From Fimbriimonadia bacterium (lineage in GTDB: Bacteria; Armatimonadota; Fimbriimonadia; Fimbriimonadales; Fimbriimonadaceae), in assembly GCA_030427425.1 (NCBI GenBank), contig JAUICQ010000001.1, forward strand, positions 172,665-236,664: DNA of 64,000 nucleotides, written 5' to 3'. Position numbers and translations under genes: made by a program. Below the pieces are notes generated by a model. The model was not told where the DNA came from. It made no database searches and saw only the letters and a list, made by a program, of their open reading frames with translations. Positions 1 through 64,000 of this stretch are shown piece after piece; the stretch's first letter is position 1; every line of letters starts with the position of its first letter.

Positions 1-1
1 T

Positions 2-406
2 GCTGATGGTCAGGATGTATTTGATGTTTACGATAAAATGTCCCAATTGGTAGAATACGCCAGACAAGGTAACGGACCCAGCATATTAGAATGTAAAACA
101 TACCGCGCATACGGTCATGGAGATCATGATGATAACAGGGCAGATAAATATAGACCGTCCGAAGATGTTAATTCTGGACGCAGTAGAGATCCGCTTGCTG
201 TATGTAGAGAATATCTTGTTAATGAAAACATTCTTGGAAAAGACGATGCAAATCTGTATATGGCAGATAACAAGAGTGCATCTCAAGCTTCAGACGAAGA
301 TTTTCCTGAGGAAGTTATTAATTACCTAAAACAAGGTGTAGATTTTGCAATCAATTCCGGATTGCCAGAAGCAGAAGAAGGCGGAATGTGGGTTTTTAAA
401 GAGTAG
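2..406 (+). CDS. pdhA: Pyruvate/2-oxoacid dehydrogenase E1 component, alpha subunit (C-terminal part)
   Basis: The reading frame is open from base 2, so the gene begins before the window and only its last 134 codons are visible. The protein is the thiamine-diphosphate-dependent E1 alpha chain, which decarboxylates pyruvate or a related 2-oxoacid. The visible part contains the E1-alpha pattern VFDVYDKM followed by GPSILECKTYRAYGHGDHDD, the region that contacts the beta chain and carries the conserved Tyr-Arg-x-x-Gly-His motif. The E1 beta gene follows after 28 bases, so the two are co-transcribed. Pyruvate is the likely substrate but an acetoin or branched-chain variant cannot be excluded from this fragment. 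Confidence 0.9.
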   Translation, partial: ADGQDVFDVYDKMSQLVEYARQGNGPSILECKTYRAYGHGDHDDNRADKYRPSEDVNSGRSRDPLAVCREYLVNENILGKDDANLYMADNKSASQASDEDFPEEVINYLKQGVDFAINSGLPEAEEGGMWVFKE

Positions 407-434
407 TAAATAGATTTTTAGAAAGGTTAAATTC

Positions 435-1436
435 ATGAGCGTGGAACAAGCAGTAAAAACCAATTATCTCAATGCACTAAAACAAGCTATAGATGAAGAG
501 ATGGCAGCAGATAGTGAAATGATCTGTATAGGCGAAGATATAGCTAACCTGGGAGGAGCCTTCGGTGTTACTGAAGGTTTAGTGGATAAATATGGAAAAT
601 GGCGCGTGCAGGATATGCCCATTGCTGAGGAGTGCATCGTTGGTACGGCTGTTGGTGCAGCTCTAACTGGAAGAAGAGTAATGGCAGAAATGCAGTTTAT
701 AGACTTCATCAGCTGCGGTTTCGACCAGATTGTAAATAACTTAGCAACCTTCCATTATCGAACGGCCGGTGAAGTTCCAATGCCCGTAGTTCTACGCGGA
801 CCTGCTGGCGGCTACGGTGGTGGAGCTCTATACCACAGTCAGATGAATGAAGGTTGGTTCTGCCATTCGCCCGGATTAAAAGTAGTATGCCCTTCCACAT
901 CTTACGATGCGAAAGGATTATTGAAGGCTGCATTAAGAGATCCTAATCCGGTTATATTTTATGAGATAAAAGAACTCTACCGAAGAAAGGATTTAGAAGA
1001 AGAATTACCAACTACCGATTATATTGTTCCTTTAGGTAAGGCTACGGTGAGAAGATCCGGTGAACACATTACACTCGTCAGCTACGGTCAGAATATGTAC
1101 CACTGCTATCAGGTAGCCGATATGTTAGCTAAAGATGGGTATAGCGCAGAGGTAATTGATATCCGTACACTAGTGCCACTAGATGAACAGACTATCATGG
1201 ATTCCATTAAGAAGACTAGTCGGGTAGTAGTAGTAAATGAAGCACCACGAACTTGCGGATTCGCAGGAGAAGTGCTTGCTAGAGTTTGTGAAAATGCATT
1301 CGAATACTTAGATGCACCACCAGCTAGATGTACGAGATTAGATACACCGGTTCCTTGGGTAAAACCACTTGAATCGTTTGTACTACCAAGCGTAGAAAAA
1401 ATTTACAACACCTGTATCCGTACGTTGAAGTATTAA
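435..1436 (+). CDS. pdhB: Pyruvate/2-oxoacid dehydrogenase E1 component, beta subunit
   Basis: A full-length 333-residue E1 beta chain, the partner of the upstream alpha chain. Family features include the early CIGEDIANLGGAFGVTEGL segment (E1 beta thiamine-diphosphate site, catalytic-region Glu), RVQDMPIAEECIVGTAVGAA, and the C-terminal transketolase-C domain beginning near VTLVSYGQN. The ATG at 435 is preceded by AGAAAGG at suitable spacing. No E2 (lipoyl acyltransferase) or E3 gene follows. The gene is instead followed by a hairpin and repeat-bearing spacer, so the rest of the complex must be encoded elsewhere or upstream of the window. Confidence 0.95.
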   Translation: MSVEQAVKTNYLNALKQAIDEEMAADSEMICIGEDIANLGGAFGVTEGLVDKYGKWRVQDMPIAEECIVGTAVGAALTGRRVMAEMQFIDFISCGFDQIVNNLATFHYRTAGEVPMPVVLRGPAGGYGGGALYHSQMNEGWFCHSPGLKVVCPSTSYDAKGLLKAALRDPNPVIFYEIKELYRRKDLEEELPTTDYIVPLGKATVRRSGEHITLVSYGQNMYHCYQVADMLAKDGYSAEVIDIRTLVPLDEQTIMDSIKKTSRVVVVNEAPRTCGFAGEVLARVCENAFEYLDAPPARCTRLDTPVPWVKPLESFVLPSVEKIYNTCIRTLKY

Positions 1437-1549
1437 CTGTTAAGTGTTAGGCTCAACTCTATACGGTGTATTCCCGACATTATATACTGTTAGGATCCGA
1501 GAACTTAAAAATTTATTTTTGAAGCAATTACTTCAAATGTCGTCATGGT

Positions 1550-1573
1550 CCCCGAGAATATACAATCTCGGGG
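1550..1573 (+). terminator. Hairpin downstream of pdhB
   Basis: Perfect 8-bp arms CCCCGAGA / TCTCGGGG with an 8-base loop. They are flanked by GTCA on the left (with a short bulge) and TGAC on the right, and followed by AATTTTTCTTTC. The form fits an intrinsic terminator for the pdhA-pdhB message, but it could equally be one member of the dispersed palindromic repeats. Confidence 0.5.
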
Positions 1574-1650
1574 TGACAATTTTTCTTTCGAACCCAGGCT
1601 TAACAAATTTTCAATATAAACGACAGCACGCTCACACTAATGTCACCCGG

Positions 1651-1712
1651 GAAACATATAGTTCCCCTTCGAGGACGGAGCCGGAGTCTATGACCTTATC
1701 AAAAAACTATTC
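1651..1712 (+). repeat. Dispersed repeat A, copy 1
   Basis: Begins GAAACATATAGTTCCCCTTC and continues through GAGGACGGAGCCGGAGTCTA and TGACCTT. Near-identical sequence lies at 61594-61661 in the same orientation, and a truncated inverted copy lies at 57447-57490. The copies match in non-coding DNA over about 45 to 65 bases, so the similarity is not driven by a protein. Confidence 0.8.
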
Positions 1713-1796
1713 CAGATTTCGTATCGGCCGAATCGCGGTATTTTGAAACCAGATCGATAAAAGTAAATATATAAAACCAATAATTCTGAAACCTTA

Positions 1797-3413
1797 TTAT
1801 CTAACCTCAAAACTAAAATCGATATAAACCTCGAAAGTTCTATTCCAAGGCAACCTGATATCGATATCCTTAATCCCAGTCAGTCGACTATTGTCACCAA
1901 CTGAGTAGTTCAAAAAGTTCTCTCTGAACAATTTATCAAGATGCTTTTTTAATCCTTCCCGGATGTCTTGTTCAAACTGAATCTTCATATCATCCGATAA
2001 ACTGTACCGATTAATCCCGATCTTGCTAGCTTTTCTACGCGCATCCTCTCTAACAACATCTAGATACCCTGTATCATCTAATGCTCTATGTAGCATCCAT
2101 TTCGCATGTGCTTCCCTATTACAGGATCGATTTAATTTTCTACACAGAATCTCCATGCAGAGTGGAGCGATTGCCGTACCCAAGGTATTACTGGCTGTAT
2201 TCCAGGAATCGTATCCTGCTAATACTGGATAAATTTCATTACGCATCAACCATTTAATTAACTCCTGATTTCCGGTCTGCTTCGATCCTAATTTCTCCTT
2301 ATTTGTATAGTCTAAATCTAAATCGGGTATCGAGCAGAGCTTTTTATTAAGCGTATATTTCTTCACTTTCTGTAGAAATTTCAGAAGTTCATCAGAACTG
2401 TTTTTGCCATTTACAAACAGGAATCCATCAGCCAACTTTTTATTGTCTACTACTCTACAACCCGCAATATCTAGCTGCTTTCGAACGCTTTCATTAATCG
2501 GAATAGATTCATACTTATTTACTAAACGAGGAACACTCTTGTTTGGGTACATTATTTTAATTACAGGATTTAACTGATACTTATCAAATAGAGCTCTAGC
2601 CAGAAGCGTACATCCAAGCTGATCTATCCCCTGCACATATTGAAATCTATCCTGTGAAATACTATCAGATTTTGCCATTTTCATCAGCTTTTCCGATTCA
2701 TAAATATGCGGCCCTAATCGTTTAGCATCATCCTGACCCAATACATACATTAAGTTCTTTTTCTGTTTTAATTGCGAAACTATATATTTGTGAATCTTAA
2801 AATTACGTTTTCTCATCCTTAAAATAGATTCAAATTCATGCTTTGGAATTTTTTTTAATAAATCCTGAATTCCGTTAGAATTTCTGTCTACTTTTTCAAT
2901 TTTATTCTTATAAGTGATACGTAGAGCGTTAACAATTTCTTTATAGTAGGAAGCATTCTCCTTTGTGTATGTAGGAGGTACCCTTGTTAATGATCCAAAT
3001 AGGTAGATTGGTTTATTCTTGGCGATTAGAACATCTATACATTTTTTAATTCTATTTATTGCATCTTCTTGTGATATATTGTTTAATCTCGATTGTACCA
3101 GTCCACCATAGCAAATAGTGTCCAGTGATACAATAAAAGCATCACATTTAGAACGGTCGGCACCTTCAATCCAGCTAAGGATGTTATTAAAATCGGCATC
3201 CCGTTTATCGTTTCCTATGTTTTTTGTATCTGGCTGCAGTATTTCTATATCAGCAATATCCGCTATCAATTTCGGAAACTGCTCACAGCAGGGTCTGGTA
3301 TCTAGAGGTATATAACCGATTATATTTTTACTGAAGATTATCTGAGGTTGTAATAGAAGTATTAACAAGAAGTAAAAAATATAATAATAATTTCTATCAC
3401 CTACTGTTTTCAT
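1797..3413 (-). CDS. Secreted DUF4127 family protein
   Basis: A 538-residue protein whose N-terminus carries a hydrophobic stretch (about residues 10-28, YYIFYFLLILLLQPQIIF), consistent with a signal peptide or anchor. The mature part starts with the DUF4127 hallmark IGYIPLDTRPCCEQ and later has SLDTICYGGLVQSR and SLTRVP. The biochemical role of this family is not known to me, and none is proposed here. The ATG start lies in the loop of a 12-bp inverted repeat (3392-3437), whose downstream arm is coding sequence. The gene stands alone between the repeat spacer and the divergent ABC-F gene. Confidence 0.8.
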   Translation of the reverse strand: MKTVGDRNYYYIFYFLLILLLQPQIIFSKNIIGYIPLDTRPCCEQFPKLIADIADIEILQPDTKNIGNDKRDADFNNILSWIEGADRSKCDAFIVSLDTICYGGLVQSRLNNISQEDAINRIKKCIDVLIAKNKPIYLFGSLTRVPPTYTKENASYYKEIVNALRITYKNKIEKVDRNSNGIQDLLKKIPKHEFESILRMRKRNFKIHKYIVSQLKQKKNLMYVLGQDDAKRLGPHIYESEKLMKMAKSDSISQDRFQYVQGIDQLGCTLLARALFDKYQLNPVIKIMYPNKSVPRLVNKYESIPINESVRKQLDIAGCRVVDNKKLADGFLFVNGKNSSDELLKFLQKVKKYTLNKKLCSIPDLDLDYTNKEKLGSKQTGNQELIKWLMRNEIYPVLAGYDSWNTASNTLGTAIAPLCMEILCRKLNRSCNREAHAKWMLHRALDDTGYLDVVREDARRKASKIGINRYSLSDDMKIQFEQDIREGLKKHLDKLFRENFLNYSVGDNSRLTGIKDIDIRLPWNRTFEVYIDFSFEVR

Positions 3414-3437
3414 GTATTTATATTATAGGTGATAGAA
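3392..3437 (-). promoter_or_regulatory. Inverted repeat enclosing the DUF4127 gene start codon
   Basis: Arms TTCTATCACCTA (3392-3403) and TAGGTGATAGAA (3426-3437) are perfectly complementary over 12 bp with a 22-base loop. The ATG (3413-3411) is in the loop and the inner arm encodes codons 4 to 7. A transcript that starts upstream would present the initiation region inside this stem-loop. Whether this regulates translation is inference. Confidence 0.6.
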
Positions 3438-3751
3438 TAATTATTTTTATTTTAATATGCTTATAGTGATGTATTAGAACTGAATATCAATAATGAAAAC
3501 ATAGTACTGTTTTTGACTAGCAATTGATTTCTAGTATTATATAATATGGTTTTTACATTTATGCTTCCGCTTATATTGATGGTATAATTGTGTAGTGTTA
3601 AATATACATCGCACACAAACACTAATGTTATGCCCCTAAATTCATTTCGACATATTATATATCTATCAATCCAGTGCTAGTAACAGCATAATTCTATACA
3701 TTTATCTATTTATTTAGAACCGTCTACAATCCCATTTATTAAGAAACTACC
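3414..3751. other. Divergent intergenic region with long leader before the ABC-F gene
   Basis: This 338-base AT-rich gap separates the DUF4127 gene from the ABC-F gene. It contains one arm of the 3392-3437 inverted repeat and a promoter candidate at 3513-3540. No gene, tRNA or dispersed repeat was recognised in the remaining roughly 200 bases. They would form an untranslated leader if that promoter is used. Confidence 0.6.
3513..3540 (+). promoter_or_regulatory. Candidate sigma-70 promoter for the ABC-F operon
   Basis: TTGACT (3513-3518), 16-base spacer, TATTAT (3535-3540). It points toward the ABC-F ATPase and would leave a leader of about 200 bases. In such AT-rich DNA a -10 match is weak evidence; the five-of-six -35 match gives most of the support. 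Confidence 0.45.
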
Positions 3752-5680
3752 ATGATTTTAGAAGTACAAGAGTTAAGAAAAGATTATGGGAATGATAATA
3801 TTCTCAAAAACATAAATTTAAAAGTAAAACGGAACGAACGAGTAGCCTTAATCGGACCCAATGGCGCCGGTAAAACAACGCTATTGAAATGTATCCTAGG
3901 TGCAGAAGAACCTACAACAGGAAGAATACTGCTACCCCAAGGAGAAAGAATCGGCTACTTAAGTCAGCACCATCATTTTAATGATGAAAGTACCGTTTGG
4001 GAAATTATTTCTGAAAACGCAAATGAATATACTAATATTGAGAATGAATTAAATAAAATTGAAAAAGAGTTAGAATCTAATCCGTCTGATAATCTATTCG
4101 ATAAGTATTCAGCTCTGCTAGAAAGAAAAGAACTACTTGAATCTAACAACAACACATATCAAATTCCCATCGTATTAAAAAAACTAGGATTCACGGAAGA
4201 AATGTACAATCTTCCAGCAAGAAAACTAAGCGGAGGTCAGAAAACCCGACTTCTTTTGGCTAAACTTATTATCGAATGCCCTTCCCTATTAATATTAGAT
4301 GAACCTACGAACCACATAGATATCGATACCCTAGAGTGGTTAGAAACTTGGTGCAAAGAATACTCCGGCGCTATCCTCTTTGTTTCTCACGATAGATACT
4401 TCCTCGAAAACGTTGCTACAGCTATTGCTGAAATTAGAGATAATACAATCGCTTTTTATGATACAAACTACAATCACTATCTACAACTGCGGGAAGAAGA
4501 GTTTGAACGATTAGAAAAAACCATCGAACAACAGCATGAAGAAATAGAAAAAAAAGAAGAGTATGTTAGACGCTTCATTGCCGGTGAACGTAGCAAGCAA
4601 GCGAAAGGTAGACGTAGGCACCTAGAGCGGATGAAAGAGAATGCGCTTGAAAACCTCGAAGAACGAGAATGGAAACAGATTCAGTTCAAAGAGATCCAAC
4701 GCAGCTCCGATATCGTTGTAGAATGTAAAAATCTATCTTTCGGTTTTGATAATAACATCCTAGTTAAAAATCTCAATTGGACCGTACGATGGCAGGAAAG
4801 ATGGGGGATTGTTGGCGCTAACGGATTAGGAAAATCTACCCTTATCAAAAATATATTTGAAAATAATAAATCATTAGCCGGCAATATAAAACAAGGGAGT
4901 AATCTGCAATTAGGTTATTTTGCCCAAGACCATTTTTCTTCAGCATTCGATAATGATGCGCTAGAAAAATCTCCACTAAACTGGTTAGCAGATGTTTGCG
5001 ATTTAACCAATCAGGCAGCTAGAGATATATTAGGAAAATTTCTAATATCTGGTGACGATGTATTCAGACCAATCACTTCCCTATCTGGTGGAGAAAGAAA
5101 TAAGCTGGTACTTGCTAAGCTTTATGTAGAAAATCCTAATTTATTAGTATTAGACGAACCAACAAACCACCTAGATATAAATTCAAGAGAAGTACTGATT
5201 AATGCTCTAAACGATTATCAAGGCACGCTCATTATCGTTTCTCACGATAGATGGCTCCTGAATAAAGTAACTAACCATACCCTAGCATTTGAAGATAATA
5301 AAACAACCATGCAGTATCCTGGAAAATGGGAAGAGTACTACAATCATAAAAATAGTAAGCAAGAGACTACCCCGGAAGTAAAATCTAAAACAGTCAGCAA
5401 TACTCCGAAAGCACCATCCCAATTCTCAGGATTGAGTCCTCGTGAAATTAGTAAAAAAATTCGTGATACTGAAAAACTATCGCAGGATCTATTAAGCAAT
5501 ATACAAGAATGGGAAACTAAAATATCGGATATTCAAAATGAGATGAGCTCTGGAAAAGATAATCTCGATTTCAGGCAACTAGGAATAGAGATTGCAGCTG
5601 CTGAAAAGGAATACAATACCATTATGCAAAAGTGGGAAAAAAATGAACAAGAACTAGAAGAACTGAAAGATCTGCAATAA
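3752..5680 (+). CDS. ABC-F family ATP-binding protein (ribosome-associated translation factor type)
   Basis: A 642-residue soluble protein with two ABC ATPase domains and no membrane segments, the hallmark of the ABC-F class (Uup/EttA/YdiF and antibiotic-resistance relatives), which act at the ribosome E site. The first domain has Walker A GPNGAGKTT at 35-43, signature LSGGQ near 159 and LLILDEPTNHIDI. The linker is charged and helical (about 240-310). The second domain has GANGLGKST near 355, LSGGE near 444 and LLVLDEPTNHLDI. The C-terminal 80 residues form a predicted coiled coil, as in Uup-like members. It heads a + strand cluster with hflX and prmC, both ribosome or translation related. 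Subfamily assignment is not possible by eye. Confidence 0.9.
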   Translation: MILEVQELRKDYGNDNILKNINLKVKRNERVALIGPNGAGKTTLLKCILGAEEPTTGRILLPQGERIGYLSQHHHFNDESTVWEIISENANEYTNIENELNKIEKELESNPSDNLFDKYSALLERKELLESNNNTYQIPIVLKKLGFTEEMYNLPARKLSGGQKTRLLLAKLIIECPSLLILDEPTNHIDIDTLEWLETWCKEYSGAILFVSHDRYFLENVATAIAEIRDNTIAFYDTNYNHYLQLREEEFERLEKTIEQQHEEIEKKEEYVRRFIAGERSKQAKGRRRHLERMKENALENLEEREWKQIQFKEIQRSSDIVVECKNLSFGFDNNILVKNLNWTVRWQERWGIVGANGLGKSTLIKNIFENNKSLAGNIKQGSNLQLGYFAQDHFSSAFDNDALEKSPLNWLADVCDLTNQAARDILGKFLISGDDVFRPITSLSGGERNKLVLAKLYVENPNLLVLDEPTNHLDINSREVLINALNDYQGTLIIVSHDRWLLNKVTNHTLAFEDNKTTMQYPGKWEEYYNHKNSKQETTPEVKSKTVSNTPKAPSQFSGLSPREISKKIRDTEKLSQDLLSNIQEWETKISDIQNEMSSGKDNLDFRQLGIEIAAAEKEYNTIMQKWEKNEQELEELKDLQ

Positions 5681-5708
5681 ACTACTTGAGAACGAGTACA
5701 CTTATATA

Positions 5709-6974
5709 GTGAATTTACACAATACAGAAGAAGAAAAAGAACGTGTCTTTCTAGTGTTTGTTAATGAGAGAGATGAAGAGGATGAGCTTGTTGAAAACGA
5801 GCTTGTATCACTCTGCGAAACTGCTGGACTGGAAGTTACCGGATTTACTAGACAACGAGTATCCAGAACCACTAGTGCAACTTTCATTGGTAAAGGAAAA
5901 GTGGAAGAGATTAAAATGTACGCTAAAGACGATAAAGCAGATACAGTACTCTTCGATACAGAACTCTCTGGCATACAGATTAGAAACCTACAAGAAGCTA
6001 TAGGTAAAAAAGTAGTAGATAGAACACAACTGATTCTTGATATATTCGCCCAAAGAGCAAACACCAAAGAGGGTCAGTTGCAAGTAGAATTAGCACAGCT
6101 CAGCTATATGATGCCTAGACTGATGTCTGTCTATACTAAGTTTGAAAGACAAAAAGGTGGAATCGGATTACGCGGACCTGGTGAAACCAAACTTGAAACT
6201 GATAGAAGAATGGTGAAAGATAAAATCACCAAGCTAAAACGTGAGATCGATCATGTAAAAGGTACTAGAGACAGACTCCGTGAAGAGCGCAGAAAGAATC
6301 CATATCCTTTTGCAACACTGGTAGGATATACCAGTGCTGGTAAGTCTACACTCATGAACACCTTATGCAAAACCGATCTTCTTGCAGATAAGATGCTCTT
6401 TGCTACACTAGATCCTACCACCAGAAGAATCCCTCTTGAAGATGGATATAGTATATTCTTAACCGATACCGTAGGATTTATTCGTAAATTACCTACCCAC
6501 CTGATTGCCGCTTTTAGGGCTACATTGGAAGAATTTGTCCACTCCGATTTTTTCTTGCATATCGTAGACCTTAGTCATCCAGAATGGGAAGTGCAATTTG
6601 CAGCTGTTAACGAAACTCTAAAAAAACTAGAAAGCGAAGATAAACCCTGTATTATTGTTTTTAATAAGATAGATGCTTTAAAAGATGAAACATTCACTCA
6701 GCATCTCTTAGAGACTCACCCTAATAGCGTTGCAATATCGGCTAAAGAAGGTACTGGCATAGATAATCTGTTAACTCATATCACAGACTATGTTAAAAAA
6801 CAGCTTATTAAGTTTACTGCGGTTATTCCCTATGCCAATAGCGAATTTGTAGAGCAGTGCTATAAATATGGCAGGGTAATAAATGTCGATTATAAAGATG
6901 ATGGTATTTATATTGAAGCAGAACTTACACCGGAGATGCATAATAAAATATCAAACAAATTAGCCATCTGCTAA
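5709..6974 (+). CDS. hflX: Ribosome-associated GTPase HflX
   Basis: A 421-residue GTPase that splits stalled ribosomes in characterised bacteria. Features include the N-terminal HflX domain with TSATFIGKGKVEEI, the glycine-rich signature GPGETKLETDRR, then the G domain with G1 GYTSAGKST near residue 206, G3 DTVGFIRKLP, G4 NKID and a SAKEG G5. The start chosen is GTG at 5709, because the frame upstream has no better start before the ABC-F stop. It follows the ABC-F gene by 28 bases and precedes prmC by 7, which suggests one operon of ribosome-linked functions. Confidence 0.93.
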   Translation: MNLHNTEEEKERVFLVFVNERDEEDELVENELVSLCETAGLEVTGFTRQRVSRTTSATFIGKGKVEEIKMYAKDDKADTVLFDTELSGIQIRNLQEAIGKKVVDRTQLILDIFAQRANTKEGQLQVELAQLSYMMPRLMSVYTKFERQKGGIGLRGPGETKLETDRRMVKDKITKLKREIDHVKGTRDRLREERRKNPYPFATLVGYTSAGKSTLMNTLCKTDLLADKMLFATLDPTTRRIPLEDGYSIFLTDTVGFIRKLPTHLIAAFRATLEEFVHSDFFLHIVDLSHPEWEVQFAAVNETLKKLESEDKPCIIVFNKIDALKDETFTQHLLETHPNSVAISAKEGTGIDNLLTHITDYVKKQLIKFTAVIPYANSEFVEQCYKYGRVINVDYKDDGIYIEAELTPEMHNKISNKLAIC

Positions 6975-6981
6975 GTAGAAA

Positions 6982-7809
6982 ATGAAAATTTCAGAGTGGA
7001 TACAGTTTGCAAGGCACGAATTAGAGAAGGCAGGTATCGAGAGCAGTTTGCTAGAAGCTCAGTTATTAGCAGCTCATGTGATGGAAAAATCTAGAGCGTG
7101 GGCGCTGGCTCATTCGAATAATAGTATAAATGCAGAAAAATGCCTCCCTATTCTAGCAAGAAGACTGAAAAAAGAGCCGCTACCTTACATACTAGGCTAT
7201 AAAGAATTTTACGGAAGAAATTTTACAGTAAACAATTCTGTCCTAATCCCTAGAAACGATACAGAAACACTGATTGATGCTGTATTGAAAGGAAGTAGTA
7301 AAGAAGAATCTCTGGATGTGCTAGATATTGGAACGGGCAGTGGTTGTATTGCTATTACCCTAGCACTAGAGTGCAAGAATTGGCACATTTCGGCTTCGGA
7401 TATTAGTATAGAGGCTCTTAAATTAGCCATTGGGAATGCAGAAATATTGAATGCAAAAGTCGACTTTTATGAATCGAATCTCTTCCAGAATTTACCCGAA
7501 AAGAAGTGGAACATCATAGTTAGCAATCCACCTTATATTGACAAAAACGATCCTGAAGTAGAAACTACTGTTCACAATTTCGAACCTCATCAAGCTCTGT
7601 ATGCTGATAATAACGGACTCTATTTCTACCAGCAACTAGCACATAAATCTAAAAACTATTTAACATCTAACGGATCTATCTATTTAGAAATAGGTTATCA
7701 ACAGAAATCAGAAATCATGAAGGTATTTGTCAGCCAAGGATGGCTATACAGGGAAACTATAAAAGATCTATCGGGAAGAGATAGAGTGATGGTATTTGAG
7801 GTTCTTTGA
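6982..7809 (+). CDS. prmC: Peptide chain release factor N5-glutamine methyltransferase PrmC
   Basis: A 275-residue class I methyltransferase that methylates the GGQ glutamine of release factors RF1/RF2. The N-terminal helical domain is followed by the SAM-binding motif DIGTGSGCIAITLA near residues 113-126 and the catalytic NPPY motif (VSNPPYI) near 182. The length is typical. The ATG lies 7 bases after hflX, so it is probably translated from the same message. The neighbouring genes (ABC-F, HflX) also act on the ribosome. Confidence 0.95.
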   Translation: MKISEWIQFARHELEKAGIESSLLEAQLLAAHVMEKSRAWALAHSNNSINAEKCLPILARRLKKEPLPYILGYKEFYGRNFTVNNSVLIPRNDTETLIDAVLKGSSKEESLDVLDIGTGSGCIAITLALECKNWHISASDISIEALKLAIGNAEILNAKVDFYESNLFQNLPEKKWNIIVSNPPYIDKNDPEVETTVHNFEPHQALYADNNGLYFYQQLAHKSKNYLTSNGSIYLEIGYQQKSEIMKVFVSQGWLYRETIKDLSGRDRVMVFEVL

Positions 7810-7810
7810 A

Positions 7811-7842
7811 AATTATAAACCTGTATCTTTTAACTTATAATT
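7811..7842. terminator. Weak convergent hairpin between prmC and the MerR-type gene
   Basis: Arms AATTATAA and TTATAATT (8 bp) separated by 16 bases, sited where the + strand prmC and the - strand regulator converge. All-AT arms and the lack of a clear T tract make this a modest candidate. Confidence 0.3.
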
Positions 7843-8723
7843 CCGATTTCTCTATATAAAAAGTTTATAGCATCCTTAATCCAAGAAGATACTCGGTCAT
7901 CGATATCTCCCCAAATGTACAGTGGGATTATATTCTGAAAATTACTCTGCTTTTTATTTCTATTATGATACTCCTCAAGATTGTTCTTCGAAACATTAAA
8001 TTGCACAGCTCTGCTTATCCACTGGTTTGCTAATTTTAATCCCAAATCCGACTCTGGCGATTCGTCTATATTCTCTAATATTTCATCAACCGTATTGTCT
8101 ATCATATTTTTAGCATGCAAATAGTTTGCTAAAATTTCTTGCCCTGCATCATTTTCAGTGTTATGCTCATTTTCACTTATTTTTTTGCAACTACAGATTG
8201 TTTCAACCATACTGAGAATTCTTTCATTTTTTGAAATAAATTCATAATCTACTCCATCTATTATTTTATTTAAATTATTAAATTCATTAGCACTTTCAAA
8301 AAGATTCTTTTTATGCATTTTCAGTACTATAGATATCTGCATAATTTTATCATTATCATTAAGACCCAGATTTTCAAAATACTTAGTGATGTACTTAAGA
8401 GTAGTCTCTGTTTTTTTAAGAGACACAATTTTTTTCGCAATGTTAGATAACTGAATATTAAATAGCTGAAGCAGATCTAGGTTGTCATGAAAAATCTCTT
8501 TAATCTGCTTTAAATTACAACCTAACGACTTCAATGCTAATATCCTGCATAGTTTGTTAAGCTCAACTACTGTATACATACGGTAGTTATTTTCACAGCG
8601 AAAAGATGGTGATAACAACTCAATGCTATCATAATACTGCAATGCTCTAATCGAAACTCCAGTAATTTTGCTGAAATCGTTGATTTTCCAATAATTCTCT
8701 CGAACTTCAGCAATGTTATTCAT
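7830..8723 (-). CDS. MerR-family transcriptional regulator with large C-terminal domain
   Basis: A 297-residue protein whose first about 75 residues form a MerR winged helix-turn-helix (FSKITGVSIRALQYYDSIELLSP, then YRMYTVVELNKLCRILALKSLGCNLKQIKEI). The helical stretch after it would be the dimerisation coil. The remaining about 170 residues are helical and acidic, and end in an aromatic segment. The overall length and an N-terminal MerR plus helical C-terminal domain recall TipAL-type drug sensors, but that resemblance is only architectural. A MerR-like promoter with a long spacer lies just upstream, consistent with autoregulation. The target and inducer are unknown. Confidence 0.75.
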   Translation of the reverse strand: MNNIAEVRENYWKINDFSKITGVSIRALQYYDSIELLSPSFRCENNYRMYTVVELNKLCRILALKSLGCNLKQIKEIFHDNLDLLQLFNIQLSNIAKKIVSLKKTETTLKYITKYFENLGLNDNDKIMQISIVLKMHKKNLFESANEFNNLNKIIDGVDYEFISKNERILSMVETICSCKKISENEHNTENDAGQEILANYLHAKNMIDNTVDEILENIDESPESDLGLKLANQWISRAVQFNVSKNNLEEYHNRNKKQSNFQNIIPLYIWGDIDDRVSSWIKDAINFLYREIGIIS

Positions 8724-8749
8724 TCAAAGACTCCACAAAATTATATATT

Positions 8750-8774
8750 GAGTTATTACGTTGCGTTAGGGTCA
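8750..8774 (-). promoter_or_regulatory. MerR-type autoregulatory promoter candidate
   Basis: On the - strand, TTGACC (8774-8769) is followed by CTAACGCAACGTAATAACT and CAATAT, a 19-base spacer longer than the usual 17. ACG-CAA-CGT forms a small dyad in the spacer. MerR-family activators typically bind dyads in over-long 19-20 base spacers. The position, about 30 bases before the regulator's ATG, fits autoregulation. Confidence 0.4.
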
Positions 8775-8807
8775 AGTGATAATTTATGTTTAGTAGATAA
8801 AAAGTAA

Positions 8808-8855
8808 AATATATATCATTTTTAATAGAGAAATAAATAGTAAATGATATATATT
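8808..8855 (-). terminator. 14-bp inverted repeat between ruvB and the MerR-type gene
   Basis: AATATATATCATTT (8808-8821) and AAATGATATATATT (8842-8855) pair perfectly with a 20-base loop. It lies about 50 bases after the ruvB stop on the same strand and probably ends the ruvA-ruvB transcript. The wholly AT-rich stem makes it a weak classical terminator. Confidence 0.4.
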
Positions 8856-8906
8856 ACAGAAGAATTGAATAGTAATGTTTAACAAAAACGGGTATGTTTA
8901 TTCTAT

Positions 8907-9929
8907 TTAAAATAAATTACCTGGTTCAATTGATTCTTCAGAGATTTCTAAATGATTATAAGCGAGTTGAGTTGCACATCTACCTCTCGGTGTGCGTTGG
9001 ATGAGCCCCTGCTGTAAGAGATAAGGCTCTACTACATCTTCTAGTGTACCCGTATCTTCACCAGTACTGGCCGCAAGAGTATCCAAGCCGACTGGTCCAC
9101 CCTTATACTTCCCTATCAAAGTAGAGAGATACATGATATCTAATCTGTCTAAACCAAGGCAATCAACCTCTAATGCATTCAGTGCTCTATCTGCAAGTTC
9201 TGCAGTAATAGTATCCATATTAGCTACTTGGGCAAAATCTCTAATTCTTCTTAATAATCTATTTGCTATACGAGGAGTACCTCTTGCTCTACGAGCTAAC
9301 TCCCTGGATCCGCCAGAATCTATGCTATAACCCAGAATATCCGCCGATCGTTTTATAATTTCATCTAGGGCAGATGTTTCATAATACTGAAAATGGAGTA
9401 TTATACCGAACCTATCACGCAGCGGACCGGTAAGCAATCCTTGTCTAGTAGTGGCACCCACAATGGTGAACTTAGGAAGATCTATCCTTACCGATCGCGC
9501 GGCAGGACCCTTTCCTATCATGATATCCACTTTAGAATCTTCCATAGCCGGATAAAGAATCTCTTCAACAGTTCTATTGAGGCGATGTATCTCATCAATA
9601 AATAGTACTGAACCCGGTTCTAAATTAGTAAGAACCCCAACTAAATCGCCTGGACGTTCAATGGCGGGTCCGCTAGTGACATGAACCGTATTCTCCATCT
9701 CTAAGGCTACGATATTAGCCATAGTTGTTTTTCCCAATCCAGGAGGACCGTATAAAAGAGTATGATCTAGACTCTCTCCACGTTGCTGTGCAGCCTTAAG
9801 GAATACATCCAGATTCTCTTTTAACTTTTTCTGACCTATAAATTCGGATAGTTTGCGGGGTCTTAACGATAATTCAGCGCTCTCGTCACCAGGTTGTTTT
9901 GTTGTAGAAATATCTTCATTTTGCATCAT
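8907..9929 (-). CDS. ruvB: Holliday junction branch migration ATPase RuvB
   Basis: A 340-residue AAA+ motor that drives branch migration with RuvA. It shows the N-terminal [18 protein letters not shown] segment, Walker [13 protein letters not shown], Walker [10 protein letters not shown], sensor [11 protein letters not shown] and the RDRFG arginine-finger region, then the winged-helix C-terminus ending near RTPRGR. The start codon overlaps the ruvA stop by 4 bases, which is classic ruvAB translational coupling. No ruvC is present nearby. Confidence 0.97.
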
Positions 9930-10537
9930 TTTCTCATCTCCTTAAGCGCAAGTTTAATCTGCTGCTGAATAGTAAGTTCATTAACATTTTCGATATTATC
10001 TTTTAATAATTGAGCAGCTTTTTCTGCTTCGCCTTTTTTATAGCCTAAACTAAGCAGAGCATCTATCAGGTAGTTATTCATTTCCACTACAGCCTTTCTT
10101 GGTGCATAACTCTCTATTAGCTGTTTACCAAATAACTCATCTAGCTTCCCTTTTAATTCAAGGATAATTCTTTCAGCTAACCTAACGCCTACCCCGGATA
10201 CTTCTTTTAGTTTTTTTGTATCCTGAGTAGTTATGGCATGTATGGTTAAATTATCTCCCAGCTCACCTATTATGGCCATTCCTAATTTGGGTCCGCAACC
10301 TTTAACTTCAATAAGTTTATCAAAAAGATCTTTAGATTTCCTATTTAGAAATCCGTATAGAGTAACACTATCTTCCCGGAATATTTGCCTAATGTATAGC
10401 TCTACTTCTTTATCTAAATCTACCTCTTCAGAACATATTCCCTCAGGAATATAAACTTCATAACCTACATCATGGACATCTAGTATCATGTAGGGCGGAT
10501 GGTATTCAGAAACAAATCCTTTTAATTTTGCAATCAT
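9926..10537 (-). CDS. ruvA: Holliday junction DNA helicase subunit RuvA
   Basis: A 203-residue protein with the OB-fold N-terminus ([20 protein letters not shown]), the helix-hairpin-helix pair ([13 protein letters not shown] and [16 protein letters not shown]) and a C-terminal RuvB-binding domain. The start is set at ATG 10537, because the codon before it is TTG and known RuvA proteins begin MIA or MIG. A small hairpin directly abuts this start codon. The gene is translationally coupled to ruvB. Confidence 0.95.
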
Positions 10538-10538
10538 C

Positions 10539-10561
10539 AACTATAAACATACCTTATAGTT
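10539..10561 (-). promoter_or_regulatory. Hairpin abutting the ruvA start codon
   Basis: On the - strand, AACTATAA and TTATAGTT pair over 8 bp with a 7-base loop, ending one base before the ATG. The purine-rich AAGG that could serve as ribosome binding site straddles stem and loop. It resembles, on a smaller scale, the start-site inverted repeats at cdaA, xerC and rmuC. Confidence 0.4.
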
Positions 10562-10617
10562 TTAACGCATGAAATATTCCAGAGCTAACAGAGTATTATA
10601 TTCGGAAGTATAATATA

Positions 10618-11211
10618 TTGAAGATGAGTAGCTTGAAGTTTGTGCATAATGCAATTGGAGTGGACGAGGCAGGAAGAGGCTGCTTGGCTGGTCCGGTAGT
10701 GGCAGCAGCTGTGCTGCTTGATGAGAATTATGATTGGAGTAGCTTAAACGATTCAAAAAAACTCTCAGAGAAAAGAAGGGATGAATTTTACTTGGAAATA
10801 GTGAATCATTCAAAATATAGTATTATTCAAAAATGTAATAAAGAGGTAGATTCTCTAAATATTCTTCAAGCAACTTTACTGGCTATGAGTGAAGCAATCC
10901 ATTCCCTAAGCTGTCCGGATGCACCTATCCTCATAGATGGAAATCAGGTGCCACCAAATATCAGAGCACCGTATGAATGCATCCCTGCTGGAGACGCAAA
11001 AATAATCAATATAGCTGCGGCTTCTATTTTAGCTAAAGTTACCAGGGATAAGCTTATGAAAGAGTATGCTTTGAAATTCCCTGAATACTCTTTTGAAAAA
11101 CATAAAGGTTATGGAACGAAAGATCATTTAGATGCCCTCAAACAATACGGTCCGTGTGATATTCACCGTTTTTCATATGCACCAGTAAAAAAATTAATTA
11201 GGTTGTATTAA
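10618..11211 (+). CDS. rnhB: Ribonuclease HII
   Basis: A protein of about 197 residues that removes RNA (including single ribonucleotides) from RNA-DNA hybrids. It contains the type 2 RNase H signature IGVDEAGRGCLAGPVV with catalytic Asp-Glu, IDGNQVPP with the third acidic residue and HKGYGTKDHLDAL near the C-terminus. The start is ambiguous. ATG at 10624 gives a conventional N-terminus, but GGAAG at 10604-10608 is better spaced for the TTG at 10618. It is divergent from ruvA. Confidence 0.95.
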   Translation: MKMSSLKFVHNAIGVDEAGRGCLAGPVVAAAVLLDENYDWSSLNDSKKLSEKRRDEFYLEIVNHSKYSIIQKCNKEVDSLNILQATLLAMSEAIHSLSCPDAPILIDGNQVPPNIRAPYECIPAGDAKIINIAAASILAKVTRDKLMKEYALKFPEYSFEKHKGYGTKDHLDALKQYGPCDIHRFSYAPVKKLIRLY

Positions 11212-11288
11212 ATCTAGTATTTACTACAAAAAACTTACTTTAGTTCTTCATAATAATAGATGTAGATCCACGAAATTGTTCCATCTTT

Positions 11289-13622
11289 ATGAAAGCATCC
11301 TCAAACAGAATTAATACTCTAACAACACTCTACTATTCAAGGGTAGATTTTGCATTTATAACAACTTTTTCCGAAGCAATGAAGGCCGCATTTATAGTAG
11401 GCCTCATCACTCACCTAGGAGGATCGGAATTCTGGATTAATCTATCAGTGGCTATCTCAAGTATCATAGGGATACTCCAAGTTCCTGGTACTTTTATTGC
11501 TAGAACACTTCCCTCTTATAAGCCATTTGTACTATACACTCAGGCAGCATGGAGATTGCTCCACATTCCTCTCATATTCCTTCCTTTTCTTCCTGTGCCT
11601 ACATATGGAAAATTATCACTCCTCGTCTTCTTTTTAGCAATAGCATCAGCAGGATATCAGATAAGCATGCCTGTGTTAAATGAATGGCTATCACAGATTG
11701 TGCCGCCTAGCTCCAGAGGATGGTTTTTTAGTAAAAGAAACTCTGTTGCTGCTGGTGTATCTGCATGCGTGGGTTTATTAGGTGGTTTATTAATAGACTA
11801 TTTTAAGAGTATAGGTCAGACCTCCCTCGGATACAGTGTTCTTTTTACAATTCTTATTTTAGCTGCATCATTGAGCCTTTTAAACTACAGAAAGATGTCC
11901 GATCACCCTAGAGAACGGATTGAGAAGTTCTATTTTAGAGACATGCTTAATGCATTCACCCTCCCTGTTCATGACTACCGATTGCGACAGTTCCTCTATT
12001 TCTCTATGGCATTTACTAGTGGCTTGTATTTTACTGGAAACCTATATACGGCTTACGGACTTAAATTACTCCACATGCCAATATCTTTCTTCCAAATTAC
12101 AGGCATGGCTCAAGGGCTAGGCTACATACTTAGTGCCAAAATGTGGGGATTCCTCGCAGATAAATATGGAAATAAACCCACTCTGGTTATCATCAGTATA
12201 GGATCATTTTTCACACCGCTCGGATGGTTTTTCTGCTATCCTGATAACTTAGTACATAACTTATCAGTACTCATTACTACTCACTTGCTAAGCGGTCTGT
12301 TCTGGTGCGGAGCTATAACTTGTCAATTAAACTTATTATTTGCTGTTAGCAACAAAGATAGACTCTCGGAAGCCATTACTGTTGGAATGTTTATCCAGGC
12401 ACTAGTTACTGGTTTAGCACCATTTACTGCCGGGATACTCATCGTTCAGCTAATGGAGCATTTGGATGTTACAACGTCTTACTATATAATTTTTGCAATC
12501 GGTATGTCTTTTAGGCTACTTGCAGCATATCTTGTTACTAGGGTTGATGAAGAAGGATCTATCCCTATAAAAGAAACTTTAAAACAACTAAAAAGCCTAT
12601 CTCCAAAAGGTTACAAAGCCTTCCGCGATCTAGCTAAAAGCAGTGATGTTAAGACCAGAGAGAAAGCAATCGCCAGCGTAGGCTTGTCACAACTTACGTT
12701 AGTTACAGACGTAGTAATAAAAGCATTAAAAGACCCCGCACCAAGAGTGCGTAGACAGGCTGCAGTTACATTAGGAAGATTGAATCAGCCAGACGGAACT
12801 AATGCCCTCATCGATATATTGCTTAACTATCCAGATTTAGTTGAAAACGAAACAGTGGAAGCCCTAGGGACTTTTGGAAACAAAACAGCTGTAGATTCTT
12901 TAATAGCATACTTAGAAAATCCGAAAACATCCCTTAGAAGATCGGCAGCTAAAGCATTAGGAAGAATCGGTGATCACCGTGCAGTTCCTTATTTATTGAA
13001 TATTACACAAGAATCATCAGATCCAGATTTGAAACGGTCGGTACTGCAATCTCTAAGAATATTAGAAGCTAGCGAAGGGTTACCATTAGTCACGGAATCT
13101 TTACATGATGAGGCTACTAGTGTTAGAATTGCTGCTGCAGAAGCCGTTTCAGAACTAGAGTTGTATGAGGCAGCACCTATGCTCAGAGAAGCCCTTATAA
13201 ATCACATAGACGAATCTTCCAGTGAAATTTGTTATGCACTAGGGTGCGTAGGCAAGATAGACGATATTCCTCTAATGCTGATAGTAGCTAAAAATACAAG
13301 CAATCCAGTCTCTAGGCGAAGGTGCATACTAGGTATAGCAAAACTTCTAAAATGTGAGTCTATATTCTATTCATTCTTATTGCTAGAGGGTATGGATAAA
13401 GATAGTACTATCTTAGACTTATTCGGCAATAAAATAAAAACAAGTAAGCGTCTTAAACAATCTTTAGATGCCTATTATGATGGAAACGAGACAGAAGCTC
13501 TAGACTTAGTATCACAGTATGCAAAGGATGAAATTATTAGTAATTTAGCAGATAATCCTATAGAAGATACATACCTTCTTGCTATTAGTTATCTATCTAA
13601 TAAATGGCACAAAAAGAAATAA
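11289..13622 (+). CDS. MFS transporter fused to C-terminal HEAT repeats
   Basis: A 777-residue protein in two parts. Residues about 10-420 hold roughly twelve hydrophobic segments with an MFS layout, including the cytoplasmic-loop motif MWGFLADKYGNKPTLV (motif A type, Asp-x-x-Gly-x-(K/R)). Residues about 430-700 are soluble and built of HEAT/PBS-lyase-type repeats (VIKALKDPAPRVRRQAAVTLGRL, LENPKTSLRRSAAKALGRIG, LHDEATSVRIAAAEAVSEL). The substrate is unknown. The HEAT part is likely a cytoplasmic protein-interaction platform. No partner gene adjoins it: rnhB is upstream and an unrelated secreted protein downstream. Confidence 0.88.
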   Translation: MKASSNRINTLTTLYYSRVDFAFITTFSEAMKAAFIVGLITHLGGSEFWINLSVAISSIIGILQVPGTFIARTLPSYKPFVLYTQAAWRLLHIPLIFLPFLPVPTYGKLSLLVFFLAIASAGYQISMPVLNEWLSQIVPPSSRGWFFSKRNSVAAGVSACVGLLGGLLIDYFKSIGQTSLGYSVLFTILILAASLSLLNYRKMSDHPRERIEKFYFRDMLNAFTLPVHDYRLRQFLYFSMAFTSGLYFTGNLYTAYGLKLLHMPISFFQITGMAQGLGYILSAKMWGFLADKYGNKPTLVIISIGSFFTPLGWFFCYPDNLVHNLSVLITTHLLSGLFWCGAITCQLNLLFAVSNKDRLSEAITVGMFIQALVTGLAPFTAGILIVQLMEHLDVTTSYYIIFAIGMSFRLLAAYLVTRVDEEGSIPIKETLKQLKSLSPKGYKAFRDLAKSSDVKTREKAIASVGLSQLTLVTDVVIKALKDPAPRVRRQAAVTLGRLNQPDGTNALIDILLNYPDLVENETVEALGTFGNKTAVDSLIAYLENPKTSLRRSAAKALGRIGDHRAVPYLLNITQESSDPDLKRSVLQSLRILEASEGLPLVTESLHDEATSVRIAAAEAVSELELYEAAPMLREALINHIDESSSEICYALGCVGKIDDIPLMLIVAKNTSNPVSRRRCILGIAKLLKCESIFYSFLLLEGMDKDSTILDLFGNKIKTSKRLKQSLDAYYDGNETEALDLVSQYAKDEIISNLADNPIEDTYLLAISYLSNKWHKKK

Positions 13623-13729
13623 TAAGAATACTATTTCCTAAACATAAGATGCTTGCATAATTATATCATTGCTAAAAAACAATATCAGCTTAGCAGCGGC
13701 AATATTCCGTTTTGTGCTATTTTGTTAAT

Positions 13730-14446
13730 ATGAGTAAGTTATTTAAAAATATATATATAATATCAATTTGTTTATCTGGCATAAGTAACGCATGTTTTTG
13801 CGCAGAGGCAGAAATCGGGTCTTCTAGCATGAAAGTTTATTTTAGTAGATTGCAGCAGGTTTTTAATAGCCAGCTTTCGGATATAGATGAAAACAATCCC
13901 ATAGATGCCACATTATTATCTTATCAACTTCTTAAAAACTATTTAGAAAAATGTATAGAAATAAAAAACGAAGGAATCAATGAAATGGAATTGCTTGATA
14001 TATTAAATGAGACTAATTGTAAATTAAATGAAATTACACAACTCTCAGAAGTAGTAAAGAATATCAATATTGCGCTTTTTAAAAAAACTGGTATTGGAAT
14101 TAAAACTTTTCCTGATAGCAATATATTTGATGTAGTATCTACAGCGTCTTCAGAATTAATTCATGGCATATTACATAGTGACGACATGCTGAAGTTGCTC
14201 AGAAATCCATATACAAAAATTCAACTAAAGCTGATTATAGATACAAGAAAAAAACGAGTTATTATTCCAAAACTTAACATTAATAAAAGGGCTCGGTCCG
14301 TTGCGGCTACTGCTCAAAATAATCGATCGGTTCGTGCCCGATTAGAAAGTTTATCAATAATAGATTTGCCTCAAAAACCTGTATTCATGGATGCTGAAAA
14401 TACCTCTGAATTAATACCAGCATCTATATCAAGCCCAGGTATATGA
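13730..14446 (+). CDS. Hypothetical secreted protein
   Basis: Not recognised. The ATG at 13730 is chosen over an in-frame TTG at 13712 because it gives a proper signal peptide: MSKLFKNIYIISICLSGISN, then ACFCAEAE, with a probable signal-peptidase site around residues 20-26. The mature part of about 215 residues is helix-prone and acidic in the middle, then has a short basic stretch (TRKKRVIIPKLNINKRARS). No domain was identified. It converges with tsaD. Confidence 0.6.
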   Translation: MSKLFKNIYIISICLSGISNACFCAEAEIGSSSMKVYFSRLQQVFNSQLSDIDENNPIDATLLSYQLLKNYLEKCIEIKNEGINEMELLDILNETNCKLNEITQLSEVVKNINIALFKKTGIGIKTFPDSNIFDVVSTASSELIHGILHSDDMLKLLRNPYTKIQLKLIIDTRKKRVIIPKLNINKRARSVAATAQNNRSVRARLESLSIIDLPQKPVFMDAENTSELIPASISSPGI

Positions 14447-14456
14447 ACGAGGAGGA

Positions 14457-15485
14457 TTAAATATTCATTAACGATTCATTAGCATAGGCATCAAGCGTAT
14501 AATCGGCACCCTCACCCTTCGCTAACCTGTACGATCCTGCAATCCCGATCATTGCAGCATTATCTGTACACAAAGAAAAATGAGGAATTGTTATTCCTAT
14601 GCTTTTTTTCTTACACTCCTCTCTCAGAATTTCTCTAAGACGAGTATTGGCTGCAACGCCACCTACAACAGTAACATGATTTACCTTCATTTCTTCACAT
14701 GCTAGTAATAACTTCTTAGAGAGAGTTTTCGCTACTACTTCCTGTATAGATGCCGCAGCATCTTTAATGTCAATATTAGATCCTTCTTTTTCTACAAGCC
14801 GGAGAACTGCTGTTTTTAATCCGCTAAAACTAAATGCGTATTTATCCCCCAATTTTGCTTCAGGAAGTCTATATCTAGCTTTATCTCCATTTACAGCGGC
14901 ATCTTGTAAACTCTTCCCACTAGGATACTCTAATTTTAGCAGTCTGGCAGCTTTATCCAATGCTTCCCCAGCCGCATCATCTAGCGTGCTTCCTAATATT
15001 TTATAATTTCCAGGCTCTTCAACATAGATAAGCTCTGTATGACCTCCCGATGCCACCAAGCATATATGTGGAAACGCTGGAAATACATCCTGATCTGAGA
15101 GTTTAGCCAGAGTACTAAGTACATGACCCTCGTGATGGTGTACACCTAGTATAGGAATCCCTAATGAGAGTTTTAGCGCTTTCGCAGCAGACACCCCAAT
15201 GCTAAGAGAGCCGATTAATCCTGGCCTGTTAGTTACTACACATGCACTGATATCATCCTTAGGTACATTAGTTGCTTCCAACGCTTCATCAATTACTGGC
15301 AGGATAGATAGCAAGTGTTCTCTTGCAGCCATTTCAGGCACAACTCCCCCCCATTTTTTGTGGAGATTACATTGTGAACTAATAATATTAGAAAGTATTC
15401 TATTTTCATCTAATATTGCAGCACAAGTATCATCACAACTTGTCTCTATAGCTAATAATTTTCCAGGATAAAAATCTATCTTCAT
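14457..15485 (-). CDS. tsaD: tRNA N6-threonylcarbamoyladenosine transferase TsaD
   Basis: A 342-residue member of the Kae1/TsaD family that installs t6A at position 37 of ANN-decoding tRNAs together with TsaB, TsaC and TsaE. Visible features are LLAIETSCDDTCAA at the N-terminus, the metal-binding pair H117 and H121 in HHHEGH, the VASGGHTELIYV phosphate loop, and SGLKTAVLR and VVGGVAANTRLR further on. None of the partner genes is in the window. Confidence 0.97.
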   Translation of the reverse strand: MKIDFYPGKLLAIETSCDDTCAAILDENRILSNIISSQCNLHKKWGGVVPEMAAREHLLSILPVIDEALEATNVPKDDISACVVTNRPGLIGSLSIGVSAAKALKLSLGIPILGVHHHEGHVLSTLAKLSDQDVFPAFPHICLVASGGHTELIYVEEPGNYKILGSTLDDAAGEALDKAARLLKLEYPSGKSLQDAAVNGDKARYRLPEAKLGDKYAFSFSGLKTAVLRLVEKEGSNIDIKDAAASIQEVVAKTLSKKLLLACEEMKVNHVTVVGGVAANTRLREILREECKKKSIGITIPHFSLCTDNAAMIGIAGSYRLAKGEGADYTLDAYANESLMNI

Positions 15486-15503
15486 TAATTTTATACAATG
15501 ATT

Positions 15504-16232
15504 CTAACTTATTTTGGAAATAACATCAATCCATCTAGCCCACACTTTATTCTGTTTCAGAAGCTCGCCAATAGCATCTGGATAATTTGGTCTCATAAAA
15601 TTTTTATGAGTCTGGAGACGCATCTCTTCCCTTTTGAAAAAATTACCACCATTTAACAATAACTTTTCTTTTAATTCATATGCCAATATGTTAAGCTTTA
15701 TACTCTGACTTCTAAATACATTTAAAACATTTTTTTTCGTTATTCTATCAGACGAGTTTAAGTATCTAACCTCTATGTTATCTCTATTTAAAAAAGTTCC
15801 TACTTTTGGAAACATTGTTAAGTAGGTATGATAGAAAGGGATCTCGAATATGGGCCCGTCATATATCTGGTTAACCATGAAGTTCGTAGCATCATGATCT
15901 ATATGCCCCTGTTCAAAGGCACCACACGCAATTCTATCAGGTTTAATATCTTGTATAATTTTATTAAAACTATCTTGAAGATTTGGAATATCTTCTAAAA
16001 TATAACCATCTCTACCGTCTAAGAAGAACAGATTCTCTTCAGGGACTCCTAATATTTTAGCTGCAAGGATCGATTCCTTTTTTCTTAAGTGAGTGTGGTG
16101 GGTCCAGCTTAGATAAACCTGGCAACCTTTGCTTGTTAATTGTTTAATCCAGGAAGCGATAAAAATTTCATCATCTGGATGTGTGAGGCAGAACAACCAC
16201 TTTAAATTAAGATTGTCGTCAAATGCAGTCAT
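15504..16232 (-). CDS. PIG-L/LmbE family deacetylase
   Basis: A 242-residue zinc-dependent amidohydrolase of the PIG-L family. The zinc site is visible as THPDDE near residues 17-22 and GHIDHDA near 110, which supply the His-Asp-Asp and His-x-x-His residues. Family members deacetylate N-acetylglucosamine-type sugars in glycolipids, mycothiol, bacillithiol or antibiotics. It lies 35 bases downstream of a GT9 glycosyltransferase on the same strand, so action on an envelope glycan is reasonable but unproved. Confidence 0.8.
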   Translation of the reverse strand: MTAFDDNLNLKWLFCLTHPDDEIFIASWIKQLTSKGCQVYLSWTHHTHLRKKESILAAKILGVPEENLFFLDGRDGYILEDIPNLQDSFNKIIQDIKPDRIACGAFEQGHIDHDATNFMVNQIYDGPIFEIPFYHTYLTMFPKVGTFLNRDNIEVRYLNSSDRITKKNVLNVFRSQSIKLNILAYELKEKLLLNGGNFFKREEMRLQTHKNFMRPNYPDAIGELLKQNKVWARWIDVISKIS

Positions 16233-16267
16233 GTTATATTTTCTTTCAATTTAAATATGTTAATATT

Positions 16268-17215
16268 TTAGCATATTCTAGTAAATATAACATCTAAAGC
16301 ATCAATGATAGCCTCTACAGGTATAAATTCTACTCCACGTTTATCGAATAAACATCTTGAAATCTGACCATATGGACAGCACACTTCCGGATTAGTGCTA
16401 CTATAGATGCTGATTGCAGGAACTTTCATGCTAGCAGCTAAGTGAACTAGAAGTCCGTCCATGCCAATGCAGGCATTACTTAACGAGACGAGAGCTACTA
16501 ATTGTTTCAAATTAATCTTACCAGCAAGAGAGTATACATTTAGTAGTTTATTATCTATGAGAGAATTATAAAAATACTCTAAGTAAGGGGTGTTTTTTCC
16601 AACCAGAATACATACGATTCCTCTATCCGCCAGCAACTGCATTAATTTTAAATATCTATACATTTCCCAGGAATCGTTTTCATATTCAGCTTCCGGGTTC
16701 AGAAGTACAAAATTATGTATAATCCCCATCCCATTTAATTTAGATCGTATAGAATTAATATCTTCATAAAGTGGCTGAATAGGAAATTCTGCTGCATGCA
16801 TTCTTCCACCAGCTGCTCTGGCAACATCTACATATCTATCCGTTACATGAGTGGAGCTGCTATCAGGAACTACTTTAGAAGAAAACAGTGTAGCGATACT
16901 AGCGGCGTTATAAACTGTAAAACTCCTGTTATACTGATACCTTCTTATAGCCAGTGAGGAAAGAAAATCGCCATCCAAATTTAGTACTAGATCGTATTTT
17001 TTTTTTGTATAGGATCTAAACTTTAGAAATCTACTTTTTCTTAGCAGTTGAATAGAATCAATTGCAGTATTACATTCTAAGATGCTTTCATATCTCGCAT
17101 GGGTCGCCCAGGTTATCTCTGCATCAGGGTATCCATTTCTAAGAGCTTGTGCAACAGGAAATGCTAATAATAAATCTCTTAAGTTTCTATATTTATAGAT
17201 AAGAATTTTTTCCAT
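16268..17215 (-). CDS. Glycosyltransferase family 9 (heptosyltransferase-like)
   Basis: A protein of about 315 residues resembling ADP-heptose:LPS heptosyltransferases. It opens MEKILIYKYRNLRDLLLAFP, matching the GT9 pattern in which R-x-x-x-GD is usual; here Arg replaces Gly before Asp. It has VLLNPEAEYENDSW at the start of the nucleotide-binding half and LSNACIGMDGLLVHLAASMKVPAISIYSSTNPEVCCPY, where GT9 enzymes have a DSGxxH-type motif. Earlier starts exist at 17248 (ATG) and 17266 (TTG). The chosen one fits the family N-terminus. It supports an LPS-like outer leaflet. Confidence 0.8.
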   Translation of the reverse strand: MEKILIYKYRNLRDLLLAFPVAQALRNGYPDAEITWATHARYESILECNTAIDSIQLLRKSRFLKFRSYTKKKYDLVLNLDGDFLSSLAIRRYQYNRSFTVYNAASIATLFSSKVVPDSSSTHVTDRYVDVARAAGGRMHAAEFPIQPLYEDINSIRSKLNGMGIIHNFVLLNPEAEYENDSWEMYRYLKLMQLLADRGIVCILVGKNTPYLEYFYNSLIDNKLLNVYSLAGKINLKQLVALVSLSNACIGMDGLLVHLAASMKVPAISIYSSTNPEVCCPYGQISRCLFDKRGVEFIPVEAIIDALDVIFTRIC

Positions 17216-17372
17216 ACTGGGTAGTACTGATATCCTTCTGGTATACATTAAAGGATACTTTATCAAGCCATTAAATCAGAACGTTTTCTCTACTTTATAA
17301 ATATTCTCAACTACTAAAGGTGTTGCAACATTACATCTTTCTATGCAAATATGTAACTAGGTACCAACTATT

Positions 17373-18458
17373 ATGAGTAACGTTACAAATAAAATAAAAT
17401 TCTTCACATTAGTGTGTATATTTGTAACTAGAGTAAATTGGACAGAAATTGATAGCAATGTTAACAATACAGAAATATATCCAGTTTATGCTCATAACGA
17501 ATGGATAAACAGATTGGGCTTATCCGATTTACTAGAGAATACAAAAAAAAATTCTGAAAGAACGCCCATATACTATACAACACAATCTGCATATGATAAA
17601 AAAAATATTATATTGAACAATCCCGCTAATGTTAGTTCCAGTAAGTTAATTTTTTTGATACAGAATAATCCAGAAATCAGAAGATCACCCCAAAAATTAG
17701 GCATCCTACGTAATATTAATTTTAATTTGGTAAAGATGCACACGCAATATGCATCTCTAAACAACAATTTTGATAACAACGAATTAGCTTTTCTAGAATA
17801 CAAGCCTATTGATAAAAGAACCATTGCTGCAACCGAGGTTTCACTAGCCCTAAACAATAGATGGAATTTAATTGGGGGATATTCTAATGTAGTAAAGGAA
17901 GAATCGGAAGATAGAGAAAATGGAGTTCTTGATATAAATAGTTGGTTTGGAGGACTAAAATATCATCGTAACTCATTCTCACTCCTTGCCGGGGTTCAGT
18001 ATAATGAGAATGGAACTATATATGATGATGATACAAATTCCATTATATCTGATGACAAAGTAAAATATGCCTTAGCAGGTTCTGCGCATTATACACTGAA
18101 TCCGTTTGTTAAGCTTTCTGCAACTGGTAGTGTAGCAACAAGTTCTATCAAAACGATAGAAGATAAGTTAACGTATCTTGCATCTGGTGAACTTTCCCTT
18201 GCTCCATCAGATAGTCTAACACTCTCCTTAATGTTACATACTAGCTTCGATAACAAAAAGAGAGATAAAGATAATTCAGAACTCACTAACTTGAAGTGGC
18301 AGAGTAGCCTACATGCAAAATATAAATTATCCCAGAATATTAACTTGCTGTTGGGAATGCAAAGAAAGGCTGATGAATTCCAAAAGTTATTCCCTTCTAC
18401 ATTTAAAGATATATCAGATAATTATCAACCTTTATTCCAGATTGTTATCAATCTATAA
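17373..18458 (+). CDS. Putative outer-membrane beta-barrel protein
   Basis: A 361-residue protein with no recognised family. The N-terminus has a short hydrophobic stretch (KFFTLVCIFVTRV) that could be a signal peptide. From about residue 150 to the end it alternates polar and apolar residues in repeated amphipathic strands with aromatic girdle-like residues (WNLIGGYSN, WFGGLKYHRN, FSLLAGVQYNENG, YALAGSAHYTLNPFVKLSATGSVA, LHAKYKLSQNINLLLGMQ), closing with LFQIVINL. That pattern is typical of a barrel of roughly 10-12 strands. It sits just before nth, 13 bases away. The start lies in the loop of a near-perfect small inverted repeat. Confidence 0.6.
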   Translation: MSNVTNKIKFFTLVCIFVTRVNWTEIDSNVNNTEIYPVYAHNEWINRLGLSDLLENTKKNSERTPIYYTTQSAYDKKNIILNNPANVSSSKLIFLIQNNPEIRRSPQKLGILRNINFNLVKMHTQYASLNNNFDNNELAFLEYKPIDKRTIAATEVSLALNNRWNLIGGYSNVVKEESEDRENGVLDINSWFGGLKYHRNSFSLLAGVQYNENGTIYDDDTNSIISDDKVKYALAGSAHYTLNPFVKLSATGSVATSSIKTIEDKLTYLASGELSLAPSDSLTLSLMLHTSFDNKKRDKDNSELTNLKWQSSLHAKYKLSQNINLLLGMQRKADEFQKLFPSTFKDISDNYQPLFQIVINL

Positions 18459-18471
18459 CCATTATTCTCAC

Positions 18472-19131
18472 ATGATTAAAAGACAACAGTTCATCTCAGA
18501 AATAATATATCTGCTTGAAGAAGAGTACGGTAAAAATCTTCCGACAAGATCTTACACCGCCACTGAAGAATTAGTAAGCTGTATACTTAGCCAGAATAGC
18601 AACGATAAAATCACCTTCCCTACTTTCGATAAACTACGAAAAGAGTATCCTACATGGGATAATCTACTAAGCGCTGGATATGAAAAAATATACTCTATTG
18701 TTAAACCGGTTGGTTTAGCTCCGCAAAAAACGGCAAATATTATAAAATGCTTACAAATAATTAAAACGCAGACTGGCGATTATGAGCTAGATTTCCTAAA
18801 AAACATGGAACCTCTTCATGCAAGGAGATGGCTAGAGAATCTTCCTGGAGTAGGACCCAAAACAGCAACAATAGTCCTCACATTTGGCCTTGGATTCGAT
18901 CTGATTCCTGTAGACACACATATACACCGCGTCTCTAAACGATTACATCTAATACCACAAACAATGGATGCCAATAAAGCTCACGACTATCTTCTAGAAA
19001 TTATTCCTGATCGATACCGATTTCCCCTCCATCAACTTCTTATTGTACATGGTAGAAATACTTGTACGGCCAGAAATCCGAAATGTAAAGAATGTCCGAT
19101 AAAGGAACTCTGTCCAAGCACTACAGTTTAA
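18472..19131 (+). CDS. nth: Endonuclease III (base-excision DNA glycosylase/AP lyase)
   Basis: A 219-residue helix-hairpin-helix glycosylase that removes oxidised pyrimidines. The HhH motif LPGVGPKTATIVLTFG carries the catalytic Lys and VDTHIHRVSKRL the catalytic Asp. The C-terminus has the [4Fe-4S] cluster pattern Cys-x6-Cys-x2-Cys-x5-Cys (CTARNPKCKECPIKELC). The open frame runs further upstream into the barrel gene. ATG 18472 (MIKRQQF) is chosen because it falls just after that gene's stop and matches family length. Confidence 0.95.
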   Translation: MIKRQQFISEIIYLLEEEYGKNLPTRSYTATEELVSCILSQNSNDKITFPTFDKLRKEYPTWDNLLSAGYEKIYSIVKPVGLAPQKTANIIKCLQIIKTQTGDYELDFLKNMEPLHARRWLENLPGVGPKTATIVLTFGLGFDLIPVDTHIHRVSKRLHLIPQTMDANKAHDYLLEIIPDRYRFPLHQLLIVHGRNTCTARNPKCKECPIKELCPSTTV

Positions 19132-19133
19132 CA

Positions 19134-19160
19134 GTTATACATACATTAAAATGGTATAAC
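19134..19160 (+). promoter_or_regulatory. Small hairpin between nth and hisS
   Basis: GTTATAC (19134-19140) and GTATAAC (19154-19160) pair over 7 bp with a 13-base loop, ending 6 bases before the hisS ATG. It may be the nth terminator, a hisS leader structure, or both; the distal arm also contains a TATAAC -10-like element. Confidence 0.3.
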
Positions 19161-19166
19161 ATATTT

Positions 19167-20417
19167 ATGAACTATCAAGCACCTAGAGGAACTTATGACA
19201 GACTCCCCCAAGATTCTAAAGCATGGGAATATGTTATACGTCAATTTCAATCTATTGTAGAGAGCTATGGATACGGTGAAATTTCCACGCCTATGTTTGA
19301 AGAGACTGAACTATTTATACGCTCCAGCGGTGATACTAGCGATGTTGTTAGCAAAGAGATGTACACTTTCACCGATAAGGGAGATAGAAGCCTAACACTG
19401 AAGCCTGAAGGTACTGCCGGAGTTGTAAGAGCCTTTAATCAGCACAAAATAGGTGCTCAGGGCGGTATTCACAGATTCTGGTATTTTATCCCCATCTTCC
19501 GTTACGATAGGCCCCAGAAAGGAAGGTGCAGACAAGGTCATCAGGTTGGTTTAGAACTTTTGGGAAGCGATAGCGTTTATAGTGATGCAGAAGTTATTGA
19601 TATTACTACAAAATTTTATCGTGCATTAGGCATTGATAATGTTACCGTTTTCATAAATAGTATAGGGTGTGAGAATGCGAGAAAACAGTACGCAGAGGCC
19701 ATACTCCAACATGTAGCAACTTATCTTTCTACAAAAGATGAAGAATTTAATAGTAAAACGAGAAAAAATCCGCTCCGATTACTGGACAACAAAGATCCGG
19801 AAATTAAGGAACTAATGAAAAGTGCACCAAAAATTGATGCCTATCTATCCGAACACTCTAAAGATAGATTTAACAAACTAAAGCAAGTTTTAGATACATA
19901 TGGCATTAACTATCAGGTAGATAGCACACTAGTACGCGGATTAGATTATTATAATGAGACTGTTTTTGAAGTAACATCCGATACCATCGGAGCACAAAGT
20001 TCTTTATGTGGCGGTGGAAGATATGACAACCTAGTAAAACAACTAGGTGGACCCACTACGCCTAGCTGTGGGGTAGCCATGGGTATAGAGAGAGCTCTAC
20101 TGGTTATGCCTGAACGTGAATACGAACAGTATAATCTAGATTTTTTCTTTGTTGCAGCAACAGATTCTGGTATGAACAAAGTTATAGAGCTAAGTAATAA
20201 AAAAAGATTAAAAGGTTACAGATGTAACTTCGATCTAGACTTCAGGAATATCAAACAGCAAATGAAATTAGCTCATAGATTGAATAGTAAGAACGTGGTT
20301 ATCATCGGTGATGACGAACTAACTAAAAGTTCTGTTACAGTTAAAAACATGGAAAACGGTGATCAGTTATCCATTAGTGAGACCGAATTTTTAACAAATG
20401 ATGTTGGAGCTAATTAG
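19167..20417 (+). CDS. hisS: Histidyl-tRNA synthetase
   Basis: A 416-residue class II synthetase that charges tRNA-His. It starts MNYQAPRGTYDRLPQDSKAW, the usual HisRS opening. It shows TLKPEGTAGVVRAF, FRYDRPQKGRCRQGHQVGLELLG (motif 2 region), the histidine-A segment RGLDYYNETVFEV and CGGGRYDNLV, then motif 3 CGVAMGIERALL and the anticodon-binding domain. An in-frame earlier start inside nth is rejected. The stop codon is embedded in a 28-base perfect palindrome shared with the convergent surE end. Confidence 0.96.
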   Translation: MNYQAPRGTYDRLPQDSKAWEYVIRQFQSIVESYGYGEISTPMFEETELFIRSSGDTSDVVSKEMYTFTDKGDRSLTLKPEGTAGVVRAFNQHKIGAQGGIHRFWYFIPIFRYDRPQKGRCRQGHQVGLELLGSDSVYSDAEVIDITTKFYRALGIDNVTVFINSIGCENARKQYAEAILQHVATYLSTKDEEFNSKTRKNPLRLLDNKDPEIKELMKSAPKIDAYLSEHSKDRFNKLKQVLDTYGINYQVDSTLVRGLDYYNETVFEVTSDTIGAQSSLCGGGRYDNLVKQLGGPTTPSCGVAMGIERALLVMPEREYEQYNLDFFFVAATDSGMNKVIELSNKKRLKGYRCNFDLDFRNIKQQMKLAHRLNSKNVVIIGDDELTKSSVTVKNMENGDQLSISETEFLTNDVGAN

Positions 20418-20427
20418 CTCCAACATC
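20400..20427. terminator. Perfect palindrome spanning the hisS stop, between hisS and surE
   Basis: GATGTTGGAGCTAA and its exact complement TTAGCTCCAACATC form a 28-base palindrome. The hisS TAG (20415-20417) lies at its centre. It sits between two convergent genes, fitting a bidirectional terminator, though neither side has a strong T tract. Confidence 0.65.
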
Positions 20428-20438
20428 TACGAAAATTA

Positions 20439-21200
20439 TTATTCTAAATGTTTAAAGTCTTCAAACATTCCGTCATCCATAACTCCTATCTGTATAGGTG
20501 TTACTGAAACATAACCTTTAGAGATAGTATCGATATCGGTCCCCTCTTCATGCGGATCCATCTCTACTACAGATCCGTACCAGTAATAAGGTTCATTCCA
20601 AGGATCCAACCTTTCTAACATTTTGTTAGCATAAACTCTTTTCCCGCTCTGTGTAATTTTAGTCCCTAATATCTCTTCAGAAGATATTGCTGGAATGTTT
20701 ACATTTAACAGGGTTTGTTCGGGAAACTTAGTGTTCATAATTTTATCCCAATTATCATCAAGCCATTTCTTACCTGTTTCAAAATGTGCAGGCGCGCTGG
20801 ATGCAAATACCCCCATGGATAGAGCTACACTTTTTATATGGGAAAGAGTTGCTTCAATAGCTGCACCTACAGTACCACTTGATGTAATATGAAAACCAAT
20901 ATTTGGACCGTTATTGAAGCCGCTTAGCAATAGATCGCAGCCATCAGGCCAGCCTACATTAAGACCAACCACTACGCAGTCGGCAGGGGTACCGTTTACT
21001 TCATATGCTTCTGCATTAGTAAATCTATTCTCTACTTTTCTGGCCCTTAGACACTTATAGAGCGTAATAGCTCTACTGCTACCGCTCCGCTCTCTGTCTG
21101 GAGCAAAAACCTTTACTTCACCGTATTTAGATGCTACCTCTACCAAGGCTTTAATACCTGGAGCGTTGATACCATCATCATTTGTAATAAGTATTCTCAT
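20439..21200 (-). CDS. surE: 5'/3'-nucleotidase SurE
   Basis: A 253-residue survival protein E family phosphatase that dephosphorylates nucleoside monophosphates in a metal-dependent reaction. It begins with the diagnostic MRILITNDDGINAPGIKAL, where Asp8-Asp9 bind metal, and shows APDRERSGSSRAIT, VNGTPADCVVVGL and LLSGFNNGPNIGFHITSSGTVGAA. Full length. It converges on hisS and is divergent from comF. Confidence 0.96.
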   Translation of the reverse strand: MRILITNDDGINAPGIKALVEVASKYGEVKVFAPDRERSGSSRAITLYKCLRARKVENRFTNAEAYEVNGTPADCVVVGLNVGWPDGCDLLLSGFNNGPNIGFHITSSGTVGAAIEATLSHIKSVALSMGVFASSAPAHFETGKKWLDDNWDKIMNTKFPEQTLLNVNIPAISSEEILGTKITQSGKRVYANKMLERLDPWNEPYYWYGSVVEMDPHEEGTDIDTISKGYVSVTPIQIGVMDDGMFEDFKHLE

Positions 21201-21312
21201 AGTAAATATATTATTCCGTATAATTATATATTCTTCTCTAATTGATAAAATCCTCTTTTAGATATTATTTTTCATATTAAAAAGTATAAATAATATATGG
21301 AATACCATAGAT

Positions 21313-21948
21313 ATGCGTGTAGACAGTCTACTCGATATTCTCTATCCCCCAAAATGTGCGTTGTGTGGGTTATTTCACTCAGACTCTCTATGTGAGTCCT
21401 GTATTAATGAAATGATCCCATACGACCCACTTACGACCGCCTTCCCTTCCCATAATTTAATTCAATCATTAACTAACATTTTCGTTTACACTGGTAGAGC
21501 AGCACAGGCTATAGGATTGTTGAAATATTCTAGAATCACTTCCCTGGCATCACCACTCAGTAACTTAATTTTAAATAAGCTTTTAGAAGAAGGACTCTAT
21601 CAAAACTGCATTATTACAGCTGTACCACTTCATTATAAAAAAAATCATTCTAGAGGATTCAATCAGTCGGAGCTACTATGTTGCTCACTCAAAGAAAAAA
21701 AAGAGTTAAATATTAGTTTTGATATCATTAAGAGAACGAAAGATAGTTTGCCAAAGGCCGCAAACTCAGTGCATACTAGGAAATATGAATCATGCAATCC
21801 GTTCATTTGTAGTAAAAAATTAAATGGTGAGGACATCCTAGTTATCGACGATGTTTATACAACAGGCTATACTTCAAATATGTGTGCTGAGGCTCTAAAG
21901 AAATCGGGATCGGGAGATGTTCATATTCTTACTTTTGCTAGGAGTTAA
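21313..21948 (+). CDS. comF: ComF family phosphoribosyltransferase-like protein
   Basis: A 211-residue ComF/GntX-type protein. The N-terminus has a zinc-finger-like cysteine set (CALCGLFHSDSLCESC). The C-terminal half is a type I phosphoribosyltransferase fold with the PRPP motif ILVIDDVYTTGYTS. In naturally transformable bacteria ComF takes part in DNA uptake. No other competence gene is in the window, so that role here is inferred from the family. The 3' end is 11 bases from the convergent mqnA. Confidence 0.88.
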   Translation: MRVDSLLDILYPPKCALCGLFHSDSLCESCINEMIPYDPLTTAFPSHNLIQSLTNIFVYTGRAAQAIGLLKYSRITSLASPLSNLILNKLLEEGLYQNCIITAVPLHYKKNHSRGFNQSELLCCSLKEKKELNISFDIIKRTKDSLPKAANSVHTRKYESCNPFICSKKLNGEDILVIDDVYTTGYTSNMCAEALKKSGSGDVHILTFARS

Positions 21949-21959
21949 TTATACAACAC

Positions 21960-22793
21960 TTACAATACCACGGTTTTTTCTTCTTCCGCGGTATTAGATT
22001 TAGCAATTTTAGAAGGCATAACCAACTTTAAATAGTGTTTTTCAATCAGATTTTTAAATAAACCTATAGCCCTTTCTTCCCTTTCACCTAACGTGTAGTG
22101 TAAATTATGCCTAAAGTAATTGTCTGCATTATCATTATTTCTAAAATAATTATTCATCATATTAGAAAAGAGGTCTACTTTAGATGTACCTATCTCTTTC
22201 GCCTCTGATAAAATTTGGTACAGCTTTTCGTCGTAAGTTTTATACTGCCAAAGAGCCCATACAAAAGGAAGATCTGTGTATTTATTCCAGAGTTCACCTA
22301 AATCATAGATATAATATTTTTCAGAATTTTTTGAGACTCTTTCGGAGATACATTTATCTCCAATAAGTAGAGCTGCATCTGTATATCGTAAATTTTCACT
22401 TACTGTACCAGGACGTATACGGAATGCTACATTTTTATTGATGTATTCATTGAAAAGAATCTGACATAATCTGATTGATGTTTGCGACTGAGTAGTTAAT
22501 GATACCGTTGAAATATCCTCCAAAGGCACTTTACTAAATAATGCTACACTATACACAGTGCGGTCGGAACAGATTCCTATATTTTTATAATAGTGGATAT
22601 CATCATTCTCTAACGAAAAACAACTAGACATTAATATAGCATTGTATCTATTAAAACAATCTACACTAATCTCTCCAGGAAGAACACTGTCTATAACAAT
22701 ATGCTTACAAGAATAATTATATAAATGATATACAAGTGGTTGTACATTTATAAATGGTGGATGACATATGTAATATGGTTCGGAATTTTTCAT
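21960..22793 (-). CDS. mqnA: Chorismate dehydratase-like MqnA (futalosine menaquinone pathway)
   Basis: A 277-residue member of the MqnA/MqnD periplasmic-binding-like fold. MqnA dehydrates chorismate to 3-enolpyruvyl-benzoate, the first committed step of the futalosine route. It has the expected FINVQPLVYHL opening, GICSDRTVYSVALFSKVPLEDISTVSL (MqnA typically has VRSVLLFSKVPLEEI), SQTSIRL, DAALLIGDKC, and YDLGELWNKYTDLPFVWALW near residue 170-190. The C-terminus is somewhat divergent. No other mqn gene lies nearby. MqnD or a related binding protein is the main alternative, but the SVALFSKVP and DLGELW blocks favour MqnA. Confidence 0.8.
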   Translation of the reverse strand: MKNSEPYYICHPPFINVQPLVYHLYNYSCKHIVIDSVLPGEISVDCFNRYNAILMSSCFSLENDDIHYYKNIGICSDRTVYSVALFSKVPLEDISTVSLTTQSQTSIRLCQILFNEYINKNVAFRIRPGTVSENLRYTDAALLIGDKCISERVSKNSEKYYIYDLGELWNKYTDLPFVWALWQYKTYDEKLYQILSEAKEIGTSKVDLFSNMMNNYFRNNDNADNYFRHNLHYTLGEREERAIGLFKNLIEKHYLKLVMPSKIAKSNTAEEEKTVVL

Positions 22794-22914
22794 GTAATTT
22801 GTATTGTAAGCCTATTTATTATACTGCGTATCCCAGTATTTTTACCATTGACCGCTTATTATTTATTCCATGATTAAAATAAAATATTAGATTAGTATAA
22901 TTTTTCAACGCATT

Positions 22915-22957
22915 TAATATAATATCTCCAAGAAATATGTTTGGAGATATTATATTA
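22915..22957 (-). terminator. 17-bp perfect hairpin downstream of rmuC
   Basis: TAATATAATATCTCCAA (22915-22931) and TTGGAGATATTATATTA (22941-22957) pair over 17 bp with a 9-base loop. It lies about 36 bases beyond the rmuC stop, in the spacer before mqnA on the same strand, and is the obvious transcription stop or processing site. Confidence 0.6.
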
Positions 22958-22992
22958 TGCTTACTGCAAGGTTGTCTATTGAAGAGAATTTC

Positions 22993-24426
22993 TCAACCTA
23001 ATACGGGTGTTGAACTCTTTTTATCGTTCTTCTTTACACTGGTATTATTCAATTCGCGCGTTAATTTTTCTATAGGTTCTAGTTCTGGAATATCATTTCC
23101 AGATGCCATTCCCAAGTCTTTTAACTTTCTTATCTGAGGCATGACCATCCTTTCCATCGATCCCACTGAATCGTTATAAGCCTTTACGCTTCTATCTAAG
23201 TTCAAGCCAACCTTCGAAAAGTGTTCGGCCATAGTTCCCATTCTATTGTAAAGATCGGTAGCCATACTGCTTACCTTAATTGCATTTTCTGCTATCTTCT
23301 CCTGCCTCCAGCCATAGGCAACAGCTCTTAACAGTGCGATAAGGGTCATAGGTGTGGCTATTAGAACTTTATTTTCTGCACCTATCTCAATAAGAGAGGG
23401 ATCCTGTTCCAGGGCTGCAGAAAATATAGGCTCACCTGGCAAAAACATAACTACAAATTCTGGTGCTGGCGTAAACTGTTGCCAATAGCTTTTCGCACTC
23501 AACTGCAATACATGTCTTTTCACCTGAACCGCGTGTTCTTTTAATTTTTGAACCTTTAATGTATCATCTTCCGTCTCGATAGCCGTTAAATAAGCATCTA
23601 ATGCAACTTTGGAATCTACAACAATATTTCTATCATTTGGGAGCCGTACTATTAGATCTGGCCTCAACTTCCCTTCTCCACCTTCAGAAGATACTTGCTG
23701 CTCGAAATCACAATATTCGATTAATCCGGCTAGCTCCACTACTCTTCTAAGCTGTATCTCTCCCCATCTTCCCCGCTGCTGAGGAGCCCTTAATGCCGTG
23801 ACCAGATTCCTTGTTTCCGATTGTAATTTAGTCTGCACACTAGATAGATTCTTAACTTGTTCAAATAATCCAGAATAGGCTGCAGTACGTTTCTCCTCCA
23901 TCTCCTTATTGTTAACTTCTAATTTTGCGATAGTCTCTTTTAAGGAGAGCATGGAATCACTAATAGCCTTATGCCTATTTTCCAGATCTTCCTTCGATTG
24001 CTGTTGGTATTTTGATAAATTCTGATTCGCTAATTCTAAAAAGATTTTATTATTCTTTTCCAATACACCTTGAGATATCTGAGCAAAATGTCTACCAAGG
24101 TCTTCTTGAACAGTAGATAAGAACTTCAACTTCTCTTCTAAATGCCTTTCTCGCTCTTCAAACTGCGAACTTTGAACTGCCTTCTCCTGTTGAAGCAGCT
24201 GAAAATTTCTTTGTAAATCTTCTAGTATATTTTGCTTTTCTGTCAGTTCGTATTCTAGTTTATCTATACTCTTTAATCGTTCATCCAGGGTTGCGATAAG
24301 AAGGTTTTTTTCATAAATGTCATTTCTCTGCTGCTCTAAAACATTCTGCTGTTTCTTGTAGATTAGGGCTGATGCGATAAGAATTGTTAGAATAGTAATT
24401 AAAAATGATAATTCTAGAATGGTCAT
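22993..24426 (-). CDS. rmuC: DNA recombination protein RmuC
   Basis: A 477-residue RmuC family protein. An N-terminal membrane anchor (ILELSFLITILTILIASALIYK) is followed by a long coiled coil (about residues 27-190). The conserved nuclease-like domain comes next, with RAPQQRGRWGEIQLRRVVELAGL, DLIVRLPNDRNIVVDSKVALDAYL and FMPGEP-type FLPGEPIFSAAL. RmuC limits inversion-type recombination in E. coli; its catalytic role is still inferred. The ATG is the last base triplet of a 15-bp inverted repeat. Confidence 0.93.
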   Translation of the reverse strand: MTILELSFLITILTILIASALIYKKQQNVLEQQRNDIYEKNLLIATLDERLKSIDKLEYELTEKQNILEDLQRNFQLLQQEKAVQSSQFEERERHLEEKLKFLSTVQEDLGRHFAQISQGVLEKNNKIFLELANQNLSKYQQQSKEDLENRHKAISDSMLSLKETIAKLEVNNKEMEEKRTAAYSGLFEQVKNLSSVQTKLQSETRNLVTALRAPQQRGRWGEIQLRRVVELAGLIEYCDFEQQVSSEGGEGKLRPDLIVRLPNDRNIVVDSKVALDAYLTAIETEDDTLKVQKLKEHAVQVKRHVLQLSAKSYWQQFTPAPEFVVMFLPGEPIFSAALEQDPSLIEIGAENKVLIATPMTLIALLRAVAYGWRQEKIAENAIKVSSMATDLYNRMGTMAEHFSKVGLNLDRSVKAYNDSVGSMERMVMPQIRKLKDLGMASGNDIPELEPIEKLTRELNNTSVKKNDKKSSTPVLG

Positions 24427-24465
24427 ATAACTAATTATCCCATTAAATTAGGATAATTAGTTATA
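24426..24465 (-). promoter_or_regulatory. 15-bp inverted repeat ending in the rmuC start codon
   Basis: TATAACTAATTATCC (24426-24440) and GGATAATTAGTTATA (24451-24465) pair perfectly over 15 bp with a 10-base loop. The rmuC ATG (24426-24424) shares its first base with the stem, and the ribosome-binding region is buried in the pairing. The upstream gene (24640 onward) is divergent, so this is not a terminator of a preceding gene on that strand. Confidence 0.6.
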
Positions 24466-24541
24466 CATCAAATATCATCATTAAATCATAATGCAGTAAC
24501 AATGCAATAAGCAAGGCGTTTATTTTAAAAAGAAAAATGCA

Positions 24542-24571
24542 TTGACCTTATACTCGTTGGTTAGGTTTAAT
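24542..24571 (+). promoter_or_regulatory. Candidate promoter for the glycan island
   Basis: TTGACC (24542-24547), 18-base spacer, TTTAAT (24566-24571), five-of-six matches at each element, oriented toward the flippase gene about 70 bases downstream. Sequence match only. Confidence 0.4.
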
Positions 24572-24639
24572 TAATATATTAAAGTATCTGCAAGCAATCC
24601 TTAATACTATTCTAATGTATAAATTTTACTAGCTATATT

Positions 24640-26157
24640 ATGAAAAAACCTCTTGGAAGAACTACCGTAGCATATCGAGTATACATCGCTTCGTTTATTA
24701 CCTTAATCAATTTTCTTGTCAACGCACTAGTAATCACTAGATACTCAATAAAATATATTGGTTTATATAAACTAGGAATTTATTACTCTTTATGTGAAAT
24801 AATGGCCATATTAATTTCTATAGATTTTGGCATTGGAACCCAAGTTATGCAATATATCAGCAAGGGTGACATTTCAGAGGAAAATCACTTTGAAAAAACA
24901 TTGTACAATATTAAAATCGCTCTTACTATATTAGCAATCAACTCATTTGTGTTAACTTTTGTTATACTCATTTCTTACAGAATATCAATTGATCTGAATT
25001 TTTTTACAACTCATACTATTACAACATTTCAAGAAGTGCTACTCCCAGTATCTGCAACTTTAGCTTTAGGTATTTTCTATCATTTCTTATATTTAACGCT
25101 AATTGCATTAAGAAATATCTCTGCCGTTGCAGTACTAAACCCTATTGCAGAAATCGCTTCGATCGCTTTAGCAGTCAGCCTACTTTTTAATGATTTTGGC
25201 ATAAGCAGTCTTGCGTATGCCTCTATACTAAAATATTCCATTTCTTTCTTAGGGATATATCTGGATTTTAAAAAATATCTAGATAAATTAAAATCTATTC
25301 CGATCCCTAAGTTTAAAGAAATACTAGATAAAATTAAAAATTCATTCCCTCAATTTATAAATTCTATTTTAGAATACTCAAATAATTATACAGAATCTCT
25401 TCTAGTGGCTATTTTTATTGATCCTAAATTTTCTGCAATGTTTGTTATAACACGGAAGGCTATTACTATATTAAAAATGCAACTTGATGGTTTCTCAGTA
25501 TCTACTATGTCCGGTTTCACGAATAAATTTCATCAGGGGGATCATGAGAATTCATTTAAACTGGTTCGAAAAATTGAAAAAATATTTTCAGTAATAGCAC
25601 TACTTCTAGTTACATCGTATATAGCTCACAATAAAAGTTTTGTGAGCTTATGGGTAGGAAAAGACATTTTTGCAGGAACGATGGTCACAACCTTGTCTGC
25701 TATAGGATATATTCTTCAAAGCTATTCGTTAATGTACCATTTATACCTCAGGTGCGTAGGAGATACAGGAATTGCTATCAGAAATATTTTCGTTGAAATG
25801 TTTCTTAAGATAACACTTATAGCAATCTTCGCACCTATACTCCATTTAAACGCAATACCGCTAGCTTCCATATTTTCTGCACTAGTAGGTATCTATCTTA
25901 ATAAGAAAGACTTACTGAGACTAATCAATACTAAATACCAACACACTGAGCTAGGTATATCGAATTTAAAGATTCTTATTTACCCTATTCTAATAATATC
26001 TAGTGCATTCTATGGAGAATACTATATTCTAGATACCTGGGTTAGCTTCATTTTAAGTTCTGGCACGTGGTTTATATCTCTCTTAGTTATTATATATATC
26101 ATTTATCCTGAACTCAGATCTTACTTTAATTTATTCAAATTATTAAGAGATAAGTAA
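24640..26157 (+). CDS. Polysaccharide flippase (Wzx/MOP superfamily)
   Basis: A 505-residue integral membrane protein with about 12-14 hydrophobic segments, beginning after a short basic N-terminus (MKKPLGRTTVAYRVYIASF). The organisation matches oligosaccharide flippases that turn lipid-linked repeat units across the inner membrane. Noteworthy segments include the early IDFGIGTQVMQYIS stretch common in Wzx-like proteins. Two glycosyltransferases follow on the same strand, supporting a surface-glycan role. Low sequence conservation in this family means the exact substrate cannot be read. Confidence 0.8.
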   Translation: MKKPLGRTTVAYRVYIASFITLINFLVNALVITRYSIKYIGLYKLGIYYSLCEIMAILISIDFGIGTQVMQYISKGDISEENHFEKTLYNIKIALTILAINSFVLTFVILISYRISIDLNFFTTHTITTFQEVLLPVSATLALGIFYHFLYLTLIALRNISAVAVLNPIAEIASIALAVSLLFNDFGISSLAYASILKYSISFLGIYLDFKKYLDKLKSIPIPKFKEILDKIKNSFPQFINSILEYSNNYTESLLVAIFIDPKFSAMFVITRKAITILKMQLDGFSVSTMSGFTNKFHQGDHENSFKLVRKIEKIFSVIALLLVTSYIAHNKSFVSLWVGKDIFAGTMVTTLSAIGYILQSYSLMYHLYLRCVGDTGIAIRNIFVEMFLKITLIAIFAPILHLNAIPLASIFSALVGIYLNKKDLLRLINTKYQHTELGISNLKILIYPILIISSAFYGEYYILDTWVSFILSSGTWFISLLVIIYIIYPELRSYFNLFKLLRDK

Positions 26158-26222
26158 AAAAATACTATCTACCTTAATAATAGAACGTTGAATAACAAAT
26201 AAAAATTAAATTTCATAACTTC

Positions 26223-26264
26223 TGAAAACGAAAAAAGACTCTATAGTACAAGGTCTTTATTTTC
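26223..26264 (+). terminator. Imperfect hairpin after the flippase gene
   Basis: AAAGAC and GTCTTT pair around a 13-base loop, with further A/T pairing outward from GAAAA to TTTTC. It lies about 65 bases past the flippase stop. Probable but weak terminator. Confidence 0.4.
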
Positions 26265-26333
26265 AAAATAAAATCTTCATGCTTATATAAATATATGAGT
26301 TAGAACATAACTTTAAAAAGGTTGTTATAATGA

Positions 26334-26368
26334 ATATCTATCATGCAACTATTGCGCATGATAGATAT
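26334..26368 (+). promoter_or_regulatory. 13-bp perfect hairpin upstream of the first GT4 gene
   Basis: ATATCTATCATGC and GCATGATAGATAT pair perfectly over 13 bp with loop AACTATTGC. It lies about 110 bases before the GT4 start. It could be a terminator, an attenuator or an operator. Nothing in the sequence decides between them. Confidence 0.45.
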
Positions 26369-26476
26369 AAGCAATATTTATAGATTACTAACTCTTTTTT
26401 TAAGAATCTATTTACATTACAATAGATCCAAACTCATAATGTAAATTAATATTATTATTTAATTTAATGTTTTCTA

Positions 26477-27592
26477 ATGAGAAGTATCATATTTGTAAGA
26501 TTCACAAAAAACAAACCCGACTGCGGGATCGGTAAATCGATGAATTTACTAATTAATGCATTAAGAGAGTCTGAAGAATTTGATATAATCGAAGTTCAAG
26601 CCACAGAGGGATTAAACTATTTGCAAAAACTATTTACTTATTTTTTTACTACACCCAAGATTATAATTCAGAACATCTTGAAAAAGAATATAATTATCTT
26701 AGAAACCACACAGGTATTTCCTTATATTCTCATATCTAGAAAATACCTCATCCCAGTAATACACAGTGATGTCACATCCAGTGATATCAGTCCTCAAACA
26801 AAGAAGATTAGTTTATCATATTTCCTCTTCACTGCTTATGCATATATTTACAGCATCATAGATAAATTATTCAACTATTCCAATAGAATCATTACTGTAT
26901 CACACCATTTAAAAAAAATAATTTCAGAAAAATACCATATTGAAAAGAATAGAATTTCTACAGTCCACAATATATGTCATCTGGCTCAAATTACTGAATC
27001 TGACTTTGATCAACCTATTTTTTTACATTATAAAAATACAGCAAATTTAAAAAAACTTCTCTATGTTGGCAATGAATATACTCATAAAAACTTCATTACA
27101 CTCTTAAAATTAATGAGAGAGCTAGATAATAATGAATATCAGCTAATTAAAGTTGGCAATTCAGATTATCCATTAAATAGATTAATGCATCTAAACTACA
27201 TCGAAAAATACAACCTTAATGTTAAATTTTTCGATAAGGTTACTCAGGGTGAATTAACATATGCTTATAAGTCCTCACATTGCTACTTATACTCATCTAT
27301 CAAAGAAGCCTTCGGCATGACCCCTATAGAAGCGCAGCTTGCTGGTCTCCCAGTTATATCTACCAATTGCGAAGCGTTAGAAGAAACATTACAGAACTCA
27401 GCAATGATAGTACAAAATCCAACAAACCACGTGGAATTTAAAGAATTTCTAATGCAATTAAATAACACCGAAGTAAGAAAAGATATTATTAATAAAGGAT
27501 ATGAAAACGCTAAACGTTTTAATAAGGAAACAGCTAAAAATCAGTTTATTAGAATAATAAATGAATTGTCTGAATTTTCAAATATAAACTAA
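26477..27592 (+). CDS. Glycosyltransferase family 4
   Basis: A 371-residue GT-B enzyme. The C-terminal nucleotide-sugar domain has KKLLYVGNEYTHKNFITLLKLM and the GT4 signature EAFGMTPIEAQLAGLPVISTNC, in which the E-x7-E glutamates (EAFGMTPIE) bind the donor. It is clearly paralogous to the enzyme at 27979-29100, sharing blocks such as LLYVG-x-E-x3-KNF-x-(S/T)LLKLM and TP(I/V)EAQL-x-GLPVIST. The acceptor and donor sugars are unknown. It is part of the flippase island. Confidence 0.85.
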   Translation: MRSIIFVRFTKNKPDCGIGKSMNLLINALRESEEFDIIEVQATEGLNYLQKLFTYFFTTPKIIIQNILKKNIIILETTQVFPYILISRKYLIPVIHSDVTSSDISPQTKKISLSYFLFTAYAYIYSIIDKLFNYSNRIITVSHHLKKIISEKYHIEKNRISTVHNICHLAQITESDFDQPIFLHYKNTANLKKLLYVGNEYTHKNFITLLKLMRELDNNEYQLIKVGNSDYPLNRLMHLNYIEKYNLNVKFFDKVTQGELTYAYKSSHCYLYSSIKEAFGMTPIEAQLAGLPVISTNCEALEETLQNSAMIVQNPTNHVEFKEFLMQLNNTEVRKDIINKGYENAKRFNKETAKNQFIRIINELSEFSNIN

Positions 27593-27623
27593 ATGAATAA
27601 TTTAATTCATTAATTACTGTTCA

Positions 27624-27950
27624 TGCTAGAACTAATGAAACACTTAGTGCATCATTTGAATAACGAACACTACTTACCAGTACACCCTATAACTAATGTT
27701 AGCGATAAAGAGCCAATATGCCTTTATGAAAATTCTTGGACATATCTAAAATCCTATTTTATTTGAAGGATTCGAGCAAACACCTAAGGATATACGATTC
27801 TACTGACTAACTGTTATTTCTCAATTTTGCAAAGCTCTACTAATAACGTTGGAAGATAGCAGTGAAAATATGCATCTTAGAAAAAATTATTAAGATTGAA
27901 AAGATATTATAGAAAGTTTTCATAATCAATCCATAATTAATAAATGAGTT
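27624..27950 (+). pseudogene. Decayed remnant of a third GT4 glycosyltransferase
   Basis: Between the two intact GT4 genes lies non-coding DNA that still aligns with the downstream copy. Translating across frames gives HYLPVHPITNVSDKEPICLY then ENSWTYL, against LPVYFIEQVSDSELRYLYENSWAYL in the intact protein. Further on, FEGFEQTPKD aligns with YEGFGRTPVE, LTVIS with LPVIS, LEDSS with LEDSC and a final RKIIKIEKRYY with RKLIEKGYRN. Several frameshifts and stops (for example TGA within the block after 27761) destroy the reading frame. The N-terminal half is missing. This indicates a former tandem array of three related genes. Confidence 0.8.
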
Positions 27951-27978
27951 TTAAAATTTATAACCAGTAGAAAAAGAA

Positions 27979-29100
27979 ATGAGTGATAATAAAATATTAT
28001 GGATTACAATTGAATCATACGGCAAAACCGGCGTCGGTGAACAGAGCAATATTTTCATTAATGAGTTATCAAAGAATCACGATATTGAGAATATCCATTT
28101 GTTCAGATTCAATACACAAACAGCAAATAATTTTTTAAAAACAATAAACAGACTACTAAATTTGTTGTTAATGATGATTGCCAATCCCTTATACCTCTAT
28201 TTCTATGCTGGTAAATTTAAATACATTGTACTAGAGCTCGAACATTTAGCACCATTAGTTAAACATAATTTACATAAAACTATCAGCATATTTAATCACG
28301 TCCCATATGAAAAAGACGAACGACTTCACTGCAAGCAGACTCTATTTTCTAGGTTGAGATCCTCCCATTTATCTAAAGCTAATGCTTGTTCACTACAATC
28401 TAAACAACTAGTAGCAATATCTAATTTTACTAAAGAAAAACTTATCGAAAAATACGGGCTAGATAAAAATAAAATCACTGTAATCCATAGTCCAATATCT
28501 CTCGAAAACACTAATGAGCCTATTAATGATGAGATATTACAATATTTCACAAAGGATCCATACTCAAACAAGAAAAAATTACTCTACGTTGGAAGTGAAA
28601 CCGAGCGGAAAAATTTTGAATCCTTACTAAAATTAATGCACCAACTTAATGACGACTATATACTGATCAAAGTAGGCCGACCCGAATATCAACACAGAGG
28701 TGATGCTAATAGACAGTACGTGAAAGATCATAACCTACCCGTATATTTTATCGAACAGGTGTCCGATTCTGAATTAAGATACTTATACGAAAATTCTTGG
28801 GCATATCTAAACCCTAGTCTTTATGAAGGGTTTGGAAGAACACCCGTAGAGGCTCAGCTCTGTGGGCTCCCTGTTATATCTACACATGGAGGCTCTTTAG
28901 CAGAAGTTTTAGAAGATAGCTGTATTCTTATTAAAGATCCATATAATATTCAAGATTACGTAAATGCTATAAAAAGTTTAGAAAACGAAGATATCAGAAG
29001 AAAATTAATTGAAAAAGGTTATAGGAATTCGGAGAGGTTTTCTGTAGAAAAATTAAGTCAGAAATGGATAGATCTGCTTCAATTAAAAGCTAAAGGATAA
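27979..29100 (+). CDS. Glycosyltransferase family 4 (paralogue of the upstream enzyme)
   Basis: A 373-residue GT-B enzyme. The N-terminal domain opens with ITIESYGKTGVGEQSNIF. The C-terminal domain contains KKLLYVGSETERKNFESLLKLM and the donor-binding signature EGFGRTPVEAQLCGLPVISTHGG, with the E-x7-E pair in EGFGRTPVE. It is closely related to the product of 26477-27592 and to the wreck between them. It probably adds a sugar to the glycan exported by the adjacent flippase; the linkage is not predictable. Confidence 0.87.
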   Translation: MSDNKILWITIESYGKTGVGEQSNIFINELSKNHDIENIHLFRFNTQTANNFLKTINRLLNLLLMMIANPLYLYFYAGKFKYIVLELEHLAPLVKHNLHKTISIFNHVPYEKDERLHCKQTLFSRLRSSHLSKANACSLQSKQLVAISNFTKEKLIEKYGLDKNKITVIHSPISLENTNEPINDEILQYFTKDPYSNKKKLLYVGSETERKNFESLLKLMHQLNDDYILIKVGRPEYQHRGDANRQYVKDHNLPVYFIEQVSDSELRYLYENSWAYLNPSLYEGFGRTPVEAQLCGLPVISTHGGSLAEVLEDSCILIKDPYNIQDYVNAIKSLENEDIRRKLIEKGYRNSERFSVEKLSQKWIDLLQLKAKG

Positions 29101-29161
29101 AAAATCTATAATTTGTGATAAACGTAACAATTTAATAACAATAACTAATTATCTCATCTAC

Positions 29162-29201
29162 GATATTTCTAATGACGGTATCATATATATATAGAAATGT
29201 C
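29162..29201 (+). promoter_or_regulatory. Inverted repeat overlapping the asnS start codon
   Basis: GATATTTCTA (29162-29171) pairs with TAGAAATGTC (29192-29201) over 10 bp, counting one G-U pair, with a 20-base loop. The ATG (29197-29199) lies inside the distal arm. This is a weaker case of the start-codon pairing seen at xerC and cdaA. Confidence 0.35.
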
Positions 29202-30630
29202 TACGACCGATGTTATTAAAAGCACGGAAAATAAAAACGTGCATTATGTTAAGCAGTATATTAAAAACGTTCTACAACAAGAACCCGGCGATACCGTAAC
29301 AGTAAAGGGTTGGGTAAAGACCAAACGAGCGAGCAAAGGGATTCAATTCATTCAACTTAGTGATGGATCCTGCTTTACAGATCTACAAATAGTTATAGAT
29401 GCTAGTAAATTTGAAGAGAACCTACTAAAAGAAATTTCAACTGGATGCTCATTACTTGTAGAAGGAACGCTTGTGGAATCTCCTGCAGCTGGACAAAAAG
29501 TAGAACTGAGTGCAACTGATATTGAAATAGTAGGCAGCGCTCCTGTTGAAGATTATCCATTACAGAAGAAGGGAGCTACGTTCGAATTTTTAAGAGAAAT
29601 CGCTCATCTTAGATGTAGAACTAATACTTTTGGAGCTGTTAACAGAATAAGAAGCAAAGCATCATGGGCTATACACCAGTTCTTCAACGAAAGAGGATTC
29701 CACTATGTTAACACACCTATCATCACTGCAAGCGACTGTGAAGGTGCAGGTGAAATGTTCTATGTGTCCAACTCTCTAGCAGTAGAAAACGGTGAATATA
29801 AACTGAAAAATAAGAATCCTCAAGAAGATTTCTTTGCCAAGCCTGCTTACCTTACAGTTAGCGGTCAGCTTGAGGGAGAGACTCTCGCCTGCGGATTAAC
29901 CAATGTATACACCTTCGGTCCAACATTTAGAGCAGAAAATAGTAATTCAGCCAGGCATCTTGCAGAATTCTGGATGATAGAACCTGAGATGGCATTCTGT
30001 AATCTCGAAGGAGATATGGCACTTGCTACAGAGTTTATCCAGTACGTTATAAAGTATGCACTAGATAACTGTTCTGATGACATTGAATTCTTTAATAAAC
30101 GCATCGAACCAGGCATACTAGAGACCCTTGAGCACGTAGTAAATTCAGATTTTGAACATGTATCATATACAGATGCCATAAAATATTTAGAAAATTCAGG
30201 AGAAAAGTTCGAATACCCAATCCACTGGGGAGCCGATCTCCAGAGCGAACATGAACGTTGGCTTACAGAAAAGAAAATTGGTAAACCTGTTATAGTCTAT
30301 AACTACCCAAAAGAGATAAAAGCCTTCTATATGAGACTTAATGATGATAATAAAACCGTTGCAGCCATGGATGTACTGGTTCCTAAAATAGGAGAAATTA
30401 TTGGAGGATCTCAAAGAGAAGAAAGACACAATGTCTTAGTACAAAGAATTAAGGAGCAGAACTTAGAAGAAGAAGCATACTGGTGGTATTTAGATCTAAG
30501 AAAATTTGGAACCGTACCACATGCAGGATTCGGATTAGGTCTTGAACGTCTTATTATGTATATCACAGGAATGAAAAATATCCGAGATGTGATACCATAC
30601 TACAGGTGCCCAAGAAACGCCGATTTTTAA
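29197..30630 (+). CDS. asnS: Asparaginyl-tRNA synthetase
   Basis: A 477-residue class IIb synthetase. The N-terminal OB-fold anticodon domain ([26 protein letters not shown]) is followed by the catalytic core with [22 protein letters not shown] (motif 2) and motif 3 near the end, [21 protein letters not shown]. The terminal [11 protein letters not shown] is typical of AsnRS rather than AspRS. The organism therefore charges tRNA-Asn directly, at least by this route. msbA follows after 15 bases. Confidence 0.96.
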
Positions 30631-30645
30631 ACTATAATCAACGAA

Positions 30646-32415
30646 ATGAGCATTAAACTTCCCTTCAATTTAGACCCACGACTGAAATCCCAGCTTAAGG
30701 AACAGAAATCAAGCCTACTACTGGGATTATTCTGCTCCGTTATAGGTTCAGGACTCTCCATTATCGTAGATGTTAACTGTGCAAAATATGCCATAGAAGC
30801 CATCGAAACTAGAAATCTAGCGCTACTAAACACAATAAGTATCGCAGTAATAGTACTCTACTCTATCAAATACTGGTTTACTAGAGGTCAGAGCTACTTT
30901 CTTAATAAAGCGGAATCGCAACTTACCTCTAAATTAAGACTAGACCTTTTCATAAAATTACAACGTCTTCCCATAGGATACTTCCAGAAAAAGAAATCGG
31001 GAGGACTCCAGAGCATCCTTACGAACGACCTCGGTGTCTACACTAATGCTATCACTGTTATTAAAGTGGCCATCGATACACCTATTAAAGTTGTACTTGG
31101 ATTCCTCAGCATCGCATATATCCAGTGGCAACTGGCCCTAGCAGCCCTGCTAGTAATGCCATTCATGATCATCGTTATTAGGAACAATAGCAGGCAGATG
31201 CGCAGCATTCAAAAAGAAGTGCAACAGCGATTAGAAGATATTAACTCTGTCATGCAAGAATGTCTCCAGGGTATTAGAATTATAAAATCATTTAGCTCTG
31301 AAGACAGGGTAATTTATCGATTTGAAAAGCTTACCGATAAAAGCCTCCAAGCACTCCTTAAAAGCGCGCATAAAATAGCTGTGTTAAGACCAACACTAGA
31401 AGTAATAGGCGCTTTAGGGCTCTCAATAGCTATCTACTTCTGCGGTAGACTCGCCTATGCTGGAGAATTAACAGTAAGTAATCTGGCAGCATTTCTAACA
31501 GGATTAAACGGTATTAATAGCGCCGCTAAAAACATGGGAGCAATCAATCAGACCATAGCCCAAATTCAGGCTGCTATCGATAGAATTTATGAAAACATTC
31601 TCGATGTGCCGGATGAAGCCGCATCCAAACCAAGTACAAAGCTAATCGAAACACCAATCGGAAGAATCGAATTTAAAAATGTTAGTTTCACCTATCCCGA
31701 TGGCACCCAGGCACTTAAAAATGTTAGCTTTGTTTTAGAACCAAAGACGTCTATAGCCTTAATCGGTCCGAGCGGGGCTGGTAAAAGTACTATCGCCGAT
31801 CTTATACTCCGCTTTTACGACCCCACGGAAGGAGAAATCACATTCGATGGTGTTGACATTAGAGATCTAGATTATAGATGGTTGAGAAAACAGATGAGCG
31901 TAGTTCCTCAGCAGACATTCTTATTTAGCGGAACAATCGCTGAGAACCTCCTCTTTAGTGTGCCTAGAAAATATCGCACCATCACTCAGGAACAAGATAT
32001 GCGTAATGCAGCAAAACTAGCAAATGCAGAAGATTTCATCGATAATTTACCAGATGGGTTCAATACCTATATTGGAGAACGGCATTCCGGATTAAGCGGC
32101 GGTCAGGCACAACGAGTAGCTATTGCAAGAGCACTCATGAGAAGGCCTAAACTGCTCATACTTGATGAGGCAACAAGCAACTTAGACCCAGTAAGTGAAC
32201 AAGCTGTACAGAACGCTATTGAGAATATTATAGAGACTAAAACATGCTTCTTTATCGCACACAAACTAACAACAGCCTCCAGAGCACATAAGATACTTGT
32301 ATTGCGTAAAGGTGAGATTATCGAACAGGGCTCACACGATGAACTAATGGCAATAGGCAATGTATACACATCCATGTATAACGCCTATACTAGTGGTATG
32401 ATTCATGACCTCTAA
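30646..32415 (+). CDS. ABC exporter, MsbA/lipid-multidrug type (membrane and ATPase domains fused)
   Basis: A 589-residue half-transporter. Residues about 20-310 hold six membrane helices with the coupling-helix region; residues about 340-585 form the ATPase with Walker A GPSGAGKST, Q-loop VVPQQTFLFSGTIAENL, signature LSGGQAQRVAIARAL, Walker B LLILDEATSNLD and the switch His in IAHKLTT. It probably works as a homodimer. The lipid A flippase MsbA is the likely role in a diderm, but drug or peptide exporters share this form. Its end overlaps the next gene by 11 bases. Confidence 0.87.
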   Translation: MSIKLPFNLDPRLKSQLKEQKSSLLLGLFCSVIGSGLSIIVDVNCAKYAIEAIETRNLALLNTISIAVIVLYSIKYWFTRGQSYFLNKAESQLTSKLRLDLFIKLQRLPIGYFQKKKSGGLQSILTNDLGVYTNAITVIKVAIDTPIKVVLGFLSIAYIQWQLALAALLVMPFMIIVIRNNSRQMRSIQKEVQQRLEDINSVMQECLQGIRIIKSFSSEDRVIYRFEKLTDKSLQALLKSAHKIAVLRPTLEVIGALGLSIAIYFCGRLAYAGELTVSNLAAFLTGLNGINSAAKNMGAINQTIAQIQAAIDRIYENILDVPDEAASKPSTKLIETPIGRIEFKNVSFTYPDGTQALKNVSFVLEPKTSIALIGPSGAGKSTIADLILRFYDPTEGEITFDGVDIRDLDYRWLRKQMSVVPQQTFLFSGTIAENLLFSVPRKYRTITQEQDMRNAAKLANAEDFIDNLPDGFNTYIGERHSGLSGGQAQRVAIARALMRRPKLLILDEATSNLDPVSEQAVQNAIENIIETKTCFFIAHKLTTASRAHKILVLRKGEIIEQGSHDELMAIGNVYTSMYNAYTSGMIHDL

Positions 32416-33229
32416 TGTAGCAACTAAGAATAACCTATTCAATAGCTTATTTAAAATAAATAAGCTGAAATTTGATGAATTTTCTTTTGGATATAGCGAT
32501 TATCCTATCACTCCCCCCTTCTCTTTCGAGGCCTGTGCTGGAAATATAATTGCCGTGTTGGGTCCGAACGGAACAGGTAAAACTACTTTTTTAAGAAGTA
32601 TTAATCAGATTATTAAGCCTATACAAGGGAATGTCATTTTAAATGGTAGCTGTTTAACAAATTTTAAAAAAAAAGAATTAGCTAAATACTTTAGTTATCT
32701 TCCCCAAGCTGATAATAAAAATACAGACTTCACAGTATTTAATTACGTAATAATGGGGAGATATCCACATCAAAGCACAAAGTTAGAAACTAAAGAAGAT
32801 ATTGATATCACGGTAGATGCTCTCAATTTTTTTGAACTTCTCCCATTTAAAAATACACCTGTTTCAAAACTTAGCGGTGGTCAGTTTCAGAGAGTATTGC
32901 TCGCCAGACATGTTGTTCAACAAACCCCAATCAATCTCTTAGATGAACCTAATAATCATTTAGATCCGTCTTCCATTAAATTGTTACACGAGTGCATCAA
33001 AAGTTTTCAAGAAAACAAACATATCGTCTTCGTGGCTAGTCACAATATTAGCTGGGTTTTTCATGCGTGTACACATGCTATTCTTATTGGTCATAATATT
33101 CCTGTTCAGATGCATGCAGTAGAATCGTTATACGAATCTGGCATGCTTGAAAAAACATTTAATACAGAATTTATAAGAATAGAATCTGATAATGGCGATA
33201 GATATGTTATCCCTAGAAATGTCTTGTAA
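32405..33229 (+). CDS. ABC transporter ATP-binding subunit, iron-chelate (FecE/FepC) type
   Basis: A 274-residue ATPase with Walker A GPNGTGKTT, signature LSGGQFQRVLLARHV and Walker B followed by NLLDEPNNHLD, close to the FecE/BtuD group that energises uptake of iron chelates, haem or cobalamin. Asn replaces the usual Thr in the DEPTNHLD block. The start overlaps the exporter gene by 11 bases, so it is translated from the same message. No permease or binding protein for it is present nearby. It may serve a transporter encoded elsewhere. Confidence 0.83.
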   Translation: MTSNVATKNNLFNSLFKINKLKFDEFSFGYSDYPITPPFSFEACAGNIIAVLGPNGTGKTTFLRSINQIIKPIQGNVILNGSCLTNFKKKELAKYFSYLPQADNKNTDFTVFNYVIMGRYPHQSTKLETKEDIDITVDALNFFELLPFKNTPVSKLSGGQFQRVLLARHVVQQTPINLLDEPNNHLDPSSIKLLHECIKSFQENKHIVFVASHNISWVFHACTHAILIGHNIPVQMHAVESLYESGMLEKTFNTEFIRIESDNGDRYVIPRNVL

Positions 33230-33239
33230 TATTATCAAG

Positions 33240-36200
33240 CTACATTGAAGCCCCAATAACTTCATACTCACTAGATGGTACTGTGCGTTTAATGCTCTGC
33301 AGTAGACCAGGAGATATATCAACGGTATGGACTAGTTCAATAGGGAGTATAGCGTCCCCGGTGTTTACCTGTATAATCACACCATGCTTACCAAAACTCT
33401 TAGAGAGAATATCTTTTAAAGCCTTTAATTCTCTTTTCGTAGCATCTTTAATTTTAAGCACAAGCGTACCATTTGTGTTATCAGAGTTATTAACAGACTG
33501 ATATTCACCTTGTACACCCACTAATTTTTCCAAAGAGGAGATCTCTTCTACTCTTACCTCTACAATTTTCTCTGTTGATCCCAGCTTCTCTCTATGTACT
33601 ACCTTACCTCTTAGATATACCAGAGCATCTTTGTACACCATTTCATGAAATTTATCATATGTAGCTGGAAAAATAGTACAACTTATCTGACCCGTAAAAT
33701 CTTCTAGAGTAGCAACCGCCATCTTCTGACCTTTTGCTTTAGTAATTATAGTACGTACACCGGCAAATAAACCAGCCAATGTAACGGAGGTTCCATCCGA
33801 TAACTCTTCTATCGAAGATACAGTATTCTTATTTAGTTTAGCAAAAGCCGATTCATATCCTCGAAGTGGGTGATCGGAAATATATATACCCATTACTTCT
33901 TTCTCCAAGGCTAATTTCTCCGATTTTTTCAGCATATCAACTTTATCTGGCAAGGGTGGATAGTTAAAGTTTTCACCATCTTCATTAGGCGCATCATCAA
34001 ACAAGGAACCCTGACCGCTTGCTGCCGCCTTCATCCTACTATCGGCATAGGCCATCGCAATTTCAACACTCTGTAATAGCCTATTCCTATGCTTGTCCAG
34101 ATTATCGAATGCACCAGCTTTTATCAACGATTCCAGTCCAGCTTTATTTAGGTTATGTGGTTTTAATCGTTCAGCAAAATCGAATATATTTTTGTAATCA
34201 CCGTCTTCCCTTCTGCTTGTTAGAATAGCTTCTACTAAGCTCTCACCTACACCTTTGATAGCAACCAGGCCGAACCTAATAGATTTACCTTCAATAGTAA
34301 ATCCGGCTTCCGATCTATTTACATCTGGGGAGAGTACATCAATATTTAATCTTCTACACTCTTCAATGAAGTTAATTACTTTATCTTCCCTATCTTTATA
34401 TACAGCAAGCAAAGCGGCCATATACTCTACTGTATAATTTGCTTTAAGATAGGCTGTCTGGTAAGAGATAAAGGCATAACATACCGCGTGAGCTTTGTTA
34501 AATGCATAGCCGGCAAATGGCAATAGTAGTTCCCAAATTTTCTCAGCATTCTCTTCAGTAATACCGTTCTCTTTGGTACCTGCCATAAATTCTATTTTCA
34601 TAGAATCCATAGCGTTTCTATCCTTTTTACCCATGGCTCTACGGAGGATATCGGCTTTTCCTAATGTAAAGTTAGCTATCGCTTGTACTAGCTTAAGTAC
34701 CTGATCTTGGAAGACGATTATTCCGTAAGTTTCACTAAGAATAGGCTCCATCTTTTCATGGATATATTCTGGTTTACTTCTTCCAAACTTATTATCAACA
34801 TACCGTGGGATGTGTTCCATTGGCCCAGGTCTGTAGAGCGCCACAATAGCAGCTAGTTCTTTTACGCTCTGTGGTTTAACATCCATGGTTACACGTTTGA
34901 AACCACCCGATTCCAGCTGGAACACTCCAGTATTCTCACCTCTTGCTAGAATTTCATAGGCTGCCTCGTTGTCTAACGGAATATTTTTAATATCAAGATC
35001 TTCCCCTCTGGTTTTCTTAATATTATTTACACTCTCTGCTAATACTGTGAGATTGCTGAGACCAAGAAAGTCCATTTTAAGCAGACCTATCTTCTCCAGT
35101 ATCCCCATTTCGAAGGCTGTTACAGGAAGACCTTCATTGCTCCTGAAAAGCGGAATATGTTCTGAAAGAGGATCTTTACTAATAACTACCCCCGCAGCAT
35201 GCACACCAGAATGCCTAGTTAATCCTTCAATAGTTTTCGCAACTTCCACTAACGTGCTTACTCTATTTTCAGAATTAACCATAGCCTTATATTCTGCTAT
35301 TTCGTCATAAGCTTTTTTAAGCGTCATGCCTGGAACAGTAGGGATTGTTTTACATATTCTATCTGTCTCTTGAGGAGTGTAACCCATCACCCTGCCAGCG
35401 TCTTTAAGTGCCGCTTTTGCACCTAACGTACCAAATGTAATAATCTGAGCTACTCTATCACTACCGTATTTTTCTGTAACCCACTTAATAACCTCATCAC
35501 GACGTGCATCTTCGAAGTCCATATCAACATCGGGCATGGCGATTCTTTCAATGTTCAAGAATCGTTCAAAAGTTAAATCGTACTCTAGCGGATCGATATC
35601 GGTTATTCCAATACAGAAAGATACTAATGAACCTGCAGCAGAACCTCTTACTCCAAACATGATATCTTTACTTCTAGTAAAATGGGCAAACTCCCTTACT
35701 AGTAGGAAGTAGTCTTCAAATCCGGTTTTTTCAATAACACTGAGTTCATAGTTCAGACGTTGCCAAGCCGCCTCATCTAATTTGGCAACTCTCTTTTTCA
35801 ATCCCTCTTCAGATAACTCTCTCAGATACTGAACGGAGTTTTTACCTTCAGGAAGATAAGGATCGGGCATTAAGGCTCTCTGTTTCCCTAGCTCTAGATC
35901 GCACATAGTAGCTACGTGCAAAGTATTAGTAATCGCTTCTTGATGATTAGGGAAAAGATTCCTCATCTGGTCTGGCGACTTCAGATAGAACTCTTCTGTC
36001 TCAAACTTCATCCGTTTAGTATCGGCTACCTGCGAACCTGTACCAATACAGAGTAAAACATCATGGGCTCTAGCATCGCTATCGTTTAGATAGTGTGTAT
36101 CGTTGGTGGCAATCAGGGGTAGATCAAGTTCTTTAGCTATACGGAGCAATCCTTCATTAACATGATGCTGCTCTGGGATATTATGATCCTGCAGTTCAAT

Positions 36201-36713
36201 AAAATAACTGCCATCATCAAACATCTCTTTGTACATCTGAGCAATATCTTTGGCTTTCTGATAATTATTATTCAATAAAGCCTGACATACTTCGCTACCC
36301 AAGCAGGTACTTGATGAAATTAATCCTTTGGAATATTCTCTTAATAAATCGTGATCGATTCTTGGTTTATAATAAAATCCTTCTAAAGCTGCTATCGTAT
36401 GTAATTTACATAAATTCCGATATCCTTCTAAATTTTTGGCTAGAAGCAGTAGATGGTAATACTGATTTTCACCTTTAGGTGCTTTGTTTTTAATTCCATG
36501 TGGAGCTACGTAAGCTTCCATCCCTATGATAGGTTTTATACCGGCTTTCTGACATTCGAAGTAGAACTCCATCACACCAAACATTACACCATGATCACTA
36601 ATTGCAAGCGCAGGCATATCCATTTCTCTTGCCTTAGACACCATTTTGGCAATTTTATTACCACCGTCTAGCAGACTATATTCGGTATGATTATGAAGAT
36701 GAACAAAACACAT
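33240..36713 (-). CDS. dnaE: DNA polymerase III alpha subunit
   Basis: A 1157-residue replicative polymerase of the DnaE1 type. The N-terminal PHP domain starts FVHLHNHTEYSLLDGG and has ISDHGVMFG. The polymerase active site is recognisable as MPDVDMDFEDARRDEVIKWV near residue 395, with GVRGSAAGSLVSF ahead of it and RHSGVHAAGVVIS after it. The C-terminal part carries the helix-hairpin-helix and OB-fold (TLAGLFAGVRTIITKAKGQKM). Length is standard. It converges with the FecE-type gene with only 10 bases between the stops. Confidence 0.97.
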   Translation of the reverse strand: MCFVHLHNHTEYSLLDGGNKIAKMVSKAREMDMPALAISDHGVMFGVMEFYFECQKAGIKPIIGMEAYVAPHGIKNKAPKGENQYYHLLLLAKNLEGYRNLCKLHTIAALEGFYYKPRIDHDLLREYSKGLISSSTCLGSEVCQALLNNNYQKAKDIAQMYKEMFDDGSYFIELQDHNIPEQHHVNEGLLRIAKELDLPLIATNDTHYLNDSDARAHDVLLCIGTGSQVADTKRMKFETEEFYLKSPDQMRNLFPNHQEAITNTLHVATMCDLELGKQRALMPDPYLPEGKNSVQYLRELSEEGLKKRVAKLDEAAWQRLNYELSVIEKTGFEDYFLLVREFAHFTRSKDIMFGVRGSAAGSLVSFCIGITDIDPLEYDLTFERFLNIERIAMPDVDMDFEDARRDEVIKWVTEKYGSDRVAQIITFGTLGAKAALKDAGRVMGYTPQETDRICKTIPTVPGMTLKKAYDEIAEYKAMVNSENRVSTLVEVAKTIEGLTRHSGVHAAGVVISKDPLSEHIPLFRSNEGLPVTAFEMGILEKIGLLKMDFLGLSNLTVLAESVNNIKKTRGEDLDIKNIPLDNEAAYEILARGENTGVFQLESGGFKRVTMDVKPQSVKELAAIVALYRPGPMEHIPRYVDNKFGRSKPEYIHEKMEPILSETYGIIVFQDQVLKLVQAIANFTLGKADILRRAMGKKDRNAMDSMKIEFMAGTKENGITEENAEKIWELLLPFAGYAFNKAHAVCYAFISYQTAYLKANYTVEYMAALLAVYKDREDKVINFIEECRRLNIDVLSPDVNRSEAGFTIEGKSIRFGLVAIKGVGESLVEAILTSRREDGDYKNIFDFAERLKPHNLNKAGLESLIKAGAFDNLDKHRNRLLQSVEIAMAYADSRMKAAASGQGSLFDDAPNEDGENFNYPPLPDKVDMLKKSEKLALEKEVMGIYISDHPLRGYESAFAKLNKNTVSSIEELSDGTSVTLAGLFAGVRTIITKAKGQKMAVATLEDFTGQISCTIFPATYDKFHEMVYKDALVYLRGKVVHREKLGSTEKIVEVRVEEISSLEKLVGVQGEYQSVNNSDNTNGTLVLKIKDATKRELKALKDILSKSFGKHGVIIQVNTGDAILPIELVHTVDISPGLLQSIKRTVPSSEYEVIGASM

Positions 36714-36814
36714 AACTTATTTAAGGGGATAGGTCTATAGAAATAAATGAATTGGAATAAATCCCCTATATATATTTTAATACATATTTCCAAAAATATT
36801 CTTAACTAAAAAAA

Positions 36815-36854
36815 TAGCGGACAGTGATATCAAGTTTAGAATCACTATCCGCTA
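36815..36854 (-). terminator. Intrinsic terminator of the outer-membrane protein gene
   Basis: Arms TAGCGGACAGTGAT and ATCACTATCCGCTA pair over 14 bp on the - strand with one G-U pair and a 12-base loop. The 3' side runs directly into seven T residues on that strand. It is a textbook Rho-independent terminator, placed about 30 bases after the stop of the gene at 36883-37665 and before dnaE. Confidence 0.85.
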
Positions 36855-36882
36855 ATAAATTAGTTTTATTATATAGAATTAT

Positions 36883-37665
36883 TTAGAATTTAATTCTAGC
36901 TCCTGCTGCAACACCAAAGTATTCAAAATCGGGGACTACACCACCTGAATACTTAAATTCTATAAATAGTGGCACATTCCAAGCTTTCTTCTGTAAACCT
37001 ACAGTACTATGTGCACCCAATAGTGACAAGTTAGCATCTCCATAGTTAAACTGAAGCCCTGGATTCACTGAATAATAAATGTGCTTATATTGAAAACCAA
37101 CAGGGAAGCTTAAAACTACCATATTGTCATTAGCCATAACTTCAGGACCAAAGAAGAATTTTGTGTTAACTTTAGAATCTAGATCCATGTAGTTACGAGT
37201 AACTTTATTCCAATTTAGATCTACTAGTCTATGAAAATTCACGTCCGTAAACCATTTTAAACCAGTAATAGCGGTGATATTTAAATGTTTTTTAACGTTA
37301 AACAATCCGCCTTGAACTACTAAAACAGGTCGGCGTAAATTTGTTAAAAAGGCTTCTTTATTGCCTCGTTTACTCTTATTATTAAATTCACTATCATTTA
37401 ATGCAACTATAGCACCTGTATCTTCTAGCCCTGGTTCTTTAGTTGTACTTTCTGCATCACCTTTTTCTTCAGTAGAACTTTCAGATCGAGCATCTTCGTC
37501 GGTCGACTTTTCTTTACAGCAACCTTCCGCTTTATCCTCTACTTGTACTTCAATATCTTCTGAATCTACCGGACCTGGTACAGACGCATCCATATCATTA
37601 GCAAATGCCAAAGAACAGATCCCACATAGTGCTATTGCAAAATTTAGACTTACTTTTTTAATCAA
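36883..37665 (-). CDS. Putative outer-membrane protein with acidic N-terminal linker
   Basis: A 260-residue protein of no recognised family. It has a clear signal peptide (MIKKVSLNFAIALCGICSLAFA, cleavage before NDMDA). Residues about 25-85 are very acidic and Ser/Thr rich with a Cys-Cys pair (DKAEGCCKEKSTDED). The C-terminal 150 residues form amphipathic strands ending FGVAAGARIKF, with the terminal aromatic residue typical of proteins folded by the BAM machinery. The start is TTG, supported by GGAGG with 7-base spacing. It is terminated by the hairpin at 36815-36854, so it is a stand-alone transcript. Confidence 0.65.
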   Translation of the reverse strand: MIKKVSLNFAIALCGICSLAFANDMDASVPGPVDSEDIEVQVEDKAEGCCKEKSTDEDARSESSTEEKGDAESTTKEPGLEDTGAIVALNDSEFNNKSKRGNKEAFLTNLRRPVLVVQGGLFNVKKHLNITAITGLKWFTDVNFHRLVDLNWNKVTRNYMDLDSKVNTKFFFGPEVMANDNMVVLSFPVGFQYKHIYYSVNPGLQFNYGDANLSLLGAHSTVGLQKKAWNVPLFIEFKYSGGVVPDFEYFGVAAGARIKF

Positions 37666-37810
37666 CTTATTACCTCCACAAAAGTAATTTTATCACGAGT
37701 AATTCTAAATAAAAATACTTTCTATTAAGTTTAGCTTACCTGTAATAAATACAATTAATAAAGAGATCGCTTCATTCTTGCAATAATTGCAGAAGATGTA
37801 CCGTAAATGA

Positions 37811-37833
37811 AATTTTCAACTCAATTGAAAATT
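37811..37833 (-). terminator. Hairpin downstream of plsY
   Basis: AATTTTCAA and TTGAAAATT pair over 9 bp with loop CTCAA, about 9 bases past the plsY stop. There is no strong T tract, so it is a moderate candidate. Confidence 0.4.
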
Positions 37834-37841
37834 AAATTAGA

Positions 37842-38477
37842 CTACATACATTTACAGGGGTTATCCTTTTTTTTCATTCCCGCCTTAGGTTCGGTACCAT
37901 TAATTAAGCGAACTATATTGGATCTATGTCTAAATATAATTAATCCAGATATAAAGAGTAGTGTGCATATAAAACTAAGTGGATATCCACCGATAAAGCA
38001 GTAAATAGGCAAGCTGATTGATGCTAACATACTTGCCAAACTAACATATCTAAAAATACCTAATACAATTCCAAAAGTTGCAAAGGCACCTAAGGCTGGA
38101 ATCGTGCATATGCCTAGAAAAACTCCCAAGCCAGTACTGATTCCTTTCCCCCCTTTGAACCCTAAAAACGGAGAGAATGAATGACCCAGTATGCACATGA
38201 GACCAATGATACTAGCTGCTAAATGAGATTCAAAATAATGAAACACAACATAGGTAGGAAGGAATCCTTTCAATACGTCCAAAGCAAATACTAGAGTTCC
38301 TAATCTCCACCCTAATATCCTCCAGACGTTAGTGGCACCAATGTTACCACTTCCCTTTTCTAAAATATTAATACCTCTTAATTTTCCTAGCAACCATCCG
38401 AATGGTATAGATCCTAGTATGTATCCGAAGAAAACACTAACTGTAAATATTGGTGTGTAAATAAATGAGTATTCCAT
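37842..38477 (-). CDS. plsY: Glycerol-3-phosphate acyltransferase PlsY
   Basis: A 211-residue integral membrane acyltransferase that uses acyl-phosphate to acylate glycerol-3-phosphate, the first step of phospholipid synthesis with PlsX. The three PlsY motifs are visible: GSIPFGWLLGK, GSGNIGATNVWR and GHSFSPFLGFKGGKGISTGLG. About five membrane helices. It follows nfo on the same strand after 29 bases. Confidence 0.95.
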   Translation of the reverse strand: MEYSFIYTPIFTVSVFFGYILGSIPFGWLLGKLRGINILEKGSGNIGATNVWRILGWRLGTLVFALDVLKGFLPTYVVFHYFESHLAASIIGLMCILGHSFSPFLGFKGGKGISTGLGVFLGICTIPALGAFATFGIVLGIFRYVSLASMLASISLPIYCFIGGYPLSFICTLLFISGLIIFRHRSNIVRLINGTEPKAGMKKKDNPCKCM

Positions 38478-38506
38478 CTGTATTGCTATTATAACATAAA
38501 TCTATA

Positions 38507-39352
38507 CTATGATGGAACTAGCAGACTTTTGAGTTTTTCTAAATTTATCTGATGCATTTGTTCCGGATTTGGGGTTTCTAGAATGATAGGTTTGTTATCT
38601 AAACGGGAATCGTTAACAAGCAATCCGAACGCTTCTTCACCGATACTTCCCTCTCCGATATGTTCATGTCTATCTAATTTTGATGCATATGGCTTCATAC
38701 TATCATTGCAGTGGATTACTTTTAACTTATCTAACCCGATAGTACTCTCAAAACTTTCAAAAGTTTTTTCATACTGCTCTCTATCGCGTATATCATACCC
38801 TGCTGAAAAAATATGACAAGTATCCAAACAGACTACTAGCTGGGGATGATTGTCACACAGTTCTATAATTTTAGCTAAATGTTCGAACTTGTAATTAAGG
38901 CAGGTTCCCTGTCCGGCTGTAGTCTCCATACAGAGGTAGACATCATTGGGAATCTCTGAAAGTATCCTTTTAGTAGTCTCTGCTACTAATTTCAAACCTT
39001 CATCTTCGCCCCTACCCATATGTGCTCCCATATGAGAAATAACATACTGGATACCTAGCCTGCTACAACGGATAAGCTCGTCAGTAAGAGCATTCACACT
39101 TTTCTGGTAGGTTTCTTCATTCTTAGCACAGAGATTTATGAGATATGTATCGTGGCTTACTATGTGCTCTATGCCCGTTTTAAGTTTGGCATCTTTTATC
39201 TCTTGAATTAGGTCGGCGGTCACTTCTTTGCCTTTCCATTGTCTGGGATTGTGTGTGAAAATTTGAACCGTGTTACAACCAATTTCTTTACCTAGTTCTA
39301 TCGCTTTACCCATCCCTTTAGAAGTAGGCATATGAGCTCCGAGTAGTTTCAT
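38507..39352 (-). CDS. nfo: Endonuclease IV (AP endonuclease family 2)
   Basis: A 281-residue TIM-barrel nuclease that cuts 5' to abasic sites using three zinc ions. It opens MKLLGAHMPTSKGMGKAIE. It shows ISHMGAHMGRGEDEG, CMETTAGQGTCLNYKFEHLAKII, VCLDTCHIFSAGYDI and VIHCNDSMKPYASKLDRHEHIGEGSIG, which supply the His, Glu and Asp zinc ligands. Full length. With nth, ruvAB, rnhB and dinB it gives the window a good set of repair genes. Confidence 0.96.
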   Translation of the reverse strand: MKLLGAHMPTSKGMGKAIELGKEIGCNTVQIFTHNPRQWKGKEVTADLIQEIKDAKLKTGIEHIVSHDTYLINLCAKNEETYQKSVNALTDELIRCSRLGIQYVISHMGAHMGRGEDEGLKLVAETTKRILSEIPNDVYLCMETTAGQGTCLNYKFEHLAKIIELCDNHPQLVVCLDTCHIFSAGYDIRDREQYEKTFESFESTIGLDKLKVIHCNDSMKPYASKLDRHEHIGEGSIGEEAFGLLVNDSRLDNKPIILETPNPEQMHQINLEKLKSLLVPS

Positions 39353-39422
39353 ATCATAAGTTTACTGCAATCTGATAATCTTTTACTTTTACCTAAGTGG
39401 CTCCATTTAAATGAATACTGCA

Positions 39423-40328
39423 CTATCCTCTTGGATGGGATAATTTATAATTTCGTTTTATGTTTTCTGTATCTAATGAAGTGTATACCTGAGTGCTATT
39501 GATGGATTCATGACCCAATAATTCTTGTATACATCTGAGGTCGGCACCGTTTTTCAGCAAATGCACAGCGTAAGTGTGACGGAACATATGAGGATGAATT
39601 TTATCGCCGGTAATTTTGCCATAATATGCAATTATCTGATACGCTCTTTGTCTGGATAGCTTTCCACCTCTATCTGAAACAAAAATATAGTTTGACGGAC
39701 GCTTAATTAATCGGGGTCGGGATTCTGTAATGTATTTGTCTAACCAAGAAAGTGTAGTATGAGGCAGAGGGACTAATCGTTGTTTCTCTTTTTTACCTAT
39801 AACGTTTAGGGTGCCGGAATCGTGAATATAATCGGAGAATTTTAAGTCTACCGCTTCCGATATTCTAACTCCAGCCCCATATAATAATTCTAGTAAGGCT
39901 TTATCTCTAAGCTGGATAGCATTATCGGGATCTGGTGTGCTCAGCATTTTTAATAGGCTAGTATAATTGATATCTCTAGGTAAATGTTTAAAGTTACTAT
40001 CGATGTCTATAGAAAGCCAGGGCGGAATCTTTTTGTTTAGGGTATTAAAAGTATATGTAAGAAAACTCCTGATAGCGTAGTATTTTCTAGCAATACTTTT
40101 TTTTGAATAGTTCTCATCTAACAATTTTTTAATATAGTTATCCAGAAAAATTGCTTCTAAATTTTGCAAACAGACTTTATGGGATTGAAAATACTGTATT
40201 AAAGCATTGATATCTGATATGTAGCTGATAGTGGTATTCTGCGAAACGCGTTTATCATTGGTAAGAAAATCTTCGTACTCCGAAACTAACATATTCCAAT
40301 AAGATGCATCATCATGATAATAGTTCAT
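39423..40328 (-). CDS. Tyrosine recombinase of the XerC/XerD type
   Basis: A 301-residue recombinase with the SAM-like core-binding domain (residues about 15-100) and catalytic domain. The active-site set is complete: R155 (GAGVRISEAV), K179-K180 in the beta hairpin, H247 and R250 (HPHMFRHTY), H273 (LLGHESI) and Tyr282 (QVYT). Length and motif spacing match chromosomal XerC/XerD dimer-resolution recombinases rather than phage integrases. No second xer gene is nearby, so it may be a single-recombinase XerH/XerS-like system. The ATG lies in one arm of a 17-bp inverted repeat. Confidence 0.88.
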   Translation of the reverse strand: MNYYHDDASYWNMLVSEYEDFLTNDKRVSQNTTISYISDINALIQYFQSHKVCLQNLEAIFLDNYIKKLLDENYSKKSIARKYYAIRSFLTYTFNTLNKKIPPWLSIDIDSNFKHLPRDINYTSLLKMLSTPDPDNAIQLRDKALLELLYGAGVRISEAVDLKFSDYIHDSGTLNVIGKKEKQRLVPLPHTTLSWLDKYITESRPRLIKRPSNYIFVSDRGGKLSRQRAYQIIAYYGKITGDKIHPHMFRHTYAVHLLKNGADLRCIQELLGHESINSTQVYTSLDTENIKRNYKLSHPRG

Positions 40329-40368
40329 ATACCTTATATAATATTATAAATGGTATATGAACTATTAT
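40317..40368 (-). promoter_or_regulatory. 17-bp inverted repeat containing the xerC/D start codon
   Basis: ATAATAGTTCATATACC (40317-40333) pairs perfectly with GGTATATGAACTATTAT (40352-40368) across an 18-base loop that can pair further. On the - strand the second arm read contains the ATG and codons 2 to 4, so the start codon is buried in a perfect stem. It could act as a translational control element or as a recombinase binding site (its own operator or a dif-like site). Confidence 0.6.
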
Positions 40369-40458
40369 GCTAAGTATTTTTTTCGCATCTTAAATATTAC
40401 TTAATTATTATTTATCTGCAACTTATTCTTAATGTTATTTGATATTAAGTATTATATT

Positions 40459-40941
40459 TTATTTGATACTTACAGTTATTTCATATAACCCAATATCTTC
40501 AATAGTTAGCGGAATAACTACTGATGGAACATCAAGTGTACTTGCTCTGATATCTTTTCCTTGAATAACGGTTGGTGGTGTAATATCACACTTAGCACCC
40601 GATTTAGAAAGTATCATCAAACTCTGACCACTTATCATGTTTCCTAATTCAGCAATAGCGCTTAATGCTAATTGATCGAACTCTTTGATTTCTTGTCCTA
40701 ACATGGTGCTTGTAATATGCTTTGCGACTTCGTCACCTAAGCTAAACAGTATAACTCCTTGTGCATCACCAGTAAGACCTATCATTACGTTTATAGACTG
40801 ACTCGTAAATACTTCCGAACGGGTAGATAATTTCCCTAATTTCGGTTTAACATTTATTACAGTCTGCACAACTGCCATACTAGCCTCAACAAATGGATTA
40901 ATAATTTTTACATTCATAACTCTATCCTTACTATCCTCCAA
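40459..40941 (-). CDS. cheX: Chemotaxis phosphatase CheX
   Basis: A 160-residue CheC/CheX/FliY-type CheY-P phosphatase. The fold signature includes SINVMIGLTGDAQGVILFSLGDEVAKHI and the catalytic Glu-x-x-Asn helix AIAELGNMISGQ near residues 90-100. It is the last gene of the chemotaxis operon, 15 bases after cheY. A short AT-rich hairpin overlaps the stop region (TAAGTAT/ATACTTA). Confidence 0.88.
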   Translation of the reverse strand: MEDSKDRVMNVKIINPFVEASMAVVQTVINVKPKLGKLSTRSEVFTSQSINVMIGLTGDAQGVILFSLGDEVAKHITSTMLGQEIKEFDQLALSAIAELGNMISGQSLMILSKSGAKCDITPPTVIQGKDIRASTLDVPSVVIPLTIEDIGLYEITVSIK

Positions 40942-40956
40942 ACAATAAAGAGCAAC

Positions 40957-41322
40957 TTAGCTTGCTAGCTGTTTCCCTACTGCCTGTATTACTCTGTCTG
41001 GCTCAAAAGGCTTTACAATAAAATCTTTTGCACCTGCCTGCACTGCTTCGATAACCATGTTTTTCTGTCCCATTGCGGTACACATAATTACTTTTGCATT
41101 TGGATCGAAAGCTTTAATCTCTTTTAAAGCTGTGATACCATCCATTTCAGGCATAGTAATGTCCATGGTTACTAGATCTGGTTTTAGCTCTTTATACTTA
41201 TCTAATGATTCTTTACCATTAGCAGCTTCACCACAAATTTCATAACCGTTCTGAGTTAAAATGTTTTTTAAAGTAACGCGCATAAATAATGCGTCATCTG
41301 TTATTAAGATGCGTTTTGCCAT
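40957..41322 (-). CDS. cheY: Chemotaxis response regulator CheY
   Basis: A 121-residue stand-alone receiver domain. The phosphoacceptor is D54 (VTMDITMPEMDG), the acidic pair is D9-D10, and the switch residues are T82 and K104. The TMDITMPEMDGITAL block is typical of Thermotoga/Bacillus-type CheY. Its start overlaps the cheR end by 19 bases. Output could be flagellar, pilus-based or regulatory; no motor gene is in view. Confidence 0.92.
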   Translation of the reverse strand: MAKRILITDDALFMRVTLKNILTQNGYEICGEAANGKESLDKYKELKPDLVTMDITMPEMDGITALKEIKAFDPNAKVIMCTAMGQKNMVIEAVQAGAKDFIVKPFEPDRVIQAVGKQLAS

Positions 41323-42116
41323 ATTTTTCTTCCTTTATCTGTCTTTTTGTATAAAAATGAAATTTTTGTTTCAAATCCTATTTCGTGGTAATTCGGTATC
41401 CTTTCAGTGCTTCCTGTCAAGAAATATCCTCCCATTTTCAATGAGTCACTAAATCTCTCGTATAGAACCACTTGAGCTTTATCGGTGAAATATATCACTA
41501 CATTTCTGCAAAGTATTAAATCGTAATTAGTATCAAATTTATCTTTCAATAAATTTAAGTAACTAAATTTAAAATACTTTCTTAAACTCTCAGAGGCCTT
41601 CCAATGTTTACCATCTTTAATAAAGTACTCCTTAAGTATATTCTTGGGAACATTTTTAACATCTAAATCGGAAAATATACCTTGTTTTGCCTGATTCATA
41701 GCTTCTGTATCGATATCTGAGCAGAATATTGTATGATTCCCTTTAAACTTACTGTCTAGCATGGTCGCTAATGAATATGCTTCTGCACCATAACTGCATC
41801 CAGCACTCCAGATTTTCAGGTTTTTATTTTTGGCGTATAACTCTGGAATAACAATTTTTTCTAATTCGGTCCATTTTTCTGGATTTCGGTATAGTTCTGA
41901 TACATTAATGGCGAGTTTATCTAAAAATGCTGTAATATTTGCATCAGAACTACCTAAATGCTTTGCAAATTCTTTCAGATCCTTCAATCCCTCAGCCTCT
42001 ACCATCGCAGCAACCCTACGCTGCAATTGCGAAGCTTTATATAAATATAAATCTAAGTCTGCTTTTTTATAAACAAACTTATAAAACTCATCCCATTCAT
42101 GTTCACTATACGCCAT
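41304..42116 (-). CDS. cheR: Chemotaxis protein methyltransferase CheR
   Basis: A 270-residue enzyme that methylates glutamates on chemoreceptors using SAM. An N-terminal helical domain is followed by the SAM-binding motif KIWSAGCSYGAEAYSLATML and a terminal Rossmann part with LILCRNVVIYFTDKAQ and GGYFLTGSTERI. It lies 20 bases after cheB. Its presence implies methylated receptors somewhere in the genome. Confidence 0.95.
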   Translation of the reverse strand: MAYSEHEWDEFYKFVYKKADLDLYLYKASQLQRRVAAMVEAEGLKDLKEFAKHLGSSDANITAFLDKLAINVSELYRNPEKWTELEKIVIPELYAKNKNLKIWSAGCSYGAEAYSLATMLDSKFKGNHTIFCSDIDTEAMNQAKQGIFSDLDVKNVPKNILKEYFIKDGKHWKASESLRKYFKFSYLNLLKDKFDTNYDLILCRNVVIYFTDKAQVVLYERFSDSLKMGGYFLTGSTERIPNYHEIGFETKISFLYKKTDKGRKIWQNAS

Positions 42117-42136
42117 AACAATTCACTTTCATTCTC

Positions 42137-43165
42137 CTATAATTCTTTAATTAATTCACTAACCATGTTCTCTATACGCACAATTTTCGAAGAGGCTTGT
42201 TTTTCAACAGTTGCTCGAGGCATTCCGTATATTGTACAAGTATCCCTGCTTTCAGTAAGTATGATAGATCCTTGTTTAAACATTTCTAAAGCACCATCTG
42301 CACCATCTACACCCATTCCGGTCAGTACTACACCAACAGCTTTCTTACCAAGATTTTTAGCTACTGAATAAAATAAAATGTCAGCAGAAGGTTTAACCCC
42401 ATGTAGTTTTGGTGAATCGTCAAAATCTATCAGTTTATCTCCATTAACAACCATATGCTTATCACCAGGAGCCATTAAAGCCATTCCTGGCATAAACTTA
42501 TCTCCTTTTTCAGCAACTTTACATTTAATAGGACCCACTTTGCTTAATCTTTTAGCAAAGTTATCTATAAAACCAGCAGGCATATGCTGAACAATAAGTA
42601 TCGGAGCGGAAAAGTTAGGCGGAAGAGATTCAAATAGCGTAGTTAACGCCTTAGGACCTCCGGTAGAACACGCAATTACGATAACTTTATCACTTGTCCT
42701 ACTAATAGGTTTGCCACCTATAATACTCTCTTTTTTATTACTAGACAACGAAACTTTTGTAGACAATTTGGCCTCTTTCGATGCTATTATTTTTTCCAGC
42801 AATTCTTCCTTAACTTGCATAAAATCTAAGCTTTTGCTCCCTCCTGGCTTAGCAATGAAATCGATGGCACCTAACTCTAATGCCCGAAATGTTGTATTAG
42901 CTCCTTTTGTAGTTAAACTGCTTACCATAAGAACTGGTAACGGATTAGACTTCATAATCTCTTCTAGTGCTGTCAGCCCATCCATAACAGGCATTTCAAC
43001 ATCGAGCGTTATTACATCCGGTTTCAAATCTTGAGCCATCTTTACAGCGTCTTTACCGTTACCTGCAACCCCAACAAGTAACAGTCTGCTATCACTTTTA
43101 ATCCAATCCGATATTATTCTACGTATAAATGGAGAATCGTCAACGACTAGTACTCTTATTTTCAT
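42137..43165 (-). CDS. cheB: Chemotaxis methylesterase/glutamine deamidase CheB
   Basis: A 342-residue two-domain protein. Residues 1-120 form a receiver with phosphoacceptor D55 (VITLDVEMPVMDG). Residues about 155-340 form the methylesterase with catalytic S167 (ACSTGGPKAL), H194 (QHMPAGF) and D287 (GMGVDGADG). It demethylates receptors during adaptation. The stop-start overlap with the upstream HDOD gene is 4 bases. Confidence 0.96.
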   Translation of the reverse strand: MKIRVLVVDDSPFIRRIISDWIKSDSRLLLVGVAGNGKDAVKMAQDLKPDVITLDVEMPVMDGLTALEEIMKSNPLPVLMVSSLTTKGANTTFRALELGAIDFIAKPGGSKSLDFMQVKEELLEKIIASKEAKLSTKVSLSSNKKESIIGGKPISRTSDKVIVIACSTGGPKALTTLFESLPPNFSAPILIVQHMPAGFIDNFAKRLSKVGPIKCKVAEKGDKFMPGMALMAPGDKHMVVNGDKLIDFDDSPKLHGVKPSADILFYSVAKNLGKKAVGVVLTGMGVDGADGALEMFKQGSIILTESRDTCTIYGMPRATVEKQASSKIVRIENMVSELIKEL

Positions 43166-44031
43166 GCAGCCATATACTCCTCAAAAAGTCTTTCATAGTT
43201 TTCATATTCATATACAAAGTCGTCGATAACTCTATCAATATCACTATTGCTAATGTTTAATCTATCTAACGATTCAGGGAAAAATTCATAGTATAAACCA
43301 TCAATACCTAGTCCAAAACCCATTGTCATAGTAAGGTAGTTTGCAACATGAGCGCAATCCACAAAAACATTACTTGGTTTACAATCGTTTGGATTATGAT
43401 GGTATCTTACAACATCGCAGATAACTTGAGGAAGGTTCCATTTCTGTGCTAAAGCTTCTCCAATTTCAGTATGATCGAATCCTAGTACTTCTTTTTCAGC
43501 TATGTTAAACGGGATTGAATCTTTCCGTATCATATCAAATACTTTTTTAAGCTCTTTATCTAGCGTTACACTCATTACTAGCTTCCCTATATCGTGTAGT
43601 AAACCGGAAGTAAAAGCAATGTCCACATCTTTCAAATTAGCCACTTCTGCTATAAGCCTACATCCTACTCCTACACTGAAGGAGTGAGTCCATAACTGTC
43701 TTGAACCCAATCTGTAACCTCTTAAAGATATATTTAAAAGATCGTCTGCTGAAGCTAAAATAGCTAAATTTCTAACATTTTTTGTTCCTAAAATCATGAC
43801 AGCCTCTGTTAGCCTAGTCACTTTTCCTTGCATACCATAATATGAACTATTTGCAAGTTTCAACACCTTAGCAGTTAACGACTGATCTGTAGAGATGATT
43901 TTTGCGATATCTAATGAACCTACATTAGGATCATCAACACTGCTTAACAATTGCAATGCTGCAGCTGGAATTACCGGTATTTCATCGCAATTCGATATAA
44001 GCTCGGATATATTCTTAGAAGTATTAGCCAT
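43162..44031 (-). CDS. HDOD domain protein within the chemotaxis operon
   Basis: A 289-residue protein made almost wholly of an HDOD domain. It has the hallmark KIISTDQSLTAKVLKLANSSYYGMQGKVTRLTEAVMILGTKNVRNLAI and SGLLHDIGKLV with a preserved HD pair. A second His-rich segment (VICDVVRYHHNP) lies toward the end. HDOD proteins are usually non-catalytic signalling adaptors. Location between cheD and cheB with overlapping ends (8 and 4 bases) suggests it works in the same pathway. Phosphodiesterase activity is possible but unsupported. Confidence 0.85.
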   Translation of the reverse strand: MANTSKNISELISNCDEIPVIPAAALQLLSSVDDPNVGSLDIAKIISTDQSLTAKVLKLANSSYYGMQGKVTRLTEAVMILGTKNVRNLAILASADDLLNISLRGYRLGSRQLWTHSFSVGVGCRLIAEVANLKDVDIAFTSGLLHDIGKLVMSVTLDKELKKVFDMIRKDSIPFNIAEKEVLGFDHTEIGEALAQKWNLPQVICDVVRYHHNPNDCKPSNVFVDCAHVANYLTMTMGFGLGIDGLYYEFFPESLDRLNISNSDIDRVIDDFVYEYENYERLFEEYMAA

Positions 44032-44539
44032 TTGTCCTCACCTTCATCCCATTTTTTAAATTACAGAGTAAAACTTCTTTACTTGCTACAGTCTTCACCA
44101 TTATATTTCCAGATTCAGTACAGAATGTTACACTCCGGCCAGACCCCCCACCTACGCTTACGCCTAGACATCTTAATCTGGCTTTTTTAACTTCTTCTTC
44201 GACAGCCTTGGCATTCCTTATTCCTACATCTAATTTTCCCGCTGTATTTTTAAACTTAAATACTTGAGCTCCACCAGAATACGCTACAACAATCCTAGAT
44301 CGTATAGCTCCCTTTTCAACCATCATATCTAATAATGTAGGTATTCCTGTATTAGCAAACTTTCCGGGTTGATTCTCGTGAGAACCGGGAAATTCTTCAG
44401 GTAACATGATGTGAGCCATAGCAGACACTTTAGCAACACAGTCGTATGCGCAAAACCCGATACAGCTACCCAAACCTAATGCGACAAGTTTTTCGTGCTT
44501 TGTTTCGATAACTATATCCCCCATTACAACACTTATCAC
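44024..44539 (-). CDS. cheD: Chemoreceptor glutamine deamidase CheD
   Basis: A 171-residue enzyme that deamidates receptor glutamines and, in Bacillus and Thermotoga, binds CheC to stimulate its phosphatase activity. The catalytic pair is C26 (GLGSCIGFCAYD) and H43 (AHIMLPE). The later VSVGGGSGRSVTFCTESGNI block is also family-typical. It lies between cheC and the HDOD gene, which fits a working CheC-CheD pair. Confidence 0.95.
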   Translation of the reverse strand: MISVVMGDIVIETKHEKLVALGLGSCIGFCAYDCVAKVSAMAHIMLPEEFPGSHENQPGKFANTGIPTLLDMMVEKGAIRSRIVVAYSGGAQVFKFKNTAGKLDVGIRNAKAVEEEVKKARLRCLGVSVGGGSGRSVTFCTESGNIMVKTVASKEVLLCNLKNGMKVRTNG

Positions 44540-44548
44540 AATTAGCTC

Positions 44549-45160
44549 CTAAACCGTTTCACCTGTTAGGTTCGATAGCAACACTTTAAAACTCTCTTCT
44601 CTAGGTATAAACAGGAATGATCCTTCTAAAACATTCTTTTCATCATGTATCTTTGTATCAGCTACTAGCAACATAGAATTCTGCTCATAAGCATTTGATA
44701 TTAAACTATTAATAATTGCTGTGCACATTTCTATAGATAAATAAGCAGGTGTAGCCTGTACATTTAACTGTGTCATGTCCGATAATGCCTTAATAAATCC
44801 GCAACTTAAAATATTACATACTTCTAAAACTACCGATTCTTCTAACTCTGATAAATTTTCATAATTATCTGGTGTGGTATTTACCAGCATTTTCCAAAGT
44901 TCGAGGGCACTATTCCAAGTAAATAAAAACGCTAAATCTCCTTCTAAGTCTCCTTCTAACTCCATGAAGGTACCAACAATTACAGATTCAGGACCACCGA
45001 AAAAAGATTCTAATTTTGAAATTTCAATACCTGATACATTTGGTACACTCATCTGAATATCTCTGCCTAACATAGTAGATAAAGATTGAGCAGCACTTCC
45101 TGTTCCTATATTTGATATCTCTTTCAGTACAGAAAGATGTAGATCTGAAATTTTAGCCAT
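44549..45160 (-). CDS. cheC: CheY-P phosphatase CheC
   Basis: A protein of about 203 residues with two phosphatase-type helices, KEISNIGTGSAAQSLS and VLEVCNILSCGFIKALSDM, each with the Glu-x-x-Asn pair. ATG 45160 (MAKISDLHLSVLKEISNIG) matches the family opening. An in-frame TTG at 45187 would add nine residues. First gene of the seven-gene chemotaxis operon. CheC tunes adaptation together with CheD. Confidence 0.92.
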   Translation of the reverse strand: MAKISDLHLSVLKEISNIGTGSAAQSLSTMLGRDIQMSVPNVSGIEISKLESFFGGPESVIVGTFMELEGDLEGDLAFLFTWNSALELWKMLVNTTPDNYENLSELEESVVLEVCNILSCGFIKALSDMTQLNVQATPAYLSIEMCTAIINSLISNAYEQNSMLLVADTKIHDEKNVLEGSFLFIPREESFKVLLSNLTGETV

Positions 45161-45337
45161 TTTTTCATCCGAATTAATATTAACCAATTAAATTATTGGA
45201 AGAACAAGATTTTAACATTATAAGTATTACTAACTAATTACGAGGAAAAGGTGTATATTTATTAATATTAGAATCAGGGTATAATTATTGCAATAGGATT
45301 TAAATTATTAACAACATTATCCACATATATAATCGAA

Positions 45338-45931
45338 ATGGAAACTCAAAAGTCTTCAGCTAAAATAAATTATATTAATTCTAGAAGAGAAGCTAGAATA
45401 ATCGCACTATCTGGTTTATACGAATACTTTCAAGGCAATAATAATCTTGAAAATAATCTATCGGTTTTATTTGCAGAAAAACCATATACAGTAGAAACAA
45501 AAAAGTTTGCAGAGTTAGTTGCCACCGGCACGCTGAACTCGATAAGCGAGATAGATCCCATTATTAAAGAAAACCTAAGCATGAACTGGGACTTTAATAG
45601 ATTAGGTCTCGTAGAAAAAATAGTCTTAAGAATAGCTATGTACGAAATACTCCACTGCAAAGAGATCCCACTTAAATCTACACTAACAGAAGCACTCTAC
45701 ATTTCAGATACATTCGGGTCAAAAAATAGTGCAAAATTAGTCCATGGAGTATTAGGTGGATTTATTAAACAAGAAAAAATCGATAAAGAAAAACTGAGTG
45801 ATGACAACATCGAGTTAAACATAGAATCTGAAGATAATATTTTTGCAAAAGATGATAATGAAGTAATAGATCCTGAAGCAGTAGAAAATCAGGAGGAATC
45901 TTTAGAGTGGATATTAAATCAACAGAATTAA
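45338..45931 (+). CDS. nusB: Transcription antitermination factor NusB, with acidic tail
   Basis: A 197-residue protein. Residues about 15-145 match the NusB fold (SRREARIIALSGLYEYFQGNN, then MNWDFNRLGLVEKIVLRIAMYEILHCKEIPLKSTLTEALYISDTFGSKNSAKLVHGVLGGF). NusB works with NusE on rRNA antitermination. After the usual end it continues for about 50 very acidic residues, which is longer than common NusB proteins. The last 25 bases overlap folD. TATAAT at 45280-45285 is a possible promoter element. Confidence 0.9.
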   Translation: METQKSSAKINYINSRREARIIALSGLYEYFQGNNNLENNLSVLFAEKPYTVETKKFAELVATGTLNSISEIDPIIKENLSMNWDFNRLGLVEKIVLRIAMYEILHCKEIPLKSTLTEALYISDTFGSKNSAKLVHGVLGGFIKQEKIDKEKLSDDNIELNIESEDNIFAKDDNEVIDPEAVENQEESLEWILNQQN

Positions 45932-46794
45932 AATCATACCAAAATAAAATTCTTTCAGGTAAAAATTGTGCTAACTATATTTGCAAACAAATTAAGACTA
46001 AAATAGATGCTTTTTTAAAGAAAGGCATTAAACCTAAGTTAGCTGTTATAGTTTCAGAAAAACATCATTCCAGCAATGTATATGTTTCCATGAAAATTGC
46101 TAAAGCAAACGAACTTGGCATAGATTCTATTGTTAAATATATTAATGAAGATTCTTCTGAGGAAGATATTATTCAGATAATAGAAGACTGGAATAATAAT
46201 CCCGATATACACGGAGTTTTTGTACAGTTGCCTATCCCTAAACATATCGATAAATCTAGGGTGATTAATGCCATAAATCCAAACAAAGATGTTGACGGAC
46301 TAACCCCGACCTCTCTTGGAAAACTAGCTTTTTCTATGCAAGCATTTGTATGTGCTGCCCCAAAAGCCGTTATTGAATTAATAGACTACTATAAGATAGA
46401 AACTAAAGGTAAGAAAGTATTAATAATAGGTACGAGCAATATTGTTGGTAAACCGCTGGCACTTATGCTGCTTGAAAGAAAAGCAACCGTAACTTGTGCC
46501 CATATTGATACTTTAGATTTGCCAACCGAATGCAGGAATGCAGATATCATATGTACTGCAACTGGAAACCCTGAATTTATTAGAAAAGAATGGATTAAGA
46601 AAGATGCAGTAATTATAGATGTTGGCTATAGCAGAATTCCAGAAATTAATAAGGATGTTGGTGATGTTAAGTTTGAAGAAGCTATTGAAGTAGCCTCGAA
46701 AATAACACCAGTACCAGGTGGAATCGGACCCATTACGGTCGCTTGCTTGATGGACAATATCGTAACTGCTGTTGAATTACAAAATAATATATGA
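45907..46794 (+). CDS. folD: Bifunctional methylenetetrahydrofolate dehydrogenase/cyclohydrolase FolD
   Basis: A 295-residue enzyme that interconverts 5,10-methylene- and 10-formyl-tetrahydrofolate with NADP. It has the catalytic YVSMK block (Tyr and Lys), VQLPIPKHIDKSRVINAINPNKDVDGLTP and the nucleotide-binding GTSNIVGKPLALMLLERKATVTCAH, and ends near VPGGIGPITVACLMDN. The start is GTG with AGGAGG 9 bases upstream, inside nusB, so it is translationally coupled to it. Confidence 0.95.
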   Translation: MDIKSTELKSYQNKILSGKNCANYICKQIKTKIDAFLKKGIKPKLAVIVSEKHHSSNVYVSMKIAKANELGIDSIVKYINEDSSEEDIIQIIEDWNNNPDIHGVFVQLPIPKHIDKSRVINAINPNKDVDGLTPTSLGKLAFSMQAFVCAAPKAVIELIDYYKIETKGKKVLIIGTSNIVGKPLALMLLERKATVTCAHIDTLDLPTECRNADIICTATGNPEFIRKEWIKKDAVIIDVGYSRIPEINKDVGDVKFEEAIEVASKITPVPGGIGPITVACLMDNIVTAVELQNNI

Positions 46795-47681
46795 AAAAGA
46801 AAAATCTAAAACTAAGAATACTTTTTAACGTCGTCTCTCTAACAATTGGGATCTACATTCTAATTAATTATATTATAGCTAAAAACTATATTATCCCAGA
46901 CAGATATCCTGCTGCCAACTATCCTCCTAATTTTATAGAAACTAACATAAAAACAGATTCCTGTAAACTACCTATCTGGATCACAAAAGGATTATGTACT
47001 GAAAAACCTAAAAAATTAGTATATATTTTAATTCATGGCTATAAAGGCAATAGAGATCATTGGACACCAGTTTTAACCGATCTTTCTACGGATGCTGAAG
47101 TTGTAACGGTAGCACTAAGAGCACATGATACAAATAATGCTGCACACACAACCTTTGCAACCAAAGAGGCTGACGATGTATCCTCTGTTGTAGACTGGGT
47201 TGCCTCCCATTATTTACACGATAATCCAACAATCATTCTATTAGGATCTTCCCTAGGAGGAGTCACTTCATGGATCACTTCTTCTAAGAACAAACATGTC
47301 GACGGAATTATATCCGATAGCGCATTCCTCACTCTAACACTCTCAAGTGATAGATGGTTGGAAAGAACGTTCACAGGAGCCAGCACTATACTAAAACCAA
47401 TGGTAGTAATAGCTAAAACTCTCATTAATGTTGATACAGATAAAATATCTCCAATAGAAGCAGCTGCTAACTGGAAAGGCAAACCCTCTATGGTTATACA
47501 CTGTGAAAATGATAATATTGTTTCTTACGATGAATCTAATAAAATTGCCCAAGCTGCCGGTGCTAAACTCCATATTATGAAAGATGCAAACCATGCAAAA
47601 TCGCAGATTACCCACCACGACACGTATGTAAAATTAGTAAAAGATTTTGGGAATCAGGTACTAAAATCTAAAAATAGATAA
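46791..47681 (+). CDS. Membrane-anchored alpha/beta hydrolase
   Basis: A 296-residue serine hydrolase. A basic start and one membrane segment (ILFNVVSLTIGIYILINYIIA) are followed by the hydrolase fold with oxyanion region ILIHGYKGNRDHW, nucleophile elbow GSSLGG (Ser), Asp in HCENDNIVSY and His in DANHAKS. It resembles YqkD/BAAT-like hydrolases of unknown substrate. The ATG overlaps the folD stop (ATGA), so it is the third gene of the nusB-folD unit. The position may be fortuitous. Confidence 0.8.
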   Translation: MKKKNLKLRILFNVVSLTIGIYILINYIIAKNYIIPDRYPAANYPPNFIETNIKTDSCKLPIWITKGLCTEKPKKLVYILIHGYKGNRDHWTPVLTDLSTDAEVVTVALRAHDTNNAAHTTFATKEADDVSSVVDWVASHYLHDNPTIILLGSSLGGVTSWITSSKNKHVDGIISDSAFLTLTLSSDRWLERTFTGASTILKPMVVIAKTLINVDTDKISPIEAAANWKGKPSMVIHCENDNIVSYDESNKIAQAAGAKLHIMKDANHAKSQITHHDTYVKLVKDFGNQVLKSKNR

Positions 47682-47696
47682 TAAAAAAAAATTATT

Positions 47697-47725
47697 GATA
47701 TCTGTCCAACTAACGGACAGATATC
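47697..47725 (-). terminator. Rho-independent terminator of rlmN
   Basis: GATATCTGTCC and GGACAGATATC pair perfectly over 11 bp with a 7-base loop. On the - strand the stem is followed by AATAATTTTTTTTT. The rlmN stop codon lies in the loop region. It also separates the convergent hydrolase gene. Confidence 0.85.
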
Positions 47726-48801
47726 ATCTCATTATTAAGTCTCTTCGCAAATTTACCAGTATGTTCACCAGCTAACTGACCGCAAGCCGCAGCAATATCA
47801 TGACCACGCTCTTGCCTCTGGGTAACATATACACCCTGCTGCTCCAACCTACTCTTAAAACTCTGAATCCTACCATTAGAAGGTCGTGAAAATCCATTTT
47901 CTGTATCTACATAATTGAATGGAATAATATTTACAATACTCGGTACACCGCGCAGCAGTTCAGCTATTTTGTCAGCCTGATCTAATGTATCGTTTACTTT
48001 ATCAATTAATAGATATTCGATAGTAATTTTTCTACCGGTACTTCTTTGGTAATCTTTCATGGTAGCAATCACCTCTTCAACATTCCACTTTGTATTCACA
48101 GGCATTAAACTGCTACGAATTTCATCAAGTGGAGAGTGTAAAGATAGAGCTAAATGTATAGGCAGCTTTAAATCGGCCAATCTTTTAATTTGTGGCACTA
48201 ACCCTACTGTGGAGATGGTGATGTGGCGCATACTAAGCCCAATCTCATTATGAAGAATATCTATCGCTTTTAATAAATTATCAAGATTTAGAAGTGGCTC
48301 CCCCATCCCCATAAATACAACATGAGAAACTCTTCTTTTACTCTTACTTTGCAACAATAAATACTGAGCCACAATCTCACTGGTAGTAAGATTCCTATCG
48401 AATCCACCTAACCCAGTAGCACAAAACTTACAACCCATCGGACATCCTACCTGACTGCTTAAGCAGCAGCTCACCCTATCTTCATAAGGCAAAAGTACAC
48501 ACTCATACACTTGAGAATCGCCGCCATGTACAAGGCACTTAGTAACATCATCTTTAGAATAAAAATCTTTTGAAAGGTGCAAGTTACTCAAGTTGAAATT
48601 TAACTTCAATAATTCGCGCAAATTAGAAGGTAAATTATACATCTCTTCAATGCACTTCACCTGTTTTTTATATAAAAATTCTGCGATTTGCTTCCCTCTC
48701 CATGCTGGATAATTATTATCTTCACACCACTTAGAGAGATCGTTGGTACTTAAACCAATTAAACTCTGTTTATTATTAGCATTACTGTTCAATTCAATCA
48801 T
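47710..48801 (-). CDS. rlmN: Dual-specificity 23S rRNA/tRNA methyltransferase RlmN
   Basis: A 363-residue radical-SAM enzyme making 2-methyladenosine at A2503 of 23S rRNA and A37 of some tRNAs. The iron-sulfur cysteines are C120, C124 and C127 (CPMGCKFC). MGMGEPLLNLDNL and the C-terminal RQERGHDIAAACGQL, with the methyl-carrying Cys, are family diagnostic. Full length. With PrmC, HflX and TsaD it adds to the translation-maintenance genes of this window. Confidence 0.97.
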   Translation of the reverse strand: MIELNSNANNKQSLIGLSTNDLSKWCEDNNYPAWRGKQIAEFLYKKQVKCIEEMYNLPSNLRELLKLNFNLSNLHLSKDFYSKDDVTKCLVHGGDSQVYECVLLPYEDRVSCCLSSQVGCPMGCKFCATGLGGFDRNLTTSEIVAQYLLLQSKSKRRVSHVVFMGMGEPLLNLDNLLKAIDILHNEIGLSMRHITISTVGLVPQIKRLADLKLPIHLALSLHSPLDEIRSSLMPVNTKWNVEEVIATMKDYQRSTGRKITIEYLLIDKVNDTLDQADKIAELLRGVPSIVNIIPFNYVDTENGFSRPSNGRIQSFKSRLEQQGVYVTQRQERGHDIAAACGQLAGEHTGKFAKRLNNEMISVR

Positions 48802-48980
48802 CTTTTAAATATATAATCACTATAAAATAACTTACTATATTATTCTACAATAAATTTACATTTAGAAGTTCCGTATATTCGATATTTGTCGCGGTATAAC
48901 TTAATAATGCGGGTATCATCTGTATAGAGGACTATTAATATTTTATTATCAATAAATATTCCAGCAATTTCTATCAATCT

Positions 48981-51434
48981 ATGAAAAAGAGAATCGATTT
49001 CCATTCGCAAAATCAAGAAGAAAGTATTGTAAATGAATTAATAGAAACATTGGAAGCTATCGAAGATTCAGAACAAGAAAAAAACAAAGATATCAATCAT
49101 GAATCTATTCCAACAGAGATAGCCATACTTCCCCTGCGCGATTCTATTATCTACCCTACTTTAATTGCTCCCTTAAGTGCAGCACGTGACAGTAGTGTGA
49201 AACTTATCGAAGAGAATGTAACCTCTGAAAATAAAATAATCGGAGTAGTTGCACAGAAAGATCCTTATAAAGACAAACCCACTTTCGATGATATATATCA
49301 TATCGGGTGTATTGCAAATGTACGTACACTGGTTAAAATGCCAGATGCAGTACGACTTATTGTTCAAGGTGTTTCTAGATTTAAAATTGTAGAACTTATC
49401 CAAGAAAAACCCTATTTAAAAGCAAAAATTGAATTACTAGAAGAGCCAAGCATTCCTGAACAAAAACAAGAACAAGTAGAGGCTTTCAAGCGGACTATTA
49501 TTGCATTTTTTGAACAAGTTGTTAAACTCTCGCCACATCTTCCTGAAGAGTTACGCGGACTATCGTTCAATGTTGACGAAGCAGGAGTAATGGCAGACCT
49601 TATTACTGCACATCTATCAGTTAGCGTTGTACAAAAGCAGAATATTTTAGAAACTCTTCCCATAGAGCAACGTTTAAGATTTCTCCTAGAAATACTAAGC
49701 AAGGAAGTTAGAATATTAGAACTTAGTAGCAAGGTTAATAACGAAGTAAATGCTGAGATAAGTAAATCGCAACGTGAATATTATCTTAGAGAACAACTTA
49801 AGGCCATCCAGAAAGAACTTGGCGACGCTGATGATAGAGGCGAAGAATTAGAAGAGCTTAGAGAAAAAATTGATGCTTGTAAAGAAGCTATGCCCGAAGA
49901 AGCAGTAAAGGAAGCTACTAAAGAATTTAACAGACTTAAACGGATTAGTCCTAGCTCCCCTGAATACAACGTAACTAGAACCTATCTCGATTGGCTTACA
50001 GCAATGCCATGGAAAGAGAATACCACAGACAATCTAGACCTGAACCATGCTATTGAAGTGTTAAATAATGAGCATTACGGTTTGGAAAAAGTTAAAGAAC
50101 GTATAACAGAATTTCTGGCAGTAAGAATCGTTAAAAAAGACGGCGACTTAAGACAGCCTATTCTCTGCTTTGCAGGCCCGCCAGGGGTTGGAAAAACATC
50201 CCTCGGAAAATCTATTGCTAATGCAATGGGAAGAAAGTTCGGTAGAATATCACTTGGTGGAATGAGAGATGAGGCTGAAATAAGGGGTCATAGAAGAACT
50301 TATGTAGGAGCTATGCCGGGTCAGGTACTGCAAAACATAAGAAGACTGAATTCCAATAATCCGATTATCGTTTTAGATGAAATTGATAAAATAGGTACAG
50401 ACTTCAGAGGAGATCCATCTTCTGCCTTACTAGAGGTATTAGATCCTGAACAGAACAAGAATTTTAGAGATCATTATCTGGATGTACCATTCGATCTTAG
50501 CAAAGTATTCTTTATAGCAACTGCGAACAGATTAGATACTATCCCTTCCGCATTAAGAGATAGAATGGAAGTAATTGAGCTAAGTGGTTACACAGAAGAG
50601 GAGAAGTTCCAGATTGCTCTTAAACACCTAGTACCTAAGCAGATTGAAGAACACGGACTCACCGATAAACAGATTGCTTTCGATGACAGTGCTCTCAAGA
50701 GATTAATCCGATTCTATATACGTGAAGCTGGGGTAAGAAACTTAGATAGAGAGATAGCAAAGTTAGCAAGAAAGAGTACTAAACTTTTTGCTACTGGTAG
50801 AAAAGCCAAAATTAAAATAACTAACAAGTTTCTACAAGACAATCTAGGCGCTCCAAGATATCTACACTCCGAACTAGAAGAACGGACACTTAAGCCTGGC
50901 ATGTCAGTAGGATTAGCTTGGACCCCTATGGGTGGCGACATACTATTTATTGAAGCTAGCATGGTAAAAGGAAGCAAAGGATTGCTGGTAACGGGTCAGT
51001 TGGGGGATGTAATGAAGGAGAGTGTCCATGCAGCGCTTACTTACATTAAGAGTCATACTAGACAGCTAAAGGTAACCGAAAAAGCTTTTGAAAAGGCAGA
51101 TATACATATCCATGTACCAGAAGGTGCTGTTCCTAAGGACGGACCCAGTGCCGGGATTACCATGCTTACGGCCCTAGTCTCATTGTTTAGAGACAAGCCT
51201 CAAAAGTCTAATGTAGCCATGACAGGAGAGATCACTTTGAAAGGTGAGGTACTTCCTGTTGGCGGTATTAAAGAAAAGGTGCTAGCTGCGTTCCGTGCAG
51301 GAGCCACTACCGTTATTTTGCCACAGCAGAATAAAAAAGATTATGTGGAAGATGTTCCTGAGGATATTAAACAAAATCTGAAGGCTATATTTGTGAAGAA
51401 TGCAAAAGAAGTAATTAAACAAGTTATGGAATAG
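48981..51434 (+). CDS. lon: ATP-dependent protease La (Lon)
   Basis: An 817-residue LonA protease. The N-terminal substrate-binding domain opens [32 protein letters not shown]. The AAA+ module has Walker [16 protein letters not shown] near residue 400 and Walker [12 protein letters not shown]. The protease domain has the catalytic Ser in [10 protein letters not shown] (about 723) and Lys in [14 protein letters not shown]. About 35 acidic residues precede the LON domain. It is followed by a hairpin that includes its stop codon. Confidence 0.97.
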
Positions 51435-51453
51435 CTAGTTAGCTATTCCATAA
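51424..51453. terminator. 13-bp hairpin spanning the lon stop codon, between lon and gyrB
   Basis: TTATGGAATAGCT and AGCTATTCCATAA pair perfectly over 13 bp around loop AGTT. The lon TAG (51432-51434) is in the first arm. It stands between two convergent genes and likely terminates one or both, although a T tract is lacking. Confidence 0.6.
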
Positions 51454-51474
51454 AAAAATTCAAGACTGGGCTCT

Positions 51475-53475
51475 TTAATAGTGCCAGTCTATATCGAGAG
51501 CTTCTTTAGCATGATTCTGTATAAAGTTTCTTCTAGGCTCTACTTTTTCACCCATCAGCTTACTAAACATAATCTCTACTTCTGCCATAAATTCTGGTTC
51601 AAGTTTAATCTGAAGCAATTTTCTATTTGCTGGATTCATGGTAGTATCTTCCAGATCATCCGCATTCATTTCACCCAAACCTTTAAATCTAGTTACCTGT
51701 ACGTTCTTTTTCTTAAGACCTTTCAGTATGTCATCTAGCTCTTCTTCATCTGCTGCATAATAACGCTCGTTACTTCCAACTTTGACAACAAAGAGAGGTG
51801 GTTGCGCTAAATAGATATTGCCATTCTCGATTAATGGCTTCATATATCTATAGAAGAATGTTAAGAGAAGAGTTCTTATGTGTTCACCGTCTACGTCAGC
51901 ATCAGTCATGATAATAACTTTGCTATATCTTAACTTAGAAAGATCGAAGTGATCTCTACCGTTCGTACGCTCTTCAAAGTTAGACAGGCTTTCAGAAGAT
52001 ATGCATATACCTACACCTAATGCTGCAATGAGTGATTTAATTTCGTCATTATCTAAAGCTTTATCAACTCTTGCTCTTTCAACGTTTAGAATCTTACCTT
52101 TTAGTGGCAATATGGCTTGAGTTAACCTATCCCTAGCGCTTTTTGCGGAACCTCCAGCAGAATCACCCTCAACCAAGAATATTTCACACTCTTCTGAATT
52201 TTTACTTACGCAGTCAGCCAGTTTTCCAGGCAGACCGAAGGAGTCCATTGCTGAAGATCTTTTTACGGCCTCTGCTGCTTTTTTAGCAGCTTCTCTAGCC
52301 CTCTGAGCAAGTAGAGCCTTATCGATTACTCTTTTTGCTACTTGCGGATTCTCTTCGAGGAAGGTGTTGAGTCCATCACCTACTAGAGAGTTTGTAACAC
52401 CTTGAGCTTCAGGAGTCATAAGTTTTACTTTATCCTGACTGTTGTAGCTTGGGTTCTCTAATTTTAATGAGATAACTGCAGTTAATCCGTCTGCTACGTC
52501 ATCGGAGGTAAAGTTCTTATCTTTCTCTTTCAGAAAATTCATTTTTCTTGCATAAGAATTCAGCACCCTTGTAAGAGCAGTACTAAATCCTGATACGTGA
52601 GTACCTCCATCGGGCTGATGGATATTGTTGGAGAAAGCTATTATAGTATTATTAAAACCTGTATGATATTGGAGAGCAACTTCTAAATCATAAGTATCTC
52701 TTTCACGGTGGAAGTAGATTACTTTATGTAGTACATCCTTCCCTTCATTCATATCTTCTACAAGCTGTTGAATTCCTTTACTGAAATGAAAGGTGTCTGT
52801 TTCTTCTGGTTTTAAGTCATTTATGAAGTGAAATATTACATCTGGATTAAGATATGCAAGTTCTCTTAATCTGCCTTTAATGATAGCCGAATCATACTCT
52901 ACACATGTTAACGCTGTTGAATCCGGTTTCCATTTAATAAAAGTACCAGTTCCTTCTGCATCAGCAATAGGCGCTACTGGATCTTGAGGAAATCCTTGAT
53001 GATACCTTTGGTACCACAATTTTCCAGATCTTTTAACTTGAACTTCACACCATTCAGATAGAGCGTTTGTACAGCTAACCCCTACCCCGTGCAATCCACC
53101 GGAGACTTTATATCCACCTCCTCCAAATTTACCACCAGCGTGTAGTGTGGTCATAACAACCTGCAATGCAGATACGCCGTGCTTCTCATGGATATCAACA
53201 GGTATACCTCTACCGTTATCATCTACACTGATAGAACCGTCTTCGTATAGCTGAACGGAGATTTCGTTACAATGGCCTGCCAGTGCCTCATCAACTGAGT
53301 TATCTATTGCTTCACGGAAAAGTTGGTGAAGTCCTCTTTTGCCATTGTCCCCAACATACATGCCGGGTCGCTTACGGACGGCTTCTAAACCTTCTAATAC
53401 TTGTATACTATCTGCTGTGTAAGCATTTTCTATTTTAGCAGATACCGATTTTACATTTAGCTCTTCATTGTTCAC
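51475..53475 (-). CDS. gyrB: DNA gyrase subunit B
   Basis: A 666-residue GHKL ATPase/topoisomerase subunit. ATP-binding elements IDNSVDEALAGHCNEI, VDDNGRGIPVDIHEKHGVSALQVV and VSGGLHGVGVSCTNALS are in the N-terminal domain. TOPRIM motifs EIFLVEGDSAGGSAKSARDR and TDADVDGEHIRTLLLTFFYR follow. QAILPLKGKILNVERAR and the C-terminal NPANRKLLQIKLE and PRRNFIQNHAKEALDIDWHY favour GyrB over ParE. No gyrA or recF neighbours are present, so it is outside the usual origin-region order. Confidence 0.95.
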   Translation of the reverse strand: MNNEELNVKSVSAKIENAYTADSIQVLEGLEAVRKRPGMYVGDNGKRGLHQLFREAIDNSVDEALAGHCNEISVQLYEDGSISVDDNGRGIPVDIHEKHGVSALQVVMTTLHAGGKFGGGGYKVSGGLHGVGVSCTNALSEWCEVQVKRSGKLWYQRYHQGFPQDPVAPIADAEGTGTFIKWKPDSTALTCVEYDSAIIKGRLRELAYLNPDVIFHFINDLKPEETDTFHFSKGIQQLVEDMNEGKDVLHKVIYFHRERDTYDLEVALQYHTGFNNTIIAFSNNIHQPDGGTHVSGFSTALTRVLNSYARKMNFLKEKDKNFTSDDVADGLTAVISLKLENPSYNSQDKVKLMTPEAQGVTNSLVGDGLNTFLEENPQVAKRVIDKALLAQRAREAAKKAAEAVKRSSAMDSFGLPGKLADCVSKNSEECEIFLVEGDSAGGSAKSARDRLTQAILPLKGKILNVERARVDKALDNDEIKSLIAALGVGICISSESLSNFEERTNGRDHFDLSKLRYSKVIIMTDADVDGEHIRTLLLTFFYRYMKPLIENGNIYLAQPPLFVVKVGSNERYYAADEEELDDILKGLKKKNVQVTRFKGLGEMNADDLEDTTMNPANRKLLQIKLEPEFMAEVEIMFSKLMGEKVEPRRNFIQNHAKEALDIDWHY

Positions 53476-53755
53476 AATATAAATATCCAGAATATTATTT
53501 TAATTACTAATAACAGTTTACCTCAATAGCACCTTCAGAACCTATTAATTGACAGGTACTGTAGTATTGATTTCTATATCGGCCAGATCGGGATATTCTA
53601 TGGCACCGCAATGACGGTGTTAGCTAGTAATTATCTGCTGTTTCTTGAACCCACACTTGCTGATTTACGGACGTAAATACATAATGATAATTTTCAATGA
53701 TATATTTAGTTTCTAAGAAAAATAATTCAGCAATCAACTCACAACTCTGAACCGA
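53476..53755. repeat. Spacer with dispersed repeat B between oppA-like gene and gyrB
   Basis: A 280-base gap. The segment 53574-53622 contains ATCGGCCAGATCGGGATATT and CACCGCAATGACGGTGTTAG, matching in reverse the copy at 61785-61830, and the partial copy at 1720-1745. A 16-base palindrome ATTTACGGACGTAAAT (one-off loop GA) lies at 53663-53678. No gene is supported. Confidence 0.6.
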
Positions 53756-55369
53756 TTAGTTATCTTCTACAACAAGCTCATCTAATGGAAGTGTGTGGAA
53801 ATAATTACACTTAAATCCTTCAATGTTTTTAGAATATACTATGGCAGTCTGAAAATAGGTTATAGGTATCACACATGCATCTTCTAGCAAGATATCTTCA
53901 GCGAGATTAAACATCTTTATTCTATCGGAATACTCTTTACAACTATGCCCGATTAACACCTTGTCATCGTACTTCCAATTTTTATATCCAAAATTATTCT
54001 GTACAGAATCGGAATAAAAGGTATCAAAAAGGAATGTTGCTGGATCCATATAATCGGCGATCCACCCATTAAGCGCCATAGCAAACTTCTGCTCTGTTTT
54101 CTTATATTGAAATGTATGTATGTCCATACCAGAACCTTTAATTTTAATACCTAACACTTCTTGTAACTGCAAAATAATATTTTCAGCTATCTTTCCAGGC
54201 AGTGGATTTGAATTATAGAAAGAAATTTCTAGTTTTTTAAAATCTCCTGGTTTATACCCACTCTCTTTTAACAACTCTCTGGCTTTCTGCGGATTGTATC
54301 CGTAGGGATTTATCCCGTTTCGATAACCAGGAAATCCATAAGGGATAATAGATGATGCTAATTTTACTGGCACACCTTGGAATACGGTTTCTAATTTTTT
54401 TCTATCGATGGAGCACGCTATTGCTTGTCTAACTTTTTTATTCTTAAGAGCAGGAAAATTCTTCCCATCCATATATATAAATGTCACTCCAGCCATGTTA
54501 GATATTTGATATTTATTGTTTAGTGCTGGATTGTTCATTACAGAGTGGAGTGAACTTGAAGAGAGCTCTGCAAAATCTAAAGAATTATTCTCAATTTTAG
54601 CAAAAATAGTTTCAGGATCTTTCATGATGCATACCTGAATTTTTTTAGTTTTTGGCTGATGTTTCCAATAAGATTCATTTGCTGAGAGCATAAAATAGAG
54701 ATCGGAAACAAACTCAGTAATCTTGTAAGGACCTGTACCTACTGCCTGATCCAGTTCTGTTATTGGCACATCTTTTCCACCAATCGCTTCAACATCTACC
54801 ACTCTAGCACAAGGATAAACAAATCGGTGTACGAGCAATGGAGAATAATGGGTGAAGTTTACTGTTAATGTATTGTTGTTCAAAACCTTAACACCATCTA
54901 CGGAATTAGTTTTGCCATGCAAACAGTCCATTGCACCTTTAATCCCTCCTAGAAATTCAGGAGCACTAGGTGAAGCTAGCTTAGGATTACATGCACGTTC
55001 GATGCTCTGTTTAAAATGATGAGCGGTGACATCCTTTCCGTTATGAAACTTCACTCCCCTTCTAAGGTGAAACGTTACTGATGTACATTCATCATTCATC
55101 TGCCAGCTATCAGCAAGCCTACCTACGAGATTGTTGTTCTCATCATAAGCAACCAAGCCTTCATACACCTGATTCATCACGTAGCTACCCGTAACAGGAT
55201 CGTTACTCTGTACAGGATCTAATGAATTAGGCTGAAAAGAGACTGCACACTTCACTATTTCTTTACCACCCACACTGGAAATCTCAGCTGTTCTTCTACT
55301 ACAACCAATGAAGAATAAACTTAAAAGAGATATAAACAAAACACTTGCTTCAACTGGCTTTCTCAACAC
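53756..55369 (-). CDS. Oligopeptide/dipeptide ABC transporter substrate-binding lipoprotein
   Basis: A 537-residue family 5 solute-binding protein (OppA/DppA class). It has a lipoprotein signal with lipobox FFIGC, so Cys23 is lipidated. The mature part has VKCAVSFQPNSLDPVQSNDPVTGSYVMNQVYEGLVAYDENN, TVTFHLRRGVKFHNG-type sequence (SVTFHLRRGVKFHNGKDVTAHHF) and the late MDPATFLFDTFYSDS. The start is GTG or the next codon TTG, both supported by GGAGG upstream. No permease or ATPase gene adjoins it, so it may be an orphan binding protein. Confidence 0.9.
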   Translation of the reverse strand: MLRKPVEASVLFISLLSLFFIGCSRRTAEISSVGGKEIVKCAVSFQPNSLDPVQSNDPVTGSYVMNQVYEGLVAYDENNNLVGRLADSWQMNDECTSVTFHLRRGVKFHNGKDVTAHHFKQSIERACNPKLASPSAPEFLGGIKGAMDCLHGKTNSVDGVKVLNNNTLTVNFTHYSPLLVHRFVYPCARVVDVEAIGGKDVPITELDQAVGTGPYKITEFVSDLYFMLSANESYWKHQPKTKKIQVCIMKDPETIFAKIENNSLDFAELSSSSLHSVMNNPALNNKYQISNMAGVTFIYMDGKNFPALKNKKVRQAIACSIDRKKLETVFQGVPVKLASSIIPYGFPGYRNGINPYGYNPQKARELLKESGYKPGDFKKLEISFYNSNPLPGKIAENIILQLQEVLGIKIKGSGMDIHTFQYKKTEQKFAMALNGWIADYMDPATFLFDTFYSDSVQNNFGYKNWKYDDKVLIGHSCKEYSDRIKMFNLAEDILLEDACVIPITYFQTAIVYSKNIEGFKCNYFHTLPLDELVVEDN

Positions 55370-55559
55370 ATTAACCTCCGGTACATATCTGTAAATTCAA
55401 TAGGAATATATACTACACTTTTTATTTATACCCAAAATATAACACAAAGTAACACTTATATAATGATTTTATAACTCTTCCGAAATTTACCTGACCATAT
55501 TTATTTTTGCATATTTCAGGTAGCTATACCGTATATAACATTTATGAAAGAGCTTCGTA

Positions 55560-55571
55560 AGGTGATATAAT
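55560..55571 (+). promoter_or_regulatory. Extended -10 promoter for degP
   Basis: TGATATAAT (TATAAT at 55566-55571) with the TG dinucleotide of an extended -10 element, about 36 bases before the ATG. The -35 region has only a weak match, as expected for an extended -10 promoter. GGAG near 55592 is a possible ribosome binding site. Confidence 0.5.
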
Positions 55572-55606
55572 GTAATTAGCAAATTTATTAGTGGAGTATT
55601 TAATCT

Positions 55607-57304
55607 ATGAAGAGGTATTATGTAAATATGTTAAAACGACCCAGTTTCTGGATTTTAATCGGCGGATTTGCAGGGGTATTAGGCACCACTGTCTATATAT
55701 CTCAGAACGGACTTCAGTATGCTCATGCAGCAGTGAGTACATCTTCACAAAAATCGGCAGCATACATTACACAACATCCATTTTCAGCACTAGGAAATGA
55801 AGATGAAGAATATGTAAAGTTAGTAGAGGCCGTTAAGCCTGCAGTTGTACATATAGAAGTAGGCGGCAGAGTAGCCAAAAGTGGTGAAGTAATTCAACAA
55901 TCTCAACCAAGCGGGTCTGGTGTTATTGTCCGAGCCGATAATTCCCTTGGGTACGGATGGGTAGTAACCAATCAGCACGTAGTACATGGACATAAAAAAG
56001 TAACTATCACACTCCATGATGGAAGACGTGTAATGGGTAGTGTATACACATCCAAAGATCCTTTAGTAGATGTTGCAGTTGTTAAAATTGATGTAAAAGA
56101 CTTAAAGGCATTGAATTTTGCCAACAGCTCTAACGTGAAAGAGGGTCAGATGTGTCTAGCGATTGGTTCTCCAATGGGGCTCAACCACACTGTCACTTAC
56201 GGAAAGATTAGTTCTACACATAGCAGAAGAGAGTCTACACAGAGCTTAATCGATGTTATACAGACAGACGCATCCATTAATCCTGGGAACTCTGGCGGAC
56301 CCTTAATTGTACTAGAAAAAACAAAGAATGGATACACTCCTGGTATAGCCGGAATCAACACTTTCATTGCAACTAAAAGTGGAGGAAGTCAGGGATTAGG
56401 ATTCGCGCTGAAAAGTAATTTCGTAAAGTTAGTATCCGATATTCTTATATCTAAGAAGAAGATACAGCGTGGAATGATTGGTATTAGACCTGAAGATATT
56501 AAAGAGTATCAGAAAAAAGAACTGGGTCGGGAATTCGGTGCGGTAATATCGGATAGCGTAGATAAAAAATCACCAGCTGGAAAAGCCGGATTGAAAGAAG
56601 GCGATATTATTATCAAAATACAAGACAGGACCATTAAAGACGCTCAGGATGTTGTAAACGCACTCTTAGAATACGGTCCGGGAAAGAATCTTAATTTCGT
56701 CATAATAAGAAATAAAAAAACTCATAACATCTCTGTGAAACCAATATCTTTCCAAGAACATCTGAAAAGGATGCAGAAGAAACAGAGATACTCTAATCCA
56801 CAGCAAGAGATGCTCGAAGAACTTCTAAGACATTTCGGAATGCGTGGAAAAGGCAATTTCGGATTCCCAGGCGGACCTTCCCCATTCGATAACTTCTACG
56901 ATGATGAAGGTGATGCAGAAGAATCAGATCAGGATGAAAATATTGAAGAATCTCCCGATTCAAATGGTTCTAATAGCAAAGAAGAGCAACCTAAGAAGAG
57001 TACAGAGAGAGCAAAATTAGGTGTTAAAGTAGCCGATCTTAATAATTCACTTAGGAAAAGCTACTATATACCGGCTAAAGCAAAAGGGGCTCTTGTTACT
57101 GAAGTAATACCAAATACTATTGCTAGTAAATATAAATTCCGAGTAGGAGATTTAATTACAGCAATCGGGAACAAAAAAGTAACCAGCAGCACAGATCTGT
57201 TAAACGGAGTTAAAAAACTAAAGGCTGGAGAGATTACTAGACTTAAAATAGTCCGATACTCTAAGGCTGGTAAACAGAGCGTTCAATGGAACATTAAGTT
57301 CTGA
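55607..57304 (+). CDS. degP: Periplasmic serine protease DegP/HtrA (Do family)
   Basis: A 565-residue envelope protease/chaperone. The N-terminal hydrophobic segment (FWILIGGFAGVLGTTVYI) is a signal peptide or anchor. The trypsin-like domain has the catalytic triad H124 (TNQHVVHG), D155 (DPLVDVAVV) and S229 (INPGNSGGPL). PDZ1 is near residues 290-380 and PDZ2 near 470-560. Between them is a low-complexity acidic linker (about 425-470, rich in Asp, Glu, Ser and Asn) that is longer than in E. coli DegP. The stand-alone gene is followed by a repeat cluster. Confidence 0.93.
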   Translation: MKRYYVNMLKRPSFWILIGGFAGVLGTTVYISQNGLQYAHAAVSTSSQKSAAYITQHPFSALGNEDEEYVKLVEAVKPAVVHIEVGGRVAKSGEVIQQSQPSGSGVIVRADNSLGYGWVVTNQHVVHGHKKVTITLHDGRRVMGSVYTSKDPLVDVAVVKIDVKDLKALNFANSSNVKEGQMCLAIGSPMGLNHTVTYGKISSTHSRRESTQSLIDVIQTDASINPGNSGGPLIVLEKTKNGYTPGIAGINTFIATKSGGSQGLGFALKSNFVKLVSDILISKKKIQRGMIGIRPEDIKEYQKKELGREFGAVISDSVDKKSPAGKAGLKEGDIIIKIQDRTIKDAQDVVNALLEYGPGKNLNFVIIRNKKTHNISVKPISFQEHLKRMQKKQRYSNPQQEMLEELLRHFGMRGKGNFGFPGGPSPFDNFYDDEGDAEESDQDENIEESPDSNGSNSKEEQPKKSTERAKLGVKVADLNNSLRKSYYIPAKAKGALVTEVIPNTIASKYKFRVGDLITAIGNKKVTSSTDLLNGVKKLKAGEITRLKIVRYSKAGKQSVQWNIKF

Positions 57305-57775
57305 TTGCTAGCTAAATAATAGAGACCTGGATTCCCTTAAACAGGAACGACAACGCTCTGAGTCATCCTCGAAGGGGATCCACATCCTGCTAATTAGCTA
57401 ACCACCCATTATTGTCATTCCGGAACGGAATCCAGTAGTTTACTAAACATTTTAGGAGTTTTCATATAAGGTCATGGACCCCGGCTCCGTGACGATTTTT
57501 TGTGATATATAATGAAGGATGTACCCTGCAGTGGATCCCATTCTAGGATGACGACCGAGTGAGGAACTGAGTGATAGCTTTCGCCCCGCCTCTGATTTGT
57601 CATTGCTTTGCTAGGAGTCAGAATTATTCATTTTTTCAGATCGGCCGGATATTCCCCTTCGAGGATGACGACCGAGTGGGGAAATGATTGGCAAGTCCAG
57701 CCCCACATTTAAAATTTTAATCTGATTTGTCTTTCCGGCACGGAATCCGGTCTATTATAAATATTATTTTTTCTT
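57305..57775. repeat. Repeat cluster between degP and metK
   Basis: A 471-base gene-free stretch. It contains a truncated inverted copy of repeat A (57447-57490) and two copies of GGATGACGACCGAGTG (about 57547 and 57657). It also has two copies of the pattern TTCCGG(A/C)ACGGAATCC (about 57418-57433 and 57733-57748) and a TCATCCTCGAAGGGGATCC element near 57362. The pieces are in mixed orientation and look like a composite of short dispersed repeats. Confidence 0.75.
57447..57490 (-). repeat. Dispersed repeat A, copy 3 (inverted, truncated)
   Basis: ACATTTTAGGAGTTTTCATA, AGGTCATGGACCCCGGCTCC, then GT. This is the reverse complement of the distal half of the copy at 61594-61661, interrupted by three bases and ending abruptly at CTCCGT, where the other copies continue into the CTTCGAGGA block. 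Confidence 0.75.
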
Positions 57776-58900
57776 TCACAAGGAAAGTATACGAGACCCC
57801 TCAGACGACTCCCACGCAAATTCGCTATGCCCAAAATGACCGTTCTGTGCCGATTTATAGTAATGAGCATTCCTTAATCCAAGTATGTTAATCATTCCTT
57901 TAGGGGAGAGATCGAATCTATCTCTAATCTTCTGCTCTATTTCATCAGCACCCATGCTACCTGTGCCATATGTTTCGATATACATCGATACTGGCTGTTC
58001 AACCCCAATAGCATAGGCCAACTGAACAAGTGCCCTAGATGCGAATTCAGCTTCTACAATCGCTTTTGCTAGGAATCTGGCCATATAAGCACCACTTCTA
58101 TCAACCTTAGTGCCATCCTTACCGCTGAAAGCACCACCACCATGCGGACAGAATCCACCGTATGTATCAACAATAATCTTCCTACCAGTTAAACCTGCAT
58201 CAGCATGCGGACCGCCTAATACAAAGCTTCCAGACGGATTAATATAATACTTAATCTTATCACTCTTATAATCTGAATATTTATCTAGAACATGGTTAAT
58301 AACATGGCTAAACAGTACTTTCTCCACATCATCCCTCTTAAGATTAGAATCGTGTTGAGCAGAAATTACAATCGTATCTATATATAGAGGTTTTCCTTTA
58401 TCATATACAATAGAAACCTGACTCTTGGCATCGGGCCTCAATCCTAATTCCGGATTATTTTTTACTAAGTAATTTATTCTTCCGGTAAGATCATGAGCGA
58501 TTGCGATTGGTAAAGGCATATAGTTCTCTGTTTCATTAGTAGCATAACCAAACATCATCCCTTGGTCGCCCGCACCGCCAGTATCAACCCCCGCAGCAAT
58601 CTCTGCCGATTGTTGCTGAATAGCACTGAATACTGAACATGCATTCCCATCGAACCCTAATTCTGCTCGATTGTAGCCGATATCTAGGACAACATCTCTG
58701 GCAATAGAATCGATATCGATGCGGTGATTCACCTTTATCTCACCAGCAACTACTATAGCTCCCCTGGTGAGTAGTGTCTCACAAGCTACTCTAGCATTCT
58801 TATCTTGTCTAAGACAGGCATCGAGAACAGCATCTGAAATCTGATCCGCCATCTTATCCGGATGTCCTCTACTTACACTTTCGGATGTATAAATAATCAT
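57776..58900 (-). CDS. metK: S-adenosylmethionine synthetase
   Basis: A 374-residue methionine adenosyltransferase. It opens MIIYTSESVSRGHPDKMADQ and shows GAGDQGMMFGYATNET (methionine/ATP site), GGPHADAGLTGRKIIVDTYGG and the P-loop-like GGGAFSGKDGTKVDRS. Full length. It follows cdaR in the same direction, but a 16-bp hairpin lies between them. No SAM riboswitch was recognised in the 109-base leader. Confidence 0.97.
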   Translation of the reverse strand: MIIYTSESVSRGHPDKMADQISDAVLDACLRQDKNARVACETLLTRGAIVVAGEIKVNHRIDIDSIARDVVLDIGYNRAELGFDGNACSVFSAIQQQSAEIAAGVDTGGAGDQGMMFGYATNETENYMPLPIAIAHDLTGRINYLVKNNPELGLRPDAKSQVSIVYDKGKPLYIDTIVISAQHDSNLKRDDVEKVLFSHVINHVLDKYSDYKSDKIKYYINPSGSFVLGGPHADAGLTGRKIIVDTYGGFCPHGGGAFSGKDGTKVDRSGAYMARFLAKAIVEAEFASRALVQLAYAIGVEQPVSMYIETYGTGSMGADEIEQKIRDRFDLSPKGMINILGLRNAHYYKSAQNGHFGHSEFAWESSEGSRILSL

Positions 58901-58967
58901 ATTCCCTCTACTTTTATTTTGGCTTTATTCTAGACGAATATAACTGAAAAAAATATACAAAATTATA

Positions 58968-59006
58968 ATTTTAAAGATATAAGACAGAAACTTATATCTT
59001 TAAAAT
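58968..59006 (-). terminator. 16-bp perfect hairpin between cdaR and metK
   Basis: ATTTTAAAGATATAAG (58968-58983) and CTTATATCTTTAAAAT (58991-59006) pair perfectly over 16 bp with loop ACAGAAA, starting 3 bases after the cdaR stop on the - strand. T-rich sequence follows. Likely terminator or attenuator ahead of metK. Confidence 0.6.
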
Positions 59007-59009
59007 GGC

Positions 59010-59918
59010 TTACTCTAGGTATAAGGTAACTTTTATATCTTGCCTTATAGTAGCGCTCACTTCTTCAGGAACAATAAGGTCTACTACTACTTCCCTACTA
59101 GTATAGATATGAGAAAGATCAATCGGAGTAGTATTAACCGTATAAACAGAACTTACACTAGTGCTACTACCTGTTATTTTAATTGCACTAGGCTGCACTT
59201 TATAATTTACCAATCTCCGCCCTAAAGGCAACTGACCCTTCCACTGGATACTAATAGGCACTTGTTTGGTAGCCGGAGCATAAGCAACTGCAGGATGTAT
59301 CTGCACGATGTTTGGTTCTACTGTAAGATGAGTAATGTTATTATTACTAGCATCTAATACATCCACTAATGCAGGAGAGGTTTCACTACTGTTAAGCGCA
59401 CTTAAATTTAATAGGGCACGTACTTTGCTAATCTTATCAATATAAGATTCTGGACCACTAATTGTAACCTTACTTGGTTTTACGTGAGAACCTTCATAAA
59501 TCAGCTGCTTTGCTACACTTCCACTCTCTTCTATTACTATATCTTTTGTTACTTTCTTTAAATTTTCAACCTTAATATTCTGAGTTCTACACTTCAGCTT
59601 TAAGTTTAAGTTAGTCTCTATCTTCGATTGTAGGTGAATAGGATAAAACTTTTCGCCCACCTCAGCTTTTTCTAAATTAACAGAGGCTCCAATAAATTCT
59701 GGATGAAGCTGTTCAATATCAGATTCATAGCCTTCTGCAATAATAGTTATGAATTTTGGTTTATTAGTAGCAACTAAAGAATCTTTTAAATTTTTAATAC
59801 GTAGAGGAACTGAAAACTCTCGAACACTTATAGGATGCATCTTGTTTTCCAGATGCAGGAAGAGCATTAAAGAAATAGTGAATGCAATTATAACTAAATA
59901 GATATTCTCCCTTTTCAC
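59010..59918 (-). CDS. cdaR: YbbR-domain protein CdaR, regulator of the diadenylate cyclase
   Basis: A 302-residue protein with one N-terminal membrane helix (IYLVIIAFTISLMLFLHLE) and two or more extracytoplasmic YbbR repeats (about 35-115, 120-205 and 215-295; for example VKPSKVTISGPESYIDKISKVRALLNL). CdaR binds and regulates CdaA in Firmicutes. It begins 10 bases after the cdaA stop, the usual cdaA-cdaR arrangement. The customary third gene glmM is absent here; metK follows instead. Confidence 0.88.
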   Translation of the reverse strand: MKRENIYLVIIAFTISLMLFLHLENKMHPISVREFSVPLRIKNLKDSLVATNKPKFITIIAEGYESDIEQLHPEFIGASVNLEKAEVGEKFYPIHLQSKIETNLNLKLKCRTQNIKVENLKKVTKDIVIEESGSVAKQLIYEGSHVKPSKVTISGPESYIDKISKVRALLNLSALNSSETSPALVDVLDASNNNITHLTVEPNIVQIHPAVAYAPATKQVPISIQWKGQLPLGRRLVNYKVQPSAIKITGSSTSVSSVYTVNTTPIDLSHIYTSREVVVDLIVPEEVSATIRQDIKVTLYLE

Positions 59919-59928
59919 ACTTATAATT

Positions 59929-60759
59929 CTATCCTTTTATTCGTAATTTTGTTTTAATACTTACCTGTTTTTCATCGTCTATTAAATGCTTTGCTAAAAT
60001 ATCTTTCAAAACATTTATATCTTTAATGATGCTATGTTCCCCACTCTGAAAAAGAGATATTGTGCCTTTCTCTTCACTAACCACAATCGCTACGGCATCA
60101 CTCTGTTCAGAGATCCCCATCGCTGCTCTATGGCGCATATGGAACTTAGCTCCTAAATTATTACTTTCGCTAAGTGGAAGCGTACATCCTGCTGCCAATA
60201 CACGATTTCCGTCCAGTAATACCGCCCCATCATGTAGAGGATTCTCTCCATAGAAAATCGATCGCAGTAGATGATTGCTTACGGTCGCATTCAGTACGGT
60301 ACCTGTCGGGATGAGAAAATCGAGCTGATTCTTGTTTACTAGTACTATAATCGCACCAGTCTTACTCGCAGACATCTCGAGAACCGCTAATGCAATCTCG
60401 TCAATAGTCTGCTGGTTCGCGGATGTCTTTTTCTGTAAAAATCGCTGCGGCCACTGACCTATTTTATATAATTCTTCTAGGGTTGCCCGAAGCTCCGGCA
60501 AGAGAAGAATCACAATCGCAAATGGAGCGAACATCGTTGCCTTATCTAATAACCAGTGCAACGTGTTGAGTCCTAATTTGTCACTAAGCAGTAGCGCACA
60601 GACGAAGATAACCAATCCTCCTAAAATCCGCCAAGCTCTGGTCCCATGAATCAGTTTAAGAAGTCGGTAAATGATATACGTTACCAGTAAGATGTCTACC
60701 ATCTGCTTGGGATGGTAATTAAAATAAGTCTGATGAAAAATGTTCTGGATAAATTCCAT
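59929..60759 (-). CDS. cdaA: Diadenylate cyclase CdaA (DisA_N domain)
   Basis: A membrane-bound enzyme of 276 residues (from ATG 60759) that makes c-di-AMP from two ATP. Three membrane helices occupy about residues 20-90. The catalytic domain shows the DGA motif (LHDGAVLLDGNRVLAAGCTLPLS) and the RHR motif (FHMRHRAAMGISEQSDAVAIVVSEE). A longer form from GTG 60786 is possible. The extra nine codons are part of an inverted repeat, so ATG (MEFIQN) is preferred. The start codon is buried in the 21-bp stem described below. Confidence 0.92.
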   Translation of the reverse strand: MEFIQNIFHQTYFNYHPKQMVDILLVTYIIYRLLKLIHGTRAWRILGGLVIFVCALLLSDKLGLNTLHWLLDKATMFAPFAIVILLLPELRATLEELYKIGQWPQRFLQKKTSANQQTIDEIALAVLEMSASKTGAIIVLVNKNQLDFLIPTGTVLNATVSNHLLRSIFYGENPLHDGAVLLDGNRVLAAGCTLPLSESNNLGAKFHMRHRAAMGISEQSDAVAIVVSEEKGTISLFQSGEHSIIKDINVLKDILAKHLIDDEKQVSIKTKLRIKG

Positions 60760-60796
60760 AGCGTGTATCAAGTTTACTTGATACACGCTATGGAAT
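60753..60796 (-). promoter_or_regulatory. 21-bp perfect inverted repeat enclosing the cdaA start codon
   Basis: Two 21-base arms (60753-60773 and 60776-60796) are exactly complementary with only 2 bases between them. The inner sequence is GTGTATCAAGT on one side and ACTTGATACAC on the other. The cdaA ATG (60759-60757) is inside the stem, so the start codon would be fully paired in RNA. It follows the precursor-peptide gene by about 37 bases and could be that gene's terminator, a cdaA translation switch, or both. Confidence 0.7.
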
Positions 60797-60832
60797 AATA
60801 ATCAATCAATTTAGTTTAATTTTTTATATTAA

Positions 60833-61390
60833 TTAACCTTGAGCCATAAACATTGCATTTGGATTATTTAGGTTCGCAAATTCGTTCTGTTTAGCCATAT
60901 TATAACCTTGACCAATCATAGAAGCCATTTGGCCTGCACCCTGTCCTGCTAAAGCAATTTTCTGACCAGTATCTCCACCAACTATACCACCAGCAATCTG
61001 CCCACCTAATGCAGCAAAACCTCCAGCTAATTGAGAATAGAGCCCTACATTAGGATTGAAATTAAATGATTGAGTTGGTTTTGGACTTGGAGCTCTACCG
61101 CCTCTGCTGCGTCTACCACCGGCTACGCCAGCTAGGGCATCCTGACTAACTGCTTCTGCCTGCTGTGCTTGTGCTACTGCTGCTGGGTGATGTGGTAATA
61201 CAAACACTACTGTTTCAGGATCTGTCTGATCTACTACTTGTACGTTTAGTTCTCCAGGAAGTTCTACACCTAAGTATCTTTTAATAGCTCCTCTTGGATT
61301 TCTTGCGAATTCGTCTCTGCATGCTTCGTTATTCCATACACAATGTGCGATAGCTTCTTGTAATTGTTGTAATTGTTGTTCTAAGTTCAT
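60833..61390 (-). CDS. NHLP-leader RiPP-like precursor peptide with glycine-rich core
   Basis: A 185-residue protein. Residues 1-92 match the nitrile hydratase-derived (NHLP) leader class: a short helical start, AIAHCVWNNEACRDEFARNP, RYLGVELPGELNVQVVDQTD, PETVVFVLPHHP, then an Ala/Gln-rich linker and the double-glycine stop AGVAGG (residues 91-92). The putative core (93-185) is a basic SRGGRAPSPKP stretch followed by a Gly/Ala/Gln-rich hydrophobic region with several GG and GxxxG patterns and no cysteine. AGAGGTG gives a strong ribosome binding site. No peptidase-transporter or modifying enzyme is present in the window. It precedes cdaA on the same strand. The role of the core is unknown. Confidence 0.8.
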   Translation of the reverse strand: MNLEQQLQQLQEAIAHCVWNNEACRDEFARNPRGAIKRYLGVELPGELNVQVVDQTDPETVVFVLPHHPAAVAQAQQAEAVSQDALAGVAGGRRSRGGRAPSPKPTQSFNFNPNVGLYSQLAGGFAALGGQIAGGIVGGDTGQKIALAGQGAGQMASMIGQGYNMAKQNEFANLNNPNAMFMAQG

Positions 61391-61593
61391 TTTACACCTC
61401 TGTTGTAATAAATAACTTTTTCAAGTTTATTATTAATATTGGATCTTTATTTTTATTAAACATATGCACTATTGCTGTTTTTATGCATTTTGGTGTTTTT
61501 TTTAGGTTCTCTTTTTGGGCTGGTTCTCCTTCGAGGATGACAATATAGGGTGGGAGGATACCTTAATTGACCGCCACATCTAAACATTGCCTC

Positions 61594-61661
61594 GGAAAAC
61601 ATATAGTTCCCCTTCGAGGACGGAGCCGGGGTCCATGACCTTCTGAAAACTCCTAAAATGT
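61594..61661 (+). repeat. Dispersed repeat A, copy 2
   Basis: GGAAAACATATAGTTCCCCT, then TCGAGGACGGAGCCGGGGTC, CATGACCTTC and on to AAAATGT. It is the most complete copy and matches 1651-1712 at nearly every position of the shared block. The inverted relative lies at 57447-57490. Confidence 0.8.
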
Positions 61662-61784
61662 CCAGCAAGACAAGGAAAAATAATATTTATATTAGACTGG
61701 ATCTCCTTCGAAGATGACAAATCAGAGGGATGTGACTTCCAAGTGTGGGTGCAGAAACTAAGAATAAATTCCCAACTAATACCG

Positions 61785-61830
61785 TCATCGCGGTGTCATA
61801 AAATACCGCGATCCGGCCGATAGTACCTCA
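61785..61830 (-). repeat. Dispersed repeat B, complete copy
   Basis: Reverse complement reads ATCGGCCGGATCGCGGTATT, then TTATGACACCGCGATGACGG. It matches 53574-53622 and partly 1720-1745. Within it CGCGGT and ACCGCG can form a 6-bp hairpin. Confidence 0.7.
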
Positions 61831-61895
61831 GTGAATATATTAGAACAGCCCATTTAGAGGTCTGTATTTATTTACAGCGACATGGTCACTCCCAT

Positions 61896-63137
61896 CTACT
61901 CAGCAAAAAGCGTAGTCTTCTGGAAAGCAATTTTCTCCTGAGCGGTATCTCTCGATCTCTGCATAGAGGCCAAAAACACTCGATTCTTCCCATACTTTTT
62001 ATTCATACTATCCACCGCATGACTCAATTCTATGGTGTTTGTATTATTCTCAAACAGATTCAATGTAACCTGTTCAGGTTTAAAAAGATTAAAAAATGTT
62101 ACACCGACCAATACAGGATTTTTAAATTCAGCCCCTCTCCACATATCAAGAAAAATATCGATAAAATGGGAGGTATCCTGAGTAGGATTCATGCTTACTT
62201 TCTGTTTCCAACTTAAACCCTTCCCTTTTACGTATACCATCATGCCTCTACACCAAAAATTTTCATACCGTAATCTGGCAGAGGCTTTTTGAATGAGACG
62301 GATAAGTACTTCTTTACTGCCATTCTCTGTTCTAAATTCCGGCGGCAGAACATGTGAATGACCCAATGTCGTGCGTTTAGTAGGAGGTATCGATACCTCA
62401 TATCCTCGAAGTAAGTGCCACCACCTTTCCCCTATGATAGACCCAAAAGCTGTCCTTAATTCCAATGCCGTAGCCTGTAAGAGGTGTTTTGAAGAGTATA
62501 TACCAGATCTTATCAGTCTCTGTTCCATACGCTTGTTAATGCCAGTATAGTCGGTAAGCTTTAATGGCAAGAGCATCTCATAAAGTTTGTTCCAGTGCAT
62601 AATGGTGAGTCCGTCTGGTTTATTCATATTTGAGGCGATTTTAGCAAGAAAAGTGTTAGGTGCAATCCCGATATTACACTTAATGGCAGGCCCGATCTTT
62701 TCAGCCAGAATTTTCTTCATCTGATTGCCGATTATAGTTGCATACTGAGGATTCATCTCGTCTCCTAAAAGCATGAAAGACATCTCATCAATACTACATA
62801 CTTTATGGATAGGCAGCACATCTTCTAAAACCTCTAATATGCGTTTGTGATAGTGCACGTAGATTGGAGGTCGGGCTGCGACTAGAGATATTTTCGGACA
62901 TTTTGCAATCGCTTCAGAAACTCTGGTTCCAGTCCCGATTCCGTACTTTTTCGCTTCATACGATGCCGAAATTAGCACACTGCTCTCTGAAAGGACAGGT
63001 ACCACTCCAACAGGTTTACCGAAAAGTTCCGATCTAACATCTTGTTCAACAGAAGCAAAATAGGCATTAAGATCTAGAAATAGAAATCTTAATGGTCTAT
63101 AGGTATTCCAACTTTTTTTTTCTTCTAATAAACTCAT
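61896..63137 (-). CDS. dinB: Y-family DNA polymerase (DinB-like)
   Basis: A 413-residue translesion polymerase. The N-terminal active site is FLFLDLNAYFASVEQDV, with D22 as a metal ligand. The second acidic pair is in VCSIDEMSFMLLG. GKPVGVVPVLSESSVLISASYEAKKYGIGTG gives the fingers, CNIGIAPNTFLAKIASNMNKPDGLT the palm and LKLTDYTGINKRMEQRLI the helix-hairpin-helix thumb. A little-finger domain follows. A DinB (Pol IV) role is likely. No LexA or recA neighbour is present. It is divergent from the serine protease at the window end. Confidence 0.9.
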   Translation of the reverse strand: MSLLEEKKSWNTYRPLRFLFLDLNAYFASVEQDVRSELFGKPVGVVPVLSESSVLISASYEAKKYGIGTGTRVSEAIAKCPKISLVAARPPIYVHYHKRILEVLEDVLPIHKVCSIDEMSFMLLGDEMNPQYATIIGNQMKKILAEKIGPAIKCNIGIAPNTFLAKIASNMNKPDGLTIMHWNKLYEMLLPLKLTDYTGINKRMEQRLIRSGIYSSKHLLQATALELRTAFGSIIGERWWHLLRGYEVSIPPTKRTTLGHSHVLPPEFRTENGSKEVLIRLIQKASARLRYENFWCRGMMVYVKGKGLSWKQKVSMNPTQDTSHFIDIFLDMWRGAEFKNPVLVGVTFFNLFKPEQVTLNLFENNTNTIELSHAVDSMNKKYGKNRVFLASMQRSRDTAQEKIAFQKTTLFAE

Positions 63138-63180
63138 CGAACCAGGATTATTTTTAATTTTCTTACAATAATAAAAACTA

Positions 63181-64000
63181 ATGAAGAATAAAACACGACA
63201 AAATCAGATTATTGCAGTTATATTATATTTCTTTTTTGTGCATACTGTGCACCCGATATCTATTGTACTTCAGCATTCTTCTACTAGAGAGGAGGTAACG
63301 AAAAAAGCTCAGTATCAATCTCTTATAAGCTTCTGTTCGTTGTTAAAAGAATCCACAAACTATTCAGAAGACGAAAAACTTTCAAAATTATCACCTACCG
63401 AAGCCGATCATCTACTACACTTTTATCAAGAATATAAGGATGTGCAAAATCTCCCGATGATAGCAGGTGCAGCCCTGATAGCTCCTGGATGGATTATCGG
63501 TTCCGCACACAACCTTAATGGATCGGTGGGACTCGCCTTCGTTTGCAACCTTGGTGAGAATACGTTTTTCAGTAGAATTGAATCGATCCACCCTTATCCT
63601 CACTTAGATATTGCGTTAGGAAAATTAGCATATCCGATTATGTCCGAAGATTGTAAGCCAGTGAAGTTGGTCGGGACTGATTCTGTATTAAAACCAGATG
63701 ATACATTCTATGCAGTATCTGATTATCTCCACCGCTTAAGTAGTGGCATTTCGGATACCGATATCTTGGAACGTGTACCTATGCCATGTTCTTTAAGCGC
63801 CGAAATAACACCATCTATTCAGAGTATTACATTCTCAGCAATTAATAATTCTACAATCCAGAGAGGCACTCATGGCGGTGATAGCGGAAGTGGAATTGTG
63901 CGTAAGTTATCTAAACCCGACACTGAAGAGTGTGAAATGGAGCTAGTTGCTATCTATCCATCACCAGAAGGGGGGAAACTTGGGAGCGTCTATTTAGGAA
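63181..64000 (+). CDS. Secreted trypsin-like (S1 family) serine protease, 3' end outside window
   Basis: An open frame of at least 273 codons runs from ATG 63181 off the end without a stop. A signal peptide (MKNKTRQNQIIAVILYFFFV, then HTVHP) precedes a propeptide-like helical region. The chymotrypsin-fold domain has the complete triad: H110 (APGWIIGSAHN), D143 (HLDIALGKL) and S235 (GTHGGDSGSGIV). The His region has SAH in place of AAH. The Ser block GGDSGSG is close to GDSGGP with the last residues changed, as in some bacterial trypsin-like proteins. The substrate is unknown. It is divergent from dinB with 43 bases between. Confidence 0.8.
   Translation, partial: MKNKTRQNQIIAVILYFFFVHTVHPISIVLQHSSTREEVTKKAQYQSLISFCSLLKESTNYSEDEKLSKLSPTEADHLLHFYQEYKDVQNLPMIAGAALIAPGWIIGSAHNLNGSVGLAFVCNLGENTFFSRIESIHPYPHLDIALGKLAYPIMSEDCKPVKLVGTDSVLKPDDTFYAVSDYLHRLSSGISDTDILERVPMPCSLSAEITPSIQSITFSAINNSTIQRGTHGGDSGSGIVRKLSKPDTEECEMELVAIYPSPEGGKLGSVYLG

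What the first reader, a model, noticed from the sequence alone, without database searches (positions are those of the whole stretch)
60833..61390. Orphan NHLP-leader peptide with an unusually long, cysteine-free glycine-rich core
The leader and double-glycine cleavage site are clear, yet the predicted core is 93 residues, with a basic SRGGRAPSPKP start and a GG/GxxxG-rich hydrophobic part. Most NHLP substrates have short Cys- or Ser/Thr-rich cores and neighbouring LanM, radical-SAM or YcaO enzymes and PCAT transporters. None is in the window. It may be an unmodified membrane-active bacteriocin or a substrate served in trans, so it is a candidate for a new product type.
Basis: partly seen in the sequence, partly recalled or inferred. 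Interest (0 to 1): 0.75.

Follow-up and report, generated by a model that had tools for sequence, protein, structure and literature searches.

The report
Dispersed secreted-peptide precursors sharing one exporter
This gene is one of at least six scattered precursors in a small-genome Armatimonadota bacterium that share a conserved leader but carry unrelated tails, and that are probably cut and exported by a single distant transporter; the usual peptide-modifying enzymes that were searched for are absent, and the only candidate modifying enzyme is a methyltransferase beside that transporter.

Summary
Window 60833-61390 (-) encodes a 185-aa precursor: a 92-aa nitrile-hydratase-like (NHLP/proteusin-type) leader ending LAGVAGG and a 93-aa Cys-free Gly/Ala-rich core. 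The leader model's best PDB fold matches are the two solved proteusin precursors. It is orphan only in the window: the genome has five more GG-type NHLP genes and one complete NHLP export cassette (HlyD, C39-ABC, second ABC, all above NCBIfam cut-offs). In 46,199 aa of ORFs from this genome the C39 recognition motif occurs six times, once in each precursor. A sister species (Fimbriimonadia MAG Co_bin.364) has the same cassette in unrelated flanks and seven GG-type precursors. Between species, leaders align strongly while most cores, including this one, align no better than shuffles. No YcaO or LanC-like gene was found, and all seven radical-SAM hits are housekeeping. A FkbM methyltransferase beside the cassette in both species is the only tailoring candidate seen. 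Export in trans is well supported. The membrane-active bacteriocin reading is not: modest hydropathy, GxxxG not enriched, no confident structure, no immunity gene recognised. Verdict: a new variant of a known kind; product chemistry and activity unknown.

The parts
60833..61390 (-). NHLP-type precursor gene, 185 aa
   Evidence: ORF; TIGR03793 E=1.3e-12; NHase_alpha E=3.8e-6
61115..61390 (-). leader, residues 1-92; NHLP fold
   Evidence: AF2 model pLDDT 74-86 per ten-residue block over residues 1-50, lower after; top Foldseek hits are proteusin precursors 9cjx and 8tb1; 48-53% identical to two leaders of the sister species
61115..61150 (-). C39 recognition and cleavage segment VSQDALAGVAGG (V-12, L-7, V-4, GG at -2/-1)
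   Evidence: pattern occurs 6 times in 46,199 aa of ORFs from the loci searched, all in the six precursors; positions -4, -7, -12 are the LahT recognition residues (PMC6363468)
60833..61114 (-). predicted secreted core, 93 aa, Cys-free, Gly/Ala/Asn-rich, basic N-terminus (RRSRGGRAPSPKPTQ...), plus stop codon
   Evidence: sequence; composition; no Pfam match; weak PDB sequence matches only, best E=0.042; not alignable to any paralogue core
61395..61401 (-). putative Shine-Dalgarno AGAGGTG
   Evidence: sequence
60753..60796 (.). perfect 21-bp inverted repeat (2-nt loop) between the precursor and the next gene (cdaA-like); possible terminator or start-codon hairpin
   Evidence: no T-run beside it; its 16-base core is not seen in other loci fetched

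Best explanation
The gene encodes the precursor of a secreted ribosomal peptide. Its folded NHLP leader and VSQDALAGVAGG tail are recognised by the single NHLP-type exporter encoded on another contig (HlyD + C39-ABC + ABC, contig C4). The C39 domain cuts after GG, and the 93-aa core is passed out through HlyD and a TolC-like protein encoded elsewhere. The same exporter serves at least five other precursors with unrelated cores, so this is a multi-substrate system whose leaders are constrained and whose cores diversify fast. Maturation by the classical RiPP enzymes that were searched for (lanthionine, azole, radical SAM) is unlikely; the core leaves either unmodified or methylated by the FkbM-family methyltransferase encoded divergently beside the exporter. 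Shown computationally: gene, leader fold, cleavage motif, paralogues, exporter, leader/core split. Inferred: cleavage, export, methylation, and the role of the product, which I would guess is a diffusible mediator of bacterium-bacterium or bacterium-host interaction. The confidence given is for the precursor-and-export part, not for the role.
For: Exporter: TIGR03794, TIGR03796 and TIGR03797 all above curated cut-offs in one three-gene run, the genome's only PF03412 hit; a TolC-type OEP protein is present. Paralogues: six GG-type NHLPs. Cleavage motif: [VIL]x4Lx2[VI][AS][GA]G hits exactly the six precursors in 46,199 aa, matching the LahT recognition residues. Sister genome: same block, ABC1 57% and FkbM 62% identical, flanks unrelated. 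Leader pairs 37-68% identity, z 16-34; the window core against sister cores z -0.8 and -0.5, and three other pairs also at shuffle level. Decayed copies beside intact ones in the sister array show birth and death. Leader fold matches proteusin precursors. No YcaO or LanC-like gene; radical SAM proteins are MiaB, MtaB, HemW, LipA, MqnE/MqnC-type and RlmN. Only 2 of 85 family genomes have the C39 exporter above cut-off, the two that carry these precursors.
Against: The link between precursor and exporter is by motif, co-occurrence and fold, not by gene adjacency or experiment. The leader scores 3.6 bits under the TIGR03793 cut-off. Two pairs of cores (C4a/C4b, C8/C19c) do keep similarity, so core variability is not total. 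FkbM proteins in characterised clusters are mostly O-methyltransferases (PMC9259500), so the link to the peptides rests on adjacency in two species. Only named maturase families were searched; other tailoring enzymes were not looked for. The motif scan covered stretches around the loci, not the whole genome.
Confidence: 0.8

Rival explanations
1. Unmodified class II bacteriocin or microcin-like, membrane-active peptide: the Gly/Ala-rich segment forms a hydrophobic helix that inserts into target membranes after export.
For: GG leader plus C39 export is the class II logic; Cys-free, basic N-terminus, most hydrophobic stretch at residues 115-140, [GA]xxx[GA] enriched at p=0.013.
Against: Maximum 19-residue hydropathy 1.27; GxxxG not enriched (p=0.18); core pLDDT 31-39; no gene recognised as an immunity gene beside it, neighbours are cdaA-like and dinB-like ORFs (names from my reading of the translations); weak PDB matches only, no Pfam match.
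Confidence: 0.25
2. Proteusin-like methylated peptide: the FkbM methyltransferase beside the exporter methylates several of the dispersed cores (backbone N or side chain) before export.
For: Four-gene block FkbM | HlyD-ABC1-ABC2 conserved in both species in different flanks; EreM, an FkbM enzyme, N-methylates the backbone of an NHLP precursor (PMC9259500; PMC11285071).
Against: Most FkbM enzymes in characterised clusters are O-methyltransferases; none of the other exporter loci fetched has a clear homologue of this FkbM, one weak hit at 8e-5; best PDB match only E=0.0048.
Confidence: 0.3
3. The peptides are directed at a eukaryotic host or partner rather than at bacteria; the fast-evolving cores are interaction ligands.
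For: Small 1.5 Mb genomes against 1.7-6.5 Mb in the rest of the family, leucine-rich-repeat-like proteins beside the C7 gene and the sister array, no immunity gene recognised.
Against: No host is known for these genomes; both are draft assemblies, and only the sister has a name. Two literature searches found nothing on such a lineage. The LRR assignment is my reading of the translations.
Confidence: 0.3
4. The window gene is a decaying copy whose core is no longer selected.
For: Decayed copies exist in the sister array; the core aligns to none.
Against: Intact ORF with Shine-Dalgarno; leader well conserved; G+C of the gene (42.7%) close to neighbouring genes.
Confidence: 0.1

Closest known systems
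NHLP multi-substrate systems (Pelotomaculum, Azospirillum, Nostoc; Haft 2010, PMC2887384)
   Same: NHLP leader, GG site, hypervariable cores, TIGR03794/03796/03797 exporter, up to 12 precursors in one genome
   Different: No TOMM or LanM-type enzyme found here, precursors scattered and not beside the exporter, cores up to 93 aa, FkbM methyltransferase at the exporter
Proteusins, especially pythonamide (EreA/EreM, PMC9259500)
   Same: NHLP leader fold; FkbM methyltransferase in the system
   Different: No peptide-modifying radical SAM enzyme found; one exporter for many dispersed precursors; methylation not shown
Prochlorosins (Nif11 leaders, one promiscuous ProcM enzyme; PMC10783134 abstract)
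   Same: Shared leader type, many precursors served by common machinery, function unknown
   Different: Nif11 leader and lanthionine enzyme there; here NHLP leader and no LanC-like protein found
Class II bacteriocins and microcins (own knowledge)
   Same: Double-Gly leader, C39 ABC export, possibly unmodified Gly-rich product
   Different: Long folded NHLP leader; no immunity gene recognised next to the precursor

Membership tests
NHLP leader family (TIGR03793) | score at or above the curated cut-off of 50.9 bits | tested here: not met
   47.3 bits, E=1.3e-12: divergent, just below; I therefore call it NHLP-type, not a formal TIGR03793 member
NHLP leader family (TIGR03793) | leader fold of solved proteusin precursors | tested here: met
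   Foldseek ranks 1 and 2 are 9cjx (prob 1.00) and 8tb1 (prob 0.98), E 0.013 and 0.049; model mean pLDDT 66
NHLP leader family (TIGR03793) | double-Gly C39 site at leader end | tested here: met
   VSQDALAGVAGG; V-12, L-7, V-4
NHLP/NHLM export system | TIGR03794 + TIGR03796 + TIGR03797 in the same genome | tested here: met
   all above cut-off at C4
Lanthipeptide | LanC-like protein | tested here: not met
   no PF05147 hit at E<=0.001 in G000 or G001
Thiazole/oxazole-modified (TOMM) | YcaO | tested here: not met
   no PF02624 hit at E<=0.001 in G000 or G001
Radical-SAM proteusin | peptide-modifying radical SAM enzyme | tested here: not met
   the seven Radical_SAM hits of G000 are tRNA/rRNA, lipoyl, heme and menaquinone enzymes
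FkbM-methylated proteusin (EreM type) | FkbM methyltransferase linked to the NHLP system | tested here: met
   PF05050 protein divergent from HlyD in both species
FkbM-methylated proteusin (EreM type) | methylation of the core | not testable with these tools
   needs co-expression and mass spectrometry
Class II bacteriocin | adjacent immunity gene | tested here: inconclusive
   none recognised; neighbours read as cdaA-like, ybbR-like, metK and dinB-like ORFs (annotation by eye)
Class II bacteriocin | antibacterial activity | not testable with these tools
   needs a bench assay with the core peptide

The most novel reading that the evidence does not exclude
A 'minimal' proteusin-type system in which one exporter and one promiscuous FkbM methyltransferase handle at least six dispersed precursors with unrelated, fast-evolving cores of 20 to 93 aa, making methylated but otherwise unmodified peptides of a new type.
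Probability: 0.25. Interest if true: 0.7.

Novelty: new variant of a known kind. Interest (0 to 1): 0.5.

Why it matters
It shows a multi-precursor secreted-peptide system kept in a 1.5 Mb genome without the classical maturases that were searched for, with precursors far from their exporter, so cluster-based mining would miss it. Cores that differ completely between sister species behind matched leaders are a clean case for studying fast diversification, and the FkbM neighbour gives a directly testable enzyme-substrate set.

Tried and rejected
A visual similarity between the window core and the sister cores (GLYSQLAGG / GLYNMGLGLAG) was tested and rejected: local alignment p=0.54 and 0.77. A 'glycine zipper' was weakened by the GxxxG test. 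My first guess of the host from gene content (a Negativicutes relative) was wrong: the same-genus genome is titled a Fimbriimonadia MAG. A genome-contig scan with the precursor itself found nothing. No upstream motif shared by all precursor genes was seen; the best 9-mers are shared by 3 of 14 upstream regions. AF2 of the whole precursor was uninformative for the core. The whole genome was not available as a file, so searches were by family and by stretch.

Full report
Check of the observation. The minus-strand ORF 60833-61390 is 185 aa with an ATG and a Shine-Dalgarno. It matches the NHLP leader model at 1.3e-12, just under the curated cut-off, and the C-terminal part of nitrile hydratase alpha, profile positions 113-184 of 184. 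The leader ends at GG (residues 91-92) and leaves a 93-aa Cys-free core.

The genome. The window lies in G000, a 1.5 Mb draft in 19 contigs. The family model finds four NHLP leaders, and similarity searches add two more with a GG-type end, plus one relative without GG on C11. The only C39 domain is in a three-gene exporter on C4 whose members exceed the cut-offs of TIGR03794, TIGR03796 and TIGR03797. The same-genus genome G001 corresponds to Fimbriimonadia bacterium Co_bin.364: its contig C6 and JAUIKO010000001.1 are both 414,979 bases, and the FkbM search scored identically in both. G000 itself is unnamed. Among 85 genomes of the family only these two have the exporter above cut-off; a third has a weaker full-length match.

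Leaders against cores. Leaders of matched pairs are 37-68% identical with z from 16 to 34, while the window core scores z -0.8 and -0.5 against its two best relatives; three further pairs are at shuffle level, one is marginal (p=0.078), and two keep similarity (C4a/C4b, C8/C19c). Of the pairs, C15/C15 and C8/C19c also share a neighbouring gene; the others are matched by leader similarity only. All 13 GG-type leaders have L at -7, V or I at -4 and V, I or L at -12, the positions that LahT uses (PMC6363468). In 46,199 aa of ORFs from eight G000 stretches the motif is found six times, always in a precursor. This was not a whole-genome scan.

Tailoring. YcaO and LanC-like families are absent in both genomes at E<=0.001. 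The seven radical-SAM hits of G000 match MiaB, MtaB, HemW, lipoyl synthase, MqnE-type, MqnC and RlmN. A FkbM methyltransferase lies divergent to HlyD in both species, 62% identical, although the outer flanks differ. EreM shows that such an enzyme can N-methylate an NHLP precursor (PMC9259500). Here it is a candidate only.

The core. It has no Pfam match and only weak PDB matches, the best E=0.042 to a chain named MBH48, which I did not pursue. Its model has pLDDT 31-39, its hydropathy maximum is 1.27, and GxxxG is not enriched beyond composition. I therefore do not call it membrane-active. Neighbouring genes read as housekeeping, with no immunity gene recognised (by eye).

Known or new. Shared leaders with hypervariable cores, the exporter and multi-precursor genomes are known (PMC2887384); cyanobacterial double-glycine precursors of 28 to 164 aa with little core conservation are on record (PMC3140520). 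The dispersal, the missing classical maturases and the FkbM neighbour make this a new variant of that known kind.

Noticed in passing
window 60753-60796: Perfect 21-bp inverted repeat between the precursor stop and the cdaA-like start, without a T-run on either side.
   Followed up: partly
window 57362-57669 and 61525-61718: Short repeat TCNCCTTCGARGATGAC, five copies in the window where 0.05 are expected; looks like a dispersed intergenic element.
   Followed up: partly
L128 1471-1872 and L131 1363-1881: NHLP-related proteins without a GG site, with a similar C-terminal KIVDHD...YC..CW.LFKK tail in both species; perhaps a non-exported member.
   Followed up: partly
L008 5362-5979 and L130 1990-2616: A 205-208 aa protein with a signal-like N-terminus sits next to the C8-type precursor in both species, 30% identical.
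   Followed up: no
L026 9095-9643: The C4a precursor carries two copies of the cleavage motif (LNSVAGA, LNSVAGG) 15 residues apart.
   Followed up: no
L030 2970-6239, L026 2815-4023 and 14533-15972: Large leucine-rich-repeat-like proteins near precursor genes in both genomes.
   Followed up: no
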